A stretch of DNA of 64,000 nucleotides from Saprospiraceae bacterium (GTDB lineage Bacteria > Bacteroidota > Bacteroidia > Chitinophagales > Saprospiraceae): the NCBI GenBank assembly GCA_020628645.1, contig JAHDES010000019.1:1-64000 (forward strand). The letters run 5' to 3'. Below are positions 1-64,000 of the stretch, in pieces. The notes beneath the pieces were generated by a model. The model saw only the letters and a program-made list of their open reading frames with translations, had not been told where the DNA came from and ran no database searches. The translations under genes were made by a program, and so were the position numbers. Each line of letters starts with the position of its first letter. Within the stretch, counting starts at the first letter, position 1.

Positions 1-55
1 ATAGGACATAGGACATAGGACATAGGACATAGGACATAGGACATAGGACATAGGA
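1..55. repeat. 7-bp tandem repeat (ATAGGAC)n
   Basis: Seven complete copies of ATAGGAC and a partial eighth run from the window edge, so the array may extend to the left. It passes directly into TAGGATCGCTACGCTTTAGGATG (51-73), a near copy of which recurs at 606-628 on the other side of the TerB-like gene. It is not CRISPR-like because there are no spacers. Confidence 0.95.
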
Positions 56-206
56 TCGCTACGCTTTAGGATGTATTACTACATAGTTTAGGATTTTTAA
101 TTATAAAATCTTTATTATCAATCTGCGCGATCAGCGAAATCTGCGGGTAGATAAATTTGAAAAGCAAAACAAGAATACTAATTTTACAAAAAATCCATAA
201 GTATAA

Positions 207-587
207 ATGAAAGATACCGATAAACTAATCGAAGCATTTGGTGAATTATTGTATGTCGTGGCAATGGCGGATGGCAATATTCAAAAAGAAGAATTGGCTG
301 CCATAGAAAGTAAACTAGCCCATCACAAATGGGGCGAAGATATCAAATGGTCCTTTGATTATGAGGTAAAGAAAAACCGTTCGGTAGAAGATTTGTATAA
401 AAAAGTCATCACCTACTGCGAAATGCACGGTCCTGATCCAGAATATCAATTTTTGATGGAATTGGTTGAAGATATTGCTCAAGCAAGTGATGGTGTAGAC
501 ACTCAAGAACAAGCGGTAATGGATAATTTTGTCTTAGACTTAACCACTCAGTTTAAAAAAGATATTGATCGGATTAATGGTGTTTAA
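207..587 (+). CDS. TerB-like helical protein
   Basis: A 126-residue soluble protein with no signal peptide or membrane segment. It has the look of the TerB/DjlA-N helical fold: a hydrophobic helix followed by an acidic turn (VAMADGNIQKEE, about residues 18-29), and a second related unit near residues 88-100 (AQASDGVDTQEQ). TerB domains are metal-binding helical modules found in tellurite-resistance and stress proteins. Here it stands alone, not in a ter operon, so its substrate or partner cannot be named. It is flanked on both sides by the short TAGGATCGCTACG repeat. The family assignment rests on the paired acidic turns and helical pattern only. Confidence 0.6.
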   Translation: MKDTDKLIEAFGELLYVVAMADGNIQKEELAAIESKLAHHKWGEDIKWSFDYEVKKNRSVEDLYKKVITYCEMHGPDPEYQFLMELVEDIAQASDGVDTQEQAVMDNFVLDLTTQFKKDIDRINGV

Positions 588-605
588 ACGTAGGACTTTT
601 TGACG

Positions 606-629
606 TAGGATCGCTACGTTTTAGGATGC
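606..629. repeat. Short repeat shared with 51-74
   Basis: TAGGATCGCTACGTTTTAGG differs from the copy at 51-74 by one base. The stretch at 119-149 (ATCTGCGCGATCAGCGAAAT, then CTGCGGG) is another fragment of non-coding repeat character, and 650-668 (TATCAGCGAGTCCGCGCAT) resembles it weakly. Together they frame the TerB-like gene. Confidence 0.7.
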
Positions 630-684
630 AGAACTTGATGTCCTTGCTTGTATCAGCGAGTCCGCGCATGTATTTAATATTCCT

Positions 685-1977
685 CTAAAAAATAGTCACC
701 AATCCTAGACCCAACCAATCTCCACGTTGAATCGCCATTCCATTCGTTTGGAAATAATAATTGTTGATGGATGAGCCATTTTGTACAGCACCCAATTCTC
801 CATCATTTATGGTATAATGTAAAGAGAGTTTGATATTTGGATTAAAATAAAGATTCATCCCAAATTCAATAGATTGATCTGTCCCCATTAATGAACCTAC
901 GATAGCCGCTCGTTCCTGTTGATTGCCTTCTGTTTCTCCATTAAATTGCACCAACATCGCAGAAGGTTCTAATACATATCCATTAGAAAGATTAATATTA
1001 TACGCTGCTCGTACATAACCTGTATTGGATGCTACTTCAAAAGGCGCACTTGCAATAATGGGCAATCCTTCACGTGTCATAAAGGTCCAATCTCCATCTA
1101 AATGGAATCCATCAATATTTAAAAGAAAATCAAATCCTAAAGCCGTATTGGAATAAAATAAATCGGTCGTTCCTTGTCGTGATGCCGCCACAGCAACCGT
1201 CAATCCTTTTCGTTTACCAAAATAGTTGACTTTATGTCCAATCGTATAGGTTTTTGATTCAGGATCACCAATATAAAATGCCAGACGAGCTACTCCTAAT
1301 ACAGAGGTCTGAACACCTGAAGTATTGCCATTTAGACCTGTAAATTGAGGCGTAAAAATTCCTACATCATAACCAAATGAAACGACTTGCTCTTCTTTGG
1401 TAAATAAACCTCCGACATTCACCCCAATCACACGTCCTGGCCCCACGCCTACAATGTGACGCCTCATATAGTTTTGCGACCAAGCTTTTTCCATCGAAGG
1501 CACACGAAATGCAGCAGTAATACTCTCTCTTCCAATTTGGGCAGGCATATAGCCAACTACCACATTGAGGTGTTCTTTTTGAGGAATTAATCGCCACTGA
1601 ACGAAGGCATTCCATAAGCGAAGTCGAGGAGATGCACCATTATTCAACGCACCTTGAGTAGCAGAAAGGGCATCTTTCCCTACAAAATCAAAAGCGGTAA
1701 TGATATTAAATTTGATGTTTTCATAGACCTGTCCTGTAACGCCTAAACGAGAGCGATGTAACTCTAAATTTAGTCGATCATCCACTGCCTCATATTGTCC
1801 CGAAATCGGACTGAATAATTGTGCATTTTGAGTATAAGTACTCCATAATTGAAGTCCAATTACAGGATTAATTTTTACGTTTTCTAATTTGAGTAATCCT
1901 TTTTTTTCTTCTTGAGCAAATGAAAAAACAGATAAAAACAAGAAAGCTAATAGAAAAGTGATTTTCGTTTGTTGCAT
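685..1977 (-). CDS. Outer membrane porin, phosphate-selective porin O/P-like
   Basis: A 430-residue beta-barrel protein of the outer membrane. The start is placed at the ATG at 1977 because it gives a clean signal peptide (MQQTKITFLLAFLFLSVFSF, then AQ); 13 further codons upstream would spoil it. The rest is alternating aromatic and polar strands with many Gly turns, and it ends in a hydrophobic residue (LGLGLVTIF), the classic barrel C-terminal strand ending in Phe. It is the third gene of an operon after the two YeeE-type transporter halves, 80 bp downstream of the second. The likely role is to let the sulfur-containing or anionic substrate of that transporter across the outer membrane; this is inference from the context. 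Confidence 0.75.
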   Translation of the reverse strand: MQQTKITFLLAFLFLSVFSFAQEEKKGLLKLENVKINPVIGLQLWSTYTQNAQLFSPISGQYEAVDDRLNLELHRSRLGVTGQVYENIKFNIITAFDFVGKDALSATQGALNNGASPRLRLWNAFVQWRLIPQKEHLNVVVGYMPAQIGRESITAAFRVPSMEKAWSQNYMRRHIVGVGPGRVIGVNVGGLFTKEEQVVSFGYDVGIFTPQFTGLNGNTSGVQTSVLGVARLAFYIGDPESKTYTIGHKVNYFGKRKGLTVAVAASRQGTTDLFYSNTALGFDFLLNIDGFHLDGDWTFMTREGLPIIASAPFEVASNTGYVRAAYNINLSNGYVLEPSAMLVQFNGETEGNQQERAAIVGSLMGTDQSIEFGMNLYFNPNIKLSLHYTINDGELGAVQNGSSINNYYFQTNGMAIQRGDWLGLGLVTIF

Positions 1978-2057
1978 ACTAGAATTTTCTGAATAGATAA
2001 TACTTTTATGAAACAAATATAAGGTAATTTGTTTGAAGCAAAAGCTACTTTTTTTGA

Positions 2058-2471
2058 TTAATGTGGCAATTTTGAACGAAGGGCACCATACACCACTGCC
2101 CCTAATAAAGCACTAGCAATCACCACTAAAATAATCCAATAACCATGTCCAACTAAAGTGTACAAAGGGCCTGGGCATGCGCCTGTCATTGCCCAACCCA
2201 GTCCGAAACAAGTACCGCCAATGATACTCGCCGTATAGGTTTTCGGCTTATCTGCAAATTGGATCACATCACCATTTAAATTTTTTAGTTGCCCACTTTT
2301 GATGAGATAATGCATGATCACTCCAGCCACTACTGCAACACCAATTATTCCATACATGTGAAAGCTTTGAAAACGAAACATTTCTTGTATCCGAAACCAA
2401 GAAACCGCTTCCGATTTAGTCATGACGATTCCAAAAAGAATTCCAACAATTAAAAATTTGAGTAAACGCAT
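2058..2471 (-). CDS. YeeE/YedE (DUF6691-type) sulfur transporter half
   Basis: A 137-residue inner membrane protein with about four hydrophobic segments. It carries the signature GACPGP (near residues 97-102), the Cys-containing loop of the YeeE/YedE family, which imports thiosulfate or related sulfur compounds by passing them along conserved cysteines. In full-length YeeE the two halves are in one chain; here they are separate genes, the other half being 2571-3152. The gap between them is 99 bp and includes part of a 21-bp tandem duplication. The substrate is not shown by the sequence. Confidence 0.8.
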   Translation of the reverse strand: MRLLKFLIVGILFGIVMTKSEAVSWFRIQEMFRFQSFHMYGIIGVAVVAGVIMHYLIKSGQLKNLNGDVIQFADKPKTYTASIIGGTCFGLGWAMTGACPGPLYTLVGHGYWIILVVIASALLGAVVYGALRSKLPH

Positions 2472-2547
2472 TTTATAGATATTTAGATGACTAGATGTTA
2501 GATTTTTAGACTATGCGTTTTAAAATCCGTTTTTCTAAGCCATATTT

Positions 2548-2589
2548 TTTTATAAAGAAAGAATAAGATTTTATAAAGAAAGAATAAGA
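2548..2589. repeat. Perfect 21-bp tandem duplication
   Basis: The unit TTTTATAAAGAAAGAATAAG plus A occurs twice head to tail (2548-2568 and 2569-2589). The second copy holds the stop codon and the last codons (Leu-Ile-Leu-Ser-Leu) of the YeeE gene on the minus strand, so the first copy is a non-coding duplicate of the gene's end. Confidence 0.95.
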
Positions 2590-3152
2590 GGTAATAACAC
2601 AAAGGTGGTCAATAACCCCCCAATGAAAAAACCAATCACAGCAACTAAAGAAGGTAATTGTAAATTGGATAATCCTGTAATAGCATGACCAGAGGTACAG
2701 CCTCCTGCGTAGCGTGTGCCAAATCCGATAAAGAAACCTCCGACCACCATTAAAATAAAGCCAGAGAGTGTTCCTAGATTTTGAAAATTCATAATATCAT
2801 GCGGAATAAATCCAAGCCCTTCTGCTTTTGTTTGTGGTACTTGTATATCTAAAGCTCCCAAATCTTGAACCGTCGCGGCTGACAATTGTACAGGATCAGG
2901 ACTTCCAAAAACGCTTATACCTAAATATCCCCCGATCACCGCACCAATCACAAATAGAAACAACCAATCGTGCGATTTCCAATCGTATTTGAAGTAATCA
3001 ATGAATTTTCCTGCTCCTCCTACTGCACAAATGGCTCGAAAAGATGAGGACACTCCAAATCGTTGCCCAAAATAAATTAATAAAAACATCACCAGAGCAA
3101 TCATTAATCCAGAGATCGACCAATGCCAGGGTTGACTAATAAATTCTAACAT
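2571..3152 (-). CDS. YeeE/YedE sulfur transporter half
   Basis: A 193-residue inner membrane protein with about five hydrophobic segments. The signature GGCTSGHAITG (residues about 150-160) is the Cys loop of the first YeeE/YedE repeat, matching the GACPGP loop in the partner gene. The family moves thiosulfate or other sulfur species inward. A central loop (residues about 80-115) is polar and probably lies outside the membrane core. It is the first gene of a minus-strand operon: this gene, the second half, then the porin. The split arrangement is common in bacteria; the pairing with a porin suggests a complete uptake path across both membranes. Confidence 0.82.
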   Translation of the reverse strand: MLEFISQPWHWSISGLMIALVMFLLIYFGQRFGVSSSFRAICAVGGAGKFIDYFKYDWKSHDWLFLFVIGAVIGGYLGISVFGSPDPVQLSAATVQDLGALDIQVPQTKAEGLGFIPHDIMNFQNLGTLSGFILMVVGGFFIGFGTRYAGGCTSGHAITGLSNLQLPSLVAVIGFFIGGLLTTFVLLPLILSL

Positions 3153-3486
3153 TTTCCAATGTATTTTGTATTAAAAATGAATGCTTTTAATTTGGTAAGG
3201 GTTGAAAAAAAAAGTAAAGATAATAATATCTATTTATCACCTTTTTGAGCTTTTTAATTATAGTGTGTAAGAATTATTACAGTCAGTAAAATTATAATTC
3301 TCAAATCCAATAATCTAATTTTTTTGCTAACTATAATGCTACAAAAACTCAATAATTTTATTATATTCAAATATATGAACATTTTTTCATGTAATCAACA
3401 TATAGTAGTTAATATCACCTAAAATATATCTTTGAGTAAGAACATCTTTGAAATGGAACAATCTAAGACCCTTCCAAGTTCTATGT
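3153..3486. other. AT-rich intergenic region
   Basis: This stretch separates moaA (ending at 3487) from the start of the YeeE operon, both on the minus strand. It should hold the promoter of the sulfur transport operon. I see no convincing -33/-7 pair, hairpin or coding sequence; the reading frame at 3432-3644 on the plus strand is the antisense of moaA. Confidence 0.6.
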
Positions 3487-4470
3487 CTACCCTCCTATCG
3501 TTGCCATTGATTCTTGTACTGGATTGTTTTTACGTTTACGCTCGGCTTCATGCCCATCTTTTGCGCGATGCGCTAGTGCTTCTTGTAAGGCTTCTTGGAC
3601 TTGTTCATTGCTCGCGCCTGCACGAATTAAATCGCGGATATTAAATACGCCATTATCATACAAACAGGTTTTTAATACGCCTTGTGGTGTAAGGCGAATG
3701 CGATTACAACTTCCACAGAATAAGCGACTATAGGCAGCAATGATACCCACCGTTCCTTTGTGATCAGGAATTTGATAGTTGAGAGAAGTAGAATATTTCG
3801 GATCTTTTATTTTTGCTATAGAAGGGTATTGTGTTTTAATATGGTCAAGAATTTTTCGGTAATCCCATTCAAATGCTTCTCCATTTGAGCCTTTTCCGTT
3901 AAAGGGCATTTCTTCGATGAAGCGTACACCAATGGGCAATTCTTTTGTCAATGCCACCATCGGTAGGATATCATCAATATTTTTACCCGCCATAACGACC
4001 GCATTGAGTTTGGTTGGAATCTCATAAGCTAATAATTGCTCGAAGGTTTGCATCACTTTTTTAAAACTATCTCTTCGTGTAATCTCGTAAAAGCGTTTTT
4101 CATCTAAACTATCCAAACTCAAGTTTATAGATTTAATCCCTAAATTTTTCAGTTTTGGAACTAAATCATAGGTAAGTGTTCCATTAGTGGTAACATGAAT
4201 CGCCAATTCAGGTAATTGACTAATACGCTCTAAGAAATCCATAATGCCTTTTCGGAGAAAAGGCTCTCCTCCTGTGATTCGTACTTTTCGAATGCCTAAT
4301 TGATAGCCTAAAGTAACGATCCGTTCCATCTCCTCATAAGTCAATAATTCCTGTCGTTGTACATATTGAATACCTTCTTCGGGCATACAATAAAAACATC
4401 TCAAATTACAGCGATCCGTCACTGCCAAACGCATGTAATTGATGATTCTTCCGTGATTGTCGTACAACAT
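3487..4470 (-). CDS. moaA: GTP 3',8-cyclase (molybdenum cofactor step 1)
   Basis: A 327-residue radical SAM enzyme that turns GTP into 3',8-cyclo-7,8-dihydro-GTP, the first step of molybdopterin synthesis. Visible features: the N-terminal 4Fe-4S motif CNLRCFYC (Cys21, Cys25, Cys28), the SAM-binding ITGGEPFLR (about 65-73), the substrate cluster CGSCNRIRLTPQGVLKTC near residues 253-270, and the diagnostic C-terminal Gly-Gly that is needed for catalysis. Length is typical. No other moa or moe gene is in the window, so the pathway must be encoded elsewhere. It is transcribed alone, with the hairpin-rich stretch at 4576-4777 upstream. Confidence 0.97.
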   Translation of the reverse strand: MLYDNHGRIINYMRLAVTDRCNLRCFYCMPEEGIQYVQRQELLTYEEMERIVTLGYQLGIRKVRITGGEPFLRKGIMDFLERISQLPELAIHVTTNGTLTYDLVPKLKNLGIKSINLSLDSLDEKRFYEITRRDSFKKVMQTFEQLLAYEIPTKLNAVVMAGKNIDDILPMVALTKELPIGVRFIEEMPFNGKGSNGEAFEWDYRKILDHIKTQYPSIAKIKDPKYSTSLNYQIPDHKGTVGIIAAYSRLFCGSCNRIRLTPQGVLKTCLYDNGVFNIRDLIRAGASNEQVQEALQEALAHRAKDGHEAERKRKNNPVQESMATIGG

Positions 4471-4653
4471 ATTAATCTACTTTATCAATTCGATTCACTA
4501 CTTTAACAAATATAACAAAAAAAGGATGATACTACTATAACAGTATCACCCTTAAATTGATTAGTTGATAAAGAGTTTCTTATAAAAATGAAAAACAAAG
4601 TTTTTCGTAAAAAATCACCTTTCAAGGTGGATGATTTTTTACTCAAGGGGGTA

Positions 4654-4699
4654 TTAGGGGTGAAATGTACTCGAAAAATCGAGTACATTTCACCCCTAA
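4654..4699. repeat. Perfect inverted repeat, 20-bp arms
   Basis: The left arm 4654-4673 (TTAGGGGTGAAATGTACTCG) is exactly complementary to 4680-4699, with a 6-base loop AAAAAT. The stem has no T tract on either side, so it is not a simple intrinsic terminator. Confidence 0.97.
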
Positions 4700-4711
4700 C
4701 GACCCCTCAGA

Positions 4712-4747
4712 GCATCAAAAAGCTAGCCTATTAAGGCTTTTTGATGC
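4712..4747. terminator. Inverted repeat, possible terminator
   Basis: GCATCAAAAAGC (4712-4723) pairs perfectly with GCTTTTTGATGC (4736-4747) across a 12-base loop. It lies downstream of the Hsp20 gene on the minus strand, so it could end that transcript, but the T tract is part of the stem and not after it. Confidence 0.5.
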
Positions 4748-4814
4748 GTGTTTCAGCAAATATTTTTTTATAAGAAAACCTAGTTGATTAACTTAAACTT
4801 CTTAGCATTTAAGT

Positions 4815-5240
4815 TTATGCCAGTTGAATTTCCTGACGGAAGGTGCGCTGGTCTTCCAATTTAGCTAATGTTATCGTTAAAATACCATCTTGGTATGTTG
4901 CTTTGATGGAATCTGTGTCAATCTTTTCATTCAACTCAAATTGTCGTTCGAAGGATCGTGCACCAAACTCTTTACGTTTCCAGATTTGATCGTTTGTCGT
5001 TTCTTGTTCTTTTGTCTTTGCCCCCACGGTCAGAATTCGATCTGTGAGATGAAGCGTAAAATCTTCTTTCTCAAACCCTGGTACTAATAATTCTAATTGA
5101 TAACCATCGTCCGTTTCTATGATATTGACAGGAGGATAATTCCATCCCATTCGTTGACGTTTCCAGTTTTTGTATTTACGTGCCTTTTCATAGGCATAAT
5201 TTGATTTCCAATTTTGATGATATGCATGTCGTTTACACAT
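4815..5240 (-). CDS. Small heat shock protein, Hsp20/alpha-crystallin family
   Basis: A 141-residue ATP-independent holdase of the cytoplasm. The alpha-crystallin domain spans about residues 38-135: it begins with PPVNIIETDDGYQLELLVPG and ends with the conserved YQDGILTITLAK (the A-x-x-x-G-x-L motif of the family). The N-terminal arm is unusual, being short and rich in Lys, Arg, Trp and Tyr (residues 1-34). A membrane protein gene lies about 0.4 kb upstream in the same direction. I see no CIRCE element, so heat-shock control is not visible. Confidence 0.93.
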   Translation of the reverse strand: MCKRHAYHQNWKSNYAYEKARKYKNWKRQRMGWNYPPVNIIETDDGYQLELLVPGFEKEDFTLHLTDRILTVGAKTKEQETTNDQIWKRKEFGARSFERQFELNEKIDTDSIKATYQDGILTITLAKLEDQRTFRQEIQLA

Positions 5241-5337
5241 AATTTTTTGATTTTTTAGATTTAAAAATTGGCAGTTATAAACTGCTTAGATAATTTGGTT
5301 CAGGTTAGGAAACCTGAACCATCAATACGATTTTTTC

Positions 5338-5649
5338 TTATGAGACTTTAATCACTCGGTCGCCACCATAGCGATACTCCTGAAAAGGGTGACGTTTTTG
5401 TTCACGTACACTTTCGAATTCGTTCGCATACGCAAATCGTCGTCCACGATACGGGTAATTCGCTTCGTAATAGTCTCGACCTCTAGCTTCCCAAGTCATC
5501 GACTTAAAGAAATAGGTCATTTGACGAACTACATAATAAATGGTACTCAAGACGGCTGCTACAATAAAAGCAATAAAGAAAATCTTGAATAAGAAACTCA
5601 ATAAGATAATGCCTACTGTAAGTCCAAAGAAAAATTTAAATGGTCGCAT
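5338..5649 (-). CDS. Small membrane protein of unknown function
   Basis: A 103-residue protein if it begins at the ATG at 5649; an in-frame start at 5706 would add 19 basic residues. A strongly hydrophobic region (residues about 5-45) can form one or two membrane helices, followed by a hydrophilic tail rich in Arg, Tyr and Glu. It is encoded 97 bp upstream of the Hsp20 gene on the same strand, so the two may share a transcript and a stress-related role. I do not recognise the family. Confidence 0.6.
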   Translation of the reverse strand: MRPFKFFFGLTVGIILLSFLFKIFFIAFIVAAVLSTIYYVVRQMTYFFKSMTWEARGRDYYEANYPYRGRRFAYANEFESVREQKRHPFQEYRYGGDRVIKVS

Positions 5650-5999
5650 AATAAATATGGGTTTTGCAAACCTTTGAAAAGCGAAGGTTTTAATCTTAAA
5701 ACTCATGCACCTTTCAGAGGTTTTGGTTATTAATAATAGTTGTAAAAATTGTCAACTATAAATCAGTTATTAAGGAAGACGAAGGAATGGAAATTTTACT
5801 TTAAAAAAAATTTAGAAAAAAATCAAAAATCATCATATCTATTTGATTATCAATCATTTATTTTAAAAATATTTTTTAATAAAAAATAACTTTCTATTCT
5901 AAAATTTATTCATTTTAATGATATCCTACATTTAAGTAGTAAAAAAAAGGGCTATTCCGAAATAAATCAGAATAGCCCAGAAAATCACAATTAATCCTC
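5650..5999. other. AT-rich intergenic region
   Basis: Upstream region of the membrane protein and Hsp20 genes on the minus strand, ending in the terminator of the LRR gene at 5949-5978. It is very AT-rich, with A and T runs from 5800 to 5945, and I find no further gene. Confidence 0.6.
5949..5978 (-). terminator. Intrinsic terminator of the LRR gene
   Basis: GGGCTATTC (5949-5957) pairs with GAATAGCCC (5970-5978). Read on the minus strand it follows the LRR gene and is followed by a run of eight T. Confidence 0.9.
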
Positions 6000-8933
6000 T
6001 CAATTGCTAATAATCTTTTGGTATACTACAAGCCCATTTAAATTCAACTTCATAAAGTACATTCCTTGCGATACATGTGTCAAATCGCAATAATACTCTT
6101 GTGCATGGATTTTAGATGTAGCGACCTCACCCATAAATACGCCTTTCGCATCATATAAGTGAACCTGTAAAGAAGTAATTTCTTCCTCCAATTGTATTGT
6201 AATTCCTGACTGAGTAGGATTTGGAAAGAGCTTAAAACTAGACGAAATGGAGTTTGTAGTAGCAACTGTCGGCATAAAATTGACGATGACAACACTATCA
6301 CAACCATTCATATCAGTATAAATAAATTCTTGGGTATAAGGCTCGTTTCCGTTGGCAATTAAGGAATCTATTTCTGTATAAACCGTAGGCAATACCATAA
6401 AATGATTCGTCAATTCTAATTGATAACTGTTAAATAAAATGTGTTCTATATTAGAGAAGTCTTCTACATTGGTACTATCATTTTCACATAAATAAGTAGT
6501 TGTTTCTTGTTGAATATAGGGACGATCTCGATAGGTATGAAAGATTTCTGGGGTAACAATTGGATCATTATCATCAAAATAGATAGATGCTTGATTCGTA
6601 ATCTGTGTATTTAAAGGTGTATCTGATTTAGGGGTGATTTGAAATTTAATAAAGCCTTGAGAAGCCAATTCATTAGTCGTGCTATCAGGGAGTTCTATTT
6701 CGTCAAAACGAAAAACTAAAGTAGTTTGCTCTTCTATGGAGAAGGTATAAGGATGGCTACTCATTATAATGCTAAGGGTCGTCAAATCTAAATGTGCTGA
6801 GAGGGTATCTCTTATCTCCACACAACCAGCAGTGGAGGAACTTGTGTTTTGAAATCCTATTTGGTAATCAATGGGATTTAAGGCATAAATATCTTTCGTT
6901 GGGCCAACACCTGAAGGCTGGGCATCTACTCTATTTAAAGTGGCAAAATATTTACTTTGTTGACAATCTATATCTACAAACGGGCTAAAATCATTTAAAA
7001 TAAACTGATTGATAAATTCAAATTCCATTAATGAATCTACTATACACCCCGCCACTGTAGCCGAGGGTATTCCATTATCAGGATGATTTTCCGCTTGCTC
7101 TGCTTCTAGTCGATAAATTCCTCCTTCATCTAAAAATTTGACATTCATCGTTTCTGCTGCTCCTAATTGAACAGAATCAATACGAAGCATTAACTCATCT
7201 TCTGTCACAATAAATACAGAAGAATTAGTCATTGGATCTCCTACATTAATGAGTTTAAATTGGATCGAATCTCCATTACAAGATCCCTCTACTTCGAGGC
7301 TAGAACCATCCCACATGATATTTGGAGGCAAACAAGTAGAATCTGGATAAACATGTGCTTCTACACAATGGGCTTGACCAATGTAAGCTGAATCACATTC
7401 CAATAAAGTATAAAGGTTAAATAACTTACATTCATTTACAGCTACATCCCCTACATCAAAACGATATAATTGACCATCTGAAGAAGTCAGTGGAATACTG
7501 GCATCTAAATAACTTAGGTGCTCATCAAGAATAACTTCAATATAAACATCATGTTCTGGAGACGTGCCTTCATTACAATACTGAACGTAATATTGATTTT
7601 CGTCGCAGTATCTTAAAATGGGCGTTCCAATATCCACTTTCATGAATCCACACTCATATATTGCCGTAGCTGGAACATTAATTTGCAATGAATCTGCTCC
7701 ATTTGAAAAACTCACTAAACTATCTATAATACAACTCTCCCAATAGGCATTAGGGGATTTGGCGGTTAATTCAAAATTGCCATTAGGAACTTGCATGACA
7801 TAATTGCCTAAACTATCCGAAATGGCATAGTACGAAGCATCTCCTTCAAGCTCAATCATCCAATTTCGTAATCCTAAGCTTCCATCATCGTACACACAAT
7901 CCTCATTTTCATCTTGAGCGACTGTTCCGAAGATAAAATTAGGATTGGCGCAATTCCCTATGCCACTGGAACAAAATAAATGAAATGAATTGCCATAGTC
8001 TGGTAATCCAGGATTATTGTAAAACTCAACGGTTACATCAGGTCTACAGAGTCCTTCAAATTCAGGAGGATAGCATCCCTCAAATTGATTATTAGATAGG
8101 TATAGTTCTCTATAGCCACGCTCGCCTAAATAAGCAGGAAGCTGCCCAGTTATACCACATTCTGCTAAGCCTATTTCATCTAATTCAGCTAATTGTTCAA
8201 TTCCAGCAGGGAATGGTCCATTAATAGTGTGACTGGAAGCATGCAAAATGAGCAACTGCTCATATTCATGGATATTGGAAAGTAAAGATGAATCAAAATC
8301 ATTATAACTTAAAAATAGAAAAACCAAATCTTCTAAATCCTTCATACAATCTGGCAAAGTACCTGTTAGGTAATTACCTGTGAGAGATAGAATAGCCAAG
8401 GATTCTAGATTGCAAAGCGTCTCAGGAATCGTGCCTGTTAAACGATTTTTATTAAAACTGAGACTTACAAGTTTAGTTAAATCACCTATAAAGTCAGGGA
8501 CATTACCAGACAAGCCGCCAGCTAATAATAAGGTTTCTAGTTCTGTTAAATTGGCTAAAGTACTGGGAATCTCACCCCATAAAACTCCACCAATCCGCAA
8601 ATATGTCAAGGCTGTTAAGTTACCTAATTCATCGGGTAATGGCCCAATTAAATTTGAACTATGAAGAATGAGTTGATTTACTCGCCCACTTGGATTCAAT
8701 TGCACGCCCCACCATTCATCCATTGGTCGATTTAGGTCCCAAACTGTATCCACCCAAATATTTTCCCAATTATCCCCACCAAGTGAATTGTATAAACTCA
8801 CCAAAGCCAAAGAATCTTGTTCTCTTAAATCATTTGAAATAGTACAAGAAGTACTTGCCAAAGAAAAGAAAGGCAATAGGGATAAGACAAGTATTCCAAA
8901 TAAGGATAAAAAAGTATGTCTGTTCTGTCTCAT
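6000..8933 (-). CDS. Secreted leucine-rich-repeat protein with T9SS tail
   Basis: A 977-residue exported protein. After a signal peptide (about residues 1-26) comes a plant-type LRR solenoid (about 35-320) with repeated LxxLxxLxLxxNxLxGxIP-like units such as LVSLSFNKNRLTGTIPETL. The middle holds carboxypeptidase-regulatory-like and DUF11/DUF7619-type repeats: the segment with IDYQIGFQNT and FDDNDPIVTPEI is typical of DUF7619. The last 80 residues are a T9SS type A sorting domain (FKLFPNPTQSG to YQKIISN). It is probably a cell-surface adhesin or matrix protein. It is a single gene with its own terminator. Confidence 0.88.
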   Translation of the reverse strand: MRQNRHTFLSLFGILVLSLLPFFSLASTSCTISNDLREQDSLALVSLYNSLGGDNWENIWVDTVWDLNRPMDEWWGVQLNPSGRVNQLILHSSNLIGPLPDELGNLTALTYLRIGGVLWGEIPSTLANLTELETLLLAGGLSGNVPDFIGDLTKLVSLSFNKNRLTGTIPETLCNLESLAILSLTGNYLTGTLPDCMKDLEDLVFLFLSYNDFDSSLLSNIHEYEQLLILHASSHTINGPFPAGIEQLAELDEIGLAECGITGQLPAYLGERGYRELYLSNNQFEGCYPPEFEGLCRPDVTVEFYNNPGLPDYGNSFHLFCSSGIGNCANPNFIFGTVAQDENEDCVYDDGSLGLRNWMIELEGDASYYAISDSLGNYVMQVPNGNFELTAKSPNAYWESCIIDSLVSFSNGADSLQINVPATAIYECGFMKVDIGTPILRYCDENQYYVQYCNEGTSPEHDVYIEVILDEHLSYLDASIPLTSSDGQLYRFDVGDVAVNECKLFNLYTLLECDSAYIGQAHCVEAHVYPDSTCLPPNIMWDGSSLEVEGSCNGDSIQFKLINVGDPMTNSSVFIVTEDELMLRIDSVQLGAAETMNVKFLDEGGIYRLEAEQAENHPDNGIPSATVAGCIVDSLMEFEFINQFILNDFSPFVDIDCQQSKYFATLNRVDAQPSGVGPTKDIYALNPIDYQIGFQNTSSSTAGCVEIRDTLSAHLDLTTLSIIMSSHPYTFSIEEQTTLVFRFDEIELPDSTTNELASQGFIKFQITPKSDTPLNTQITNQASIYFDDNDPIVTPEIFHTYRDRPYIQQETTTYLCENDSTNVEDFSNIEHILFNSYQLELTNHFMVLPTVYTEIDSLIANGNEPYTQEFIYTDMNGCDSVVIVNFMPTVATTNSISSSFKLFPNPTQSGITIQLEEEITSLQVHLYDAKGVFMGEVATSKIHAQEYYCDLTHVSQGMYFMKLNLNGLVVYQKIISN

Positions 8934-9076
8934 GGTAATTTCTCAGTTAAACTACTACAAAGTAAGGGGTCTTTTAGTAGTTTTCCTATTACAAATTTGC
9001 CAAAAACTTATTTTTTAAATAAATTTGTTTATTGATTATCAATATTTTAACTGCAATAAACCGCAAATACTTTTAA

Positions 9077-10480
9077 ATGAAGAAAACTAAATTATATCAA
9101 GTGCTTTCTAATTTTTCTTTGTGGGAATTGCGTCATTTATTACAATTTGTAGAATCGCCTTTTTTTAATCGTCGTTCGGATGTTATTCTTTTATTGAAAC
9201 AATTCATTGCTCATCGAAAAACACCACGTCTACCATTTTTGAAAGATAAAACCCATCTACAGCATTTTCCAACTTATGATAAAGAACAATTTTTTATGGT
9301 ATGTAGTCGATTATTTAAATTGACTGAACAATTTCTAGCTTTTCGTCATTTGAAAGAAGATCCATTACAACTAAAACAGAATACCTCCTTAGCTTATCGA
9401 AAACTTAAATTAGATAGTTTTTTTGAGAAAAACATTCAAGACGCGGCTAAATTATTAGAAAAACAAAATTTACGCGATAGTAATTATTTCTTTAAAACAT
9501 TTCAACTGGAATATGAACGGTATGATTATATTGAAAGTCATAATCGTACTAAAACGTCTAATTTACAGCAAACCATTGATGCTTTTGACCAATATTATTT
9601 TAGTCAAAAACTTAGAATTGCTTGTTATGTAGAGGCTCGAAAAAGTGTTTATAAAAAGAATTTTGATCAAGATTTTCTCTCCTCTGTGATCAATTATATT
9701 GAAGCAAAACCCCATTTACAAGAAATACCAGCAATTGCTATTTATTATTATTGCTATTTAGCTATGGTTCGTTCGGAAAATGAAGTATATTTTCAGCAAT
9801 TCCGCGAATTAATTAAAACTTATAAGACTTATTTCGATGAGCGTGAAAGCCGAGATATTTTATTATTAGCCATTAATTATTGTATTAAGCAAACCAATAT
9901 TGGGTTCTCTCGATACATAGAAGAATTATTTGAATTGTATAAAAATGGAATTGAAGAAGGCGTGCTTATCGAAAATAATCATTTGAGTACTTACACCTTT
10001 AATAACGCAATCTCTGCAGCTTTACAATTAAAAAAGTACGATTGGACGGTTCAGTTTATTCAAGCATATAAAAAATATTTGTCTCCGTCGGATCAAAACC
10101 CCATAAGCAATTATAATTTAGGTAGACTTTATTTTCTAAAAAAAGAATATGATAAAGCCCTAGATGCTATTTATAATTTTAGCACCAAAGATTACCTACT
10201 CAATCTTCGAGCTCGTACGCTCACGATCAAAATATATTACACTTTAGGAGAATCATATGCAGATCTTATGGAATCGCAAATCAGTAGTATGAAAACGTAT
10301 TTACATCGTAAAGAAATCGTGGGTTATCATCGAGAGTATATCCAACAATTTTTGAGTTTCCTTCAACAAATTATTAATCTACCTTCTTTTGAAAAGCAGA
10401 AACGAGCTGCTCTTCGAGAAAAAATTAAGAACAGTAAATTACTTTTTGAAAAAGAGTGGTTGTTAAGTATTTTGGAATAA
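9077..10480 (+). CDS. Conserved helical protein of unknown function
   Basis: A 467-residue, mostly alpha-helical cytoplasmic protein with no signal peptide. The pattern of Tyr, Phe and Leu at helix-pair spacing (for example YNLGRLYFLKKEYDKALDAI near residues 347-366) suggests a TPR-like superhelix in its C-terminal half, which usually binds other proteins. I do not recognise a named family. It is divergent from the LRR gene and convergent with the S74 gene, with only three bases between the two stops. It is unlikely to be a phage or mobile gene. Confidence 0.75.
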   Translation: MKKTKLYQVLSNFSLWELRHLLQFVESPFFNRRSDVILLLKQFIAHRKTPRLPFLKDKTHLQHFPTYDKEQFFMVCSRLFKLTEQFLAFRHLKEDPLQLKQNTSLAYRKLKLDSFFEKNIQDAAKLLEKQNLRDSNYFFKTFQLEYERYDYIESHNRTKTSNLQQTIDAFDQYYFSQKLRIACYVEARKSVYKKNFDQDFLSSVINYIEAKPHLQEIPAIAIYYYCYLAMVRSENEVYFQQFRELIKTYKTYFDERESRDILLLAINYCIKQTNIGFSRYIEELFELYKNGIEEGVLIENNHLSTYTFNNAISAALQLKKYDWTVQFIQAYKKYLSPSDQNPISNYNLGRLYFLKKEYDKALDAIYNFSTKDYLLNLRARTLTIKIYYTLGESYADLMESQISSMKTYLHRKEIVGYHREYIQQFLSFLQQIINLPSFEKQKRAALREKIKNSKLLFEKEWLLSILE

Positions 10481-10483
10481 GTT

Positions 10484-11380
10484 CTACTCCTTATGTTCAA
10501 GTTGTTCTATACGTTTTTTGAGGGCCTCCAACTCTTCTTGCTGTGTCTCAATCATCGTTTGTTGTGCTTTAATCCCTTCTAATAAAACAGGAATTAAACC
10601 TATATAATCAACTGATTGAAGTTGGGTAGCTTCATTGGTTTCCACTAATTCTGGAAGAACCGCCTCTACTTCTTGTGCCAAAACTCCAATTCGATTACTT
10701 TTCACTACATCTGTATTAGGAAGATGATAATCATATTGCCAAGCTTGTAAGGCTTTTATTTTTTCAATAGGATGTTCAACAGGACGAAGATTTTCTTTTA
10801 AACGTGCATCTGAAGAAGCCAAAAAAGTAACACAATTAATATCTGTAGCAAAAACCTCTTTGTATAAAAAATCAGGTGCACCAATTTGCCCTGTATTATT
10901 CGCTAAAGGGAAATAATTTTTAGCACGGATCGTTTCAGACCACAAACGTTTCCACTGATTATTAAGATCGCCAATTTCATACATTAAATGCCCATTAGAC
11001 AAAATCGTATCAGCATGAAAAGTAGATCCATAAATATGAAACCAACGATGCCCTGGTTTACCCAAAAAACCAACATAATTTCCAGAAGGTTTAATGACAG
11101 GATGATCGTAATTAGGGTCAATAGAGGTCGCAGAATTATCAAATTCTAAGGCATACAATCCTGTTTTGAACTTAATACCACTTTCATCATCGCCCAAAGT
11201 TGTAAAATGTGGACGTAAATCGACATAGATTTTATAATCCGCACTATTGTTGGGGGTTTGTGTACCAATCAGAAAATTTTTGTCGGTATCTACTGGAAAA
11301 ATATGAGTCGTATTAGAGTCAAATTGTGCAAATAGAGGTATCGTAATTAAGGTGATCAAAATTGCTTTGAGAAGGCGCAT
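10484..11380 (-). CDS. Exported protein with S74 (endosialidase chaperone) domain
   Basis: A 298-residue protein with an N-terminal signal peptide (MRLLKAILITLITIPLFAQ). The C-terminal 110 residues form a peptidase S74 domain: the signature SSDARLKENL with the Ser and Lys of the self-cleaving dyad, then NRIGVLAQEVEAVLPELV, and a terminal coiled coil (IETQQEELEALKKRIEQLE). Such domains act as intramolecular chaperones that trimerise the N-terminal part and then cut themselves off. The N-terminal region (20-180) resembles the fibre segments that precede S74 domains in Bacteroidota surface proteins. It ends three bases from the convergent neighbour. Confidence 0.85.
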   Translation of the reverse strand: MRLLKAILITLITIPLFAQFDSNTTHIFPVDTDKNFLIGTQTPNNSADYKIYVDLRPHFTTLGDDESGIKFKTGLYALEFDNSATSIDPNYDHPVIKPSGNYVGFLGKPGHRWFHIYGSTFHADTILSNGHLMYEIGDLNNQWKRLWSETIRAKNYFPLANNTGQIGAPDFLYKEVFATDINCVTFLASSDARLKENLRPVEHPIEKIKALQAWQYDYHLPNTDVVKSNRIGVLAQEVEAVLPELVETNEATQLQSVDYIGLIPVLLEGIKAQQTMIETQQEELEALKKRIEQLEHKE

Positions 11381-11457
11381 AATCTGGTGGATTTAGTCAA
11401 TAAATAGTGTTGAAGATACAATACATACCTTAACTATCCACAAACCTATAAAATAAT

Positions 11458-11811
11458 TTATTCTCCCCTCTTTTTACAATGCTCCTTCCAACGATTTTTG
11501 AATTCATGGCGTTCTTCTTCGCTCATATTCATCCATTTTTCACGCGCCATACGTTTGCCTTCACGCCAGCGCTTACCTTTTCCACGAAAACGATGAAAAA
11601 AGCCTCCAAACAAAACGCGGAATAAGACAAACAATCCCACAGCTTGCCAATAAGTGAGTGGACGCACATCAACTACTTTAGTCAATATCGCATTCCATAA
11701 GAACATCACTAGCCCACCTGCCAAAGCAGCAAATGCCAAGGCAAATCCAGCAAAGAGCAATATCCGTTTAGGATGCCATTTTTTTCGGTAAGATGTGGTA
11801 TTATGATTCAT
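11458..11811 (-). CDS. Two-helix membrane protein in sigma operon
   Basis: A 117-residue protein with two hydrophobic helices (about 17-40 and 55-70) and a basic C-terminal tail (SEEERHEFKNRWKEHCKK). It lies 10 bp downstream of the ECF sigma gene and is almost certainly co-transcribed. By position it could restrain the sigma factor at the membrane as an anti-sigma factor, but it has no zinc-binding HxxxCxxC motif of the common ZAS anti-sigma family. The function is open. Confidence 0.7.
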   Translation of the reverse strand: MNHNTTSYRKKWHPKRILLFAGFALAFAALAGGLVMFLWNAILTKVVDVRPLTYWQAVGLFVLFRVLFGGFFHRFRGKGKRWREGKRMAREKWMNMSEEERHEFKNRWKEHCKKRGE

Positions 11812-11821
11812 GTTTATTAAT

Positions 11822-12376
11822 TTAATCTGCTAAAAATTCAGTGTACAAATTTTGTAATCGTTGTCTCAAATGCTGTACGGCATAGCGTTTTCTGGAAATT
11901 AGCGTTTTAATATTCACGCCTGTTCGATCGCTGATTTCTTGAAAGGTTTGATCTTCCAATTCATTCCAAACAAATACATTTCGTTGATTTTCAGGCAATT
12001 CATCGAGTGCTGCAAATAATTCCTCCCAAAAAATAGCTTTTAAATCTTCATCTTCTGGTGCAGGAAAATCGGCGAGTAAAATATCTTTGATGTGGGTATC
12101 CCCTTCCTCATCTTCATAAGTCGTATCTAAAGATTCAGGGGTTTTTCTTCGATAATTATCCGTCACTTTATTCCGTGCCACCCGAAACAACCATGCATTA
12201 ATTTGCTCAATCGAATCAATATCCACTACTCGACTAAACTGATACCATACTTCTTGTAAAATATCTTCTGCATCCGCATTATTCGACACCCTATTTCGGA
12301 TAAACCCAAATAAGCGTTTGCTATACTGTTGTATAATATTCGTTCGATTTCGTTCTTCTGCCACAGGTGTAGCCAT
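11822..12376 (-). CDS. ECF-type RNA polymerase sigma factor
   Basis: A 184-residue sigma-70 family protein. Region 2 is at about residues 10-85 (LFGFIRNRVSNNADAEDILQ, followed by INAWLFRVARNKVTDNYRR) and region 4 at about 125-175 (LPENQRNVFVWNELEDQTFQ, then the helix-turn-helix with EISDRTGVNIKTLISRKRYA). There is no region 1.1 or 3, as expected for ECF sigmas. It leads an operon with the membrane protein at 11458-11811 and is divergent from the GIN-domain gene at 12638. That neighbour may be a target, but no ECF promoter can be proved from the sequence. Confidence 0.93.
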   Translation of the reverse strand: MATPVAEERNRTNIIQQYSKRLFGFIRNRVSNNADAEDILQEVWYQFSRVVDIDSIEQINAWLFRVARNKVTDNYRRKTPESLDTTYEDEEGDTHIKDILLADFPAPEDEDLKAIFWEELFAALDELPENQRNVFVWNELEDQTFQEISDRTGVNIKTLISRKRYAVQHLRQRLQNLYTEFLAD

Positions 12377-12637
12377 ATGTAAATTGATGTCTTTTAGTAG
12401 TGAAGACGATTGAGTTGGAAAATTACTTTAATTTTTTTTGAAAAATTTATTTTTCAAGCAAAATAATTATTTCCAGAACCAATATCTCTCCGCACAAATC
12501 TCTTCTCTCTATTCCCAAATCTCTAATCTAAAAAGAACACAACCAAAAAAAAAATTATCTCCTGAATAGGGGTATTCTATTATTCTCGTCGTCCTTAAAG
12601 TGTAAATCAATTATAAACCATCAAAAAATTACACCTC

Positions 12638-13351
12638 ATGCGAACGATATATTCAATTTTAACTTGTTTACTTTTTACGGTAAGTTTTACTTTTGCTCAA
12701 GATGATGTAGTTTGTGATATTCCAGCTTTTAGCAAAATAGATTTTGAAGGAAATGGCGAACTTATTTTAATACAAGGAGACGAACATTGTGTAGAAATCG
12801 ACACGCGCGAATACCATCACATTGATCGCATCGTCACGGAAGTACGTGGAAATACGCTCCACATTTATTACAATGAAGATTATTATGATACTTGGTCCAT
12901 GATCTTCGAACGTTTCCCTAAGATGTATGTAACGGTTACCTATCAGAACCTTGACGAAATAGAAGTAGAAGGAAAGGTGAAAATCATTGGAAATGATCCA
13001 ATCCGTGCAGAAGAAATCGAACTGGATTTTACAGGTTTCATCACTGGAGAACTCGAACTTTATGCGCAACACATTGAATTAGACACGGAAGGCTACACTA
13101 AAATGGACTTATACGGGGAAACGAAATCGCAAGAAATCTGCATGGAAGGTATGGGTCGCATTGATGCTAGCGAATTACAGGCTGCTATTTCAGAAGTCGA
13201 TTTAGAAGGTCGCGTTACCCTACGAATTAATACCACCGAAGAATTAGATGCCGATGTCTCTGGCTTGTCCAATATTTATTACAAAGGGAAACCTCAACGA
13301 CGAAATATTGATCGAGATGGATTTGTACGTGTACGTCCTTGTCGTTTTTAG
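12638..13351 (+). CDS. Secreted GIN-domain (DUF2807) protein
   Basis: A 237-residue exported protein with a signal peptide ending FTFAQ (about residue 21). The body is a right-handed beta-helix-like domain of the DUF2807/head GIN type: repeated short strands with alternating Glu/Asp and small residues (GNGELILIQGDEHCVEID, VRGNTLHIYYNE). These proteins are typical of Bacteroidota and are often placed beside ECF sigma or PspC-type envelope stress genes. Here it is divergent from an ECF sigma operon with 260 bp between. The biochemical role of the family is unknown. Confidence 0.85.
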   Translation: MRTIYSILTCLLFTVSFTFAQDDVVCDIPAFSKIDFEGNGELILIQGDEHCVEIDTREYHHIDRIVTEVRGNTLHIYYNEDYYDTWSMIFERFPKMYVTVTYQNLDEIEVEGKVKIIGNDPIRAEEIELDFTGFITGELELYAQHIELDTEGYTKMDLYGETKSQEICMEGMGRIDASELQAAISEVDLEGRVTLRINTTEELDADVSGLSNIYYKGKPQRRNIDRDGFVRVRPCRF

Positions 13352-13374
13352 AACAATCTTCATGTAAACATCCG

Positions 13375-13405
13375 AAGCCAAGTAAGATTAATCTCTACTT
13401 GGCTT
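13375..13405 (+). terminator. Intrinsic terminator after GIN-domain gene
   Basis: AAGCCAAGTA (13375-13384) pairs with TACTTGGCTT (13396-13405) and is followed by TTCCTATTT. Confidence 0.8.
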
Positions 13406-13494
13406 TTCCTATTTGTAAATATTAAGTACAAAAATATAAATATTTTATTTCGCAAGACTTTCCCTGCATCAAAAAAAATTGTACTTTTGAAATC

Positions 13495-13899
13495 GTGAAT
13501 AGAAACCCACATACGATCAAACTACTGATTCTCTTTATGTTGAGTCCGTTTTTCAATCTGTTTAATACAGATGGAGAGCGTTCCATGCAAGAGATGTCCT
13601 ACCTTTGGTCCTTATATGGAAATGAACGCACTGCACAAGATACAAGAGACACAAAAGAAACAATTGTAAGTGTTTTCGACCTTCCACTTCACACCATCTT
13701 ATCTGTTGATTTTCAATCCATTGTACAACAACTTAAAGCAAGCACCCCAACGATTCCTAGTTTCAATGGTGCTTGTAGTACATTAGAATTAGCAGAGCGT
13801 ACTTTTCTATTAGCGCACTTTCAAAGTGCTGCTGATACTGATGCTACACAACTTCCTGTAAACGATTTAAATCTTCTCTTCCAAGTTTTCTTGATTTGA
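13495..13899 (+). CDS. Small protein of unknown function, start uncertain
   Basis: An open frame of 134 codons with a GTG start at 13495; an ATG at 13537 is an alternative. A TACTTTTG box (13482-13489), matching the Bacteroidota -7 consensus TAnnTTTG, lies only six bases before the GTG, so a transcript from it would be leaderless or use the later start. The N-terminus is hydrophobic (IKLLILFMLSPFFNLF) and may be a signal or membrane anchor; the rest has no recognisable motif. The AraC regulator follows 87 bp downstream and could be co-transcribed. Confidence 0.45.
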   Translation: MNRNPHTIKLLILFMLSPFFNLFNTDGERSMQEMSYLWSLYGNERTAQDTRDTKETIVSVFDLPLHTILSVDFQSIVQQLKASTPTIPSFNGACSTLELAERTFLLAHFQSAADTDATQLPVNDLNLLFQVFLI

Positions 13900-13986
13900 T
13901 TCCTACTATTTTTTGAGTTTTTCAACAATACAGCATTCGCCTGTATGGTATTTATCTTTTATTTCAAAAATTCTAAAAAAATAGTC

Positions 13987-14583
13987 ATGGGAACCTATCA
14001 AAAGAAGACCTTCTTCATTAAAAATATGGTTTGTACACGTTGTATCTACGTCGTGAAAAATATATTTGAAGCCGCCAATTATGAGATTTTAGACCTACAA
14101 TTAGGTGAAATTCATGTACAAGCTAAAGCCTTTGCACACCAACCCAATATATTAGAGGAACAATTACAAACATTCGGCTTGTCGCTTATTCGCAATAAAG
14201 AAGAAATTTTAGTAGAAAAAATAAAATCTACGATTATCCACTTCGTTCATTTAGGGGAAGATATTTCTAATATGAATTTATCTGATTATCTAAGTCAAGC
14301 ATTAGATTTACCCTACAAACAAATCCGTAAGACCTTTAGAGAATGGAATGAACTCACCATTGAAAAATACTACATTCTTCAAAAGGTAGAACGCGCCAAA
14401 GAATTGCTACAATACAATGATTTAAGCATCAAAGAAATCGCCTTTAAATTGGGCTATTGCAGTCTACAACATTTGTCTAATCAATTTAAAACGGTTACAG
14501 GCACATCACCAAAAGCTTATAAAGTGGCTGGAATTAACCACCGTATTTCAGTTGATCGAATTGGAGTAGCTGCGATTGGTTAG
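13987..14583 (+). CDS. AraC-family regulator with N-terminal HMA-like domain
   Basis: A 198-residue protein starting at the ATG at 13987; the frame is open 14 codons further upstream but without better support. Residues about 6-72 look like a heavy-metal-associated domain, with the metal motif MVCTRC (Cys16 and Cys19) in the expected place after the first strand. Residues about 80-185 are an AraC helix-turn-helix pair (LSIKEIAFKLGYCSLQHLSN, then FKTVTGTSPKAYK). Such a fusion would sense copper or another soft metal directly. No metal efflux gene is adjacent, so its target is elsewhere. Confidence 0.82.
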   Translation: MGTYQKKTFFIKNMVCTRCIYVVKNIFEAANYEILDLQLGEIHVQAKAFAHQPNILEEQLQTFGLSLIRNKEEILVEKIKSTIIHFVHLGEDISNMNLSDYLSQALDLPYKQIRKTFREWNELTIEKYYILQKVERAKELLQYNDLSIKEIAFKLGYCSLQHLSNQFKTVTGTSPKAYKVAGINHRISVDRIGVAAIG

Positions 14584-14850
14584 AAAAGAATATTAAGTAC
14601 TTAGACAAGGTTATAAACAACTCAAGTATCAAGTTCAAGCACAAATAGGTAAACCTTAAAATAGCTTTTTTTGAACTTGCATTTGATACTTGCACTTGCA
14701 CTTTGGAAATCATTATTCTCAAGATGTTTCATCTAAGCATTCACCATATAATTGACAACTAAAAGAATAGTTCTTACTATTTACATATTTTGATTATTTT
14801 TCATAACTTTATCTTGTAAATAGAATTTTTTTGCGTATAAAATTGAAAAT

Positions 14851-16167
14851 TTGGATATTCTTTCTGTTTGTTTTGGGCTCTTCTTCGGGGCAATTGCTGC
14901 TTGGATGATTGCAAAATATAAATATAGTGCCATTCGAAATGGAATTACATTTGAAGAATTAGAAGCACGTTATGTGGTAAAAGAAATGGTGGAAGCACTT
15001 CAAGTACAAGTGGATTTACATCGAGATGATTTATTGGATAAAGAAGAAGAAATTCGAAATCTTGGACGACAACTTGCTTCTAAGGAACAAGCCAATATTC
15101 AATTAGAAGATCAACTGTTAACCGAAAAGCAAGAAATCACGCAACTGCAAGATCGTTTTAAAACAGAATTTGAAAATATCGCGAATCGCTTATTGGAAGA
15201 GAAATCACAAAAATTCACGCAACAAAACCAACAACAAATCCATCATATTCTTCATCCGTTGAAGGAAAAAATTCGTGAATTCGAACAAGGTATTGAGCAA
15301 AAATTTCTCTCTGAAACGAAAGATCGTATTTCGTTAAAAAAAGAGATCGAGCAGTTGCGATTGTTAAATGAACAACTAAGCCAAGATGCCAATAATCTAG
15401 TCAGTGCACTCCGAGGAGATAATAAAACACAGGGCGATTGGGGAGAATTTCAATTGGAATTATTGTTAGAGAAATCAGGTCTGGTAAAAGATATTCATTA
15501 TTTCACCCAACAGAGTTTTAAAGATCAAGATGGAAAAGAAAAACGTCCTGACTACATTATCAAATTGCCACAAGAAAAACATCTTATTATTGATTCTAAG
15601 GTATCTTTAACGGCGTATGAACGCTATTTTAATGCGACAGATGAACAACAAAAGGCGAAGCATTTAAAGGAGCATTTACAGAGTGTTCGGCAGCATATTA
15701 AGGATTTAAGTAGTAAAAACTATCAATTGTTGTATCAAATTAATACTCCTGATTATCTTTTATTATTTGTACCAATCGAACCCGCATTTGCATTGGCTTG
15801 TCAAACGGATCATCGTCTTTTTTTAGATGCTTTAGACAAGAATATTGTTATGGTCACTACCTCTACCCTTCTTGCTACCATGCGCACTGTTTCTTATATT
15901 TGGAAACAAGAAAAACAGAAAAAAAGTGTATTAGAGATAGCACGTCAAAGTGGAATGTTGTACGATAAATTCGTCAATTTTGTAGAAGATTTAAAAGCAA
16001 TTGGTCTACGACTGGATATGGCTAAAAATGCACACGATGATGCGATGAATAAATTAATTGATTCCAAAAAATTTGGAGATACACTCATTGGGCGTGCCGA
16101 AAAAATCAAAAAATTAGGCGCAAAAACCTCTAAATCACTCCCCAAAGAGCTACTTAAAGATGAATAA
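14851..16167 (+). CDS. rmuC: RmuC-family DNA recombination protein
   Basis: A 438-residue protein with an N-terminal membrane helix (about 5-22), a long coiled coil (about 45-190) and the RmuC nuclease-like domain (about 195-420). The domain shows GDWGEFQLELLLEKSGL and the PD-(D/E)xK-like PDYIIKLPQEKHLIIDSKVS. E. coli RmuC limits rearrangements at short inverted repeats. No ATG precedes the membrane helix in frame: the frame opens after a TAG at 14821, so the TTG at 14851 is the best start. It overlaps the next gene by eight bases. Confidence 0.9.
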   Translation: MDILSVCFGLFFGAIAAWMIAKYKYSAIRNGITFEELEARYVVKEMVEALQVQVDLHRDDLLDKEEEIRNLGRQLASKEQANIQLEDQLLTEKQEITQLQDRFKTEFENIANRLLEEKSQKFTQQNQQQIHHILHPLKEKIREFEQGIEQKFLSETKDRISLKKEIEQLRLLNEQLSQDANNLVSALRGDNKTQGDWGEFQLELLLEKSGLVKDIHYFTQQSFKDQDGKEKRPDYIIKLPQEKHLIIDSKVSLTAYERYFNATDEQQKAKHLKEHLQSVRQHIKDLSSKNYQLLYQINTPDYLLLFVPIEPAFALACQTDHRLFLDALDKNIVMVTTSTLLATMRTVSYIWKQEKQKKSVLEIARQSGMLYDKFVNFVEDLKAIGLRLDMAKNAHDDAMNKLIDSKKFGDTLIGRAEKIKKLGAKTSKSLPKELLKDE

Positions 16168-16540
16168 ACCAACAAATATTGCCCTTCTCCGACAGCTCAA
16201 AGATATTCAGTACCAAGCTGCAAAACTTGTCAAAGGAAATCCTTCTATTGTAGATATTGATAATTTCCGTAAATATTCCAACGAACTTGTTCATTACCTT
16301 CAAGAACATATTGATCTTGTTGAAATTATTCCTTTAATAGATGATATTCCTTCCTTAAAAGAAGTAGAAAAAGAACTCCAAAGTAAAATGGGATTTGCTT
16401 TTGGTTTACGATCTTGGTCTCGCCAAAGAAGAATTATCGCTCAAGCGCAACAAGATATTCAAATTGCACAAGGCAAATATGCTTCTATTGAATTTATCTT
16501 GAAAAATTATACCGACTTGAAAAAATCTTTTCATATATAA
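16160..16540 (+). CDS. Small helical protein co-transcribed with rmuC
   Basis: A 126-residue, all-helical soluble protein with no recognised motif. Its start overlaps the end of rmuC (16160-16167), which is strong evidence for translational coupling. The last ten codons fall in the left arm of an interspersed hairpin repeat (16512-16611), so its C-terminus (YTDLKKSFHI) was probably written by repeat insertion or shares bases with it. The function is unknown. Confidence 0.75.
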   Translation: MNKPTNIALLRQLKDIQYQAAKLVKGNPSIVDIDNFRKYSNELVHYLQEHIDLVEIIPLIDDIPSLKEVEKELQSKMGFAFGLRSWSRQRRIIAQAQQDIQIAQGKYASIEFILKNYTDLKKSFHI

Positions 16541-16611
16541 TTTTCGATTTTTTCAAGTCGGCATTACACTTTTAAGGTGTGATTTACGAAATCACTTATT
16601 CAATTTCGTAT
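16512..16611. repeat. Interspersed hairpin repeat, copy A
   Basis: The left part is a perfect inverted repeat: CCGACTTGAAAAAATC (16512-16527) with GATTTTTTCAAGTCGG (16546-16561). It is followed by ACACTTTTAAGGTGT and by GTGATTTACGAAATCAC, both self-complementary, then TTATTCAATTTCGTAT. The same series occurs at 42582-42709 with base changes. Both copies lie between convergent genes. Confidence 0.88.
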
Positions 16612-16662
16612 TATTTGGCGTAAAAAATTTAATACTAATCTATCCAACACGAATAAATAAAA

Positions 16663-16692
16663 AATCGGTAGCTACAAAAGCAACTACCGATT
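16663..16692 (-). terminator. Intrinsic terminator of the metalloprotease gene
   Basis: AATCGGTAG (16663-16671) pairs with CTACCGATT (16684-16692). On the minus strand it is followed by a T-rich run and lies 50 bp after the protease stop codon. Confidence 0.85.
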
Positions 16693-16742
16693 CTTGGCAT
16701 ATTCCAATTCTAATTTTTATACTATCAGTTGTTTACAACTGC

Positions 16743-19700
16743 TTATTTTTCCGATTTAATTTCTTTTTCTACAGTAGTAGAAGTAGTTGTTTTTGCCGCC
16801 GTATTAGTTTCATCATCATCATCTCCTGTAACAACAACTATTGTACATCCATCTATAAACGCATGAAACAAAGCCCCCAAAATTGTTTCAAATCCAGGAT
16901 TTAATTCTATACTTGTAGCAGAATCATAGTCAATTATGGCAGTAGCACCAATAATTTGTGTCGATTCTATAGCGCCATCTGTTTCATAAACTGCTGTTCC
17001 TGTTTCTGTACCTGTTAAAGCATTTCCTGCTGCATAATCTGGTGGACACAAAGACATTCCTATAATCTCTACTTCTAGGCAATTAGTACTTAAATTTCCA
17101 CAAATAGTTAATAGTGCTAAATCATTTTGTAAACTTGAAAAAGAACCGCCAACATAGCTACCTAACATAGCAGTATTATCATAAGATAAACCATATACCT
17201 TATAATTTCCTGCTGGATAAGTAGCAGCATTAGATAAATCAGAATCCATATCAATACCTACAATCATTCCTGTTCCTACATTAACAATAACATAAGTATA
17301 ATCAAAGCTTCCACTTGGCGGTGGCGGTGGACCATCATAAACATTACCTGGTCCTGAAGGTGTTACAGTATAATTGGCAGGCAAACTTGTACCCGTAGCT
17401 GTAGGTGCAACAGAAACTACTAATACATAATCAAGTCCTGCACTCAAATTATCTTCCACTGTACTATTAATACCTACACCACTAACATAACTACTTGCTA
17501 ACCAATTATTACATGGATTGTTTGGATCAAAAGAACCACTATACAACGTCATTATTACACCAAAAGGAGCTCCTGATAAAGAGAAAGTATACATTCCAGA
17601 AGCACTAACTTCAAAAGTATATTCATCATAAGTTGTTGCATTTGAAAAATTAATACAGGTACCAGACCCCCCATTATCTACAGCTAAATTACTGGCAGGA
17701 TCACTACTAGATACATTACCCGTATAAGAATTAATTAAATTTCCAAAGGCAGGTGTTAAGTTAAGGTTTAAAGAAGCATCCCCTTCATTCGCAGAAACAG
17801 GCGTATCTGGAGAAAATGTACTACCGAAAGCTATACAAGAAGATGTCACCTCTATATCAACATCATTAATATCAAAAAATATGTTATCCGAACAAATAAT
17901 TTTAATACGACCTACAGAGGTTGGATATGAAGGTATTGTGATCATATGTGATCCATCATTAGGAGTATTACTAGCTAATGTGTATGGGAAACTATTCCCC
18001 CCATCAGTAGAAAATAAAATGTCTACATTAGCACAGCTCACAGGTGCCATATTTGTTCCATTCACTGACCAAGTAATCATTGTAGTATTGGAACCATTTG
18101 CATTCCATGTAGTAGCTGTATTTTGGCTGGTTACTTCAAATGGACCGGAGGAGGCATCTACAGTAATACTGATTTCATCACAAGCAATTCCTCCTGCACC
18201 TGCATGATTGTCACGGACAATCAAACGCCAATTCATTGTTCTATCTTCATCAGGAAGTACTTCTCCAGTACCTGTTGTTGTATTACCAGCTAAAAGAGAT
18301 GATAGTTGTGGACATACTCTTACAGGATTGGTTGTTGGAGGAAAACTTCTGAATAAAGGGTCTGTAGTTGTACCTGCTGAACCTGCATTATCAGGAAGAA
18401 TAGAGCCTGTATAATCTGTATCATATTGTTCCCAACAATATGATAGTACATCTCCATCGCTATCTGTACCTACTCCTTCTAATTGAAATGGCGTTAGCCC
18501 TGGAATAGTATATGTACCACTATTAGGATTAGCATCTGCTGAGGGCGGTGTATTTCCAGAGGAAGATGTAGCTGCACAAGTACCCCATGAAGCATTAGTA
18601 GTTGGTGCACAAGCAGCTCCACCAAAACCAACATCTCCATTATTCATAAAATCTAAAATAGAACGAAGGCTTTCTACATTAAAATAATCAGATCGATTTT
18701 CAAAGAAATCATCACCTGTACAATTTGCACTAGTACTCATTATAGTTGATCCACGCCCTGGTTCATAACGAGAACATTGATTGTTCGTTCCGCAACCATA
18801 ATTGGTATGGCTACAACTAAATTGGTGCCCAAGTTCGTGTAGCATTAAGGTAATAGAACTATTTTGAATGAGTGGAGAAAAACCTCTTGACTTAGCTGGA
18901 GCACCTGAAATCAAATCTTCTCTACATATCACTCCTAAGCCTGCCACTCCACCAACGCTACAAATAGACGGACAAGTCACTTCATGGAAGGTATGTCCAA
19001 AATCATAATCTGCCAAAGCAATGAAACTCGCTATATGAGCTCCTCCTTCATTCATTGTTGTATTTCGATTTACAAAATCATTTGGATTGGTAAAAGGATC
19101 CGTAGAAACACTCGAAGCAAGGATGTCATTTACTAAAGCATTATTTCCTGCTATTAATTCTACATGAATGGCTAATTCATTTTCATAAACAGCATTGATA
19201 CCTGCTAAACGATTAGCAATAGCTGCATTTACGCTTGAAAGCGTAAAGCCATATAAGGTAGCATATTCATGTGTAACGGTAACGGCCATTCTAAATGTTC
19301 TAAGAGTAGCTCCATTTTGGAAACAAGAATTAGTTTTTTCTTGTCCAACTACAGCATCTGAAGGCATATGCTCGGAAACACTACATTCAAAATCAGAGCG
19401 TGTTTCATAATACCCCTGATAACCTTGTGCTAAATCTAAAGCATTTACAGGTTCGATCACGCCTATACCATTTTGATCTCGAACAATTCCATAATATCCA
19501 AGTGGTGTTACATTGAAACGACCTAGAATGGTAGGATCTTCAACTCCTTGAATCACATATGATTGAATTTCAGGATGTTGCGCAGCCAATTTGGATTCAA
19601 AAACAGGAGCTTCTTCTACATGAAAAAGCTGTAATTCACCATTAGGCATGGGCAATTCAACAGTAGGTTTTTCTGCTCTTTTCAAACCTGAACGAATCAT

Positions 19701-19850
19701 AGGTGCATACTTACTACTTTGTTGGATGGCATCAACATCTATTGAGAAGAAACTGTATTCAGGTTCAATAGTTGTTTGTGCATTAATACTACTTAGAGAA
19801 AATAATGAAAAGAAGAGCAATGCCACAACGCATTGTAGATGATTGATCAT
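16743..19850 (-). CDS. Secreted M12B (reprolysin-like) metalloprotease
   Basis: A 1035-residue secreted zinc protease. After the signal peptide (about 1-24) and a propeptide region, the catalytic domain holds HELGHQFSCSH beginning at His338, the HExxHxxGxxH-type zinc motif, with further Cys pairs around it. It is followed by a region with fibronectin-like or CUB-like beta domains (about 430-850) and a segment SIELNPGFETILGALFHAFI near the end that resembles the 3-coathanger stack domain of Bacteroidota exoproteins. The last 28 residues are an Asp run and a Thr/Lys-rich tail. I see no PNP-type T9SS sorting domain, which is unusual for such a protein in this genome. Confidence 0.88.
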   Translation of the reverse strand: MINHLQCVVALLFFSLFSLSSINAQTTIEPEYSFFSIDVDAIQQSSKYAPMIRSGLKRAEKPTVELPMPNGELQLFHVEEAPVFESKLAAQHPEIQSYVIQGVEDPTILGRFNVTPLGYYGIVRDQNGIGVIEPVNALDLAQGYQGYYETRSDFECSVSEHMPSDAVVGQEKTNSCFQNGATLRTFRMAVTVTHEYATLYGFTLSSVNAAIANRLAGINAVYENELAIHVELIAGNNALVNDILASSVSTDPFTNPNDFVNRNTTMNEGGAHIASFIALADYDFGHTFHEVTCPSICSVGGVAGLGVICREDLISGAPAKSRGFSPLIQNSSITLMLHELGHQFSCSHTNYGCGTNNQCSRYEPGRGSTIMSTSANCTGDDFFENRSDYFNVESLRSILDFMNNGDVGFGGAACAPTTNASWGTCAATSSSGNTPPSADANPNSGTYTIPGLTPFQLEGVGTDSDGDVLSYCWEQYDTDYTGSILPDNAGSAGTTTDPLFRSFPPTTNPVRVCPQLSSLLAGNTTTGTGEVLPDEDRTMNWRLIVRDNHAGAGGIACDEISITVDASSGPFEVTSQNTATTWNANGSNTTMITWSVNGTNMAPVSCANVDILFSTDGGNSFPYTLASNTPNDGSHMITIPSYPTSVGRIKIICSDNIFFDINDVDIEVTSSCIAFGSTFSPDTPVSANEGDASLNLNLTPAFGNLINSYTGNVSSSDPASNLAVDNGGSGTCINFSNATTYDEYTFEVSASGMYTFSLSGAPFGVIMTLYSGSFDPNNPCNNWLASSYVSGVGINSTVEDNLSAGLDYVLVVSVAPTATGTSLPANYTVTPSGPGNVYDGPPPPPSGSFDYTYVIVNVGTGMIVGIDMDSDLSNAATYPAGNYKVYGLSYDNTAMLGSYVGGSFSSLQNDLALLTICGNLSTNCLEVEIIGMSLCPPDYAAGNALTGTETGTAVYETDGAIESTQIIGATAIIDYDSATSIELNPGFETILGALFHAFIDGCTIVVVTGDDDDETNTAAKTTTSTTVEKEIKSEK

Positions 19851-20180
19851 GTGTAATTGTTTTTTGGTTAATAAATTAGTGTTTTATCTTAGCTTTAATA
19901 TTGTAGATGTGTCTTTTTTCATTAAAAATAAGAAGAAAAAAATAGTGTTTCGGTTTAACTGGTTAAATCGAATGTGTCGAAATGACAACACCACTTTTGA
20001 GGAACAAATAATTCCTAATAAATAAGTTACTGTAGCTTAATGATTTGAACTTTGAACGATAATTCTCTATTATAAATAAATAGTATAATAAGACAATTAT
20101 TATCTTTTAAAGATAGGAGTATTTTTTTAGACTAAAAAAAATAAAATCTATTTCTTACAAAAATACTTAGTTCAGGGTAG
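19851..20180. other. AT-rich intergenic region
   Basis: This lies between the start of the metalloprotease gene and the end of the acyltransferase gene, both on the minus strand. It should hold the protease promoter. A 60-codon plus-strand frame (19843-20025) is Lys/Phe/Asn-rich noise. No hairpin terminator is evident after the acyltransferase. Confidence 0.55.
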
Positions 20181-21464
20181 TCACATATTTAGGCGTTTCA
20201 TAATTTCTTGGCGTAGGTTTGATAACTGATCTTTATTTGATAGATCAAGTAGCTTAAACTGACGACTTGTTTTATATTTTTGATAAAACTCATAATACAA
20301 AATTGCCACATAACCCCAAACAGGAATCATAAAAATGAATATCCAAAATTGCCATGTTCCTACGATAATCGCAATAATCAACCAAATTAATGCATAGACT
20401 AGAAAACTGCCCATCCCCACTGCAACTTTTACTGGTGCTTTAAATTCAAGTTGTTTGATTTTTTCTTCGCCTATTTTATTTGCCAGCCAAAGTGGAATTC
20501 CATTTAACACCAATCCCAAAATAAATGGAATGAATCCAACCATAAGAATTAAGGTTTTTGAAAACGTATTCCATTTTGAATTGCGTACGGCAAAATCATC
20601 GGTCTTATGCTGATTCAATTTTTCAAAATAAGTGTTTGTTTTGAAAGCTAGTGAAGCCTTTTCACTTTCTTCAAGTTGATTGACAAAATTGGCTACTTTT
20701 TGCTCGGCATGTAATCTACTTTCCTGCCCCCGTTTTAATATAGGCAAAATAGAAGAAGGATGTTCCTGACGAATCATAATGAGCAATTGCTCCACCAAGG
20801 GTTCATCTTCTACTTTATCGATACAGATGATACGTTCTTTGAGGCGCGCTTCTACTTCTTTTGTAATGGTACGGACGGCTTTTTTCTCATGCTCATGATA
20901 TTGTTCCAAATAGTCGCGCATTCGTATCGGCTCCCCAAAATCAATCATGACTTCAGAGCGAAAACGATCTGCATAAGTATAATTTACACCCGCAGGAACG
21001 ATATAGATATCTACCTCTTCGCCATATTTTTGCCAAGTACCAAATGCCATTCGTACCGCTCCTTTTTGGATTGGACGAAGCCGTTTTTCTTGTTTCGTAT
21101 TTCCTTCTACTAAGATATGAATTAAAGCACCCTCACTTAATTTCTTATAGCAATAGTCAAGCGTATCAAAATTATTTTTGAGATTACTATACCCATCTAC
21201 AAAACGAAAGATGGGAATCATATTAAAGTCCAATAGTATCTTCCTTGCCAATGGTTTTTTAAATAAATCTCCTCGAACAATAAAGTGTAAATCTTTGGAA
21301 ATATTGGTCGCAATAATACAAGGTTCGATGAAAGCTGTGGGGTGATTGGTAGCAAGCAGAATAGGTTTATCTAGTGGCAGGTGATGCGTATTCGTAAAAT
21401 AAATCTTACGAAAAAATGTTTTCAATGCAATACGTGCAACAGGGCGAAAAATGTGGTATAACAT
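20181..21464 (-). CDS. PlsC-like glycerolipid acyltransferase
   Basis: A 427-residue membrane-associated acyltransferase of glycerolipid synthesis. Block I is NHPTAFIEP, an H-x5-E form of the usual HX4D, as in the Gpt2/Sct1-like group (H-x5-D). Block III is VEGNT in place of PEGTR, followed by LRPIQKGAVRMAF. The C-terminal 130 residues hold two to three membrane helices (WIFIFMIPVWGYVAILYY and others). The start is set at 21464 (MLYHIFRP) because the 17 upstream codons do not look conserved. The likely product is an acylated glycerol-3-phosphate or lysophospholipid; the exact substrate cannot be read. Confidence 0.82.
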   Translation of the reverse strand: MLYHIFRPVARIALKTFFRKIYFTNTHHLPLDKPILLATNHPTAFIEPCIIATNISKDLHFIVRGDLFKKPLARKILLDFNMIPIFRFVDGYSNLKNNFDTLDYCYKKLSEGALIHILVEGNTKQEKRLRPIQKGAVRMAFGTWQKYGEEVDIYIVPAGVNYTYADRFRSEVMIDFGEPIRMRDYLEQYHEHEKKAVRTITKEVEARLKERIICIDKVEDEPLVEQLLIMIRQEHPSSILPILKRGQESRLHAEQKVANFVNQLEESEKASLAFKTNTYFEKLNQHKTDDFAVRNSKWNTFSKTLILMVGFIPFILGLVLNGIPLWLANKIGEEKIKQLEFKAPVKVAVGMGSFLVYALIWLIIAIIVGTWQFWIFIFMIPVWGYVAILYYEFYQKYKTSRQFKLLDLSNKDQLSNLRQEIMKRLNM

Positions 21465-21533
21465 GTAGTTGTTCTGTATGATTGTTTCCTCGAATGAGAC
21501 CGTAAAATTAAGCAATAATCCTAAAATAACGAA

Positions 21534-21560
21534 CGGCTTGTGTAGGAATTACACAAGCCG
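21534..21560 (-). terminator. Intrinsic terminator of the OmpA/PorP operon
   Basis: CGGCTTGTGTA (21534-21544) pairs perfectly with TACACAAGCCG (21550-21560). On the minus strand it follows the OmpA-family gene; the T tract (TTCGTTATTTT) is weak. Confidence 0.75.
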
Positions 21561-21585
21561 CTGGTTTCTATTTAAGATATACCGA

Positions 21586-23631
21586 TTAATTCGTTTTTTT
21601 ACGGAGGCGTTTTTTCTCAATTTTAAAAGTCGTAGGGCCTTCTACGATTTTGAATTCAGTACGTCGATTATAAAGGTGCTCTTCTTCTTCACACTTTACT
21701 TTATTTACACAACGATTTCGAATCTCTGTTTCTCCTTTACCAATGGCACGCATACGAGAGGCAGCTATACCATTTTTGACGAGCCATCGCTTGGCTGCTG
21801 AAGCCCGTCGTTGCGATAAATCCATATTATACTTGTCCTTACCTCGTGAATCCGTATGAGAATACAATTCAATTTTCATATCAGCATACTGATTCATCAA
21901 ATCTAAAATGATTCGTAAATCATCTTCTGCCCCTTCTACAAATTCATCACTATCAAATTTATAGAAGATATTCTGCAATTCAATTGGTTCATCTATAGTA
22001 TAGGTTTCGTATGGATCTACAGGCGGTGGTGGTGGTTTGGGTTTTTCTTTTAAGAAGAGAAACTCAGTAAATTGTTTACTTTCTGTTAAACCGACTGTAT
22101 TGATGGTCACTGTATCAGGAAAATAGCCTTCTTTTGTAGCAATAATCATATATGCTTTTTCCAATTCTAAAGGAAATCCTGCTTTATTCGTTTGACCTGA
22201 ATCTTTATCACTTGTTTTACCTGGGCGATTATTGGTCATTTCAATCAATTGGAAATTTGTACCTGGGAGTGGTTTCTTATCTACAAATGAGCCAACTACA
22301 ATACTAGATTCAATTTTTTCGATATTAAACGTATAAATATCATTACAACAAGTTTTTCCAGCTACTGATTTGGTCGATTTTTTTTCATCATAACGATTAG
22401 AAACCAAAAAACCAGAATAGCCTTCTTTATCTACCGTAAAGAATAAATCATCTACAGAAGAATTGTATCCCATTCCCATATTTTCAGGAATACTCCAGCC
22501 TGTTCCATCCCATGAGGTTTTAAAAATATCATAACCACCAATTCCAGGTAAGCCATCAGAGCTATAATATAGAATTCCCTCTTTGTAAAAAGGGGTTTCT
22601 TCGTTTCCTTTCGTATTAATTTTGGGGCCTAAATTCACAGGATCAGCATACACATCATCGCCTTTATAGGTAGCATAATAAATATCATTTCCACCATATC
22701 CGCCTTCCATATCAGACGTAAAGAAGATAACTTCACGACCAAACAATTCTCCTACTACTGGATGTTGCGCCTTGTAATTTCCATTAATACCAATTAATTC
22801 TCTAGCTGGTCCCCAGCCTTCATCGCCCATGGTACTCACATAAATTTTACTTTGAGAAACATAATTTCCTTCGAGTAAAGCTCTGGTATAATATAAGCGT
22901 CTTCCATCGGGCGAAAGTGCAGGATTTCCTGTATGCCAATTTTCACGATTCACTTGAAGATCTAAGGCTTCTCCTTTGCCCCATTCTTCGCCTTTTTTCT
23001 TAGATTCAAAAATTTTGAGATAATAATCCCCTTCATTTCCATCTAATACAATCACTTTTTTAGCTTCCATAGCAGCGTAGTACATCGTCGTACCATCTTC
23101 TGTCATACGAGGCGCGTATTCCGAGTGCTTATTATTCACATTACTACCAGCATGGGCTACGACTAAGTCTAGGGGCTGAATCATCTCCACCGCCATTTCT
23201 GCTCCACGAAGCTGATTTTTGATTTCCGTTTTTAATTTCTCATCTTCCGTTTCATCCAATGCCAATTGAAATTCTTCGACAGCTTTTTCATAATCACCGT
23301 TCATTTTCAGGGTTTTGGCATATAAAAAGCGGTATTCTTTAGTATATTGCTGCTTTTTCTTGTCTTTACGTAATAGAACCTCGAAGTATTTTTGTGCTTT
23401 TTCATAATCACGTAAATAAAAAGCACAAGCCGCTCGTTTACCCGCTATGTATGTATTATTATCTTCTTCGTAAGCTTCTTTGTACTTTTCTAAGGCATTG
23501 TAATAATCGCCTACTTCAAAAGCGAGATCACCTGCTTCTGTTAGAGAAGCAGTGGTAGATTTATTGAGGGGTTGTGCCCCAGAAAAGGCTATAAAAAGAA
23601 AAGAAAATATAATGGAAATTATGTATTTCAT
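21586..23631 (-). CDS. OmpA-family protein with TPR and PD40 domains (T9SS/gliding type)
   Basis: A 681-residue envelope protein with a signal peptide (about 1-19). Domain order: TPR units (about 25-150, with GDYYNALEKYKEAY), a WD40-like PD40 beta-propeller (about 160-410, with SPDGRRLYYT and FFTSDMEGGYGGNDIYYA), a carboxypeptidase-regulatory-like domain (about 440-530) and an OmpA peptidoglycan-binding domain (about 545-670, with YSHTDSRGKDKYNMDLSQRR). This order matches PorE-like partners of PorP/SprF. It is 25 bp downstream of the PorP/SprF gene, so the two form an operon. Confidence 0.9.
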   Translation of the reverse strand: MKYIISIIFSFLFIAFSGAQPLNKSTTASLTEAGDLAFEVGDYYNALEKYKEAYEEDNNTYIAGKRAACAFYLRDYEKAQKYFEVLLRKDKKKQQYTKEYRFLYAKTLKMNGDYEKAVEEFQLALDETEDEKLKTEIKNQLRGAEMAVEMIQPLDLVVAHAGSNVNNKHSEYAPRMTEDGTTMYYAAMEAKKVIVLDGNEGDYYLKIFESKKKGEEWGKGEALDLQVNRENWHTGNPALSPDGRRLYYTRALLEGNYVSQSKIYVSTMGDEGWGPARELIGINGNYKAQHPVVGELFGREVIFFTSDMEGGYGGNDIYYATYKGDDVYADPVNLGPKINTKGNEETPFYKEGILYYSSDGLPGIGGYDIFKTSWDGTGWSIPENMGMGYNSSVDDLFFTVDKEGYSGFLVSNRYDEKKSTKSVAGKTCCNDIYTFNIEKIESSIVVGSFVDKKPLPGTNFQLIEMTNNRPGKTSDKDSGQTNKAGFPLELEKAYMIIATKEGYFPDTVTINTVGLTESKQFTEFLFLKEKPKPPPPPVDPYETYTIDEPIELQNIFYKFDSDEFVEGAEDDLRIILDLMNQYADMKIELYSHTDSRGKDKYNMDLSQRRASAAKRWLVKNGIAASRMRAIGKGETEIRNRCVNKVKCEEEEHLYNRRTEFKIVEGPTTFKIEKKRLRKKTN

Positions 23632-23656
23632 AATAGTATGGTATAAAGTTCTTTTT

Positions 23657-24790
23657 CTAAAATCGAGGACAAATGATTACAGGATCAATTTTGGGTTCTT
23701 TATAAATTTTAATGATATAGTAAGCAGCCACCTCAAAAGCACCCGCGCCATTGTTACCCAAAGTTTGAGTAGAATTGGTCGTTAAATCGAAACTAGCTGC
23801 CACGCGCAAATCTTTGTGATCATAGCCTAATAAAAATTCAACCGCATCTCCGATACGATAACCCAACCCAAAAGAAACTCTTTGGTTATTCTCTTCATTA
23901 AAAATAAAGCCCACTGGCACTTGTATCACGGTTTCCATGGGTGTTCCTTTCGTGGCTTGGATCAAAAAAGAAGGCGTCATAAACAACTGATCACTCAATA
24001 ACATATCAAAACGACCGTGTCCTGTAAATAACATATTGATAGGAAAGTTTCTTGATTGCGATAAATAGTTAGGGTCATTCATAGATGGCGCTGACCCTGT
24101 GCCCCCTAGGTTTCTTCTACGACGACCTGGAGAATTAATATGGTCAAGAGCAAGCCCTATTTCAAGCTTAGTTGTTTTATTTAATTGAGATCGAAGCATA
24201 ATTCCTGCACCAAGATCAAAATAATTTCTTGTTGCTTCAGCAGGTGATCCAAAAAGTCGAGCAAAAAATCCTTGTCCTTGTTGTGGATCTGGTGCTAAGG
24301 TAGTTATTTCATCTAATTGATTGTTCACTATTACTTGATCTGGTTGAAATCCTCTGACTGTTGTCCCTCCTTTTAAACCTAAAGTAAAAACAGATGTCCC
24401 TTTTTTATTCATTGATAAGTGATAGGCTCCACATATTTGCATAAAATTTGTTCCTAAACCTATCGATCCTGCTGTATCATCGTAAAAAGAAATCCCAGCA
24501 CTAATCCAATCTCGTTTACGTACCGTTAAAATAGGTGCATCCGCAAAAAAAGCAGAAGAAACATAGATGTTTTCATCACTTGCTCGATCGGAAGGTAACA
24601 TTGGATTAAAAGCAAAGTTTTGATCACGAAACAATCCACCTATTCGAATTGATCCCTCATATGCTCCTGTCAAAGCAGGATTGAGTGCCAAGGGAGTCAT
24701 ATTATAAAGGGTAAAATGGCGATCTTGGGCAGAAAGCGTTCCTACACAAAAAATTAATAGGAAAGTTAAAAGGGTATAGTTTAGTTTCAT
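23657..24790 (-). CDS. PorP/SprF family outer membrane protein
   Basis: A 377-residue beta-barrel protein with signal peptide (MKLNYTLLTFLLIFCVGTLS, then AQ). The N-terminal motif HFTLYNMTPLALNPALTGAYEG is diagnostic of the PorP/SprF family. Members are outer membrane parts of the type IX secretion system, or serve as anchors for secreted adhesins such as SprB. It precedes the OmpA-family gene in an operon. The giant adhesin that usually lies beside such pairs in gliding bacteria is not next to it, so it could serve another exported protein. Confidence 0.93.
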   Translation of the reverse strand: MKLNYTLLTFLLIFCVGTLSAQDRHFTLYNMTPLALNPALTGAYEGSIRIGGLFRDQNFAFNPMLPSDRASDENIYVSSAFFADAPILTVRKRDWISAGISFYDDTAGSIGLGTNFMQICGAYHLSMNKKGTSVFTLGLKGGTTVRGFQPDQVIVNNQLDEITTLAPDPQQGQGFFARLFGSPAEATRNYFDLGAGIMLRSQLNKTTKLEIGLALDHINSPGRRRRNLGGTGSAPSMNDPNYLSQSRNFPINMLFTGHGRFDMLLSDQLFMTPSFLIQATKGTPMETVIQVPVGFIFNEENNQRVSFGLGYRIGDAVEFLLGYDHKDLRVAASFDLTTNSTQTLGNNGAGAFEVAAYYIIKIYKEPKIDPVIICPRF

Positions 24791-25060
24791 CTGTGAATTT
24801 TAATTTTTCTGAAAGCGGTCAGATGGAACTTACCACAATTCAATAATTGTTTTGAAAATTTTAAAATTATTTTATTGTGGACGTTTCATAAACGGCTAAT
24901 TTCTATCTATAGTTTGAACTCGAAATATAGTTCTTTTTTATCAAATATAAAGTAGTCTACTAGCTTTATTCGTTTTTGACATCGCTAATCTGTAAAAACG
25001 CTTACATCTCATTAACGAACAAATAAACATTCAGTATACTATCTTAACAAAATTATTATT

Positions 25061-26080
25061 CTAATCTACTAGTGCATTTACTATTTGATCTATTGAAATT
25101 TGACGCATACAATTGAAATGCCCTTTTGGACATTTAGCATAACCTATTTTTGAACAAGGTCGACAACTCAAATTAGCTAACTGAATACTCGTATTTTCAT
25201 GTACGCCTTTTTTGTAATATGGATACATCCCAAAGGCAGGAACTGTGCTCCCCCAAATAGAAATTATCTTCTTTTGAAAGGCTGCAGCAATATGCATCAT
25301 GCCCGTATCAGGAGTGATGACTCGCCAAGCTTGCTCAATCAATGAAGCCGATTGGTGGATCGATAATTGCCCACAAGCATTTAATACATGTGTGCCAGCT
25401 TCTTGTGTAATTGCTTGTCCTAGAGCAGTTTCATTCTTTCCTCCTATCAATACTATTGGGTGTTGAATGGCTTGGCAAAGTTCTATTAATTTTCCTTTTG
25501 GAATTTGTTTGGTGACGTGTGCGGCCCCTACCACAAGGACAATATATTGAGTGGTATGTTTTAAATGTAGCGGATAATCTTGGAAAAACTGATGGAGATT
25601 TATTTTTTCACTTGCTGGTATAAAATAATCCAATCCTTCTTGATCGTTTTTTATATCAAGTGGTTTTAATGCTTGAAAATAACGATCGACTAGATGTAGA
25701 TCAGGTAAACGATTTAATTTAAAATTTACTAATAACCATTTTTCAATGTTCAACTTATTAAAAGAAATCGTTTTTACACCAAGGGCTCGACGAATTCGAG
25801 TAGAGCGAATATTTTTGTGTAAATCAATAATATAATCAAATTGTTCGGCTTTTAAAGCTGTTAAAATTTCTTTGTAATTATTTTCAATAGTATGAATTTT
25901 ATCAAGATAAGGATTAGCAATAAGAAGAGAAGAAAAACTTTTTTTCGTTAAAAAATGAATGCTACAATTTCGCTGTTTTTTTAAACAACGAAGCACTGGC
26001 GTGGTTAAAATAATATCCCCAATGGAGCTAAAACGGATGATTAAAAACTTTAATTTACCCTGATTGTCGTGTACGGGCAT
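25061..26080 (-). CDS. Glycosyltransferase family 9 (heptosyltransferase-like)
   Basis: A 339-residue cytoplasmic enzyme of the ADP-heptose:LPS heptosyltransferase type, which adds a sugar to the inner core of lipopolysaccharide. Signs: the N-terminal FLIIRFSSIGDIILTTPVLR, the C-terminal nucleotide-binding region with ITPDTGMMHIAAAF and SIWGSTVPA, and a Cys-rich tail (CRPCSKIGYAKCPKGHFNCM) often seen in Bacteroidota members. It is a lone gene, not in an LPS cluster here, and the sugar donor is inferred from the family. Confidence 0.93.
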   Translation of the reverse strand: MPVHDNQGKLKFLIIRFSSIGDIILTTPVLRCLKKQRNCSIHFLTKKSFSSLLIANPYLDKIHTIENNYKEILTALKAEQFDYIIDLHKNIRSTRIRRALGVKTISFNKLNIEKWLLVNFKLNRLPDLHLVDRYFQALKPLDIKNDQEGLDYFIPASEKINLHQFFQDYPLHLKHTTQYIVLVVGAAHVTKQIPKGKLIELCQAIQHPIVLIGGKNETALGQAITQEAGTHVLNACGQLSIHQSASLIEQAWRVITPDTGMMHIAAAFQKKIISIWGSTVPAFGMYPYYKKGVHENTSIQLANLSCRPCSKIGYAKCPKGHFNCMRQISIDQIVNALVD

Positions 26081-26211
26081 TCTTTTTGCTACTTGATATT
26101 AATGACGGAATAATTTTTCTGCCACAAAATACGTATCTTTTTGAGACAATTGGTAGCTGCTCCAAATCAGAAAACCAATTTTTATGATACCACTAACAAC
26201 CAAACCGTCCT

Positions 26212-27429
26212 ATGTTGAGAATTTATCTTTATTTTATATTATGCTTTGGATGGGCAAATAGTTTCTTTGCTCAACAGGAAGGCATTCCTCCTTGTGCATT
26301 GGATCAAGTGCAAGAACGATTACAATATATTTATCCTACACATCAACAAGAACTAGAAGACTTGTATCAACTAACCGAAAGGGTTTCAAAAGAAACATCT
26401 AGCTCAAATAGAAATATTATCCGTATTCCTGTTGTTGTACATATCATTCATACAGGACAACCTATAGGGGCTGCCCCCAATATTCCTGTGACTCGCATTA
26501 CACAACAATTGGAAATTTTAAACAAAGATTATCGTCGCCAAAATGCAGATGCCAATCAAACACCCGATGCCTTTATAGATTTAGCTGCCGATATGCAGAT
26601 TGAATTTGTTTTGGCAACACACGACCCTAATGGGCAACCTACTTCAGCGATCACAAGACATGGATATGGTTCTGTGTCAAGTATTGATTACATAGAAGAT
26701 ATTATCAAACCTGAAACCATTTGGGACCCCAAACGCTATTTGAATATCTGGACAGTACCAATGCCTAATCAAAATATTTTAGGGTATTCTTATTTGCCGA
26801 CTAGTACTATTTTAAATAGTGATTTAGATGGATTGGTGATTAATCATGTTAAATTTGGAATAACTTCCATTAGTCAAGGGCGAACAGCTACACATGAAAT
26901 CGGGCATTATTTGGGATTACAACATCCTTGGGGCTCGCAAGAAGGAAATTGTAGTGTAGATGATGGAATCGCAGATACTCCTTCAAAGGAATTTCCACAT
27001 TATGATTGTCCTTTTCATCCTCGATTTTCTTGTGGTTCCACCGATATGTTTATGAATTATATGGATTATGTGGATGACAATTGTATGAATCTTTTTACAG
27101 AAGGGCAAGCCAATGTAATGCGTAATACATTAAATAATTTACGCCCTCAATTAAGAGCGACCTTGACTTCAACTACTGATGTTTTTTCTTCTGTAGATAT
27201 GGACATTTATCCCAATCCTGCTTCAGAAATGGTTAACATTCAGTTAAATGGACAAGAAAAATTAAGAAGCATTCGTTTGATAGATATACAAGGAAAAGAG
27301 GTGGCTATTTATACCCAAATCAATCAAACTAGTTTTCGACTCCCTGTTCAACAATTTTCTAGTGGTATTTATTACTTGAAGATAGCACATACAGAAGGGA
27401 TACAAATAGAGAAAATCATTTTGCATTAA
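26212..27429 (+). CDS. Secreted M43 metalloprotease with T9SS tail
   Basis: A 405-residue secreted zinc endopeptidase of the pappalysin/cytophagalysin family (M43). It has a signal peptide (about 1-20), the zinc motif HEIGHYLGLQH from His228, the Met-turn MNYMDYVDD about 50 residues later, and a C-terminal T9SS type A domain (MDIYPNPASE to IEKIILH). It should be exported across the outer membrane by T9SS and the tail cleaved. It is divergent from the GT9 gene. No terminator is evident after it. Confidence 0.93.
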   Translation: MLRIYLYFILCFGWANSFFAQQEGIPPCALDQVQERLQYIYPTHQQELEDLYQLTERVSKETSSSNRNIIRIPVVVHIIHTGQPIGAAPNIPVTRITQQLEILNKDYRRQNADANQTPDAFIDLAADMQIEFVLATHDPNGQPTSAITRHGYGSVSSIDYIEDIIKPETIWDPKRYLNIWTVPMPNQNILGYSYLPTSTILNSDLDGLVINHVKFGITSISQGRTATHEIGHYLGLQHPWGSQEGNCSVDDGIADTPSKEFPHYDCPFHPRFSCGSTDMFMNYMDYVDDNCMNLFTEGQANVMRNTLNNLRPQLRATLTSTTDVFSSVDMDIYPNPASEMVNIQLNGQEKLRSIRLIDIQGKEVAIYTQINQTSFRLPVQQFSSGIYYLKIAHTEGIQIEKIILH

Positions 27430-27511
27430 ATTAGTTGGTCTTTGTCTCGACATTTTATTCACAAAAACCTTAACAAACTGTTAAAGTTTTCAAAAATACA
27501 GGGGTTCAATG

Positions 27512-27542
27512 TTGTAACACGTATCAATTTTATTTAAATTTG
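27512..27542 (+). promoter_or_regulatory. Bacteroidota-type promoter for the Cys-rich protein
   Basis: TTG (27512-27514), a 20-base spacer and TAAATTTG (27535-27542) match the TTG/TAnnTTTG consensus. The transcript would have a leader of about 140 bases with a small hairpin near 27588-27600. A TTAACA-AAC-TGTTAA inverted repeat (27470-27484) lies just upstream. Confidence 0.7.
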
Positions 27543-27686
27543 AAGTATTGAAAAAACTTCCTTGTATACAAAAGTGCGACTTATTAGAAAATAAGTTGTC
27601 TTTTCTCTTAGCCACATTCATACTGCCTCATAAACCTTACACACATTATTTTGGAACTAATTTTTTTAAATCATAAAAATCGTATC

Positions 27687-28178
27687 ATGAAGAAATTATT
27701 ATTGTTTTTTGCTTTCTTCGCTGCTGTTGGTTTAGTATCAGTTGATGCTCAAACTTGTTCTAAAGCCGCTAAGGCTAAAACATCTTGTGCTGCTTCTTGT
27801 GCTAAAGCTGCTGCTACTGCTGCTTCTTTAGATGAAAACGTTGAAGCTCGTACTTGTGCTACTTCAGGTAAGGTATCTTACGTTAAGAAATCTGTTTGTC
27901 CTGCAAGTGGCAAAGTAAGCTATGCAGATGTAGAATACTGCTCTAAATCAGCTAAGTTTGTAAATGTATCTCCAAAAGAAGTTTCTCAAAAAGCTTCTTG
28001 TTCAAAAGCTGCTAAAGCTTCTTGTTCTAAGGGTGCAAAAGCAACTAAAACAGCGACAAGTGCTAAAAAAGCATGTTGCAAAAAAGGAGCTGCTAAGTCT
28101 GCTTGCACAAAAGGTGCAAAAGCAACTGAAGCTACTGCAACAGAAGGAAAAGCAAAATTAGTAAAGAGCGAGCAGTAA
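27687..28178 (+). CDS. Secreted Cys/Lys/Ala-rich low-complexity protein
   Basis: A 163-residue exported protein starting at the ATG at 27687, which gives a textbook signal peptide (MKKLLLFFAFFAAVGLVSVD, then AQ). The mature part has about eleven Cys among many Ala, Lys, Ser and Thr. Short units recur: CSKAAKA, CSKGAKA, CKKGAAK, CTKGAKA. The middle has two copies of a C-x(2)-SGKVSY unit (CATSGKVSY and CPASGKVSY). It has a strong promoter and terminator of its own. Metal binding, cross-linking or binding of an anionic polymer are possible. I know no characterised homologue. Confidence 0.8.
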   Translation: MKKLLLFFAFFAAVGLVSVDAQTCSKAAKAKTSCAASCAKAAATAASLDENVEARTCATSGKVSYVKKSVCPASGKVSYADVEYCSKSAKFVNVSPKEVSQKASCSKAAKASCSKGAKATKTATSAKKACCKKGAAKSACTKGAKATEATATEGKAKLVKSEQ

Positions 28179-28198
28179 TCGTTTCTTTAATTTCATAT

Positions 28199-28235
28199 AA
28201 AAAAAGCGATCTTGAAATTCAAGATCGCTTTTTTT
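28199..28235. terminator. Strong bidirectional terminator
   Basis: AAAAAGCGATCTTGA (28201-28215) pairs with TCAAGATCGCTTTTT (28219-28233), with A and T runs on the two sides. It serves the convergent Cys-rich and Nudix genes. Confidence 0.93.
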
Positions 28236-28245
28236 ATTTCTTCTC

Positions 28246-28674
28246 TTAATGCTTAGAAAACTCCGAATATACTTCTCCTGATTTATATTTTTTGAATACA
28301 TGTCTTACCGTAGGAGACATTCGATCAGGTAAATCAATTAAAGGAAACCATTCTACTTTTTGAAATTTTTTAGGTTCCTTCGAATGTGGAATACCATGCC
28401 ATTTGGTAGCTTTAAAATACAGTACGATACGCGTCATGTAGTCCTTTTTCTTATGTAAAGTATGTACCAGTTCAAGATCCTCAATCGAAATGACGATCCC
28501 TGTTTCTTCCATACATTCTCGTTTTAAAGCTTTCATCGCAAATTCATAATCTTCTACCGTTCCACCGGGTAAAGTATACTTACCACCATTTTCAGACGTC
28601 TGCTTCATCAAGAGGACTTTCCCCCCTTTCTCTAGAATCAATCTTGCTTTTAATAAAATTCGATGTTCACTCAT
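28246..28674 (-). CDS. Nudix hydrolase
   Basis: A 142-residue enzyme that cleaves a nucleoside diphosphate linked to another moiety. The Nudix box is complete: GTVEDYEFAMKALKRECMEE followed by TGI, matching GX5EX7REUXEEXGU. Nothing outside the box fixes the substrate. It is convergent with the Cys-rich gene and divergent from the CysK-like gene. Confidence 0.92.
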   Translation of the reverse strand: MSEHRILLKARLILEKGGKVLLMKQTSENGGKYTLPGGTVEDYEFAMKALKRECMEETGIVISIEDLELVHTLHKKKDYMTRIVLYFKATKWHGIPHSKEPKKFQKVEWFPLIDLPDRMSPTVRHVFKKYKSGEVYSEFSKH

Positions 28675-28897
28675 TAAAAAGAGCTAATTTATTTGGATTT
28701 TAATGTATCACAAAAATACATCAATTTATAATCATATTTAAGGGATTTATAACAGCTATTCCCTAAAACTAAAGGAAAAACGTTATTTTACATAATATCA
28801 AAATTAACAATAAAAGTTAAGCAAATAATACATTACCCGCAAATTGTAACCCCCATACTATTTTGTACCAATTTTGACACAGAAAACGACACAATCT

Positions 28898-29917
28898 ATG
28901 ATCTATAACAATATCTTAGAGACAATTGGAAAAACCCCACTTGTAAAAATAAATCAAGTAGCTGGTGATATTGAAGCAAGTGTATTTGCCAAACTAGAAG
29001 CCTTCAATCCAGGGCAATCCGCAAAAGATCGAGTAGCTGCTTACATGGTGCAACAAGCCGAAAAGTCAGGTCGTTTACGCCCAGGAGCTACACTAGTTGA
29101 AGCTACTTCAGGTAATACAGGATTCAGTCTTGCTATGATCGCTCGTGTGAAAGGATATAAATGTATTCTTTGCGTCTCTAGTAAATCTTCTAAAGAAAAA
29201 ATCAATCGATTACGAGCAATGGGGGCTGAAGTTGTGGTATGTCCAAAACATGTAAAACCCGAAGATCCTCGTTCCTACTACTCTCGTGCTGTACAAATTG
29301 CAAAAGATACTCCGGGGGCTTATTATGTCAATCAAAATTTCAATTTAGATAATTCTGCTGCACACTATCATTCGACAGGTCCTGAAATTTGGGAACAAAC
29401 GAATGGTAAAGTCACTCATTTAGTCGTATGCGCTGGTACTGGTGGTACACTTTCTGGAACGGCTCAATATTTAAAGGAAAAAAATCCAGATATTAAAATC
29501 ATCGCAGTTGATGCTGTGGGTTCTGTTTTGAAGAAATATTGGCAAACAGGGATTTTCGATGAAAATGAAATCAAATCATACAAAGTAGAAGGCTTAGGTA
29601 AAACCATCATTCCAGGGAATGTCAATTTTGATATCATTGATCATTTTGAAAAAGTAAATGATAAAACTAGCGCACTTACAGCTAGAGCCTTAGCTAGTCA
29701 AGAAGGTTTATTTATCGGATACTCTAGTGGTTCAGTGATGCAAGCTATTTTACAATTAAAAAATGAATTTAAAAAAGGGGAAGTTGTCGTCGGCATTATG
29801 TCTGATCATGGCAATAGTTACCTTGGAAAAATATACAATGATGAATGGATGCAAGAACAAGGTTTCTTAACTCCTTCTAAAAAAGCAGCTCAAGAAGAAA
29901 TACCTTCTGCTGCATAA
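28898..29917 (+). CDS. CysK-like PLP synthase, probable cysteate synthase
   Basis: A 339-residue fold-type II PLP enzyme starting at the ATG at 28898; a TTG 24 bases earlier is also in frame. Visible features: PLP Lys43 in NPGQSAKDR, the substrate loop EATSGNTG (69-76), and the glycine loop GTGGTLSGTA that holds the PLP phosphate. The family makes cysteine from O-acetylserine and sulfide. The gene 96 bp downstream is the acyltransferase of sulfonolipid synthesis, so this one more likely makes cysteate from O-phosphoserine and sulfite (CapA role). The choice between cysteine and cysteate rests on context. Confidence 0.85.
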   Translation: MIYNNILETIGKTPLVKINQVAGDIEASVFAKLEAFNPGQSAKDRVAAYMVQQAEKSGRLRPGATLVEATSGNTGFSLAMIARVKGYKCILCVSSKSSKEKINRLRAMGAEVVVCPKHVKPEDPRSYYSRAVQIAKDTPGAYYVNQNFNLDNSAAHYHSTGPEIWEQTNGKVTHLVVCAGTGGTLSGTAQYLKEKNPDIKIIAVDAVGSVLKKYWQTGIFDENEIKSYKVEGLGKTIIPGNVNFDIIDHFEKVNDKTSALTARALASQEGLFIGYSSGSVMQAILQLKNEFKKGEVVVGIMSDHGNSYLGKIYNDEWMQEQGFLTPSKKAAQEEIPSAA

Positions 29918-30012
29918 TTTTTATTAATAAAACTTCTTTCAATTTATTATAACCAAAGGAAGGAGCCAAATTAGCATTATCAAATCTCCTCCTGAACATT
30001 TGCTTATCAATT

Positions 30013-31257
30013 ATGGATTTATTTGAAAAACTAAAGAATAACCGCGGCCCACTTGGTCAATACGCTAAATCATCTGAAGGATACTACATCTTCCCAAAAT
30101 TAGAAGGGGAATTAAGTAGCCGTATGAAATTCAACGGAAAAGAAGTCATCTGTTGGAGTATCAATAACTATCTTGGATTAGCCAATCACCCTGATGTACG
30201 TGATGTAGATACACAAGCTACTAAAGATTGGGGCTTAGCTTATCCTATGGGCTCTCGTATGATGTCTGGGAATACACAATTACATGATGATTTTGAAGTA
30301 CAACTAGCTGATTTTGTACAAAAAGAAGCTGCTGTCTTGGTGAATTTTGGCTATCAAGGAATCATGTCTGCAATTGATTGTTTGACGGATCGTCGTGATG
30401 TAATCGTTTATGATGCAGGTTGTCATGCTTGTATCGTTGATGGTGTAAAAATGCACTTAGGGAAACGTTTTGCCTTTGAACACAATGATGTGGAAAGTGT
30501 AGAGCGTTGTTTGAAACGTGCCACTAAAATCACCAATGATACAGGTGGTGCTATTTTAGTAATTTCTGAAGGCGTATTTGGTATGCGTGGTGAGCAAGGG
30601 ATTTTGAAAGAAATCGTTGCCTTGAAAAAAGATTATGAATTCCGTCTTTTAGTAGATGATGCACATGGCTTTGGTACATTGGGTGCGACAGGTGCTGGTG
30701 CTGGTGAAGAACAAGGGGTACAAGATGAGATTGATATTTACTTCTCAACATTTGCTAAATCAATGGGAAGTGTAGGTGCATTCTTAGCTAGTACGAAGCA
30801 GGTAACGGAATTCATGAAATATAATATGCGTTCTCAAATCTTCGCCAAATCATTGATGATGCCATTAGTGGTAGGGAATATGAAACGCTTAGAAATGATT
30901 CGTACAGATTCTTCATTTAAAGATCGTCTTTGGAGAAATGTAAATGCACTTCAGTCTGGCTTAAAAGAGCGTGGATTAAACATTGGAAATACCAATAGTT
31001 GCGTAACGCCTGTTTATATGCCCGGTAGTGTGGAAGAGGCAACTCACTTAGTAATGGATTTACGTGAAAATCACCGTATTTTCTGTTCTATCGTAGTTTA
31101 TCCAGTAATTCCTAAAGGAATGATTTTACTTCGATTGATTCCTACGGCTGTTCATACGATGGAAGATATTGAACAAACTTTAGATGCCTTCGAAGATGTA
31201 GCGGCTAAATTAAAAGCTGGCGAATACAAAAAAGAAGAAATCATCAATCCAATTTAA
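30013..31257 (+). CDS. Alpha-oxoamine synthase, probable cysteate acyltransferase (capnine synthesis)
   Basis: A 414-residue PLP enzyme of the serine palmitoyltransferase/AONS family, which joins an amino acid to an acyl thioester with loss of CO2. PLP residues are visible: the stacking His138 (DAGCHAC), DDAHGFG with His218, and the Schiff-base Lys249 in STFAKSMGS. The sequence resembles the Bacteroidota clade that includes the cysteate-fatty acyltransferase of Flavobacterium, which starts capnine synthesis. With the CysK-like gene immediately upstream, cysteate is the likely substrate. A serine substrate (sphingolipid) remains possible. A hairpin terminator follows at 31290. Confidence 0.87.
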   Translation: MDLFEKLKNNRGPLGQYAKSSEGYYIFPKLEGELSSRMKFNGKEVICWSINNYLGLANHPDVRDVDTQATKDWGLAYPMGSRMMSGNTQLHDDFEVQLADFVQKEAAVLVNFGYQGIMSAIDCLTDRRDVIVYDAGCHACIVDGVKMHLGKRFAFEHNDVESVERCLKRATKITNDTGGAILVISEGVFGMRGEQGILKEIVALKKDYEFRLLVDDAHGFGTLGATGAGAGEEQGVQDEIDIYFSTFAKSMGSVGAFLASTKQVTEFMKYNMRSQIFAKSLMMPLVVGNMKRLEMIRTDSSFKDRLWRNVNALQSGLKERGLNIGNTNSCVTPVYMPGSVEEATHLVMDLRENHRIFCSIVVYPVIPKGMILLRLIPTAVHTMEDIEQTLDAFEDVAAKLKAGEYKKEEIINPI

Positions 31258-31289
31258 AATTAATCGCTTTAACTTAATATACCTATCTC

Positions 31290-31323
31290 AAGTTGTAAGG
31301 CATTTTAAAATGTCTTACAACTT
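31290..31323 (+). terminator. Terminator after the sulfonolipid gene pair
   Basis: AAGTTGTAAGGCATTTT (31290-31306) pairs with AAAATGTCTTACAACTT (31307-31323), one mismatch, followed by CTTTTATC. It separates this pair from the VOC gene. Confidence 0.85.
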
Positions 31324-31353
31324 CTTTTATCTACCCTTTAACTCTCTTTCATA

Positions 31354-32421
31354 ATGAATCCAATTATCAGTGGTGTACAACAAGTCGGCGTTGGAATTCC
31401 CAATGTATATGATGCATGGAAATGGTATCGTCAACATTTCACAATGGATATTCCCGTTTTTGACGAGGCCGCAGAAGCTGCACTTATGTTGCCGTATACA
31501 GGTGGAGAGCCACGCTCCCGTCATGCTGTATTGGCATTAAATAGTCAAGGTGGCGGCGGTATGGAAATCTGGCAATACACTAGTCGTACTCCAGAACCCA
31601 TCAAATTTGAAGCACAATTGGGTGATTTGGGTATCTTCATTGCAAAGGTGAAATCTAAAGATGTAGCACGTACTTATGAAGAATTAAAAGCGAAGAATGC
31701 TCCTATTTTAGGGGGATTAAGTCAATCGCCAGAAGGTGTTCCTCATTTTTATGTACAAGATCCGTATGGAAATATCTTTGAAGTAACAGGTAGCGATAGT
31801 TGGTTTAGAAAAGATAAACAAAGTACAGGAGGAATGTTTGGAGCAGTCATTGGTGTTTCAGACGTGGCGCAATCCATGAAGTTTTATGGCAATGTCTTGG
31901 GGTATGATGAAGTGGTGTATGATACCACTGATTCTTTTGATGACTTAAAAGGAATCAATGGAGGAAACGCTACTTTTAGACGCGTCTTATTGCGTCATAG
32001 CAAAGCAAGAAGGGGTAGTTTTAGTCGAATGTTGGGTAAAAGTGAAATTGAATTGATTCAAGTGCAAGATCGTACGCCTCGTCCTTTATTTGAAGGGCGT
32101 TTTTGGGGCGATTTGGGTTTCATTCATCTTTGTTTTGATATTAATGGAATGGCAAAGATGCGTGAGCTTTGTGCTAAAAATGGATTCCCCTTTACCATTG
32201 ATACTTCTCAAGTACAAGATACCTTTGACATGGGAGAAGCAGCAGGTCATTTTGCCTATTGTGAAGATCCAGATGGTACACTCATCGAATTTGTGGAAAC
32301 CCATAAAATTCCTATCCTCAAAAAATTCAATTGGTATTTGGATTTACGCAAACGTAATCCAGAAAAACCATTACCCAATTGGATGTTAAAAGCCTTGGCA
32401 TTGAATCGAGTGCGAGATTAG
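31354..32421 (+). CDS. Two-domain VOC (glyoxalase/dioxygenase-fold) protein
   Basis: A 355-residue protein with two VOC domains (about 5-145 and 160-320). Candidate metal ligands are visible in the second half: His in FIHLCFD and Glu in LIEFVET; the first half has the PHFYVQDPYGNIFEV motif. VOC enzymes include lyases, isomerases and ring-cleaving dioxygenases. A terminator separates it from the sulfonolipid pair upstream, so a shared role is possible but not shown. The C-terminal 35 residues are basic and outside the fold. Confidence 0.82.
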   Translation: MNPIISGVQQVGVGIPNVYDAWKWYRQHFTMDIPVFDEAAEAALMLPYTGGEPRSRHAVLALNSQGGGGMEIWQYTSRTPEPIKFEAQLGDLGIFIAKVKSKDVARTYEELKAKNAPILGGLSQSPEGVPHFYVQDPYGNIFEVTGSDSWFRKDKQSTGGMFGAVIGVSDVAQSMKFYGNVLGYDEVVYDTTDSFDDLKGINGGNATFRRVLLRHSKARRGSFSRMLGKSEIELIQVQDRTPRPLFEGRFWGDLGFIHLCFDINGMAKMRELCAKNGFPFTIDTSQVQDTFDMGEAAGHFAYCEDPDGTLIEFVETHKIPILKKFNWYLDLRKRNPEKPLPNWMLKALALNRVRD

Positions 32422-32445
32422 TTTTTTCATCCACATCCATACATT

Positions 32446-32479
32446 ACAAACGACTTATGTGAACGCATAAGTCGTTTGT
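32446..32479. terminator. Bidirectional terminator
   Basis: ACAAACGACTTATG (32446-32459) and CATAAGTCGTTTGT (32466-32479) form a perfect 14-bp stem with loop TGAACG. It lies between the convergent VOC gene and the small XRE module. Confidence 0.85.
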
Positions 32480-32493
32480 GGTTTTAAACAGGT

Positions 32494-32631
32494 TTAATTT
32501 TTTCTCTTATAAACAAATTGCCCATTGGTAGAACATTTGTAAAATAATTTTTGGCGAAATTTATAAGCCTGAATACTGGGAAATTGCAGTTCTAATTTAG
32601 TCATTTTTTTATAAGTCATCTCAATTAGCAT
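32494..32631 (-). CDS. Possible small protein, third gene of the XRE module
   Basis: A 45-codon frame whose ATG (32629-32631) overlaps the stop codon region of the upstream 131-residue gene (stop at 32621-32623) in another frame. The product is basic (ends FVYKRKN). The overlap suggests translational coupling, but the length is near the noise limit and no motif is visible. A frameshifted remnant of a longer partner is an alternative. Confidence 0.3.
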   Translation of the reverse strand: MLIEMTYKKMTKLELQFPSIQAYKFRQKLFYKCSTNGQFVYKRKN

Positions 32632-33016
32632 CGAAGAATATATTTCTATTTTTCCCAATAACTGAATTTTTAAGTCCACTAATAACCAAATCTGATGCTA
32701 CCTTATGATTATCTGTAAATCCTGTCAAATGATGCCATGGATCTTCTTGAGCAGCTGTTATTTTGTAAAATTGTCTTTCATCAATTGTAACTATTTTTAC
32801 TAAGACTTGCCAGTACTTAAAGTCATCTTTATAAGTAAATAATAACTCAGCATGAGAAGTAAATACCCAGACTGGATCATGTTCGATGGCATGCAATGTT
32901 TTAATTAAATTACACATCATTTCTGGCATTTCCCCCCAGTTTTCTGGCCACTTTTTTGGATTATAAAACTCAAGTAAAGATTTACCGCTTTGTCCTGTAA
33001 TACTTTTCAATTCCAT
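32621..33016 (-). CDS. Uncharacterised protein, partner of an XRE regulator
   Basis: A 131-residue soluble protein, Trp- and His-rich (WENWGEMPEMMCN-like start; DPVWVFTSHAELLFTYKD in the middle; DPWHHLTGFTD near the end). No known family is recognised. It follows the XRE gene by 36 bp, the position where HipA toxins follow HipB, but it is far too short for HipA and has no kinase motif. A role as toxin, effector or unrelated passenger is open. Confidence 0.65.
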   Translation of the reverse strand: MELKSITGQSGKSLLEFYNPKKWPENWGEMPEMMCNLIKTLHAIEHDPVWVFTSHAELLFTYKDDFKYWQVLVKIVTIDERQFYKITAAQEDPWHHLTGFTDNHKVASDLVISGLKNSVIGKNRNIFFDAN

Positions 33017-33052
33017 TTAATCTGATTTAATAATGCTATTTTTTGCCATGCC

Positions 33053-33319
33053 TTAATACAAAGATTGAGCTGTGGTAATTTGATTTTTGGTACGAAGTAC
33101 TTCTTTGTAGAATTGATCTAAAACATCCAACTCTTTAAAAATTTTTAGGAGGGTATCCATCGTGAAATTTTTTCCTGCTTCTACATTTTGGATACTAGCG
33201 CGGGATACGCTAATAGCAGTAGCAAGTTCTTGTTGTGATAAGTTACGCTGTTTTCGCAGTACTTTGACAAGGCTACCAATGGTTTTTTTGACTTCTTTTA
33301 TTTCAACAACATCAAACAT
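33053..33319 (-). CDS. XRE-family regulator, HipB-like
   Basis: An 88-residue DNA-binding protein. The helix-turn-helix spans about residues 17-60 (RKQRNLSQQELATAISVSRA, then SIQNVEAGKN). Such small XRE proteins are commonly antitoxins or autorepressors. A symmetric TGACTA-N6-TAGTCA sequence (33324-33341) begins five bases before its start codon, which is what autoregulation would look like. It heads a short minus-strand module with the 131-residue gene, downstream of the LysE exporter. Confidence 0.88.
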   Translation of the reverse strand: MFDVVEIKEVKKTIGSLVKVLRKQRNLSQQELATAISVSRASIQNVEAGKNFTMDTLLKIFKELDVLDQFYKEVLRTKNQITTAQSLY

Positions 33320-33323
33320 AAAA

Positions 33324-33381
33324 TGACTATTATTTTAGTCAGAATAGTGTTTTTCAACCAAAAAGTCAATTATATTAGTCA
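33324..33381. promoter_or_regulatory. Probable operator of the XRE module
   Basis: TGACTA-TTATTT-TAGTCA (33324-33341) is a perfect 6-6-6 inverted repeat next to the XRE start codon. A second pair of AGTCA half sites is at 33364-33368 and 33377-33381. Binding by the adjacent XRE protein is inference. Confidence 0.65.
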
Positions 33382-33398
33382 TTATTTCCTATTGCTTT

Positions 33399-34031
33399 CT
33401 ATTTCACTTTCGTAAATGCCATCTTCACCGCCAATCCTGTTAAGACAGAAGCCATAAACCATTGCTGTATTTTTAACCAGAGTGGTTTTTGAGCCACCCA
33501 AGTCGCCATCTTTGCTGCTGAAAGGACAATTAATAAGTTAATCGTAAAACTAATGATGATTTGAATGATGCCCAACTGAAAACTCTGTATGAAAACAGCA
33601 CCGTATTCAGGATTAATAAATTGCGGAAAAAAAGAAAGATAAAACATCGCCATTTTAGGATTCAATACATTGGTTAATAAACCGATATTGAAAAGGCGTA
33701 AAGGAGTATCTCGTGCTAATGCTGTATCTGCTTGAAATAATTTATTCTCAGATGTGAGTGCCTGATACGCTAAATAAAGAAGATAAGCCACTCCTAAAAA
33801 CTTGACCACCACAAAGGCATAAGGAACAGCAAAAAAGATCGCTGTCAAGCCAAAGGATACCATTAAAATATGAAATAAAAAACCACACATCACGCCAAAT
33901 AAAGAAATAATACCTGCCTCTTTTCCTTGAGAAAGCGAACGAGAAATGAGATAAATCATATTGGGACCAGGTGAAAGCACCATCAAAAAAGCAGCAAGCG
34001 CGAAAAGTGACATTTCTTGAAGTGGAAGCAT
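33399..34031 (-). CDS. LysE/RhtB family exporter
   Basis: A 210-residue inner membrane protein with about six helices. The conserved N-terminal SPGPNMIYLISRSLSQGKEAG and GLLTNVLNPKMAMFYLSFFPQF are hallmarks of the LysE/RhtB family, which exports amino acids or related metabolites. The substrate cannot be read from the sequence. It starts 27 bp after the S24-type repressor gene ends, on the same strand, so it may be co-transcribed with and controlled by it. Confidence 0.93.
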   Translation of the reverse strand: MLPLQEMSLFALAAFLMVLSPGPNMIYLISRSLSQGKEAGIISLFGVMCGFLFHILMVSFGLTAIFFAVPYAFVVVKFLGVAYLLYLAYQALTSENKLFQADTALARDTPLRLFNIGLLTNVLNPKMAMFYLSFFPQFINPEYGAVFIQSFQLGIIQIIISFTINLLIVLSAAKMATWVAQKPLWLKIQQWFMASVLTGLAVKMAFTKVK

Positions 34032-34058
34032 AATTTTTTTGTTTTAAAAATACCACTC

Positions 34059-34778
34059 CTAGCCCATACCATAGCCTGTCACTCTGCATTTTACCTTTAA
34101 TATGTGACGAATTTCCTCTAAATCGATAGAATAGGGTTTATACACCTTGTCATTATCCGAAATAAGTCGAAGTCCAACGAGTTGATTATCTTCTCTGATT
34201 TGTTGAATACGCTTAGCAACCACTGTATCCGTCATGATAACATAGACCTGATTATCTCGAAGAGGGGCATCTTTTTCTAATAATTCACAAACGATTAAAT
34301 CCGTGCTGGTAATGGTTGGTGTCATACTATCGCCTTCTATTTCTATCGCAAATAAATCGCCTTCTAAACCAGGAATAGAAAAACGATAAAGATTTTGCAT
34401 AGCTTGGGTATCGGTCAGGTCAATACTATCGCCAGCGAACGCTCTGACATCTTCAATAAGACGAATATTTCGCTTCGCGGATTTTTTGATTTCTCTAAGA
34501 TAGGGCAAAGATACTTCAGGAATTTCTGCCCCTTCGAGAAAAAGATCTTCACTTAAACCAAAAAGATAATTAGCATTTATATCAAAAGCACTAAACAATT
34601 TGTTTAATTGTTCGACAGTCACATTTCGTTTTCCTTTTAAAATATCATTTATAACATGATTATAGGTATCTAAATATTCCGCGAGCTCAGATTTTCCACG
34701 AATTCGTTTTAAGGAAATCAAAAAATCATACACCTTTCTAAATTGCTGATTTACAATACTATTTGAAAATTTTGACAT
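34059..34778 (-). CDS. S24-type repressor with HTH (CI/LexA-like)
   Basis: A 239-residue regulator starting at the ATG at 34778; 65 open codons upstream are Tyr/Phe/Asn-rich leader sequence and overlap the promoter. The N-terminus holds a Cro/CI-like helix-turn-helix (about 22-60) and the C-terminus an S24 domain with the Ser151 in IEGDSMTPTI and Lys189 in TVVAKR. Such proteins can cleave themselves when RecA is activated, but I see no clear Ala-Gly cleavage site except AG at 115-116 (AFAGDS). No phage genes adjoin it. Divergent from the glucosaminidase gene. Confidence 0.87.
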   Translation of the reverse strand: MSKFSNSIVNQQFRKVYDFLISLKRIRGKSELAEYLDTYNHVINDILKGKRNVTVEQLNKLFSAFDINANYLFGLSEDLFLEGAEIPEVSLPYLREIKKSAKRNIRLIEDVRAFAGDSIDLTDTQAMQNLYRFSIPGLEGDLFAIEIEGDSMTPTITSTDLIVCELLEKDAPLRDNQVYVIMTDTVVAKRIQQIREDNQLVGLRLISDNDKVYKPYSIDLEEIRHILKVKCRVTGYGMG

Positions 34779-34804
34779 TTTTAATAAAAATTGTTTTAAA
34801 ATAA

Positions 34805-34837
34805 TTTGCTTTATAAAACATTTTGTGTTTATATTTG
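34805..34837 (+). promoter_or_regulatory. Promoter for the glucosaminidase gene
   Basis: TTTG (34805-34808), 21 bases, then TATATTTG (34830-34837) matches the Bacteroidota -33/-7 pattern, facing the gene at 34918. Confidence 0.65.
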
Positions 34838-34851
34838 CATTGTACTCGTTA

Positions 34852-34884
34852 CAAAAATAAAACAAATTTGTGTATTGAAACAAA
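34852..34884 (-). promoter_or_regulatory. Promoter for the S24 repressor gene
   Basis: On the minus strand TTTG (34884-34881), 21 bases, then TATTTTTG (34859-34852) matches the -33/-7 pattern. The palindrome ACAAATTTGT (34862-34871) lies between the two boxes and is a candidate operator. The two promoters are back to back. Confidence 0.65.
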
Positions 34885-34917
34885 TATTTATAAGAAAAGT
34901 CTAAAATAAAATTAGCC

Positions 34918-35799
34918 ATGCGACGCAACGACACAAACCATCGGTATCCCTCTATTCGCAATAAACACAACAATCAAAACTCCAACACTTATGATTTATC
35001 TGCTTCTGAAACAGAAGAAAATGTTTTAGAAATAAATTTGGCAGAGATTGCGCATAAAATTTGGATCGTCATTCGCCCTCTTTTGGTTGCTCTAAAATAT
35101 TTTTTACTTCAACTATGGAGAAAGATACCACGATTAGATGCTAAAACATGGTTTAGAGTCGCGATTATAGCACTTATTGCCTATCTAGCTTTCCAACGAG
35201 ATTTACAAATACAACTGAATACTAAATCGCCTTTCACATCCATACAAGAAAGTCCATCTGAAAAAAGAAAGGTCAACCAATACGCTCAGCCCATTTCCAA
35301 TAAAGAAAACTCCAAAAATTCTAATCCTTTCGCTCCTGCTAGCCCTGAAATGTTGCACGATCAAGCCTGCAAACGATACATTGAACGGTTCAAGGAAGTG
35401 GCTCAAACTGAACAAGAAAAATATGGTATTCCTGCAAGTATCAAAATGGCACAAGCCTTAATTGAAAGCCGCGCTGGGAGTAGTCGCTTAGCAACTTCCA
35501 ATAACAATCATTTTGGTATGAAATGCTTTTCACGTTCTTGTAAAAAAGGACATTGTAGCAATTTTACTGATGATTCACACAAGGATTTTTTCCGAAAATA
35601 TCAATCTGCCTGGGAAAGCTGGCGTGCTCATAGTGAAATGTTAAATGGCAAACGATACAAACATCTCCAAAAATATGGCACCAATTATAAAAAGTGGTCC
35701 ATTGGTTTGAAAGAAGCAGGATATGCCACAGATAAAAAGTATGACTCCAAACTTATTGCTATGATACAAAAATACAATTTGGATAAACTGGACGAATAA
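34918..35799 (+). CDS. Membrane-anchored glucosaminidase (peptidoglycan hydrolase)
   Basis: A 293-residue protein with a cytoplasmic N-terminal segment, one membrane helix (about 80-92) and a periplasmic glucosaminidase domain (about 150-290) of the FlgJ/mannosyl-glycoprotein type. The catalytic Glu183 is in ALIESRAGSSRLA, followed by NNHFGMKC, YQSAWESWRAHSEML and LKEAGYATDKKYDSKL, all conserved in the family. It cuts beta-1,4 links of N-acetylglucosamine in cell wall. It is divergent from the S24 repressor. A terminator-like hairpin follows at 35852. Confidence 0.92.
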   Translation: MRRNDTNHRYPSIRNKHNNQNSNTYDLSASETEENVLEINLAEIAHKIWIVIRPLLVALKYFLLQLWRKIPRLDAKTWFRVAIIALIAYLAFQRDLQIQLNTKSPFTSIQESPSEKRKVNQYAQPISNKENSKNSNPFAPASPEMLHDQACKRYIERFKEVAQTEQEKYGIPASIKMAQALIESRAGSSRLATSNNNHFGMKCFSRSCKKGHCSNFTDDSHKDFFRKYQSAWESWRAHSEMLNGKRYKHLQKYGTNYKKWSIGLKEAGYATDKKYDSKLIAMIQKYNLDKLDE

Positions 35800-35851
35800 G
35801 TAAACGACCACTTTTTTAACCAGAAAAGTAATCTAACGATTTTCGTCTCTG

Positions 35852-35892
35852 CTAATGCCCGACTCAATGTTGTATCATCAACAGGGCATTAG
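35852..35892 (+). terminator. Hairpin terminator after the glucosaminidase gene
   Basis: CTAATGCCC (35852-35860) pairs with GGGCATTAG (35884-35892), with an inner TGTTG/CAACA stem, followed by TTTTCC. Confidence 0.7.
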
Positions 35893-35979
35893 TTTTCCAG
35901 AACTATTTTTTACAACCCAAACAAATACGCATAAATATTTAACAAACATTACTGTAAACCTTAAAATCCCCCTTTTCCA

Positions 35980-36273
35980 ATGCAAAAATTTCTGTATGCC
36001 ATCGGACTTGTTATTCTTCTAGCTGGTTTTGTCTATCATCCTTCGACTATCGAAGTACATGAAAGAGTCCAAATCTATAATTTACCATCAGTAGGTGATC
36101 AAATCAAAAAAGGTCGTATCGCTGCTAGATTAAGCCAAAAAGCACTTGCAGATGCCGTAGGACTGAGTCTTTATAATGTACAAACCATCGAAAAAGGAAA
36201 AGCTGTACCGACTAGAGATATTATGCTTAAAATACAACAATTGCTCAAGATAGAAATCGTACTCGATGTATAA
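35980..36273 (+). CDS. XRE-family HTH protein with N-terminal membrane segment
   Basis: A 97-residue protein. A hydrophobic segment (about 4-20) is followed by a Cro/CI helix-turn-helix (about 38-92, with ARLSQKALADAVGLSLYNVQ and TIEKGKAVPTRDIMLKI). A DNA-binding domain tied to a membrane or signal segment is unusual. If a later start were used only the domain would remain, but no in-frame Met exists before the helices. The role is unknown. Confidence 0.75.
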   Translation: MQKFLYAIGLVILLAGFVYHPSTIEVHERVQIYNLPSVGDQIKKGRIAARLSQKALADAVGLSLYNVQTIEKGKAVPTRDIMLKIQQLLKIEIVLDV

Positions 36274-36595
36274 TTGAAAATAGTTCTTTGACTTTTTCAC
36301 GGGATTTGTCTAAGAACATTAAAAATAAAACTAAGTGCAAGAAGAGGAAGCTGTGCTTAAACCCGAGGGATGGAAGAGAGGATGCTTGTAGTTCTCATCC
36401 TACTTTTCTTTCCTTCAACCAAAAAACCAATGAACTAAGAACGAAAATTATTTACTTTCCTACGGTTTTCTCATAGTCTGTTTTTTGTGACCACCCCCCA
36501 AAGGTGGTCTTTTTTATTGATCTAATCTCAACAAAAAATCCATTTTTGCATTCTATTCGTAAGTGTGATAAATTTCTTCACCAAAAAAAATAATT
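36274..36595. other. Intergenic region with terminator and promoter
   Basis: No gene is supported. The stretch includes an imperfect stem AGGATG/CATCCT near 36378-36403 (within a 189-base frame without codon character), the terminator at 36489-36516 and a promoter-like TTG-N21-CATTTTTG (36517-36548) facing the YD-repeat gene. Confidence 0.6.
36489..36516 (+). terminator. Intrinsic terminator
   Basis: GACCACC (36489-36495) pairs with GGTGGTC (36503-36509), followed by a run of six T and ATT. Confidence 0.88.
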
Positions 36596-37249
36596 ATGTT
36601 AGTTAGTTTGCTTACTCTTTTGATGTTGTTTCAAATCGGAGATATTCATGACCCAAAAACAGAAGAAGAATTAAAAGTCTATGGATTAGAAAAATGTAGA
36701 ATAGTAGAAGGTATTAAAACGCGAAACGGAAAAAAAATCTATGCGACTACCAGTACTTACACTTATGATGGTCAAGGTCGAGAATTACGCTGGGAATATC
36801 GCTACGACGATGGCTCACTTTATTATGCCAATGAATCTGTTTACGATGATAATGGCAGACGTATAAAATATTTGCATTATAATAGCAATAACCAGTATGA
36901 TTCTTACTATCAATTTAGTTACAATCAACAAGGATATAAAAGCAGTACTAAACATTTCAATAAAGCTGGAAAACTCCAAGATCAGTGGTTGTATACCTTA
37001 GATCAAGAAGGCAAAATCATTCGTGAAGATCATAAAAATCCAGATGGCACACTTCGCACTTATTGGGAAATTTCATATAATGATAAGGATCAAGTGATTC
37101 GTAAAGACATTTACCTCCCTTCTGGAAAATTGTATAGTTATATGATTTCTACTTACAATGATGAAGGTTTAGAAGATAGTTTTGCAGAGTATCGTGCCGA
37201 TGGAAGTGAAAAGTTTTTATTAAACTTTACCTATGATTGTAAAGAGTAA
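36596..37249 (+). CDS. Secreted YD-repeat-like protein
   Basis: A 217-residue exported protein with a short signal peptide (MLVSLLTLLMLFQIGDIHD). The rest is about six units of 22-25 residues, each with a Tyr-rich strand, a YD or YN turn and a Gly (STYTYDGQGRELRWEYR, SVYDDNGRRIKYLHYN, SYNDKDQVIRKDIYL), resembling RHS/YD or MORN-like repeats that build a flat beta-sheet. It is too short for an RHS toxin and carries no toxin tip. Own promoter and terminator. Function unknown. Confidence 0.75.
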   Translation: MLVSLLTLLMLFQIGDIHDPKTEEELKVYGLEKCRIVEGIKTRNGKKIYATTSTYTYDGQGRELRWEYRYDDGSLYYANESVYDDNGRRIKYLHYNSNNQYDSYYQFSYNQQGYKSSTKHFNKAGKLQDQWLYTLDQEGKIIREDHKNPDGTLRTYWEISYNDKDQVIRKDIYLPSGKLYSYMISTYNDEGLEDSFAEYRADGSEKFLLNFTYDCKE

Positions 37250-37270
37250 TTTTTTATAAATCATTTTAAT

Positions 37271-37308
37271 AAAATCCCCTTTAGATTCTTGTATTTAAAG
37301 GGGGTTTT
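37271..37308 (+). terminator. Intrinsic terminator after the YD-repeat gene
   Basis: AAAATCCCCTTTA (37271-37283) pairs with TAAAGGGGGTTTT (37296-37308), one mismatch, then TATTTT. Confidence 0.9.
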
Positions 37309-37436
37309 TATTTTACATTACAGAATTAATAATGTATTTTTTTCTCTTTTTCAGTTAAAAAGAACATTTTTTTAGCATTTTTTTATTTTTTGGCATTCCT
37401 TTTGCAAAATACATAAGTAATTAAACAACATACACT

Positions 37437-37693
37437 TTGACGACTAAATCGTCAATCATAACCATTAGCCGAATAGTTCCCTTCCTATTCTCAATAGCAT
37501 TAAACTTCTCGAACAAACTCATGCAGTAAGAATACTCTGAACGTGTAACGTTCTTCCGATATGCGTATTCATTCCTTTTAGAATGATTATGCTATTAAAC
37601 ACACTAGAAACACACTGATATTTACATATTACTGAGAAAACTGGTAAATATTCACCCTGTCCCGAGCCCTGAACAAGCTCGGGATATTTTTTT
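37437..37693 (+). ncRNA. Candidate structured RNA with intrinsic terminator
   Basis: No reading frame fits here. On the plus strand six hairpins follow each other: TTGACGA/TCGTCAA (37437-37455), GAATAG/CTATTC (37471-37490), GAACGT/ACGTTC (37539-37553), a long stem with one G-U pair and one mismatch (37563-37592), ATATTTAC/GTAAATAT (37618-37651), and TCCCGAGC/GCTCGGGA followed by seven T (37660-37693). The last is a textbook terminator. The region is about 260 bases, the size of a small RNA, between two genes on the same strand. It is not recognisably 6S, RNase P or tmRNA. Confidence 0.5.
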
Positions 37694-37865
37694 GGAGTCG
37701 TCGCACGACTAATTCTTCTAATTCAAAAACTCTTCTTCCACTATATTCTCTTCAGGAAGTCGTGCAACGACTTAAAGAATCCTCTCCCTTTTTACATTAA
37801 CATTCTCTTCATAAACCCCATATTCATTTTTATCGTTATATTGCTAGAAATAAACATTTTTTGAA
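37694..37865. other. Intergenic region upstream of the acyl-CoA oxidase-like gene
   Basis: This stretch holds the AGTCGT hairpin pair and then T-rich sequence with no clear promoter box. No gene is visible. Confidence 0.55.
37696..37773. repeat. Inverted pair of AGTCGTnGCACGACT hairpins
   Basis: AGTCGTCGCACGACT (37696-37710) and AAGTCGTGCAACGACTT (37757-37773) are each self-complementary and are inverted near copies of each other. A related pair occurs at 55529-55607. The bases between are unrelated in the two places. Confidence 0.8.
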
Positions 37866-40172
37866 ATGGCAATTACAATTCCTTCTTCTTCTACCTTCTC
37901 CCCTACTGTGATGAGTTTGATTCCCCTTTTTTATATCGGTTGGGCAGATAATTTATTAAGTCCTTCTGAAATAAAAACCATTCATCAAGGCTTATCAAAA
38001 TTCCCTAATCTTAATACAGCAGATCGAAAATTACTAGATCAATGGTGTAATCCTGCAAAGCCCCCCACCGCTCAATTATACAAACAATGGAAAAATTTAT
38101 TAAAAAATGCTGCACAACAATCTACGGATTCGCACAAAAAAAATTGGCTAGAGTTAGGAATTGAAATGGCAAAACTCCAATCCTCCAATTCGCCTGATAC
38201 CGAAAATGCGCTCAGAGAATTATATGAAACGATTGGACTAAATGAAACCAGCATCCCTGATTCTTTATATTCGAAATCTCAACGCCAACAATTCGAAGAA
38301 GAAGAGACTTCTTCCTTTTCTGTCCCTAAAATGAAAAGCATCCTAGATGATGAGTATGAAGAATTACGCGATCAAATGCGAACCTTACTTTCCGATCCTG
38401 TTTTACATGCTGATCCTGAAGCCATTCGCACCAAAGCCGATTATAGAGAAAAAGTATTAGAATGGTGTCAATTATTGGCAGATCAAGGCTTGGGAGCTTT
38501 ATCTTATCCACATGCTAATGGAGGAAAAGATGATATGGGTTCTTATGCTACTGTTTTTGAAATGCTAGGCTATCATGATTTGAGTTTAACGGTCAAATTT
38601 GGCGTTCAATTTGGCTTATTTGGTGGAAGTGTGCTTTTTTTAGGCACCGAAAAACATCATAAAAAATACCTTACGGATACAGGTAGTTTAAAATTAGCTG
38701 GTTGTTTTGCCATGACCGAAACGAATCATGGTTCTAATGTTCGAGAATTACAAACCACTGCCACTTATGATCCATCTACAGATGAGATTATCATTCATAC
38801 GCCTACCGAACACGATAGTAAAGAATACATTGGTAATGCTTTACATAGTAAAATAGCCTCTGTTTTTGCTCAATTAATTGTTAATGGGGAACAACATGGC
38901 GTTCATACTATTCTAGTCCCTTTAAGAAATGAAAAGCACCAATTATTAGAAGGCATCCGAGTAGAAGATAATGGGTATAAACTGGGTTTAAATGGTGTAG
39001 ACAATGGTAAAATCTGGTTTAATCAAGTCCGTGTCCCTAGAGCAAACTTATTGGATCGTTACGGAGCGATTTCTGATCAAGGAGTGTATACCAGTCCCAT
39101 CGAAAATGCAGGAAAACGATTCTTTACCATGTTGGGGACTTTAGTGGGTGGACGTGTATGTGTGCCGCGCGCAGGATTAAGTGCTGCCAAAACAGCATTG
39201 ACAATTGCCATAAAATATGCCACTCAACGACGACAATTTGCTCCTTCCCCTAATGAAAAAGAAACCTTATTATTGGATTATCCAACCCATCAGATGCGTT
39301 TAATTCCGCGTTTGGCAAAAGCTTACGCGCTAGATTTTGCCTTATCTTACTTAGGAAAACGCTTTGCCAATCGTTCGGAAGCTGATATTCGAGAAATAGA
39401 AACACTAGCGGCTGGATTAAAATCATATGCTACTTGGTTTACGTCAGATACCATACAAGAATGTCGAGAAGCTTGTGGAGGAAAAGGTTATTTACACGAA
39501 AATCGTTTTGCTGATTTAAAAGCGGATGCTGATATATTTACCACTTTTGAAGGAGATAATACCGTTTTACTTCAATTAGTTGCGAAAGGATTATTATCTG
39601 ATTTTAAAAAGGAATTTCATGACGAAGGTTATCGAGCCGTTTTAAGATACATTTCATCTCAAATGGGAGATACGATCACTTCTTACAACCCCGTTTTTAA
39701 ACGAAATACAGAGCGATCTCATCTCTTAGATGCCGAATTTCATTTAGATGCTTTTAGATATCGAGAACGACAACTCTTATACGAAGTCAGTAACAGCATT
39801 CGAGATTATATCAAAAAACAATTTCCAGCGTACGAAGCTTTCTTGAAGGTACAAAATGAAATTATTGCTTTAGCATTAGCTTATGTAGAACGAATTGTCT
39901 TAGAACAATTTCTAGAAGGTTTGAAAACGGTAAAAGATGATCCTTGTCAAAAAATACTCACTAAATTATTCCAACTTTATGCTTTATCTACGATTCATGA
40001 GCATCGTGGCTGGTATTTAGAAAATGACTACATGAATGGTTCGAAATCAAAAGCTATTCGCCAACAAATTTATAATTTATGCGGTGATATTCGTCCTCAT
40101 GTCAAAGATTTAGTAAATGCTTTTGCTATTCCAGATGCGCTTTTAAAAGCACCGATTGCAATGAGCATGTAA
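37866..40172 (+). CDS. Acyl-CoA oxidase/dehydrogenase-like flavoenzyme
   Basis: A 768-residue enzyme that oxidises acyl-CoA to the trans-2-enoyl-CoA, using FAD. After an N-terminal domain of about 150 residues comes the flavin-binding fold: CFAMTETNHGSNVRELQTTA (about 280-300), RRQFAPSP (near 457), and the C-terminal TFEGDNTVLLQ with the catalytic-base Glu. The long N- and C-terminal parts match peroxisomal-type acyl-CoA oxidases better than 380-residue dehydrogenases. Whether it passes electrons to oxygen or to ETF cannot be told. Single gene. Confidence 0.85.
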   Translation: MAITIPSSSTFSPTVMSLIPLFYIGWADNLLSPSEIKTIHQGLSKFPNLNTADRKLLDQWCNPAKPPTAQLYKQWKNLLKNAAQQSTDSHKKNWLELGIEMAKLQSSNSPDTENALRELYETIGLNETSIPDSLYSKSQRQQFEEEETSSFSVPKMKSILDDEYEELRDQMRTLLSDPVLHADPEAIRTKADYREKVLEWCQLLADQGLGALSYPHANGGKDDMGSYATVFEMLGYHDLSLTVKFGVQFGLFGGSVLFLGTEKHHKKYLTDTGSLKLAGCFAMTETNHGSNVRELQTTATYDPSTDEIIIHTPTEHDSKEYIGNALHSKIASVFAQLIVNGEQHGVHTILVPLRNEKHQLLEGIRVEDNGYKLGLNGVDNGKIWFNQVRVPRANLLDRYGAISDQGVYTSPIENAGKRFFTMLGTLVGGRVCVPRAGLSAAKTALTIAIKYATQRRQFAPSPNEKETLLLDYPTHQMRLIPRLAKAYALDFALSYLGKRFANRSEADIREIETLAAGLKSYATWFTSDTIQECREACGGKGYLHENRFADLKADADIFTTFEGDNTVLLQLVAKGLLSDFKKEFHDEGYRAVLRYISSQMGDTITSYNPVFKRNTERSHLLDAEFHLDAFRYRERQLLYEVSNSIRDYIKKQFPAYEAFLKVQNEIIALALAYVERIVLEQFLEGLKTVKDDPCQKILTKLFQLYALSTIHEHRGWYLENDYMNGSKSKAIRQQIYNLCGDIRPHVKDLVNAFAIPDALLKAPIAMSM

Positions 40173-40271
40173 AATATTGAGTCTTTTTTATAATACATCA
40201 AACAAAAGTCTTATTTTGCTGAAATTATTACAGCTAGAAATCTATTTTTAAAAGCTGTATTATTTTAACAA

Positions 40272-40577
40272 TTGGTTTTGAATTTACTAAAGATAGCAGT
40301 AGTTGTCCTATTAACGGGTATCGTAATGGCAGATACGATAGTGTTATCTTATTGTCTTTTTGAAGGGCACTACGAACGTATAGAATTAAACGAAATTGAT
40401 ACCAGTGAAAAGGATGGTAAAGAAGATAAATTAGAAAAGGAAGCCAAAAAATGGAATAAATTTGCTTTTACTTCTAACCAAAAAAGTACAATTACTTTTC
40501 ATAAAGCCTATCTATACAACTATCATTTATTAGAAGATACATACCAATCCATACCTACGCCCCCTCCCGAAGTGTAG
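40272..40577 (+). CDS. Small membrane-anchored protein upstream of SulP
   Basis: A 101-residue protein starting at a TTG at 40272 (another TTG two codons later is equally likely; there is no ATG). A membrane helix (about 4-30) is followed by a Lys/Glu-rich charged tail and a Pro-rich end (PTPPPEV). The SulP gene begins 72 bp downstream on the same strand, so the two may be one operon and this may assist the transporter. No family is recognised. Confidence 0.55.
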   Translation: MVLNLLKIAVVVLLTGIVMADTIVLSYCLFEGHYERIELNEIDTSEKDGKEDKLEKEAKKWNKFAFTSNQKSTITFHKAYLYNYHLLEDTYQSIPTPPPEV

Positions 40578-40649
40578 TCCTTGATAAACATTTCATTACT
40601 TTCCTTTTAATTTATTGTTTTCTTTAAACAGAAAAAAACTTCACATAAT

Positions 40650-42521
40650 ATGTTAAAACGAATTTTTAGTTTTGATTTCTCTAACTTCAGAGGAGATTTC
40701 TTTGGAGGTTTAACCGCAGGTATTGTGGCACTTCCATTAGCACTTGCCTTTGGTGAACAATCTGGCTTAGGTGCAGATGCTGGTTTATATGGTGCTATTT
40801 TCATCTCCTTTTTCGCTGCATGGTTAGGCGGTACGAACACACAAATTAGTGGCCCCACTGCTCCAATGACTGCAGTAAGTATGGTTGTAATTGCAGGAAT
40901 CATTGCCTCATTTGAAGGAGATCGTGAAAAGGCTATTCCTATCATTCTTGCCGTCTTCTTTTTGGCAGGAATTATCCAAATTGTATTAGGCTTTTTAAGA
41001 ATAGGTAAATACATACGATATATTCCTTATCCCGTAGTTTCAGGTTTTATGTCTGGTATTGGGGTATTGATCATTATTACTCAAATCTTTCCCTTTATTG
41101 GTTATTATCCAGCTCAAGATCAATCTAACATAGAAGCTTTCAAACCAAAAGCAGAAGAAGTTATCTTGAATGGTATCTTGGAAGATGAAGCGGACGAAGG
41201 TTTATTGGTTTTAGAAGATTTTGAAGAAACGGTAAAACGAGCTCAAAATATTACCCCAGCTGAAATTACAGAAAAAGCAACAAAACTAGTAGGCGATGAT
41301 TCTAGAGGTGTAAATGGTACCGTACGTTATTTCTTGAAGGGTATGCAAAATATTAATTGGATACAATTACTACTCGCGCTATTTACCATATTTATAATTT
41401 ATGGATTTAAACGAATCACAACAGCCGTTCCAAGTACTTTGGTAGCATTGATTGTGGTGACCCTAGTTGCAATTTTTGGTGGTTTAGATTATCGAACGAT
41501 TACGGAAATTCCTTCTGGCTTCCCCACCTTTAGGGGCGACATTTTCACTAATTTTAGTTTTAGTGCCCTGAGTCCTTATATTTTTTCCGCAATTGCTCTC
41601 GCGCTGCTAGGTGTAATAGATTCCTTGCTGACTTCTATTGTTGCTGATAATATGACCAAAACGAAGCACGATCCTGACCAAGAATTATTTGGTCAAGGGA
41701 TTGGAAATAGTATTGCTGCTTTATTTGGTGGTATTCCAGGTGCAGGAGCAACGATTCGTACCGTAGTAAATATTAATTCTGGTGGTCAAACGCGTATCTC
41801 TGGTATGGTGGCAGGTGTCCTTTTATTAGTCATTTTACTCGCATTAGGGCCTTATGCTTCGCTTATCCCTGCAGGTGTATTAGCAGGTATTTTGATCACT
41901 GTAGGTATTGGAGTAATGGATTATAAAGGTTTAAAACACCTTTTTGTGATGCCACGTACAGAAGCAATTGTCATCATTGTTGTATTATTATTGACCGTTT
42001 TCTGGGGATTATTAGAAGCCGTAGCTATTGGTATGATTATGTCTACCATTTTGTTCATGAAAAAGATTTCTGATGTGATAGATGATAAAACAGATATTGC
42101 TCCATTAACGAATTTTGCTAGAGAGATTCCTTGGAAAGATGAGACCGCATTCTTCGAGCGTCATAAAGATCAAGTATACATCAAGCACTTGGATGGACCG
42201 CTTTTCTTTGGATTTGCTTCTCGCTTCCAAGATATGATTAAGGCTTTACCTGATATAAAAGTCGTGATTATGCGATTGGATAAGGTACCTTATGTGGATC
42301 AATCTGGTCTCTATGCTATGGAAGATGCTATTGATGATCTTAATGCACAGGATATCAAAGTGGTATTTGTAGATGCGCATGGTCAACCCTTAGATATGTT
42401 CAAGAGTATCAATATTGTTCCGAATCTGATACCTGAAGAACACAATTTTGAGAGCTTCGAAGCTTGTAGCCAATGGCTAGAAGGTCATTTAAAAGAAGTG
42501 GATAAAATTGCAATGGCTTAG
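40650..42521 (+). CDS. SulP family inorganic anion transporter
   Basis: A 623-residue inner membrane transporter for sulfate, bicarbonate or a similar anion. The membrane domain spans about 15-470 with family motifs (GGLTAGIVALPLALAFG at the N-terminus, FGGIPGAGATIRTVVNI). A hydrophilic insertion (about 155-220) is larger than usual. The cytoplasmic STAS domain is about 500-610 (DKVPYVDQSGLYAMEDAI). The substrate is not shown by the sequence: no sulfate assimilation gene is adjacent and no carbonic anhydrase either. Confidence 0.93.
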   Translation: MLKRIFSFDFSNFRGDFFGGLTAGIVALPLALAFGEQSGLGADAGLYGAIFISFFAAWLGGTNTQISGPTAPMTAVSMVVIAGIIASFEGDREKAIPIILAVFFLAGIIQIVLGFLRIGKYIRYIPYPVVSGFMSGIGVLIIITQIFPFIGYYPAQDQSNIEAFKPKAEEVILNGILEDEADEGLLVLEDFEETVKRAQNITPAEITEKATKLVGDDSRGVNGTVRYFLKGMQNINWIQLLLALFTIFIIYGFKRITTAVPSTLVALIVVTLVAIFGGLDYRTITEIPSGFPTFRGDIFTNFSFSALSPYIFSAIALALLGVIDSLLTSIVADNMTKTKHDPDQELFGQGIGNSIAALFGGIPGAGATIRTVVNINSGGQTRISGMVAGVLLLVILLALGPYASLIPAGVLAGILITVGIGVMDYKGLKHLFVMPRTEAIVIIVVLLLTVFWGLLEAVAIGMIMSTILFMKKISDVIDDKTDIAPLTNFAREIPWKDETAFFERHKDQVYIKHLDGPLFFGFASRFQDMIKALPDIKVVIMRLDKVPYVDQSGLYAMEDAIDDLNAQDIKVVFVDAHGQPLDMFKSINIVPNLIPEEHNFESFEACSQWLEGHLKEVDKIAMA

Positions 42522-42538
42522 ACCATTTTATAATATGA

Positions 42539-42570
42539 AAAAGGGCTTCGAACTGATTCGAAGCCCTTTT
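42539..42570. terminator. Strong bidirectional terminator after SulP
   Basis: AAAAGGGCTTCGAA (42539-42552) pairs perfectly with TTCGAAGCCCTTTT (42557-42570), loop CTGA. Confidence 0.93.
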
Positions 42571-42581
42571 GTATTCTAATA

Positions 42582-42709
42582 CCGAATTGACAAAATCCTT
42601 TCGTATATAATTTATGATTTTGCCAAATCGGCATTTTTTAATCCCGTACCTGCAAGGTCGGGAATACGTTTTTGGTGTGATTTACGAAATCATTTATTCA
42701 ATTGCGTAT
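42582..42709. repeat. Interspersed hairpin repeat, copy B
   Basis: The series is as at 16512-16611: CCGAATTGACAAAATC (42582-42597) pairs with GATTTTGCCAAATCGG (42616-42631) with two mismatches, and GTGATTTACGAAATCA and TTATTCAATTGCGTAT follow. It carries an extra hairpin of about 20 bp (42643-42662, CCCG/CGGG) that copy A lacks. It lies between the convergent SulP and beta-propeller genes. Confidence 0.88.
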
Positions 42710-42734
42710 AACAAGTTTTTCAAATTCTTTTATC

Positions 42735-44360
42735 TTATTCTTTTATCACTTTCATCATAGCGTTTTGCCCATTAGCAGTCTTAATATTTAGAAAATACAA
42801 ACCTGAATCTCCCGTAATCTCTATATTTATAATAGCTGTTGTTCCAAAGAATTCACGTTTAACTACTTGTCCTACAGCATTGATTATTTCTACTGTGATC
42901 TGTTCATAGGTATTACCTAAGTCAACCGTAGTAGTTTGAGTAGTTGGATTGGGAAAAATATGAAGTGCGGTATCAAAAGAGTGTTCAAGAACATTACTCA
43001 ACAACACATTATAACAAGCAGAAGTATCTACACATCCGTTTTGTGTTATTTCTACTGCATAATTTCCAGTAGCACTAGGAGTAAAGCTTTGATTCGTCGC
43101 ATTAGGTATTTCAAAAAATGCATAATCACAATCTAACCACTGATATTCTACTGAAACAGCATTCGCCGTAAGGGTATTTTCACTTTCTGTTATGGAACCA
43201 TCTAGATTATTGAAGTTTAAATTAAACGTTATAATACTATCGCAACCACTAGCATTGAGGAGGGTGTCAAAATATACGCCTGAAGACGTCCATGTATAAT
43301 TTCCACTCGGACTTGTAAAACTAGTTTCGCAAGTGCTTAGTGTAGTATTAGAACCATTCGAACAACCTAAGGGTGTATCCCACTTTGCGATATGATTGAC
43401 AGGAATGCCACTAGCTTGTGAAAATGTTCCTCCTGCATACAAATAATTATTGTAAACAGCCATATCATTTACACTGCTACTCATTCCTGCACCTAATGAA
43501 GACCATGCATTTCCATCCCATGTAGCAATATGATTAGCAGGAATACCATCTGCAGATGTAAATTGACCACACGCATATAATTTTTCGTTATGCGTTAAGA
43601 AATTAAAAATCCTATTATCCATTCCTGACCCAATAGTAGACCAAGAAGAACCATCCCAAATGGCTATATGATTTGCTACTCCTCCTGCTATATTGAAACC
43701 GCCACCTGCATATAATTTTCCGTCGTATACTTCTAATGCTTGAACAGGTCCATCGGTACCTCCTCCTACAATGACCCAATTATTTGTCGTACTATCTAAT
43801 TTAGCAATATTATTATAAGTAGCCATTGATCCACCAATGTATAATTCGCCTTGATATATTTCCATTGTATACACTAAATGATTAATTCCCAATTGCGACC
43901 AGTTATTCCCATCATATTCCCAAAGTCGAAGACCACTTCCAACATAAAGTTTATCGTTTGCTACTTCCATTGATAATATTAGTGTACCATTCGTCCAGCC
44001 AGCATCCGACCAAGCATTCCCATCCCATACTGCCATATAATTGAAAATCATTCCCCCTGCTGCTGTAAAGTGACCGCCTACATACAGTTTGTCTTGGTAA
44101 ACTGCAGTAGCTGTAACCCTATTATTTGTACCTGGTCCTAAGGCCGAAAAAGTAGTATCATCCCAAGATGCCATACGATTTGCTGGCATAGCATCAGCTG
44201 TTTCAAAATATCCCCCTATGTATAATTTACCTTGGAATACATCTAATGACTGAATATCATCATCTAAGCCTTCTCCTAAGGCTTGCCATCCTTGAGCTGT
44301 AGATAAATTTGATAGAAATAGAAAAGAAAGTAAAATAGGTAATTTGTAAAAAATTTTCAT
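42735..44360 (-). CDS. Secreted beta-propeller protein with T9SS tail
   Basis: A 541-residue exported protein with signal peptide (about 1-22). About seven propeller units of 40-45 residues follow (residues about 25-330), each with the pattern LYVGGHF or LYAGGTF, then a Gly-rich turn, NHIAxWDGNAWS and LGxGM. Next comes a Cys-bearing ASGCDSIITF-type region, and finally a T9SS type A domain (LHIFPNPTTQT to MMKVIKE). Propellers with such repeats bind partners at the cell surface. The ligand is unknown. Single gene. Confidence 0.85.
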   Translation of the reverse strand: MKIFYKLPILLSFLFLSNLSTAQGWQALGEGLDDDIQSLDVFQGKLYIGGYFETADAMPANRMASWDDTTFSALGPGTNNRVTATAVYQDKLYVGGHFTAAGGMIFNYMAVWDGNAWSDAGWTNGTLILSMEVANDKLYVGSGLRLWEYDGNNWSQLGINHLVYTMEIYQGELYIGGSMATYNNIAKLDSTTNNWVIVGGGTDGPVQALEVYDGKLYAGGGFNIAGGVANHIAIWDGSSWSTIGSGMDNRIFNFLTHNEKLYACGQFTSADGIPANHIATWDGNAWSSLGAGMSSSVNDMAVYNNYLYAGGTFSQASGIPVNHIAKWDTPLGCSNGSNTTLSTCETSFTSPSGNYTWTSSGVYFDTLLNASGCDSIITFNLNFNNLDGSITESENTLTANAVSVEYQWLDCDYAFFEIPNATNQSFTPSATGNYAVEITQNGCVDTSACYNVLLSNVLEHSFDTALHIFPNPTTQTTTVDLGNTYEQITVEIINAVGQVVKREFFGTTAIINIEITGDSGLYFLNIKTANGQNAMMKVIKE

Positions 44361-44502
44361 CCTAGTATTTTTTAGTTTAAAAAAAAGTTAGTTTTTGAGC
44401 ATTCGTATACAATCGATGCATACAATTCTTATTAAGAATTATCCAAATATTAGACCAGTTTCGGTTCAATGCAAACTTCCATTTTCTATATTTCTAAATT
44501 CA

Positions 44503-46137
44503 TTAGCGGTGATACAGCGAAAGGATATATTGTTCAATTGGATCTTCTGTAGTTAATTGAGCAATTGATCTATCAATTTGCACCCCATTTATCTGCATAT
44601 TCTGGTCGCCTTTTAGTTCAAAAATACAAGTACCACTGATATTAAAAGAAATGCCTAAGGGCAAAAGGACACGCATAACGTCTCCATTTGCTCCTGCTGT
44701 GGGTAAACCAACGACTTCACTATTTTTATAATTTTGAAAAATAGAGGCAAAATATTCACCTCTGCTTATGGTCAATGTATTAACTAGTAGCATCAATTTC
44801 CCTTTAAATTTTTTCTTGTTGCCGCCTTGTGTGATTTTTGTTTTTACCAATTTACCAATATAATCAGCATCATAACTCATCGAATAATGTGTTGCTTGGG
44901 CTTGAAAAAGATGCTTCGCCAATTTTCGATTGCTCCAAATAGGATAGTTTCGAAGATCAAATATGGCGGTATCTGTTTCTTGAAGCTGATTTAATTTCTT
45001 TCTAATAAAAGTATATTTTTCTTTCGACAGATCGAAATAGTAAACGGATTTGGGGGGTTGCTGCTGTTCTTTTTCAAGATTGAATACGTTTTGAGGAGTA
45101 TTATTTTGACGATTAAGTTGTATTGTATGTGTTTGACAACTGTATAGCTCCTCTCCTCGCTTTACAAAAAGATAGATGTTTTCTTTTTTCGTTTGTAAAA
45201 ATCGTTGAGCCATTTTTTCTTTATACGATATATCCCGACCGCTTACCGTCGCATAGTGTTTCATTCTACGTTCATTTATTTCCAAGCCATCATAAATCAT
45301 TATCGTGTCGCCTATTTTTATAGGATAAGTAACTGTATCGACAAATGATTTTGCAATATTCGTAACGATTGTTGTACCATTTATTATTTCTATTTGAAAT
45401 GGAGGGTATCTCAAATCAAACGTTGGATCAAAAAAAGTACTATGTACTTTTATGTGTGCATCATTGAGTTCTGCTGTTAATTGACGAATCCCCCAATAAT
45501 AATCTTCATAATTACTAATTCGCTCAAAAACTGGAATATATTCATCCAAAACCTTTTGCCAATTGAGTTCAAGGAAGGCTTTCGCAGGATAAGTATATTG
45601 GATTTGATTCCAAAAACGAGCTAAGGATAAAAGCTTTAGTCGTTTGACTTGAGTCGTATCCACCAAATGAAATTGATTGTCTTTCCAAACTTTTAAAGTG
45701 GGTAAAGCTCGTTCTTTTTGATAATACTTCATGTCTTTAGAAGTAGTACGAAACAGAAATTTAAGTTGATTTTTTAATACAGTAGAACAGGATAAATCAT
45801 CCACCCAAGAAAAGACATTTGCTGGAATAGTATCAAGCGTTAAATGAGCATCTAATTTAGGTAAGTTACAATGCTCTAAGAGGGAACAAATAAGATCATC
45901 TGTCTGGATTTGACCATTTTCAATCTTTGACTCCAAGTGTAAAAAGAGAGTATCCCAATTCGTGTTTTTCTTTTTTTTGATTTTATATTTTAATCCACCC
46001 CAAACGAGGATTAAATCTCTTTTTTGTTGAGACGTTTTTGTGAAGGTCAACTTATCCGTTCTAGCAAAACTAAGTTGACCTATTCCAAATAGAATAAGTA
46101 AAAATAGAGTGGGTTTTAGAATAGCTTTATGATTCAT
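44503..46137 (-). CDS. S41-family (tail-specific protease-like) peptidase
   Basis: A 544-residue secreted protein with signal peptide (ending LSFA, about 25). A PDZ-like region (about 265-300, KIGDTIMIYDGLEIN) precedes the S41 catalytic part with NTLTISRGEYFAS, the T-x-S-x-x-E motif that carries the Ser nucleophile, and NSEVVGLPTAGANGD. S41 enzymes cut exported proteins at C-terminal or non-polar tails. A second S41 paralogue is at 57998. It is 53 bp downstream of the GH3 gene, but a terminator lies between. Confidence 0.85.
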   Translation of the reverse strand: MNHKAILKPTLFLLILFGIGQLSFARTDKLTFTKTSQQKRDLILVWGGLKYKIKKKKNTNWDTLFLHLESKIENGQIQTDDLICSLLEHCNLPKLDAHLTLDTIPANVFSWVDDLSCSTVLKNQLKFLFRTTSKDMKYYQKERALPTLKVWKDNQFHLVDTTQVKRLKLLSLARFWNQIQYTYPAKAFLELNWQKVLDEYIPVFERISNYEDYYWGIRQLTAELNDAHIKVHSTFFDPTFDLRYPPFQIEIINGTTIVTNIAKSFVDTVTYPIKIGDTIMIYDGLEINERRMKHYATVSGRDISYKEKMAQRFLQTKKENIYLFVKRGEELYSCQTHTIQLNRQNNTPQNVFNLEKEQQQPPKSVYYFDLSKEKYTFIRKKLNQLQETDTAIFDLRNYPIWSNRKLAKHLFQAQATHYSMSYDADYIGKLVKTKITQGGNKKKFKGKLMLLVNTLTISRGEYFASIFQNYKNSEVVGLPTAGANGDVMRVLLPLGISFNISGTCIFELKGDQNMQINGVQIDRSIAQLTTEDPIEQYILSLYHR

Positions 46138-46150
46138 TTTATTTGTATGT

Positions 46151-46184
46151 TTAGCCCTATAAAGTTATAACTTCATAGGGCTAA
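46151..46184 (-). terminator. Terminator after the GH3 gene
   Basis: TTAGCCCTAT (46151-46160) pairs with ATAGGGCTAA (46175-46184), and the loop is itself self-complementary (AAGTTATAACTT). Confidence 0.75.
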
Positions 46185-46190
46185 TAATTA

Positions 46191-48461
46191 TTATTCCACC
46201 ACTTCAAAACCTTCTGTCAAATCACCAATTTGTACTTCGAACTCCCCTGCTTCGGTGACCCAATCCAAATCTTTTCCAACAAAAGCGAGCTCTTCCGTTG
46301 ATACAGAAAATGTTACTGTTTTACTTTTACCTGCTGCTAGATCTATTTTTTCAAAGCCCCGCAAGCGTTTTACAGGAGGAGTGATACTCGCTACTTTATC
46401 CGTAATGTATAATTGAACTACTTCCTTGCCCGCACGTGCACCTGTATTTTTTACGGTAATGGAAATAGATAATTGTCCCGTTTTAGAGAGTTCTTTGCTA
46501 GAAAGTGTCAAATCAGAATATTTAAAATTAGTATAACTCAAGCCACTTCCAAATTCGAATTGAGGTTCAAAACCATTCATGGAGAAATCGCGCTTGACTC
46601 GATCCGTTCCTTTATGATCGTATGGTTTAAAGGTATTATGAAACTGAGGAAAAGTAAAAGGTAATTTACCAGAAGGATTTACATCTCCAAATAAAATATC
46701 CGCCAAGGCTCGCCCACCTTCATCGCCTACCAAATAGGTCATCACAAAAGCATCAGATACTGCCACCATCTCACGTACAATACGAGGGCGACCCGCTGCC
46801 ATCACCAAGACAATCGGTGTACCTGTCGCAGCAATAGCTTCTACCAATTCATGTTGTGCATCGGGTAAGTCAAATTCATCAATATTACCTGGCGTTTCGG
46901 TATAACTGAGTTCTCCGATACAAACAATGGCTACATCTGAAGATTTGGCAGCATTCACGGCTGCTGTAATATCAATCGCTTTATCAAAGCTGCTGCCTTC
47001 TACATAGTCCACATTGGCTACTTTGTCTTGAATAGCTTGCACAAAAGTCTTTTTTCCTTTGGTATCGTATTCAGGATTATCGCCTTGCCAAGTACCTGAC
47101 CAACCCCCATTCATACAACGAAGGGAATTAGCAGTTGCACCTGTAATCAAAACTTTAGTGGATTTATCTAGGGGTAAAATATTCTTTTCATTTTTTAAAA
47201 GCGTAATACTTTCAGCAGCAGCATCGTAAGAAGCTTGTGCATGTTTAGCAGAACCAAAATCTGGATAATCTTCCATCGGAAAATAAGGCTGATCGAATAA
47301 ACCCAATTCTAGTTTCACTTTTAAAATGCGACTGACCGATTCATCTATTCGAGACATCGGTACTTTTCCTTCTTCCACCAATTCTTTTAATAAAATAGGA
47401 AAATCAGTATCCATTGGCACCATCGCCATATCCAAACCTGCATTCACGGCAATACGAATCGCATCTTTAAAATCCTTTGCTACACGATGACGCGTATATA
47501 AGTACCCTACATCTTCCCAATCAGAAACTGCTAAACCCTCAAAACCCATTTGATCTCGTAATAAACCCGTTAAAATATCAGGATTGGCATGAACAGGAAT
47601 ACCATTCATTTCTGCTGAATTTATCATAACTGTTGCTGCGCCATTATCCACTGCTTCTTGAAAAGGCGGCACGAAATATTCCTGCAATTGACGTTCAGGA
47701 ATATAAGCAGGCGAACGATCTTTGCCTGACCAAGGAAAACTATAGCCTAAAAAGTGCTTTAAACAAGCCGCTACACGATATTTGTCTGCAATATCGTCTC
47801 CTTGATAACCTTTCACCATTTCACGTCCCATTTCACTAGCAAGATAGACATCTTCTCCAAAGGTTTCCCAGAAGCGAGGCCAGCGTGGATCACGCCCCAT
47901 ATCCAATACAGGAGAGAAGGTCCAAGGAATAGCTGAAGCACGCGTTTCATAAGCTGTAATTCGTCCAGTTTCGTAGGCATGTTCTGGATTCCAAGTAGCT
48001 GCTAAGCCAATTTGTTGCGGAAAGCGAGTTGCTCCAACAGTATAATTTGCTCCGTGAATCGCATCAATTCCGTATAAAACTGGAATTCCACTTTTCTTTT
48101 TATTCATAGCATAATCCTGAATGACTTCCATGATCTCGTACCAATGCTCGCGCGTATAGGCATATCCACCTACATTTAGGATAGAGCCTACTTTTAAATC
48201 GACGAGTACCTTTTGCAATTTTGCCAATTCGAGTTTGTGGGGACTTTTTAAATTATAAGGTTTACCTTCAGAAAGAACATCAATGGATAATTGTGTCATT
48301 TCACCTACTTTATCTTCCAAGGTCATTTTGGATAAAATAGTGGCAACATCCAATTTATTGGTTGAAGAAGAAAGGCTTGTTTGTTGAGAGTTTACTGTTT
48401 TACAAGCAAACAATAAACAGCAAATGGTCAGGGTAAAAAAGGAGAATTTTAGGTTTTTCAT
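46191..48461 (-). CDS. GH3 beta-glucosidase lipoprotein
   Basis: A 756-residue periplasmic exo-beta-glucosidase of the BglX type, releasing glucose from beta-linked oligosaccharides. The start at 48461 gives a lipoprotein signal with Cys20 (LLFAC). The GH3 N-domain holds the nucleophile Asp314 in AVSDWEDVGY; before it are KHFLGY and the DMGRDPRWPRFWETFGED motif. The C-terminal fibronectin III-like domain (about 660-750) is present. It is the last gene of the beta-glucan locus, separated from GH16 by a terminator, so it may also have its own promoter. Confidence 0.95.
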   Translation of the reverse strand: MKNLKFSFFTLTICCLLFACKTVNSQQTSLSSSTNKLDVATILSKMTLEDKVGEMTQLSIDVLSEGKPYNLKSPHKLELAKLQKVLVDLKVGSILNVGGYAYTREHWYEIMEVIQDYAMNKKKSGIPVLYGIDAIHGANYTVGATRFPQQIGLAATWNPEHAYETGRITAYETRASAIPWTFSPVLDMGRDPRWPRFWETFGEDVYLASEMGREMVKGYQGDDIADKYRVAACLKHFLGYSFPWSGKDRSPAYIPERQLQEYFVPPFQEAVDNGAATVMINSAEMNGIPVHANPDILTGLLRDQMGFEGLAVSDWEDVGYLYTRHRVAKDFKDAIRIAVNAGLDMAMVPMDTDFPILLKELVEEGKVPMSRIDESVSRILKVKLELGLFDQPYFPMEDYPDFGSAKHAQASYDAAAESITLLKNEKNILPLDKSTKVLITGATANSLRCMNGGWSGTWQGDNPEYDTKGKKTFVQAIQDKVANVDYVEGSSFDKAIDITAAVNAAKSSDVAIVCIGELSYTETPGNIDEFDLPDAQHELVEAIAATGTPIVLVMAAGRPRIVREMVAVSDAFVMTYLVGDEGGRALADILFGDVNPSGKLPFTFPQFHNTFKPYDHKGTDRVKRDFSMNGFEPQFEFGSGLSYTNFKYSDLTLSSKELSKTGQLSISITVKNTGARAGKEVVQLYITDKVASITPPVKRLRGFEKIDLAAGKSKTVTFSVSTEELAFVGKDLDWVTEAGEFEVQIGDLTEGFEVVE

Positions 48462-48548
48462 TTTGATATAAGTTATATACAAAGGATAAAGATAAACGTG
48501 CTTATTGAAAAGGTGGGAAAAGTAGGTTAAAATTAAACCTTTTAAAGA

Positions 48549-48587
48549 AAAAATCCCTTTGTTTTAATAATAAACAAAGGGATTTTT
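48549..48587 (-). terminator. Terminator after the GH16 gene
   Basis: AAAAATCCCTTTGTTT (48549-48564) pairs perfectly with AAACAAAGGGATTTTT (48572-48587). On the minus strand it follows the GH16 stop. Confidence 0.93.
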
Positions 48588-48606
48588 CACTTCAAGAAAA
48601 TATATT

Positions 48607-49806
48607 CTATTGGAAAACCCGAACGTAATCGACAATCATTCGTTGTGGGAAAACGGTGGTTTCATCTGGCGAGCCGGGCCATAATCCTCCAACTGCTACA
48701 TTAAAGATAAAAAAGAAATTATCATTAAATGGGTAAGCGTATGGAGAAGTCGTTGCAGGAGTTACTTCATGAAAGATTTCGTCATCTACTAAAAATTGTA
48801 CTTTATTTTCAACCCAAATCAAAGAAAACACATGAAATTCTTCAGAAAATCGAGCTCCTCCACTTAATGTTTTTGAGGAACCAGCTTCTTGTCGTTGATC
48901 AACAGTAGGTCCATAGTGAACTGTACCATGCACGCGATTCGGTTGATGCCCTACTAATTCCATAATATCAATTTCGCCACAAGCGGGCCAACCTATTGCA
49001 TTGAATTTTGTACCTAACATCCAAAGGGCTGGCCAAAGACCTTGTCCTTCAGGTAAAACGGCACGAATATCAATTCGTCCAAAACGAAATTGTTGTTTAC
49101 CTTGCGTTTTGATACGCGTAGAGCTATAATTAGAGCCGTTTGTAGGTTCTTCTCTGGCTTCAATAACTAAATATCCATCCTCTAATTTATAATTATCTTC
49201 TGTATAATATTGTAATTCTTGATTTCCCCAACCACCGTTTCCAGTTCCAATATCAAAAACCCAATTATCTCCATTCAAAGCAGTACCTTCAAATTCATCT
49301 TGCCAAACTAGATCAAACCCAGGTTGTTCAAGCGGAGTAGAATATCCTGTAGTGGGTATGACTAAATCATTCGCTGAATCATCATTTAAAATGGTACCAT
49401 CTGCTGCCAAAATAAGAATTCGAGCATTGACTGGATTGGATAGTTCTACTTTAAAGCGTTCTGTACCTTCGAAAATATTCTCCCCTAAGATTTCAATAGG
49501 GATCATTTTAGAAGTTTCACCGGGGGCAAAAGTCAATGTTCCTTCCCCTTCTGTATAATCTTTTCCTGCTTCTGCTAACACATCTTTGGTTTTATAATCT
49601 ACTTGAACTTCAAGATCATAATCCCAAGACAACTTTACTTCAAACTCCATGATGGTATTTTCATCCGCTTCTGTGGAAGTTGCATCTGAGATAGAAATTT
49701 GAGGTGCCTGACGAATTTCATCTACTGGTAATTCATTTTCAATTTCACAAGCAGAAAACGAAATTAATAATAGGGCAAATAATAACTGCTTAATAGAATG
49801 CGTCAT
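48607..49806 (-). CDS. GH16 endo-beta-1,3-glucanase (laminarinase-like) lipoprotein
   Basis: A 399-residue surface or periplasmic lipoprotein (Cys20 in SFSACEIEN). Domain order: Calx-beta-like domain (about 34-142) then a GH16 catalytic domain (about 165-399) with EIDIME at 278-283, where Glu278 is the nucleophile and Glu283 the acid/base. The surrounding sequence (GQGLWPALWMLG, GWPACGEIDIMELVGHQPN) is that of laminarinases. It cuts beta-1,3-glucan into oligosaccharides for SusCD. Fourth gene of the SusCD operon. Confidence 0.95.
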   Translation of the reverse strand: MTHSIKQLLFALLLISFSACEIENELPVDEIRQAPQISISDATSTEADENTIMEFEVKLSWDYDLEVQVDYKTKDVLAEAGKDYTEGEGTLTFAPGETSKMIPIEILGENIFEGTERFKVELSNPVNARILILAADGTILNDDSANDLVIPTTGYSTPLEQPGFDLVWQDEFEGTALNGDNWVFDIGTGNGGWGNQELQYYTEDNYKLEDGYLVIEAREEPTNGSNYSSTRIKTQGKQQFRFGRIDIRAVLPEGQGLWPALWMLGTKFNAIGWPACGEIDIMELVGHQPNRVHGTVHYGPTVDQRQEAGSSKTLSGGARFSEEFHVFSLIWVENKVQFLVDDEIFHEVTPATTSPYAYPFNDNFFFIFNVAVGGLWPGSPDETTVFPQRMIVDYVRVFQ

Positions 49807-49867
49807 TTTTTTTCTTTTTAAGTATAAATCAATTTGATATACTGTTTCTTATCTGTTTTTTAAATAA

Positions 49868-50686
49868 TTAATTAGGTTCAAAATACAATTCAAACCAACC
49901 ACCACCGTCTAAAAATGGAGAACGAATTACTAATTCATCTTCCGTTAAGACAATAATATCTACTACTGGCCCCGCATCCCATAATCCCATAAATGAACCT
50001 TCCGTCAGAAGAAGTCGATTTTCTCCATTCTCACCACCGCCCTCGACGAGCGTCCAAGTATGATCAGTAGGTGGGTCGTATTCTTCAGGAGCAAAGCCAT
50101 TCCAAGGATTGACAGTAGCTCCATTATTTTCATATAAGAAAGAGAAACCTTCAAAATAAAAACAAAAACTATCATCGTATTGTTCGGCTTGCAAACCATC
50201 TATAGGAGAAGTAAACCATTCTCCCGAACCTGGTACTGGCCCAACTGTAACGGCTCCAGCAGCACTAATAAAGGTCCAACATTTACCATCAGGATTATTA
50301 CATCCTCCTGTTAATAAAGTAAGGAAGTCTGTACATTCTACTTCAGCATCTTGTTCAATGTTTAAGGATTTAGTAGCACTATTAGTACCTCCTCCACCTT
50401 CTCCAGCAATGTGTAAAGTAACATCATAATCGCCTGCTGCTATGTACAAAACAGTATCAACTGCTAAAGTAGATGAGTTCGGTGTTCCGCCTGGAAATTC
50501 CCAAACTCGATTGAAACTATTGGTTGATAAATCTTTTACGATGACCCGATTTGGATTATCAGGATCAAGCTCCATCGAAAAATCTGGAGCAGCAGGTTGA
50601 GCAGGAAGCTCAATGGCATCTTCGATATAAGGCTCACAGCCTAATATACCAAGGATCATTGCGAAAAATAAAATATATCTGGTCAT
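49868..50686 (-). CDS. PKD-domain surface lipoprotein, glycan binding
   Basis: A 272-residue lipoprotein (Cys17 in ILGCEP). A PKD-like beta domain (about 30-110, ending GDYDVTLHI) is followed by a unique domain with Trp/Tyr-rich patches (about 115-272, GEWFTSPIDGLQAEQYDDSF and GGGWFELYFEPN) suited to glycan contact. In laminarin loci of marine Bacteroidota a PKD lipoprotein sits in exactly this place, between SusD and GH16, and serves as a surface glycan-binding protein. Binding here is inferred. Confidence 0.8.
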   Translation of the reverse strand: MTRYILFFAMILGILGCEPYIEDAIELPAQPAAPDFSMELDPDNPNRVIVKDLSTNSFNRVWEFPGGTPNSSTLAVDTVLYIAAGDYDVTLHIAGEGGGGTNSATKSLNIEQDAEVECTDFLTLLTGGCNNPDGKCWTFISAAGAVTVGPVPGSGEWFTSPIDGLQAEQYDDSFCFYFEGFSFLYENNGATVNPWNGFAPEEYDPPTDHTWTLVEGGGENGENRLLLTEGSFMGLWDAGPVVDIIVLTEDELVIRSPFLDGGGWFELYFEPN

Positions 50687-50791
50687 GTTATTGAAAATAT
50701 CTTTTAGGATTCAAATAATTTAAAAGTAGACGGCTTAGTAGTGAGGCACGAATAAATTTACTTTCTCCGCGTGCCTTAATCGTCTCCTTTT

Positions 50792-52276
50792 CTAATATCC
50801 AGGGTTTTGCGTGATTGCACCGTTGGTGGCTTGAATTTGTGATTCAGGTATAGGAAATACATTATGAACGCCTTCTGTATAACCCAATGATCCTAACACA
50901 CTAGTTCCTCTTCCCGTACGCACTAAATCAAAGAAACGATGCCCTTCTAAGCCTAATTCGACTCGACGTTCATGATAGATGGCATCTAAAAGAGCCGATC
51001 CAGAAGCTGTCACATCTGGAATACCAACTCGCTGACGTACTAGGTTTAGAGATGCCAATGCCGCCGCTTCATTTCCATTATGATAAGCTGCTTCTGCATG
51101 CATTAAGAGTACATCTGCATAACGAATGACGCGATCATTACTTCCACCATTTGGATTAGGGTCACCAAAACTAGCTTCTTCGCTAGAATTATTAAAGTAT
51201 TTTTTTGGATAATAATCATGTGGGAAACCTGTGGCTTCTTTTGTAAATACCCCACGGTCGCCCATTTGGTCGCCTTCACGAAATACGGTTGCAGAAAGAC
51301 GAGGATCTTCAAATCCTTCTTCAAAAAATGCATCTACAAAATCTTGTGTAGGCAGATTAAATCCAAAGCCATTAAAGGTGCCACGTGCTCGTTGGAAGAC
51401 ATTAGTTAGTGTGCCTTCATTACCATTATTGTAGCCCCAATTTCCTCCAGATTCGGTCATATACTGTATTTCAAAGATGGATTCTTCATTATTTTCTCCT
51501 GCTGTGGTAAAGATCAAATTATAATCTGGCACTAATGCATATTCTCCAGAATTCACGATAGCTTCTGCTAGAGGCTGTGCTTCTGCAAATTTTGATTGAT
51601 ATAAATAAGTTTTTACCAAAAGTGCTTGTGCTGCACCTTTTGTCATACGTCCAATATCACCAGCGCCATATTGTGATTTTACTGGTAAGTCATTTGCTGC
51701 TTCAGTTAAATCGCGTTCTATAAAAGCCCAAACTTCTGATGCTGCTGTACGAGGCATTTCGTATTCACTTGGTGCTAATACATGATCTACCAAAGGAACA
51801 TCGCCAAAAATAGTAACCAAATTATAGAAGTACCATGCTCGAAGAAATTTAGCTTCTGCTAAAATTCTAGTTTTTAGTGTTTCATTCATTTCAATCGGAG
51901 GAACACGTTCTAATACAGTATTCGCACGATAGATACCCTCATAATTTGCGGTCCATTCTGCTTCTAAAAAACCCGTATTAACAGGGCCTTGAAAGGATTC
52001 TAATCTGGCTAATTCTGGGGCATCGTTAGGGCCTGATCCACCTTTCTCAGAATCATCCGACATTACATCTCCCCAAAACCAACGGAAATGTGCTTCAGGA
52101 GTCAATTCGAACTGAAGTGCGCCATAAACTGCATTAATCGCTGCAATCGCGTCTTCTTCATTTCGATAAAAGTTTTCTTCCGTAACGCCTACTAAGGGAG
52201 ATTTATCTAAAAAATCATTACAACTTGTCAAGAAGATAAAGCCGAATAAAAGACTAAAGATTATTTTTTGATACAT
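50792..52276 (-). CDS. SusD/RagB family glycan-binding lipoprotein
   Basis: A 494-residue outer membrane lipoprotein (Cys19 in FLTSCND; start set at 52276). It shows the SusD landmarks: the N-terminal CNDFLDKSP, TPR-like helices with LRAWYFYNLVTIFGDVPLV (about 140-158), RYADVLLMHAEAAY (about 390-403) and the C-terminal HERRVELGLEGHRFFDLVR and YPIPESQIQ-like end (FPIPESQIQATNGAITQNPG). It binds oligosaccharide and closes the SusC channel like a lid. Directly downstream of SusC. Confidence 0.96.
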   Translation of the reverse strand: MYQKIIFSLLFGFIFLTSCNDFLDKSPLVGVTEENFYRNEEDAIAAINAVYGALQFELTPEAHFRWFWGDVMSDDSEKGGSGPNDAPELARLESFQGPVNTGFLEAEWTANYEGIYRANTVLERVPPIEMNETLKTRILAEAKFLRAWYFYNLVTIFGDVPLVDHVLAPSEYEMPRTAASEVWAFIERDLTEAANDLPVKSQYGAGDIGRMTKGAAQALLVKTYLYQSKFAEAQPLAEAIVNSGEYALVPDYNLIFTTAGENNEESIFEIQYMTESGGNWGYNNGNEGTLTNVFQRARGTFNGFGFNLPTQDFVDAFFEEGFEDPRLSATVFREGDQMGDRGVFTKEATGFPHDYYPKKYFNNSSEEASFGDPNPNGGSNDRVIRYADVLLMHAEAAYHNGNEAAALASLNLVRQRVGIPDVTASGSALLDAIYHERRVELGLEGHRFFDLVRTGRGTSVLGSLGYTEGVHNVFPIPESQIQATNGAITQNPGY

Positions 52277-52389
52277 ATCATTTTTTTTAATGAGCAAGCT
52301 AAAATAAAGTGCTTCATTTTTTTGAATATTTTCCCAAAATGATCAACTTATTCCTTTCTCTTGCTTATACATAAAAGTGTAGATTTTTT

Positions 52390-55300
52390 CTAAAATACAA
52401 CATTTATACCACCAAGGAATACACGCGCCTGTGGATAGAATCCTCGATCAATACCAATATCTAAGGCACGATAAGGATTGTTTCCATCAAATACTTGCGT
52501 TGCACCAATCTCAGGATCCAATCCAGAATATTTGGTGAATGTCAAAAGATTAGTCGCACTTACGTATAATCTGATTTTATCAAATTTTAGTTTTTCAAGT
52601 ATGGTTCTAGGAACATTATAACCCAGTTGTACATTTTTGATCCGCATATAACTACCATCTTCTACAAAGCGATCAGATACTCGTGCATTATTATTAAAAT
52701 CATTAATGGCTACTCGTGGTTCTTCGGTAGATGTTCCTTCTCCTGTCCAGCGATTTAATACTGACTGAGGTCGATTGGTATAAGAAAAATCATAGCGAAC
52801 GGTACCATTATAGATTTCATTTCCATAAACTCCTTGTAAGAAGGTGCTGATATCAAAGTTTTTATATTCAGCACTTAAATTTATTCCATAAGTAAAATCA
52901 GGCGTTGGATTTCCAATATAAGTTTGATCTTCATTATTGATAATGCCATCATTATTTAAATCTACAAAACGAATATCTCCAGCTACTGTATTTTCATTTT
53001 GGAACGCATGAGCATTTACTTCTTCTTGATTTTGGAAAATTCCGTCGGTTACATAACCATAAAAGGAAGCAATAGGTTGACCGACTTCTGTACGTGCTAC
53101 ATTTCCAGCAGAGAAAACATTTCCTGTAGAAATAGGATCACCACCTTCTCCCAAACCAGTTACTTCAGAAGAAACGAAAGCAATGTTCCCTCCTATTTCA
53201 TATTTAAAGGCATTATCTCGGTTTCGATAAGAAGCGGACAATTCTAAACCAGCATTTAATACATCTCCAATATTACGAACTGGGGCGAAGGTACCCGCAG
53301 TACGTGGAATGGGCGCAGCATACAACATATCGGATGTATTCTTACGATAGTAATCAACCACTACATTAATGCGTCCGTCATATAATTCTGCATCTAAACC
53401 GATATTCGTTTGCGTACTGGTTTCCCATTTCAAATCGGGATTGGCGGCTGTAAGGGCTACATTACCATTGGATATATCAGATACTCCATCGAAGGAATAA
53501 TTTTGACCTGCATTTACAATGGTGGTAAATCCATAATCTCCAATACGATCATTTCCATTTTGTCCCCAACTTGCTCTTAATTTCAATAAACTGAAAGCCT
53601 CGTTGGCAAAGAAATCTTCTTCTGTAATTACCCATGCAAAAGATGCGGAAGGAAAGTATCCGAAGCGATTATTCGCACCAAATTTACTAGAGCCATCAGC
53701 ACGGAAGGTAAAGGAAGCAACATATTTCCCCATATAATCATAATTTAATTTCGCAAAAGCGGATAGCAATGAGGATTCTGTGGCTCCAGCATAAGCAGTT
53801 TGACTGGTGATGGGACCTATTGTATTAGAGATAAAAGCATCATCTGGATTATTACTAGGAAGGTCATTATTTCCTCCCCCAGCAAAATCAAATCGATTGC
53901 TTAAAACAGTATTTCCAGCAATTAATTGGAAATTATGAATATCAGCGAAGGATTTATTATACGTTAATACATTTTCCCACTGCCAATTTCGCCAAGTGTT
54001 GTGTTCTTTTCCTACTCCATTTCTAATATTCATTTCGCTTGCTGGCGCATCATTAATCGTAGTATCTACACTCAAATTATAGATTGGATTAAATCGATCT
54101 CTAGTAGCAAAAGTGGCATCTACACTATAAGTAGATTTAAATTTGAGATTTTCAGTGATAGAAGCTTCTCCAAATATTGCTCCTACGACACGTTGTGATG
54201 TCCATGTATCATAGGTTTGTTCGATCGCATTGATAGGATTCGTAATATCTGTATCTGAATAGTAAGAATAAGCATAAGTGCCATCTGGTTTACGAACTGG
54301 TGTAACAGGATCCATATTTAAGGCACGAATCAAAGGCGTAACGAACACGTTATTTTCTGCCAAGAAACCTCTCTCGATATAAGTGAAGCCCATATTACTT
54401 CCCACTTTCAACCAATTTTTCAACTGACTATTGGCATTAAAGCGAACGGTATATCGTTCAAAACCTGATTTTTCTCCTCCCACAATTCCATCTTGACCAA
54501 AATAATTACCTGATAAGGCATAAGATGATTTTTCTCCTCCTCCTTGGAATCCTAATTGATGGCTATACATAGGAGCATCCTGAAAAAGTGCCGATTGCCA
54601 ATCTGTACCTTCACCTAATCGACTAGGGTCTCTAAATTCAGTTAATGGCACCATACCAGAATTGATATGCGCTTCATTAGAAATGATGGCATATTCTTCG
54701 GCATTGAGTAAGTGCATCATTTTCCAAGGACTTTGCACCCCATAATAACTTTCGTAGGTGATTTTTCCTTCTTGATTAAAAGTACCTCCTTTTGTTGTAA
54801 TTAAGACCACTCCATTTGCACCACGAGAACCGTAGATTGCGGCAGAAGCACCGTCTTTTAATACATTAATCGTTTCAATATCATTGGGATTTAAAAAGTC
54901 AATCCCATCGACAGGGATACCATCAACAATATATAAAGGATCACTATTGTTGATCGTACCGACTCCTCGAATACGAACCGTTAATGCACTACCGGGCGAA
55001 CCTGAAAATTGGGAAATTTGTACCCCAGCTACACGTCCTTGTAGGGCTTGTTCCACACGAAGAACGGGCGTTTCTGTAATTTCTTCTGCGGTTACTGTCG
55101 ATACAGCACCACTAATTTTAGAGCGTTTCTCTGTACCATATCCTAATACGACGACCTCTTCCATCATGGAGATGTTCTCTTTCAAGACTACATCTATCGT
55201 ACGCTGGCTTCCAACAGTAATGGATTGTTCTTGAAGACCGATATAAGAAAAATTGAGAACTGTACTCTCGTCGGGGACTTGGATTTCGTAGCTACCATCA

Positions 55301-55467
55301 ATATCTGTAGCTGTTCCATCACCTGTTCCTTCAATAAGGACAGAACCTCCGATAATCGTTTCACCTGTAGCATCGGTGACGATTCCACGAACTGTGATTT
55401 GTGCGTGGAGTTGCATGAGTGCGCAACAATTTAAGAATAGAACGAGAAGTAAAAACTTATTCCTCAT
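52390..55467 (-). CDS. SusC/RagA TonB-linked outer membrane transporter
   Basis: A 1025-residue TonB-dependent barrel. After the signal peptide (about 1-22) come a carboxypeptidase D regulatory-like domain (about 25-100, GIVTDATGETIIGGSVLIEG), the TonB plug (about 110-230 with RVEQALQGRVAGVQI and LKDGASAAIYGSRGANGVVLI) and the barrel, ending in Phe. It imports glycan oligosaccharides in complex with SusD. Second gene of the beta-glucan operon, with a 147-bp gap to the upstream T9SS gene that carries an inverted repeat. Confidence 0.96.
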   Translation of the reverse strand: MRNKFLLLVLFLNCCALMQLHAQITVRGIVTDATGETIIGGSVLIEGTGDGTATDIDGSYEIQVPDESTVLNFSYIGLQEQSITVGSQRTIDVVLKENISMMEEVVVLGYGTEKRSKISGAVSTVTAEEITETPVLRVEQALQGRVAGVQISQFSGSPGSALTVRIRGVGTINNSDPLYIVDGIPVDGIDFLNPNDIETINVLKDGASAAIYGSRGANGVVLITTKGGTFNQEGKITYESYYGVQSPWKMMHLLNAEEYAIISNEAHINSGMVPLTEFRDPSRLGEGTDWQSALFQDAPMYSHQLGFQGGGEKSSYALSGNYFGQDGIVGGEKSGFERYTVRFNANSQLKNWLKVGSNMGFTYIERGFLAENNVFVTPLIRALNMDPVTPVRKPDGTYAYSYYSDTDITNPINAIEQTYDTWTSQRVVGAIFGEASITENLKFKSTYSVDATFATRDRFNPIYNLSVDTTINDAPASEMNIRNGVGKEHNTWRNWQWENVLTYNKSFADIHNFQLIAGNTVLSNRFDFAGGGNNDLPSNNPDDAFISNTIGPITSQTAYAGATESSLLSAFAKLNYDYMGKYVASFTFRADGSSKFGANNRFGYFPSASFAWVITEEDFFANEAFSLLKLRASWGQNGNDRIGDYGFTTIVNAGQNYSFDGVSDISNGNVALTAANPDLKWETSTQTNIGLDAELYDGRINVVVDYYRKNTSDMLYAAPIPRTAGTFAPVRNIGDVLNAGLELSASYRNRDNAFKYEIGGNIAFVSSEVTGLGEGGDPISTGNVFSAGNVARTEVGQPIASFYGYVTDGIFQNQEEVNAHAFQNENTVAGDIRFVDLNNDGIINNEDQTYIGNPTPDFTYGINLSAEYKNFDISTFLQGVYGNEIYNGTVRYDFSYTNRPQSVLNRWTGEGTSTEEPRVAINDFNNNARVSDRFVEDGSYMRIKNVQLGYNVPRTILEKLKFDKIRLYVSATNLLTFTKYSGLDPEIGATQVFDGNNPYRALDIGIDRGFYPQARVFLGGINVVF

Positions 55468-55528
55468 AAGATTTGGCGTATAAAATGTTTACCTAAAAAA
55501 TTAGGTGTAAGATCAATAGTTTTGAATT

Positions 55529-55607
55529 AGTCGTTGCACGAGATACAGATGTAATCTATTAAAGAAAAATAATTCCTTTTCAAAAACCAGTAACTCGTGC
55601 TACGACC
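55529..55607. repeat. Inverted pair AGTCGTTGCACGAGA / ACTCGTGCTACGACC
   Basis: The two arms (55529-55543 and 55593-55607) are imperfect inverted copies of each other. They resemble the pair at 37696-37773 in core sequence and spacing. It lies between SusC and the gene upstream. Confidence 0.7.
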
Positions 55608-55614
55608 ATCGTAT

Positions 55615-57480
55615 TTATTGCTTAATTAAGCGTTTTGTAGCAATAGTATTATCTGCTTCAATGTGTAACAAATAGATACCAGAATGCCAAGCTGCTGTAT
55701 TTAATTCCAACTGCGTAGCTGTACCATCTAATGTTTGTGACCAAACTAATTTACCCAAGGCATCGAATACTCGTAATTCTTTATCAGAAGAAGTTGTTTC
55801 CATCTGTAATAAGGTATTCTCTGCAACTGGATTTGGATATACTTGCACTAAATTTTCATTTACGAGATCACTTACACCTGTAGCACAAGTCATACAAGTA
55901 TTCCAAGTAAAACAAAATGAATCATCGCCATCTACATTCAATGCGCGATTGGTGAAAGCTCCATCAGTAACTGTACAATCTTCACCGCCCATAAATTCTT
56001 CTTGTACTGCCCAGTTGTCTACTGTAAATTTAAATTGATGCGCGCCACCAGGAACAGTAATAGTACCTTCCCAAACACCATCGCCATCTGCATCTTCTAA
56101 TGGATTTGCATCACCTGACCAACCATTTATAGAGCCACTTACATAAACTGAAGTTCCTATCGTAACACCTGAATCATTCATATCTACTGCAAAAGTAATA
56201 TTACCTTCTTGAGCAGCTGGCGAACAATCTGTAGTGGTTGTACATTCTCCAAAACAAGTATTCACTTCTGTATCCATCATTACAGCTTCTAAAAATCGAT
56301 CATTGAAATTAGCTGGATCAGCACAATCTTGACCAGCGATATTTTCTTTACAAGAAAAATCACCACAAGCACCATTTGCAAAAGTATAGTAACTAGAGAA
56401 ACCTGCTTCTCTTTCAATAGTTAAACTAAAGATATTATCACCATCTGGATCCATTAAACGGTATGGACCGCCTGGTACATCGAAATTTCCACCACCAGCA
56501 ATATACACACCATCTTCACTTGGTGTAACTTGTGTCATTCCCAAATTAAAGGTAATACTTACCCCTTCACCGCAACCATAACAGCTATTCCAACAAACGG
56601 GATCAGCAGTTGTGTTTTCAGTAAGAACCACTAAACGGTTTACAAACATATTATCACCATCGAACGTAGTTTTTGTACACAGATCAGTACCATTAAATTG
56701 TTCTTGCGCTGACCAGTTGTCTAAGGTAAATTTATACTCATAGGCTCCAGTTGCTAAACCTGGTAAAGTAACTGTCCAAACGCCATCCATATCAGGATCT
56801 TCCATTGGATTTGCATCACCAGACCAATCATTAAATGCACCACTTACATAAGGCTGAGTAAATGCATCTCCATATTCATTCATATCTACAGAAAGAGTCA
56901 AATCTGCTGTTCCACCACCAGAACCAGCTTGTACGGTAAAATCATCAAGATAAGTAACTTGATCTGCTCCTACTACACCAAAGTCTACAAAGAATACCAA
57001 TCCAGTATATACGTTTCCTGCTGCTGCAGTGAAAGGAGCTTCAATAGAAGGAAGGCTAGTATCATAGCAGATTTCCTCCCATGCACCTGTAGTTGTATTT
57101 GCCTTTGTAAGGATCCAATCATCGCCCCCTGTAGTAGAGTTTTCTAGTTTGAGTGCAACATTTCCGATATGATCGAAATGAACTTTGATACATACTTGTT
57201 CACCACTAGAAACATCCACTGTAGGCCCTGGGTCAGCATAAGCACCAGCCCATACTTCTGATCCAGCTCGCTTAGTATATTCTAAAACATTGGCAGATGT
57301 ATTAATACCAGAAGCATTAGGATTAGCAATGACAGGTACAACGCTATCACTAAGATCAACGTTTCCGAAATATTTGTATTCTACTGAGGTAGCAGGGGCT
57401 TCCCAATCATAAATTGTAGTTTGGGCAGAAAGTTGTAAACAGCAAAAAAGTGCTGCTAAAAAAAGTAAATTTTTCTTCAT
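55615..57480 (-). CDS. Secreted carbohydrate-binding-like protein with T9SS tail
   Basis: A 621-residue exported protein; the start at 57480 gives the signal peptide MKKNLLFLAALFCCLQLSAQ, while 67 upstream codons are non-coding in character. An N-terminal jelly-roll-like domain (about 22-190) is followed by three starch-binding-like beta modules, two of which share YVSGAFNDWSGDANPMEDPDMD and YVSGSINGWSGDANPLED, plus an intermediate one (GGGNFDVPGGPYRLMDPDGD). A T9SS type A domain ends it (VQVYPNPVAEN to TKRLIKQ). Its place ahead of SusC suggests a surface beta-glucan binder. Confidence 0.85.
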   Translation of the reverse strand: MKKNLLFLAALFCCLQLSAQTTIYDWEAPATSVEYKYFGNVDLSDSVVPVIANPNASGINTSANVLEYTKRAGSEVWAGAYADPGPTVDVSSGEQVCIKVHFDHIGNVALKLENSTTGGDDWILTKANTTTGAWEEICYDTSLPSIEAPFTAAAGNVYTGLVFFVDFGVVGADQVTYLDDFTVQAGSGGGTADLTLSVDMNEYGDAFTQPYVSGAFNDWSGDANPMEDPDMDGVWTVTLPGLATGAYEYKFTLDNWSAQEQFNGTDLCTKTTFDGDNMFVNRLVVLTENTTADPVCWNSCYGCGEGVSITFNLGMTQVTPSEDGVYIAGGGNFDVPGGPYRLMDPDGDNIFSLTIEREAGFSSYYTFANGACGDFSCKENIAGQDCADPANFNDRFLEAVMMDTEVNTCFGECTTTTDCSPAAQEGNITFAVDMNDSGVTIGTSVYVSGSINGWSGDANPLEDADGDGVWEGTITVPGGAHQFKFTVDNWAVQEEFMGGEDCTVTDGAFTNRALNVDGDDSFCFTWNTCMTCATGVSDLVNENLVQVYPNPVAENTLLQMETTSSDKELRVFDALGKLVWSQTLDGTATQLELNTAAWHSGIYLLHIEADNTIATKRLIKQ

Positions 57481-57997
57481 GTTAAAACGGTTAATTGTTA
57501 TTTGAATGTTGAATATAACAGACTCTATGTATCCGCTATTGGAAAATAGAAGCATTATTTGAAAATGATTTTGTTTGCTCGATAGTAGTTGAAAATATAT
57601 AGCTAAGAGTTGGAATAACTCATTCCTATCAAAATGGGTAAGTCGATGGTGATTGTTAGATTGTTTTCTAGAATTGTACACTATCCAAAAAAAACAGTTA
57701 GTGTACTTTTTACATTAACACAAAGATAATAAAAGATTCAATATATAATAATCTTTATTACAATTAACGCAAAAAAATATTTTTTGATTTGTTTATAGAG
57801 CGAAGAATGTATCTTTCAGATTTTTTCAAAAATACAGAATTTACCGTAAGGTATCAAGTATGATGCCTGTTTTTAACGATTGCATGTCTAATGGTATACA
57901 GATGGTTAATTAAATTGAACTTTCAAAGTTAGATCAACTTAAAAAGTTCAATTGTGAGAAATAATATATTCTATCATCTTTGACAAGAATGTCTGTG
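57481..57997. other. Long AT-rich upstream region of the beta-glucan locus
   Basis: 517 bp between the T9SS glycan-binding gene and the S41 peptidase gene, both on the minus strand. It should carry the locus promoter and any operator. A 67-codon in-frame extension exists (57481-57681) but has no signal peptide and odd composition. No SusR, HTCS or anti-sigma gene is nearby, so the regulator is elsewhere. Confidence 0.6.
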
Positions 57998-59464
57998 CTA
58001 CTTTTTTTGGGCTAGTTCAAGGGCATATTTCAATACTACATCTTCACCACTAATATGTTCTTCAAAACTTGGACGACGTGGATAATCAGGTAGAATACCA
58101 TAACCTGTATTCTCAAAAGTGACATTGGTAACAAATAACACAAAAGACATCTGGAATTTCACACCAGTATTAGGTAAAACAAGCGGCAACATCATACCAC
58201 TGGTGTTTTGGACGGGATTGCCACCTGCTTCTTCTCCTATAAAAATAGCGTTTGTATACGATTTTAGTACGCCACTCATTTCGCCTGTAGCTGAATAAGA
58301 AGAAGGATTTGTTAAGACATACACCTGCCCTTTAAAACGTGGATTTAAAGGTGCACAATCAAGGGTACGTTTCAGTTGTTTGACGTTATACTGATCGCCC
58401 TCTTTTTTGACTGCTATACCTACATAGATATTACCAATGCCTGGAAATTCTTCGTAGTGTTTTGGGTTGGGAATTTTGTTAACGACAGTAGACATTTCGG
58501 TATAGAAATCAAAAGATTGGTCGTATAAATAGGCTAATAATTCAATCGTAGGTTCAAAGTCTCCTCCACCATTATCTCGAAGATCAATGATGAGATCTTG
58601 AGTATTACGACGAGCCAATTCTTCAAAGGAGGATTTGAAAAATTCTTTATAGTTAACACCCGTTTTCTTGATATATTTCTTCGCAAAAATACGGAGTTTC
58701 ATAATAGCTGTTTCTCCTTCAAAATCGAGGGTGTAAGCAGGTGTTTTTGAAGCCCACCAAGATTTAGGGCGAGGTCCATAACGTTTTAAACGAGCTTCTT
58801 TTTGCTGTGTTAAGGATTGTCCCTTTATCGTTTTCTTGATGAATGATCCATTTATCGTTTTAAATTCTAACTCAAAAGTTTCGGGCAAACCAATAAAAAA
58901 GGCATAGTAGGTATGAAAGGATTCATAAGCGGCTTCTATAGGTAAACTAGTATTAAATCCATCTCGTTCTTGTTGACTCGCAAAAAAGTGGATCAAGTCT
59001 TTTGCAGTTCGTCCATTAACGGATAAAATTCGATCGCCTACTTGGATACTGGTATCTTGTGAAAGATTCTGCGTAACAAACAAGCTGTCTCGATCCCAAT
59101 AGACATTAAACGGAAAGCGTGGTTTCCCTTCTCCAATTCCTTTAATAAAAGCATCGGATGGTTTGAAATTAGAATGCCCATTGGCAATGTATTTATTTAA
59201 GGGCGTGAGCAAACGATAAAATTCTATACTGCTTAAGGGTTGGTCTAATTGTGTCTCTACTTGATCTAAAGCTTGATGCAAAGAATCTATTGGATAATAG
59301 GCATCGAGGGCAGGATGGGCATTAAGCAGATTATCTTTGAATAATTGAAAGTCAGCCTGAAGTGCTGATGGTGTATAGGTTTTGGTAAAAACGTCTTGTG
59401 CTTGAAGATTAGTAACTAAAAAGAAAAGAAGAATACTCGTGTAAATGTAGAATTGATTTTTCAT
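57998..59464 (-). CDS. S41-family peptidase
   Basis: A 488-residue secreted protein (start at 59464; signal peptide ending NLQAQ). A PDZ-like part (about 140-160, VGDRILSVNGRTAKDLI) precedes the S41 catalytic domain (about 255-440) with LIIDLRDNGGG, then LTNPSSYSATGEMSG, the Ser nucleophile region, and FIGEEAGGNP. It is a paralogue of the protein at 44503, but clearer in motif. Likely periplasmic. It is not part of the glucan locus, from which it is separated by 517 bp. Confidence 0.9.
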   Translation of the reverse strand: MKNQFYIYTSILLFFLVTNLQAQDVFTKTYTPSALQADFQLFKDNLLNAHPALDAYYPIDSLHQALDQVETQLDQPLSSIEFYRLLTPLNKYIANGHSNFKPSDAFIKGIGEGKPRFPFNVYWDRDSLFVTQNLSQDTSIQVGDRILSVNGRTAKDLIHFFASQQERDGFNTSLPIEAAYESFHTYYAFFIGLPETFELEFKTINGSFIKKTIKGQSLTQQKEARLKRYGPRPKSWWASKTPAYTLDFEGETAIMKLRIFAKKYIKKTGVNYKEFFKSSFEELARRNTQDLIIDLRDNGGGDFEPTIELLAYLYDQSFDFYTEMSTVVNKIPNPKHYEEFPGIGNIYVGIAVKKEGDQYNVKQLKRTLDCAPLNPRFKGQVYVLTNPSSYSATGEMSGVLKSYTNAIFIGEEAGGNPVQNTSGMMLPLVLPNTGVKFQMSFVLFVTNVTFENTGYGILPDYPRRPSFEEHISGEDVVLKYALELAQKK

Positions 59465-59611
59465 CGGAAGTTTTTTAAGAAAGACTGATTTTATTTTCAT
59501 TTGTTACAAGCCGAATTGTTAAGTTTTTTTTAAAATATAAACTTAATACACCGTAATCGAAATAATTTTCAACTTCAATATGGTCTATACCTATTATAAC
59601 GTCCTGAATTT

Positions 59612-59631
59612 CAAGGGAACATGTTCCCTTG
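59612..59631. promoter_or_regulatory. Perfect 20-bp palindrome, candidate operator
   Basis: CAAGGGAACATGTTCCCTTG reads the same on both strands and has no loop. It lies in the gap between the divergence of the S41 gene start region (59465) and the end of the MBL gene (59685). A protein-binding site or cruciform is possible. Confidence 0.6.
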
Positions 59632-59684
59632 GGGCAATCATAAAACTTAAACTAAGTTAGATTACATTGTACTTTCCAAGTTAG

Positions 59685-60500
59685 TTAAACTTGAAAAGTT
59701 AGTAAAATTTCTTGCTCATCAAAAGCCAATTGAATGTTTGGTGGTAAAATAGCATTCACTTCATCATGTAAGCCCATTCGATGACTCATGTGGGTAATAT
59801 AAGCTTCTTGAGGATTTATTTTTTGTATAAAATGAATCGCATCTTGTACATTTAAATGCGAATGATGTTCATTCTCGTGTAAAGCAGAAATAATGAGTTG
59901 TTGTACGCCATCTAATTTTTCAAATTCCTTGGCTTCAAAATATTTCACATCTGTTAGATAGGCAAAATTTCCAATACGAAATCCTAAAACCGATAGCCTT
60001 CCATGCCAACTTTCAATCGGAATAAAGGCTATATCTCCAACTTGAAAAGGTTTCGTTTTATCAATAGTTTGAAGCGATAAACGAGGTGCACCGGGATAGG
60101 GCTTTTTTGCAAAAATATATTCAAATCGATGCCTCAAATCTTTCTGTACGCGCTCCACTGCATAGACGGGAATATCTTTTCCGTGTCGAAAATTAATGGG
60201 GCGAACATCGTCTATACCAATAATGTGGTCATTATGTTCATGCGTTAAAATAATGGCATCAATGTCATTAACATTAGTACGAAGGAGCTGTTGTCGAAAA
60301 TCAGGCCCCGTATCTATGATAACTGTCGTTTGTTGAGATTGTACTAAAAGAGACGTACGCAATCGTTTATCTTTGGGATTATTGGATAAACAGACGGGGC
60401 AATCACAACCAATGACTGGAACACCTTGCGAAGTACCAGTTCCTAATATGGTAATTTTAATAGAAGAATTAGACTTATTTTGAGGTGATTTGGGCATCAT
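59685..60500 (-). CDS. MBL-fold metal-dependent hydrolase, PhnP-like
   Basis: A 271-residue enzyme of the metallo-beta-lactamase fold. The metal motif is LTHEHNDHIIGIDDVRP (HxHxDH, about residues 86-96), with further His ligands in SWHGRLSVLG and YITHMSHRMGL. The early GTGTSQGVPVIGCDCPVC (about 17-34) with its Cys residues is typical of PhnP-like phosphodiesterases. The substrate (cyclic phosphate or nucleotide) is inferred from the family. Its ATG directly abuts the stop codon of the upstream 88-residue gene, so the two are coupled. Confidence 0.9.
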   Translation of the reverse strand: MMPKSPQNKSNSSIKITILGTGTSQGVPVIGCDCPVCLSNNPKDKRLRTSLLVQSQQTTVIIDTGPDFRQQLLRTNVNDIDAIILTHEHNDHIIGIDDVRPINFRHGKDIPVYAVERVQKDLRHRFEYIFAKKPYPGAPRLSLQTIDKTKPFQVGDIAFIPIESWHGRLSVLGFRIGNFAYLTDVKYFEAKEFEKLDGVQQLIISALHENEHHSHLNVQDAIHFIQKINPQEAYITHMSHRMGLHDEVNAILPPNIQLAFDEQEILLTFQV

Positions 60501-60767
60501 TTACGCCTCAATTTTCTTTAGTTGTTTGAGGAATTTTGCATTTTTTTCGGAGAGTTCCACATCTAGAAGATCAAGCTTGAAAATAATATCTAAAAGTACA
60601 TTGATCCGAGCTTCGGTATCATAAAATTTATTGATAACTACGATTTTTCGAGCTTCTACCATACAATAACCTGATTGGAAGTTTCCTTTTTCATAACGAA
60701 CTTGATAGCCGATCTCCTCAAATAGTTCTTCTATTTTTTTTAGGTTATGTTTGGTGAAATTCAACAT
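60501..60767 (-). CDS. Small conserved protein coupled to the MBL gene
   Basis: An 88-residue soluble protein starting at the ATG at 60767 (63 open codons further upstream overlap the next gene and are Ile/Phe-rich noise). It is helical at both ends (LKKIEELFEEIGYQVRYE; LSEKNAKFLKQLKKIE) with a beta segment YCMVEARKIVVINKFY between. Its stop codon abuts the MBL start with no gap. Function unknown; the pairing suggests a linked task. Confidence 0.7.
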   Translation of the reverse strand: MLNFTKHNLKKIEELFEEIGYQVRYEKGNFQSGYCMVEARKIVVINKFYDTEARINVLLDIIFKLDLLDVELSEKNAKFLKQLKKIEA

Positions 60768-60877
60768 AATGATAAACGTTATTGTTATTATAAACAATGT
60801 AAAATTAGCGAATAATTCGCATAGACGTGCGCTTTTTCGTGGGCTTTTGTACCTTTGTACTTTAAATATGATATGGT

Positions 60878-61228
60878 ATGACGAATATTGCTTCAAAAGT
60901 AAATCCTGTATTTTGGTTACATTTAATTTTAACCATGACTTCATTGGTAGGTCCATTTTTATTTAGTTGGTATTTAATGTTGATTGCCTATTCCATTGTG
61001 TTGCTTCAATTTTTCTTTTTTGGAAGATGCCTAATGAACGAAGGACATAATCTAGATGATGATGGTGATGATACTTTTTATGCTTATCTTTTAGAAAAGC
61101 TTGGATTCAATTTTGATCGTAAAAAAGTGCGTGGCTTTGTCCGTTCTTGGTTGTATGCAGTATTAGCAGGTATTTGTATACTATGGCAATTGGTTTTGGG
61201 ATATCCTCCACTATTGTTTTTTAAATAG
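60878..61228 (+). CDS. Small inner membrane protein of unknown function
   Basis: A 116-residue protein with three hydrophobic stretches (about 12-30, 32-50 and 90-110), DUF2892-free in appearance. A polar loop with DDDGDDTFYAYLLEKLGF lies between the second and third. It is 8 bp upstream of the PorT-like gene and is probably co-transcribed. I do not recognise the family. Confidence 0.7.
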   Translation: MTNIASKVNPVFWLHLILTMTSLVGPFLFSWYLMLIAYSIVLLQFFFFGRCLMNEGHNLDDDGDDTFYAYLLEKLGFNFDRKKVRGFVRSWLYAVLAGICILWQLVLGYPPLLFFK

Positions 61229-61236
61229 ATTGTATT

Positions 61237-61851
61237 ATGAGAATTTACCTCCTCTTTATCGGTATATTATTCAATTTACATCTTGCTGCGCAAGATCAAC
61301 AACAACGATTTGGTGCGGCATTAGTCTTAGGAGTGAATGCTGCTCAAATTGATGGCGATCTGTATGCTGGTTATAATAAACTTGGCCTGCAAGGAGGAAT
61401 TCGAGGGATAACGATCTTGAATGAGAAAAGTGAAATTAGTATGGGGTTATTGTTTAGTCAAAGAGGAAGTCAAAACGAACTGAATCCAGATGATTTCACC
61501 GAACGAATTAAAATTCATCTCAATTATGTCGCCGTTCCTGTTGCTTATCATTATAAAGATTGGTTAGTCGATGATTATTACCGTTTGCAGGTGCATGCGG
61601 GGCTGTCTTATGGACGTTTGTTGAGTACGAAAATTCAAGATTTAGCCATAGATGAATTAGCCAATGAATTTAATCAAAATGATATTAGTTGGATAGCAGG
61701 GATCAATTATTATTTCAATCGTAATTTTTCGCTTGGTTTTCGCTACAATCGTTCGATAACACTTTTATTTAATAATCGTAAAAACCCTAATATCAACGCA
61801 AATTCTTTATTAAGTCATTTTCTGTCGTTTCAAGGGGTTTATCAATTTTAA
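61237..61851 (+). CDS. Outer membrane beta-barrel protein, PorT-like
   Basis: A 204-residue exported protein with signal peptide (about 1-19, ending LAAQ). It shows an 8-strand barrel pattern: FGAALVLGVNAAQIDGDLYA at the start, YVAVPVAYHYKDW in the middle, and an aromatic C-terminal strand ending QGVYQF. PorT-family barrels of Bacteroidota include the T9SS factor PorT, but many relatives have other or unknown roles. This one follows a small membrane protein gene by 8 bp. Confidence 0.8.
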   Translation: MRIYLLFIGILFNLHLAAQDQQQRFGAALVLGVNAAQIDGDLYAGYNKLGLQGGIRGITILNEKSEISMGLLFSQRGSQNELNPDDFTERIKIHLNYVAVPVAYHYKDWLVDDYYRLQVHAGLSYGRLLSTKIQDLAIDELANEFNQNDISWIAGINYYFNRNFSLGFRYNRSITLLFNNRKNPNINANSLLSHFLSFQGVYQF

Positions 61852-61909
61852 TATTCTGGTATTGAAACTGATATAAAAATCACATCTTATTTATTTGAAA
61901 ATTAAACAC

Positions 61910-62413
61910 ATGAAATATTTCTACCCTATTCTTTGCTTTCTTTTGTTCAGTTTCATCGCTTGTGAACCAAGTGCATCTTCTACTACTTCAACTACAACAA
62001 GCACAGCAGTTCCTACGCCAAAAGCTGCTCCTACAGGTACTCCTCTTCCTTCAATGAGCCAAGAAGAAATGATGTATTTGTTTAACAATTGCGACTATAT
62101 TGATTATGTATTTTATAGTACCAATTTTAGTATTAGTCAAAATACGCAAGAAAGTATTCGATCTATGTTAAACATGATTTCTCCAACTACTGCTACTTTA
62201 AATCCAAATTGTAAAGCAATAGGTCGTGTATTTTATCAAGTCAAAGGAGAAAATTATGCAGAGGCAGATTTATATTTTCAGGAAGGTTGTACTTATCTAG
62301 TCTTTTTAGAAAAAAATAAACCTATTGCAGGGCATATATTAACGGATCAAGGTGTTGCGTATTTCAACAACATCTTCCAACGTGCTCAAAATATGGCACC
62401 TGGTGCTCAATAG
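61910..62413 (+). CDS. Lipoprotein of unknown function
   Basis: A 167-residue lipoprotein starting at the ATG at 61910 (a TTG 15 bases earlier is in frame). The lipobox Cys18 is in FSFIACEPS and is followed by a Thr/Ser/Pro-rich linker (about 20-50). The rest is a compact domain of about 110 residues with three Cys or so and no known motif. It lies between the PorT-like gene and ppx/gppA. Secreted to the envelope. Confidence 0.75.
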   Translation: MKYFYPILCFLLFSFIACEPSASSTTSTTTSTAVPTPKAAPTGTPLPSMSQEEMMYLFNNCDYIDYVFYSTNFSISQNTQESIRSMLNMISPTTATLNPNCKAIGRVFYQVKGENYAEADLYFQEGCTYLVFLEKNKPIAGHILTDQGVAYFNNIFQRAQNMAPGAQ

Positions 62414-62456
62414 TCACTTATTTCAATAATATATCATTTTCTTACATTGATTTTTT

Positions 62457-63359
62457 ATGCCTGATCGATATGCTGTCATTGATTTAGGAACAAATACCTT
62501 TCATCTTCTTATTGCTAATTATAGTAAAGATGGTTTTGAGTATATCTATCGAGAACGTATTTTTGTTCAACTCGCCGAAAATGGTATTCAAACCATAGGG
62601 GAAACTCCCTTCCAAAGAGGCTTAGATGCACTTGCTCATTTTCGTAAAATTCTTGATCAGCATGAAGTAAAAGCGGTCAATGCCTTTGGTACAGCCGCCC
62701 TCCGAACGGCTAGTAATAGTGCAGAATTTCAAAAAGCTGCTCAGGAACAAACGGGTATTTCCATCAATATTATTTCAGGAGATCAAGAAGCGCAATTGAT
62801 TTATAAAGGAGTACAGCAAGTCGTACCTTTTGACGAGCAAAACAGCCTCATTATGGATATTGGAGGCGGAAGTGTCGAGTTTATCATTGCAAATAAAAGT
62901 GGGGTACAATGGGCACAAAGTTTTCCAATTGGTGTAGCAGTTTTGCATCATCAATTTCATAAAAATGATCCCATTCTTAATGAGGAAATCACTCAAATTC
63001 ATACCCATTTAAGCGATATTACTGCCCCCTTATTGAAAGCCTTAGCTACTTATTCTATTTTCAATCTCATTGGAGCGTCTGGCACATTTGATGTCATCGA
63101 AAATATCTTAGCTAAAGAACAATTTTCGGACTATCACTCTATTGTACCTACTGCTAAATTTCCAACTTTATATCAATCCATTATTCAATCTACCCAAAAG
63201 GAACGCCTGGCTCGAACGGACATTCCAGATTCGCGTGCACAATTAATTGTTGTGGCAATTATCCTAATTGATTTCATTATTCAAAAAGCAAGTATTCAGC
63301 AGATCGACGTCTCTTCTTTTGCTATGAAAGAAGGTATTTTGAGCGAAATGGTCAAGTAA
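62457..63359 (+). CDS. Ppx/GppA-family exopolyphosphatase
   Basis: A 300-residue ASKHA-fold phosphatase. The phosphate-binding motifs are clear: YAVIDLGTNTFHLLIAN (residues 4-20) and SLIMDIGGGSVEFIIAN (about 127-143), with FGTAALRTASN (about 81-91). The family removes terminal phosphates from polyphosphate or converts pppGpp to ppGpp. It lacks the C-terminal HD domain of long Ppx proteins and is of the short form common in Bacteroidota. Which substrate is used cannot be read. Confidence 0.93.
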   Translation: MPDRYAVIDLGTNTFHLLIANYSKDGFEYIYRERIFVQLAENGIQTIGETPFQRGLDALAHFRKILDQHEVKAVNAFGTAALRTASNSAEFQKAAQEQTGISINIISGDQEAQLIYKGVQQVVPFDEQNSLIMDIGGGSVEFIIANKSGVQWAQSFPIGVAVLHHQFHKNDPILNEEITQIHTHLSDITAPLLKALATYSIFNLIGASGTFDVIENILAKEQFSDYHSIVPTAKFPTLYQSIIQSTQKERLARTDIPDSRAQLIVVAIILIDFIIQKASIQQIDVSSFAMKEGILSEMVK

Positions 63360-63436
63360 AATGGTCTGTCTTTCACGCTTTTTTATCAATACGTAAGTTT
63401 TTATCATTCAATTTTTAGATCAATCTAAAAATATTT

Positions 63437-63466
63437 TTTGAATTTCATAAAAACCATTTATATTTG
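63437..63466 (+). promoter_or_regulatory. Promoter for the ZnuB-type gene
   Basis: TTTG (63437-63440), 18 bases, then TATATTTG (63459-63466), a match to the Bacteroidota -33/-7 consensus, 41 bp ahead of the start codon. Confidence 0.7.
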
Positions 63467-63507
63467 TGTAGGAAAACAGGTTTTGACGATTTTGAAATTA
63501 GAATACT

Positions 63508-64000
63508 ATGGAAAGTTTTATTGAATTGTTACAATACGCTTGGGTTCAAAAAGCATTAATAGCCTCCTCGATGGTGGGTTTAATGTGTGGTACATTGGGT
63601 GTATTTATTGTATTGCGAAATATGTCACTCATTGGTGATGCTCTTTCTCATTCTATCTTACCGGGGGTGGTATTTGCGTATATTATTTTTGGGTATAGTA
63701 CCATTAGTTTTTTTACAGGATCGGTAATTGCAGGTTTAATTACGGCAGGAGGGATTACGTGGATTCAACACAATGTCAAAACCAAAAATGATGCTGCGAT
63801 TGGGATTGTTTATACTACGATGTTTTCTATCGGCGTGATTGCTATCTCAGCAATTAGTCGTTCTGGAGGAGTACATTTGGATTTGAAAGATTTTCTATTT
63901 GGAAATGTGTTGGGTGTATCAAATGAAGATATTTATCTTACAGCAGGAGTAATGGTGTATGTGTTAGTAAGTATTGTGGTATTTTATCGTTATTTATTTA
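63508..64000 (+). CDS. Metal ABC transporter permease, ZnuB/MntB type (partial)
   Basis: The N-terminal 164 codons of an ABC-3 family permease; the gene runs off the window. Starting at MESFIELLQYAWVQKALIAS it shows the family features: GTLGVFIVLRNMSLIGDALSHSILPG (the motif near residues 31-55), then several membrane helices. It belongs to high-affinity Zn or Mn uptake systems. The ATPase and binding-protein genes must lie beyond the right edge or elsewhere. No Zur or MntR box is obvious. Confidence 0.93.
   Translation, partial: MESFIELLQYAWVQKALIASSMVGLMCGTLGVFIVLRNMSLIGDALSHSILPGVVFAYIIFGYSTISFFTGSVIAGLITAGGITWIQHNVKTKNDAAIGIVYTTMFSIGVIAISAISRSGGVHLDLKDFLFGNVLGVSNEDIYLTAGVMVYVLVSIVVFYRYLF

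Follow-up and report, generated by a model that had tools for sequence, protein, structure and literature searches.

A conserved RNA gene of Saprospiraceae with a sigma-54-type promoter and a box antisense to a multi-copy small-RNA family: a candidate sponge RNA

Background

Decoy RNAs whose transcription depends on sigma-54 are known from proteobacteria, where GlmY titrates RapZ and CrcZ titrates Hfq/Crc. The -24/-12 promoter element of sigma-54 has the spacing GG-N10-GC. Small RNAs (sRNAs) can themselves be the targets of a sponge: QrrX of Vibrio cholerae is a sponge RNA of the sRNAs Qrr1-4, and its activator is the LysR-type protein QrrT (PMC9732341). RNA regulation has been little described in Bacteroidota outside Bacteroides and Flavobacterium. 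In Bacteroides thetaiotaomicron, FopS is a group of 14 paralogous sRNAs of ~65-70 nt (PMC11697453), and no sponge of FopS is named in the sections of that article that serve as our source. In Flavobacterium psychrophilum, promoters of the same -24/-12 type have been mapped; the putative regulatory RNA Rfp36 has a sigma-54 (SM4) promoter, and a putative muramidase appears in the same regulon table (PMC9723704).

Here we analysed a locus in a 64,000-nt stretch of Saprospiraceae DNA (the window), where an earlier note had seen six successive hairpins ending in an intrinsic terminator and had proposed a new structured RNA, possibly a small RNA or an attenuated leader of the next gene. Computation places a conserved RNA gene at this site, with a promoter motif, a short box and complementarity of this box to a multi-copy sRNA family, A1. 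As far as sequence can show, the locus is a real, conserved and so far undescribed RNA gene. The literature searched, with subscription papers and preprints mostly outside it, had no report of this RNA or of the A family, nor of any Bacteroidota sponge that acts on sRNAs.

The RNA gene and its surroundings in the window

The locus lies on the plus strand of contig C80 of a 6.18-Mb genome (G000). Upstream of it on the same strand are a glucosaminidase gene (PF01832, 34918..35799), which is the syntenic marker of the RNA, a gene for a small helix-turn-helix protein (PF01381, 35980..36273) and a gene for a 217-aa protein (36596..37249) that has no Pfam match and is absent from both other genomes of the genus. 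The terminator that had been assigned to the upstream plus-strand gene was recovered at 37271..37308. An acyl-CoA oxidase gene (PF01756, PF22924; 37866..40172, plus strand) follows the RNA, with a long inverted repeat (AGTCGTCGCACGACT ... AAGTCGTGCAACGACTT, 37696-37774) between the two; a palindrome like this repeat, GACGACTAAATCGTC, opens the RNA.

Just upstream of the hairpins, a promoter at 37390-37406 has the GG-N10-GC spacing of sigma-54. The whole -24/-12 element, TTTTTGGCATTCCTTTTGCAAAA, occupies 37387..37409 on the plus strand, with GG at 37392-37393 and GC at 37404-37405, and the predicted +1 is at about 37417. The row of hairpins is closed, as reported, by an intrinsic terminator (37660..37691, plus strand) with an 8-bp CCCGAGC/GCTCGGG stem and seven T. 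From the promoter/terminator spacing, the syntenic relatives and the absence of any plus-strand ORF of more than 30 aa in the region (the longest, of 30 aa, starts from TTG), we predict a non-coding RNA of 275 nt at 37417..37691. The suggestion of a separate second transcript gains from this promoter and terminator of its own, from positional conservation in ~9 genera and from the same lack of an ORF, and a non-coding transcript at the locus is a well-supported prediction.

The number of perfect stems of 6 bp or more in the predicted transcript 37417-37691 is exactly six; in 100 dinucleotide-shuffled versions of it the count averaged 1.02 and never exceeded 3, so that the six successive hairpins stand up to the shuffled-sequence control. 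The stems at 37437-37455 (7 bp), 37471-37490, 37539-37553 and 37569-37586 (6 bp each, the last being the core of a longer imperfect stem) lie in a variable body (37437..37596, its last hairpin at about 37559-37596) that is unconserved among relatives. They are followed by an 8-bp AU-rich stem (ATATTTAC/GTAAATAT, 37618-37651), whose large loop presents the antisense box and which is no general feature of the relatives, and by the 8-bp terminator stem (37660-37684). The folding energy of 37420-37695 has a z-score of -4.5, with none of 200 shuffles as stable, and the fold without the terminator has a z-score of -3.0. Since the minus strand folds almost as well (z = -4.2, over a longer stretch), the hairpins alone are silent on which strand is transcribed, and the evidence for plus-strand transcription comes from the sigma-54-type promoter, from the box shared with relatives and from the run of T.

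The Rfam search that the earlier note had advised gave no match at the gathering cut-off in the whole window, 6S RNA included, and a permissive search of 37200-37870 returned sub-threshold matches only. The best of these, NsiR1 at 37642-37692 (23.2 bits versus a cut-off of 39), covers the terminator hairpin and was taken as chance. The idea of a tmRNA was dropped after ARAGORN detected neither tmRNA nor tRNA anywhere in the window.

Relatives of the locus in Saprospiraceae

When the DNA of the region was searched for in 60 relatives, nothing convincing came up (5 of the 60 were tallied with a match), and four short matches besides the window itself, with E values of 4.5e-4 to 9.7e-4, were taken as chance. 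The end motif GAGAAAAC...ACC followed by a terminator recurs in G002 and G018, where it precedes the acyl-CoA oxidase gene, and in G001, where its neighbour is the glucosaminidase gene. Through glucosaminidase synteny, a pattern scan of genome contigs and a sequence model (R1), 17 loci were assembled, and all counts use these same 17. Arranged by genus group, they are G000 (the window), G001 and G002; G018, G147 and G434; G060, G161, L129 and L138; G093 and L122; with G074, G115, G132, G098 and G119 as the remaining ones. Going by the genus labels used in the search, they come from about 9 genera, a count which assumes that the MAG records L122, L129 and L138 share the genera of G093 and G060, which they resemble.

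The pattern GAGAAAACNNGNAAANATTCACC, with 2 mismatches allowed, matched 21 of 150 genomes, its reversed control also having many matches; exact matches were restricted to G000 and G001. The contig scan returned 22 records, 13 of which look like chance. Among the 9 from Saprospiraceae, L140, L141, L126 and L127 were already in the sample, L122, L129 and L138 were added, and L120 and L130, with a box but without promoter or terminator, were left out. R1 matched 56 of 199 genomes at E <= 0.05; 11 with E <= 1.1e-6 were accepted, as was the syntenic G119 (E 3.5e-4). G402 looks the same as L122 and was not counted separately, and the weaker R1 matches L154, L156 and L159 turned out on inspection not to be family members. 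Synteny contributed G074, G115 and G132, and G084 and G102 were left out for a degenerate promoter or the lack of a box. The window site is the only one that a search with the box found in its own genome. Plasmids had no box match, and two box matches in viral contigs, both in apparent coding sequence, were rejected.

Wherever the contig allows the check, the RNA is near the glucosaminidase gene, even with a different downstream gene; G098, with none in the nearby sequence covered, is the exception. The parts kept in the family are the promoter (13 of 17 loci), a short box before the terminator and, at the same relative place, the terminator. Conservation in relatives thus holds for the locus and for these parts, but not for the hairpin body. 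At loci with a recognisable promoter, the predicted transcripts measure 133 to 533 nt. The bodies vary among the relatives in length as well as in sequence and folding, and they cannot be aligned. The transcript in the window is predicted to be non-coding, with its own promoter and terminator. In G074, a small helix-turn-helix protein like that of 35980-36273 in the window is encoded between promoter and box, that is, inside the sigma-54 transcript, so that the RNA of G074 would be an mRNA that carries the box in the 3' portion.

The promoter motif was sought as GGCA-N8-GC within 600 bases before the box; 13 of 17 loci have it in this loose form, for which shuffles expect 0.34, and 13 likewise in a stricter form, for which 0.01 are expected. 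The GG-N10-GC core stands within TTGGCAY-N5-TTGCW in 13 loci, and the motif is kept in 7 of the about 9 genera; no recognisable sigma-54 motif is present in four loci, namely the three of genus g17 and G132. At the same place as the window promoter, G001 and G002 have TTTTTGGCATNNNTTTTGCAAAA. The exact TTGGCAYNNNNNTTGCW occurs in 6 copies in the 6.18-Mb genome, versus 0 for the reversed-pattern control, and rpoN is present in all 25 genomes searched. By eye, no conserved upstream enhancer site was noticed. One copy of TTGGCAYNNNNNTTGCW is located 394 bp before the rpoN start (L178:1501-1517, reverse complement), and a sigma-54-type promoter at this place suggests autoregulation of sigma-54.

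The box has the consensus (A)ACAUAC-N-GAGAAAAC. In the conserved 3' end, a few bases separate (A)ACAUAC from GAGAAAAC; next comes GAACAAACAYYACC, which reads NNGUAAANAUUCACC in the genus of the window, and last the terminator. In the window, the box is ACATATTACTGAGAAAACT at 37623..37643, and the most conserved DNA of the family, GAGAAAACNNGTAAANATTCACC (in other genera GAGAAAACGAACAAACAYYACC), is at 37634..37656, both on the plus strand.

The A1 and A2 small RNAs

Some 900 bases upstream of the RNA in the window, 3' of the glucosaminidase and helix-turn-helix genes, is a second conserved element, termed A2 (GGTTTTCTCATAGTCTGTTTT, 36464..36515, plus strand), a variant of the A family with its own terminator and no clear promoter of its own. 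Of the 120 family genomes searched with model R2, built on A2-like elements, 58 have a match (E <= 0.01); the A-family loci are window 36464-36515, L180-L209 and L211-L222. Both R1 and R2 are sequence-only models, because RNAalifold gave no pairs in either 3' alignment (stems out of register). A2 is doubled in several genera (CTCTCATAGCGGTTCTCTCATAGTCTG; L050, L055, L152 and L209).

A1 is the larger family; an array has 2-4 of its genes, at distances of some 150-500 bp. Each gene is ~70 nt long: after the nearly invariant AGTTTTCTCATAGTATGTTT and a short spacer come a hairpin and finally a T-run. The invariant 5' core is GUUUUCUCAUAGUAUGUUU. Just before this core is a sigma-A-like -7 box (TATCTTTG, TATCTTG and alike), from which the A1 promoters are predicted. 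The genome of the window has three A1 copies as a tandem array in contig C3, and in these the core is predicted to be 78-94% unpaired. Flanking genes differ among the A loci inspected, and six loci with A1 arrays had no Rfam match. Among the RNA-bearing genomes of the A-model search, 9 of 10 have A1 array copies and G074 has only A2, a co-occurrence that is confounded by descent because 58 of 120 genomes have an A match. By these matches and their anatomy, A1 and A2 are a widespread, undescribed family of predicted multi-copy small RNAs. On an IMG/VR viral contig, an A1-like AAGTTTTCTCATAGTATGTTTT followed by an inverted repeat is present at L225:500-600 (minus strand), apparently just after the stop codon of a gene.

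Complementarity between the box and A1

Each half of the A1 core has an antisense counterpart in the box: GAGAAAAC is complementary to GUUUUCUC, and AAACAUAC to GUAUGUUU, the two paired parts being separated by a small loop or bulge. In the window, the duplex with the A1 core has 18 bp with one bulge and one G-U pair, at -19.4 kcal/mol. Over the full transcript, the best duplex with the A1 core is the box in 15 of 17 loci. In a transcript-shuffle test, at most 5 of 200 shuffles pair as well in 14 of 17 loci, and the test failed for G147 (9/200), G119 (71) and G434 (47). A core-shuffle test with one locus per genus (9 loci) gave a mean of -15.96 kcal/mol for A1 versus -7.03 (sd 1.35) for shuffled cores, none of 1000 shuffled cores being as good as A1, and the reversed-core control gave -6.4. 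Net of the cost of opening the box, -6.9 to -17.9 kcal/mol are left in the 15 loci with the duplex on the box. In several cases where the box departs from the consensus (G018, G161, G093, G098 and the window), it still pairs through G-U. The near-invariance of the A1 core leaves no two-sided covariation to be examined. One mark of a sponge, a conserved antisense match to the region with which another family of sRNAs pairs, is found in 15 of 17 loci, G119 and G434 being the exceptions.

The neighbouring A2 variant was rejected as the partner of the box: in most loci the box fits A1 better, and no compensating changes were seen, A2 being GUUCUCUC in genera where the box remains GAGAAAAC. In the window, the best duplex with the A2 variant also covers the box (-23.5).

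Proposed function and alternative explanations

A regulated promoter, a disposable body and a single conserved antisense box versus a multi-copy sRNA together lead us to consider it reasonably probable that the region is a trans-acting sRNA gene of ~275 nt, whose product would act as a sigma-54-controlled sponge (decoy) of the A1 sRNAs. An enhancer-binding activator would switch on RNA polymerase with sigma-54 at 37390-37406, and transcription would end at the terminator at 37660-37691. The body of the RNA would be a fast-evolving spacer, folded into hairpins in the window, and the working part would be the box (37623-37643), which could form about 16-18 bp with the mostly unpaired 5' core of A1. 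Pairing in the cell would sequester or destabilise the A1 sRNAs, and if A1 are regulators and titration is the consequence, their loss would relieve putative A1 target mRNAs. Such sponging would demand that the amount of the RNA match or exceed that of A1. The wider proposal, to which we give even chances, is a two-part Saprospiraceae circuit, new to Rfam and to the literature searched, in which ~70-nt sRNAs, encoded in a conserved tandem array with housekeeping-type promoters and sharing a 20-nt core that is close to invariant, are joined by a sigma-54-switched antisense sponge.

If this is true, sigma-54 would switch a whole post-transcriptional regulon, sigma-54 signalling would be tied to post-transcriptional control through a family-wide multi-copy sRNA, and the RNA would be the first sRNA sponge described in Bacteroidota, as far as the literature was searched. 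The promoter, the box and the A1 core are supplied as testable sequences. The locus also illustrates that a fast-evolving RNA gene can be recognised by synteny of promoter, box and terminator where sequence and structure searches fail.

Among the other explanations, one that we hold to be unlikely but still serious is a sigma-54-dependent base-pairing sRNA that uses its 3' box (GAGAAAAC...ACAAACAYUYACC) as a seed for mRNAs, the match to A1 being secondary or A1 itself sponging the RNA. The conserved stretch does extend past the A1-complementary part. Against the sponge, G119 and G434 have kept the locus and the 3' half ACAAACAYUUAYC, a part for which A1 accounts poorly, and have lost the complementarity to A1; the box may therefore serve some other or some further function. 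Sigma-54-driven regulatory RNAs are known in Bacteroidota, an example being the putative Rfp36 of F. psychrophilum (PMC9723704). Box-like sites without a sigma-54 promoter or terminator are present in other transcripts, at L120:1622-1649 (the end of secE before nusG) and at L130:45-74 (minus strand, near the start of another ORF), and would suit mRNA targeting as well; these sites are possibly A1 targets or chance. An mRNA seed does not account for a complementarity to A1 that is far beyond chance.

The earlier idea of an attenuated leader, in which transcription from the sigma-54 promoter would pass 37660-37691 and enter the acyl-CoA oxidase gene only if A1 or another signal allowed it, now appears improbable. 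In its favour, this gene comes next and reads in the direction of the RNA at 15 of the 17 loci. But attenuation is weakened by the other two: in G001 a distance of 30 kb separates the RNA from the oxidase gene and the genes that come after the RNA are all convergent, and G098 has no oxidase gene within the 0.6 kb of downstream sequence covered. In the window itself, about 175 bp and another inverted repeat separate the terminator from the start codon. As a general function the leader is largely refuted.

That the hairpin row itself is a conserved new structured RNA (6S-like, a riboswitch or a ribozyme) seems to us very improbable. The fold is strong in the window (z -4.5), in G093 and in L122, but G018, G115, G132 and G434 have no unusually stable fold, and the z-score of the body varies from +1.0 to -4.8 over the 17 relatives. 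The stems seen in the window are not common to relatives, the bodies are not alignable, there is no Rfam match, and RNAalifold on 11 aligned 3' ends gave 0 pairs, with the terminator stems not aligned in register; a shared covarying secondary structure was not found. Equally hard to believe is a locus of promoter-like and terminator-like sequences in decaying intergenic DNA with no functional RNA, since rapid divergence of the body, which would suit it, is accompanied by a promoter, a box and a terminator that about 9 genera have retained in the same order and at the same syntenic position.

Comparison with known systems

The proposed sponge of A1 shares with GlmY and CrcZ that a sigma-54-switched RNA would act by titration, but the titrated partners of those RNAs are proteins, whereas here they would be sRNAs. 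With Rfp36 it shares a sigma-54-type promoter before a regulatory RNA in the same phylum (PMC9723704). A1, for its part, resembles FopS (PMC11697453): both are multi-copy and about 70 nt long, with a conserved 5' pairing region of about 20 nt and a housekeeping Bacteroidota promoter (predicted in A1), and a member-like element is also found on a phage contig (L225 here). Unlike FopS, A1 is arranged in tandem arrays of 2-4, and the likeness described here is one of anatomy.

The closest described case is QrrX. QrrX is activated by QrrT, whereas the predicted control here is by sigma-54, and our locus belongs to another phylum, has other sequences and is known from sequence alone. QrrX likewise is a non-coding RNA made for this one purpose from a regulated promoter of its own (PMC9732341), and it base-pairs with the conserved region through which all members of a multi-copy sRNA family pair, as the RNA described here is predicted to do.
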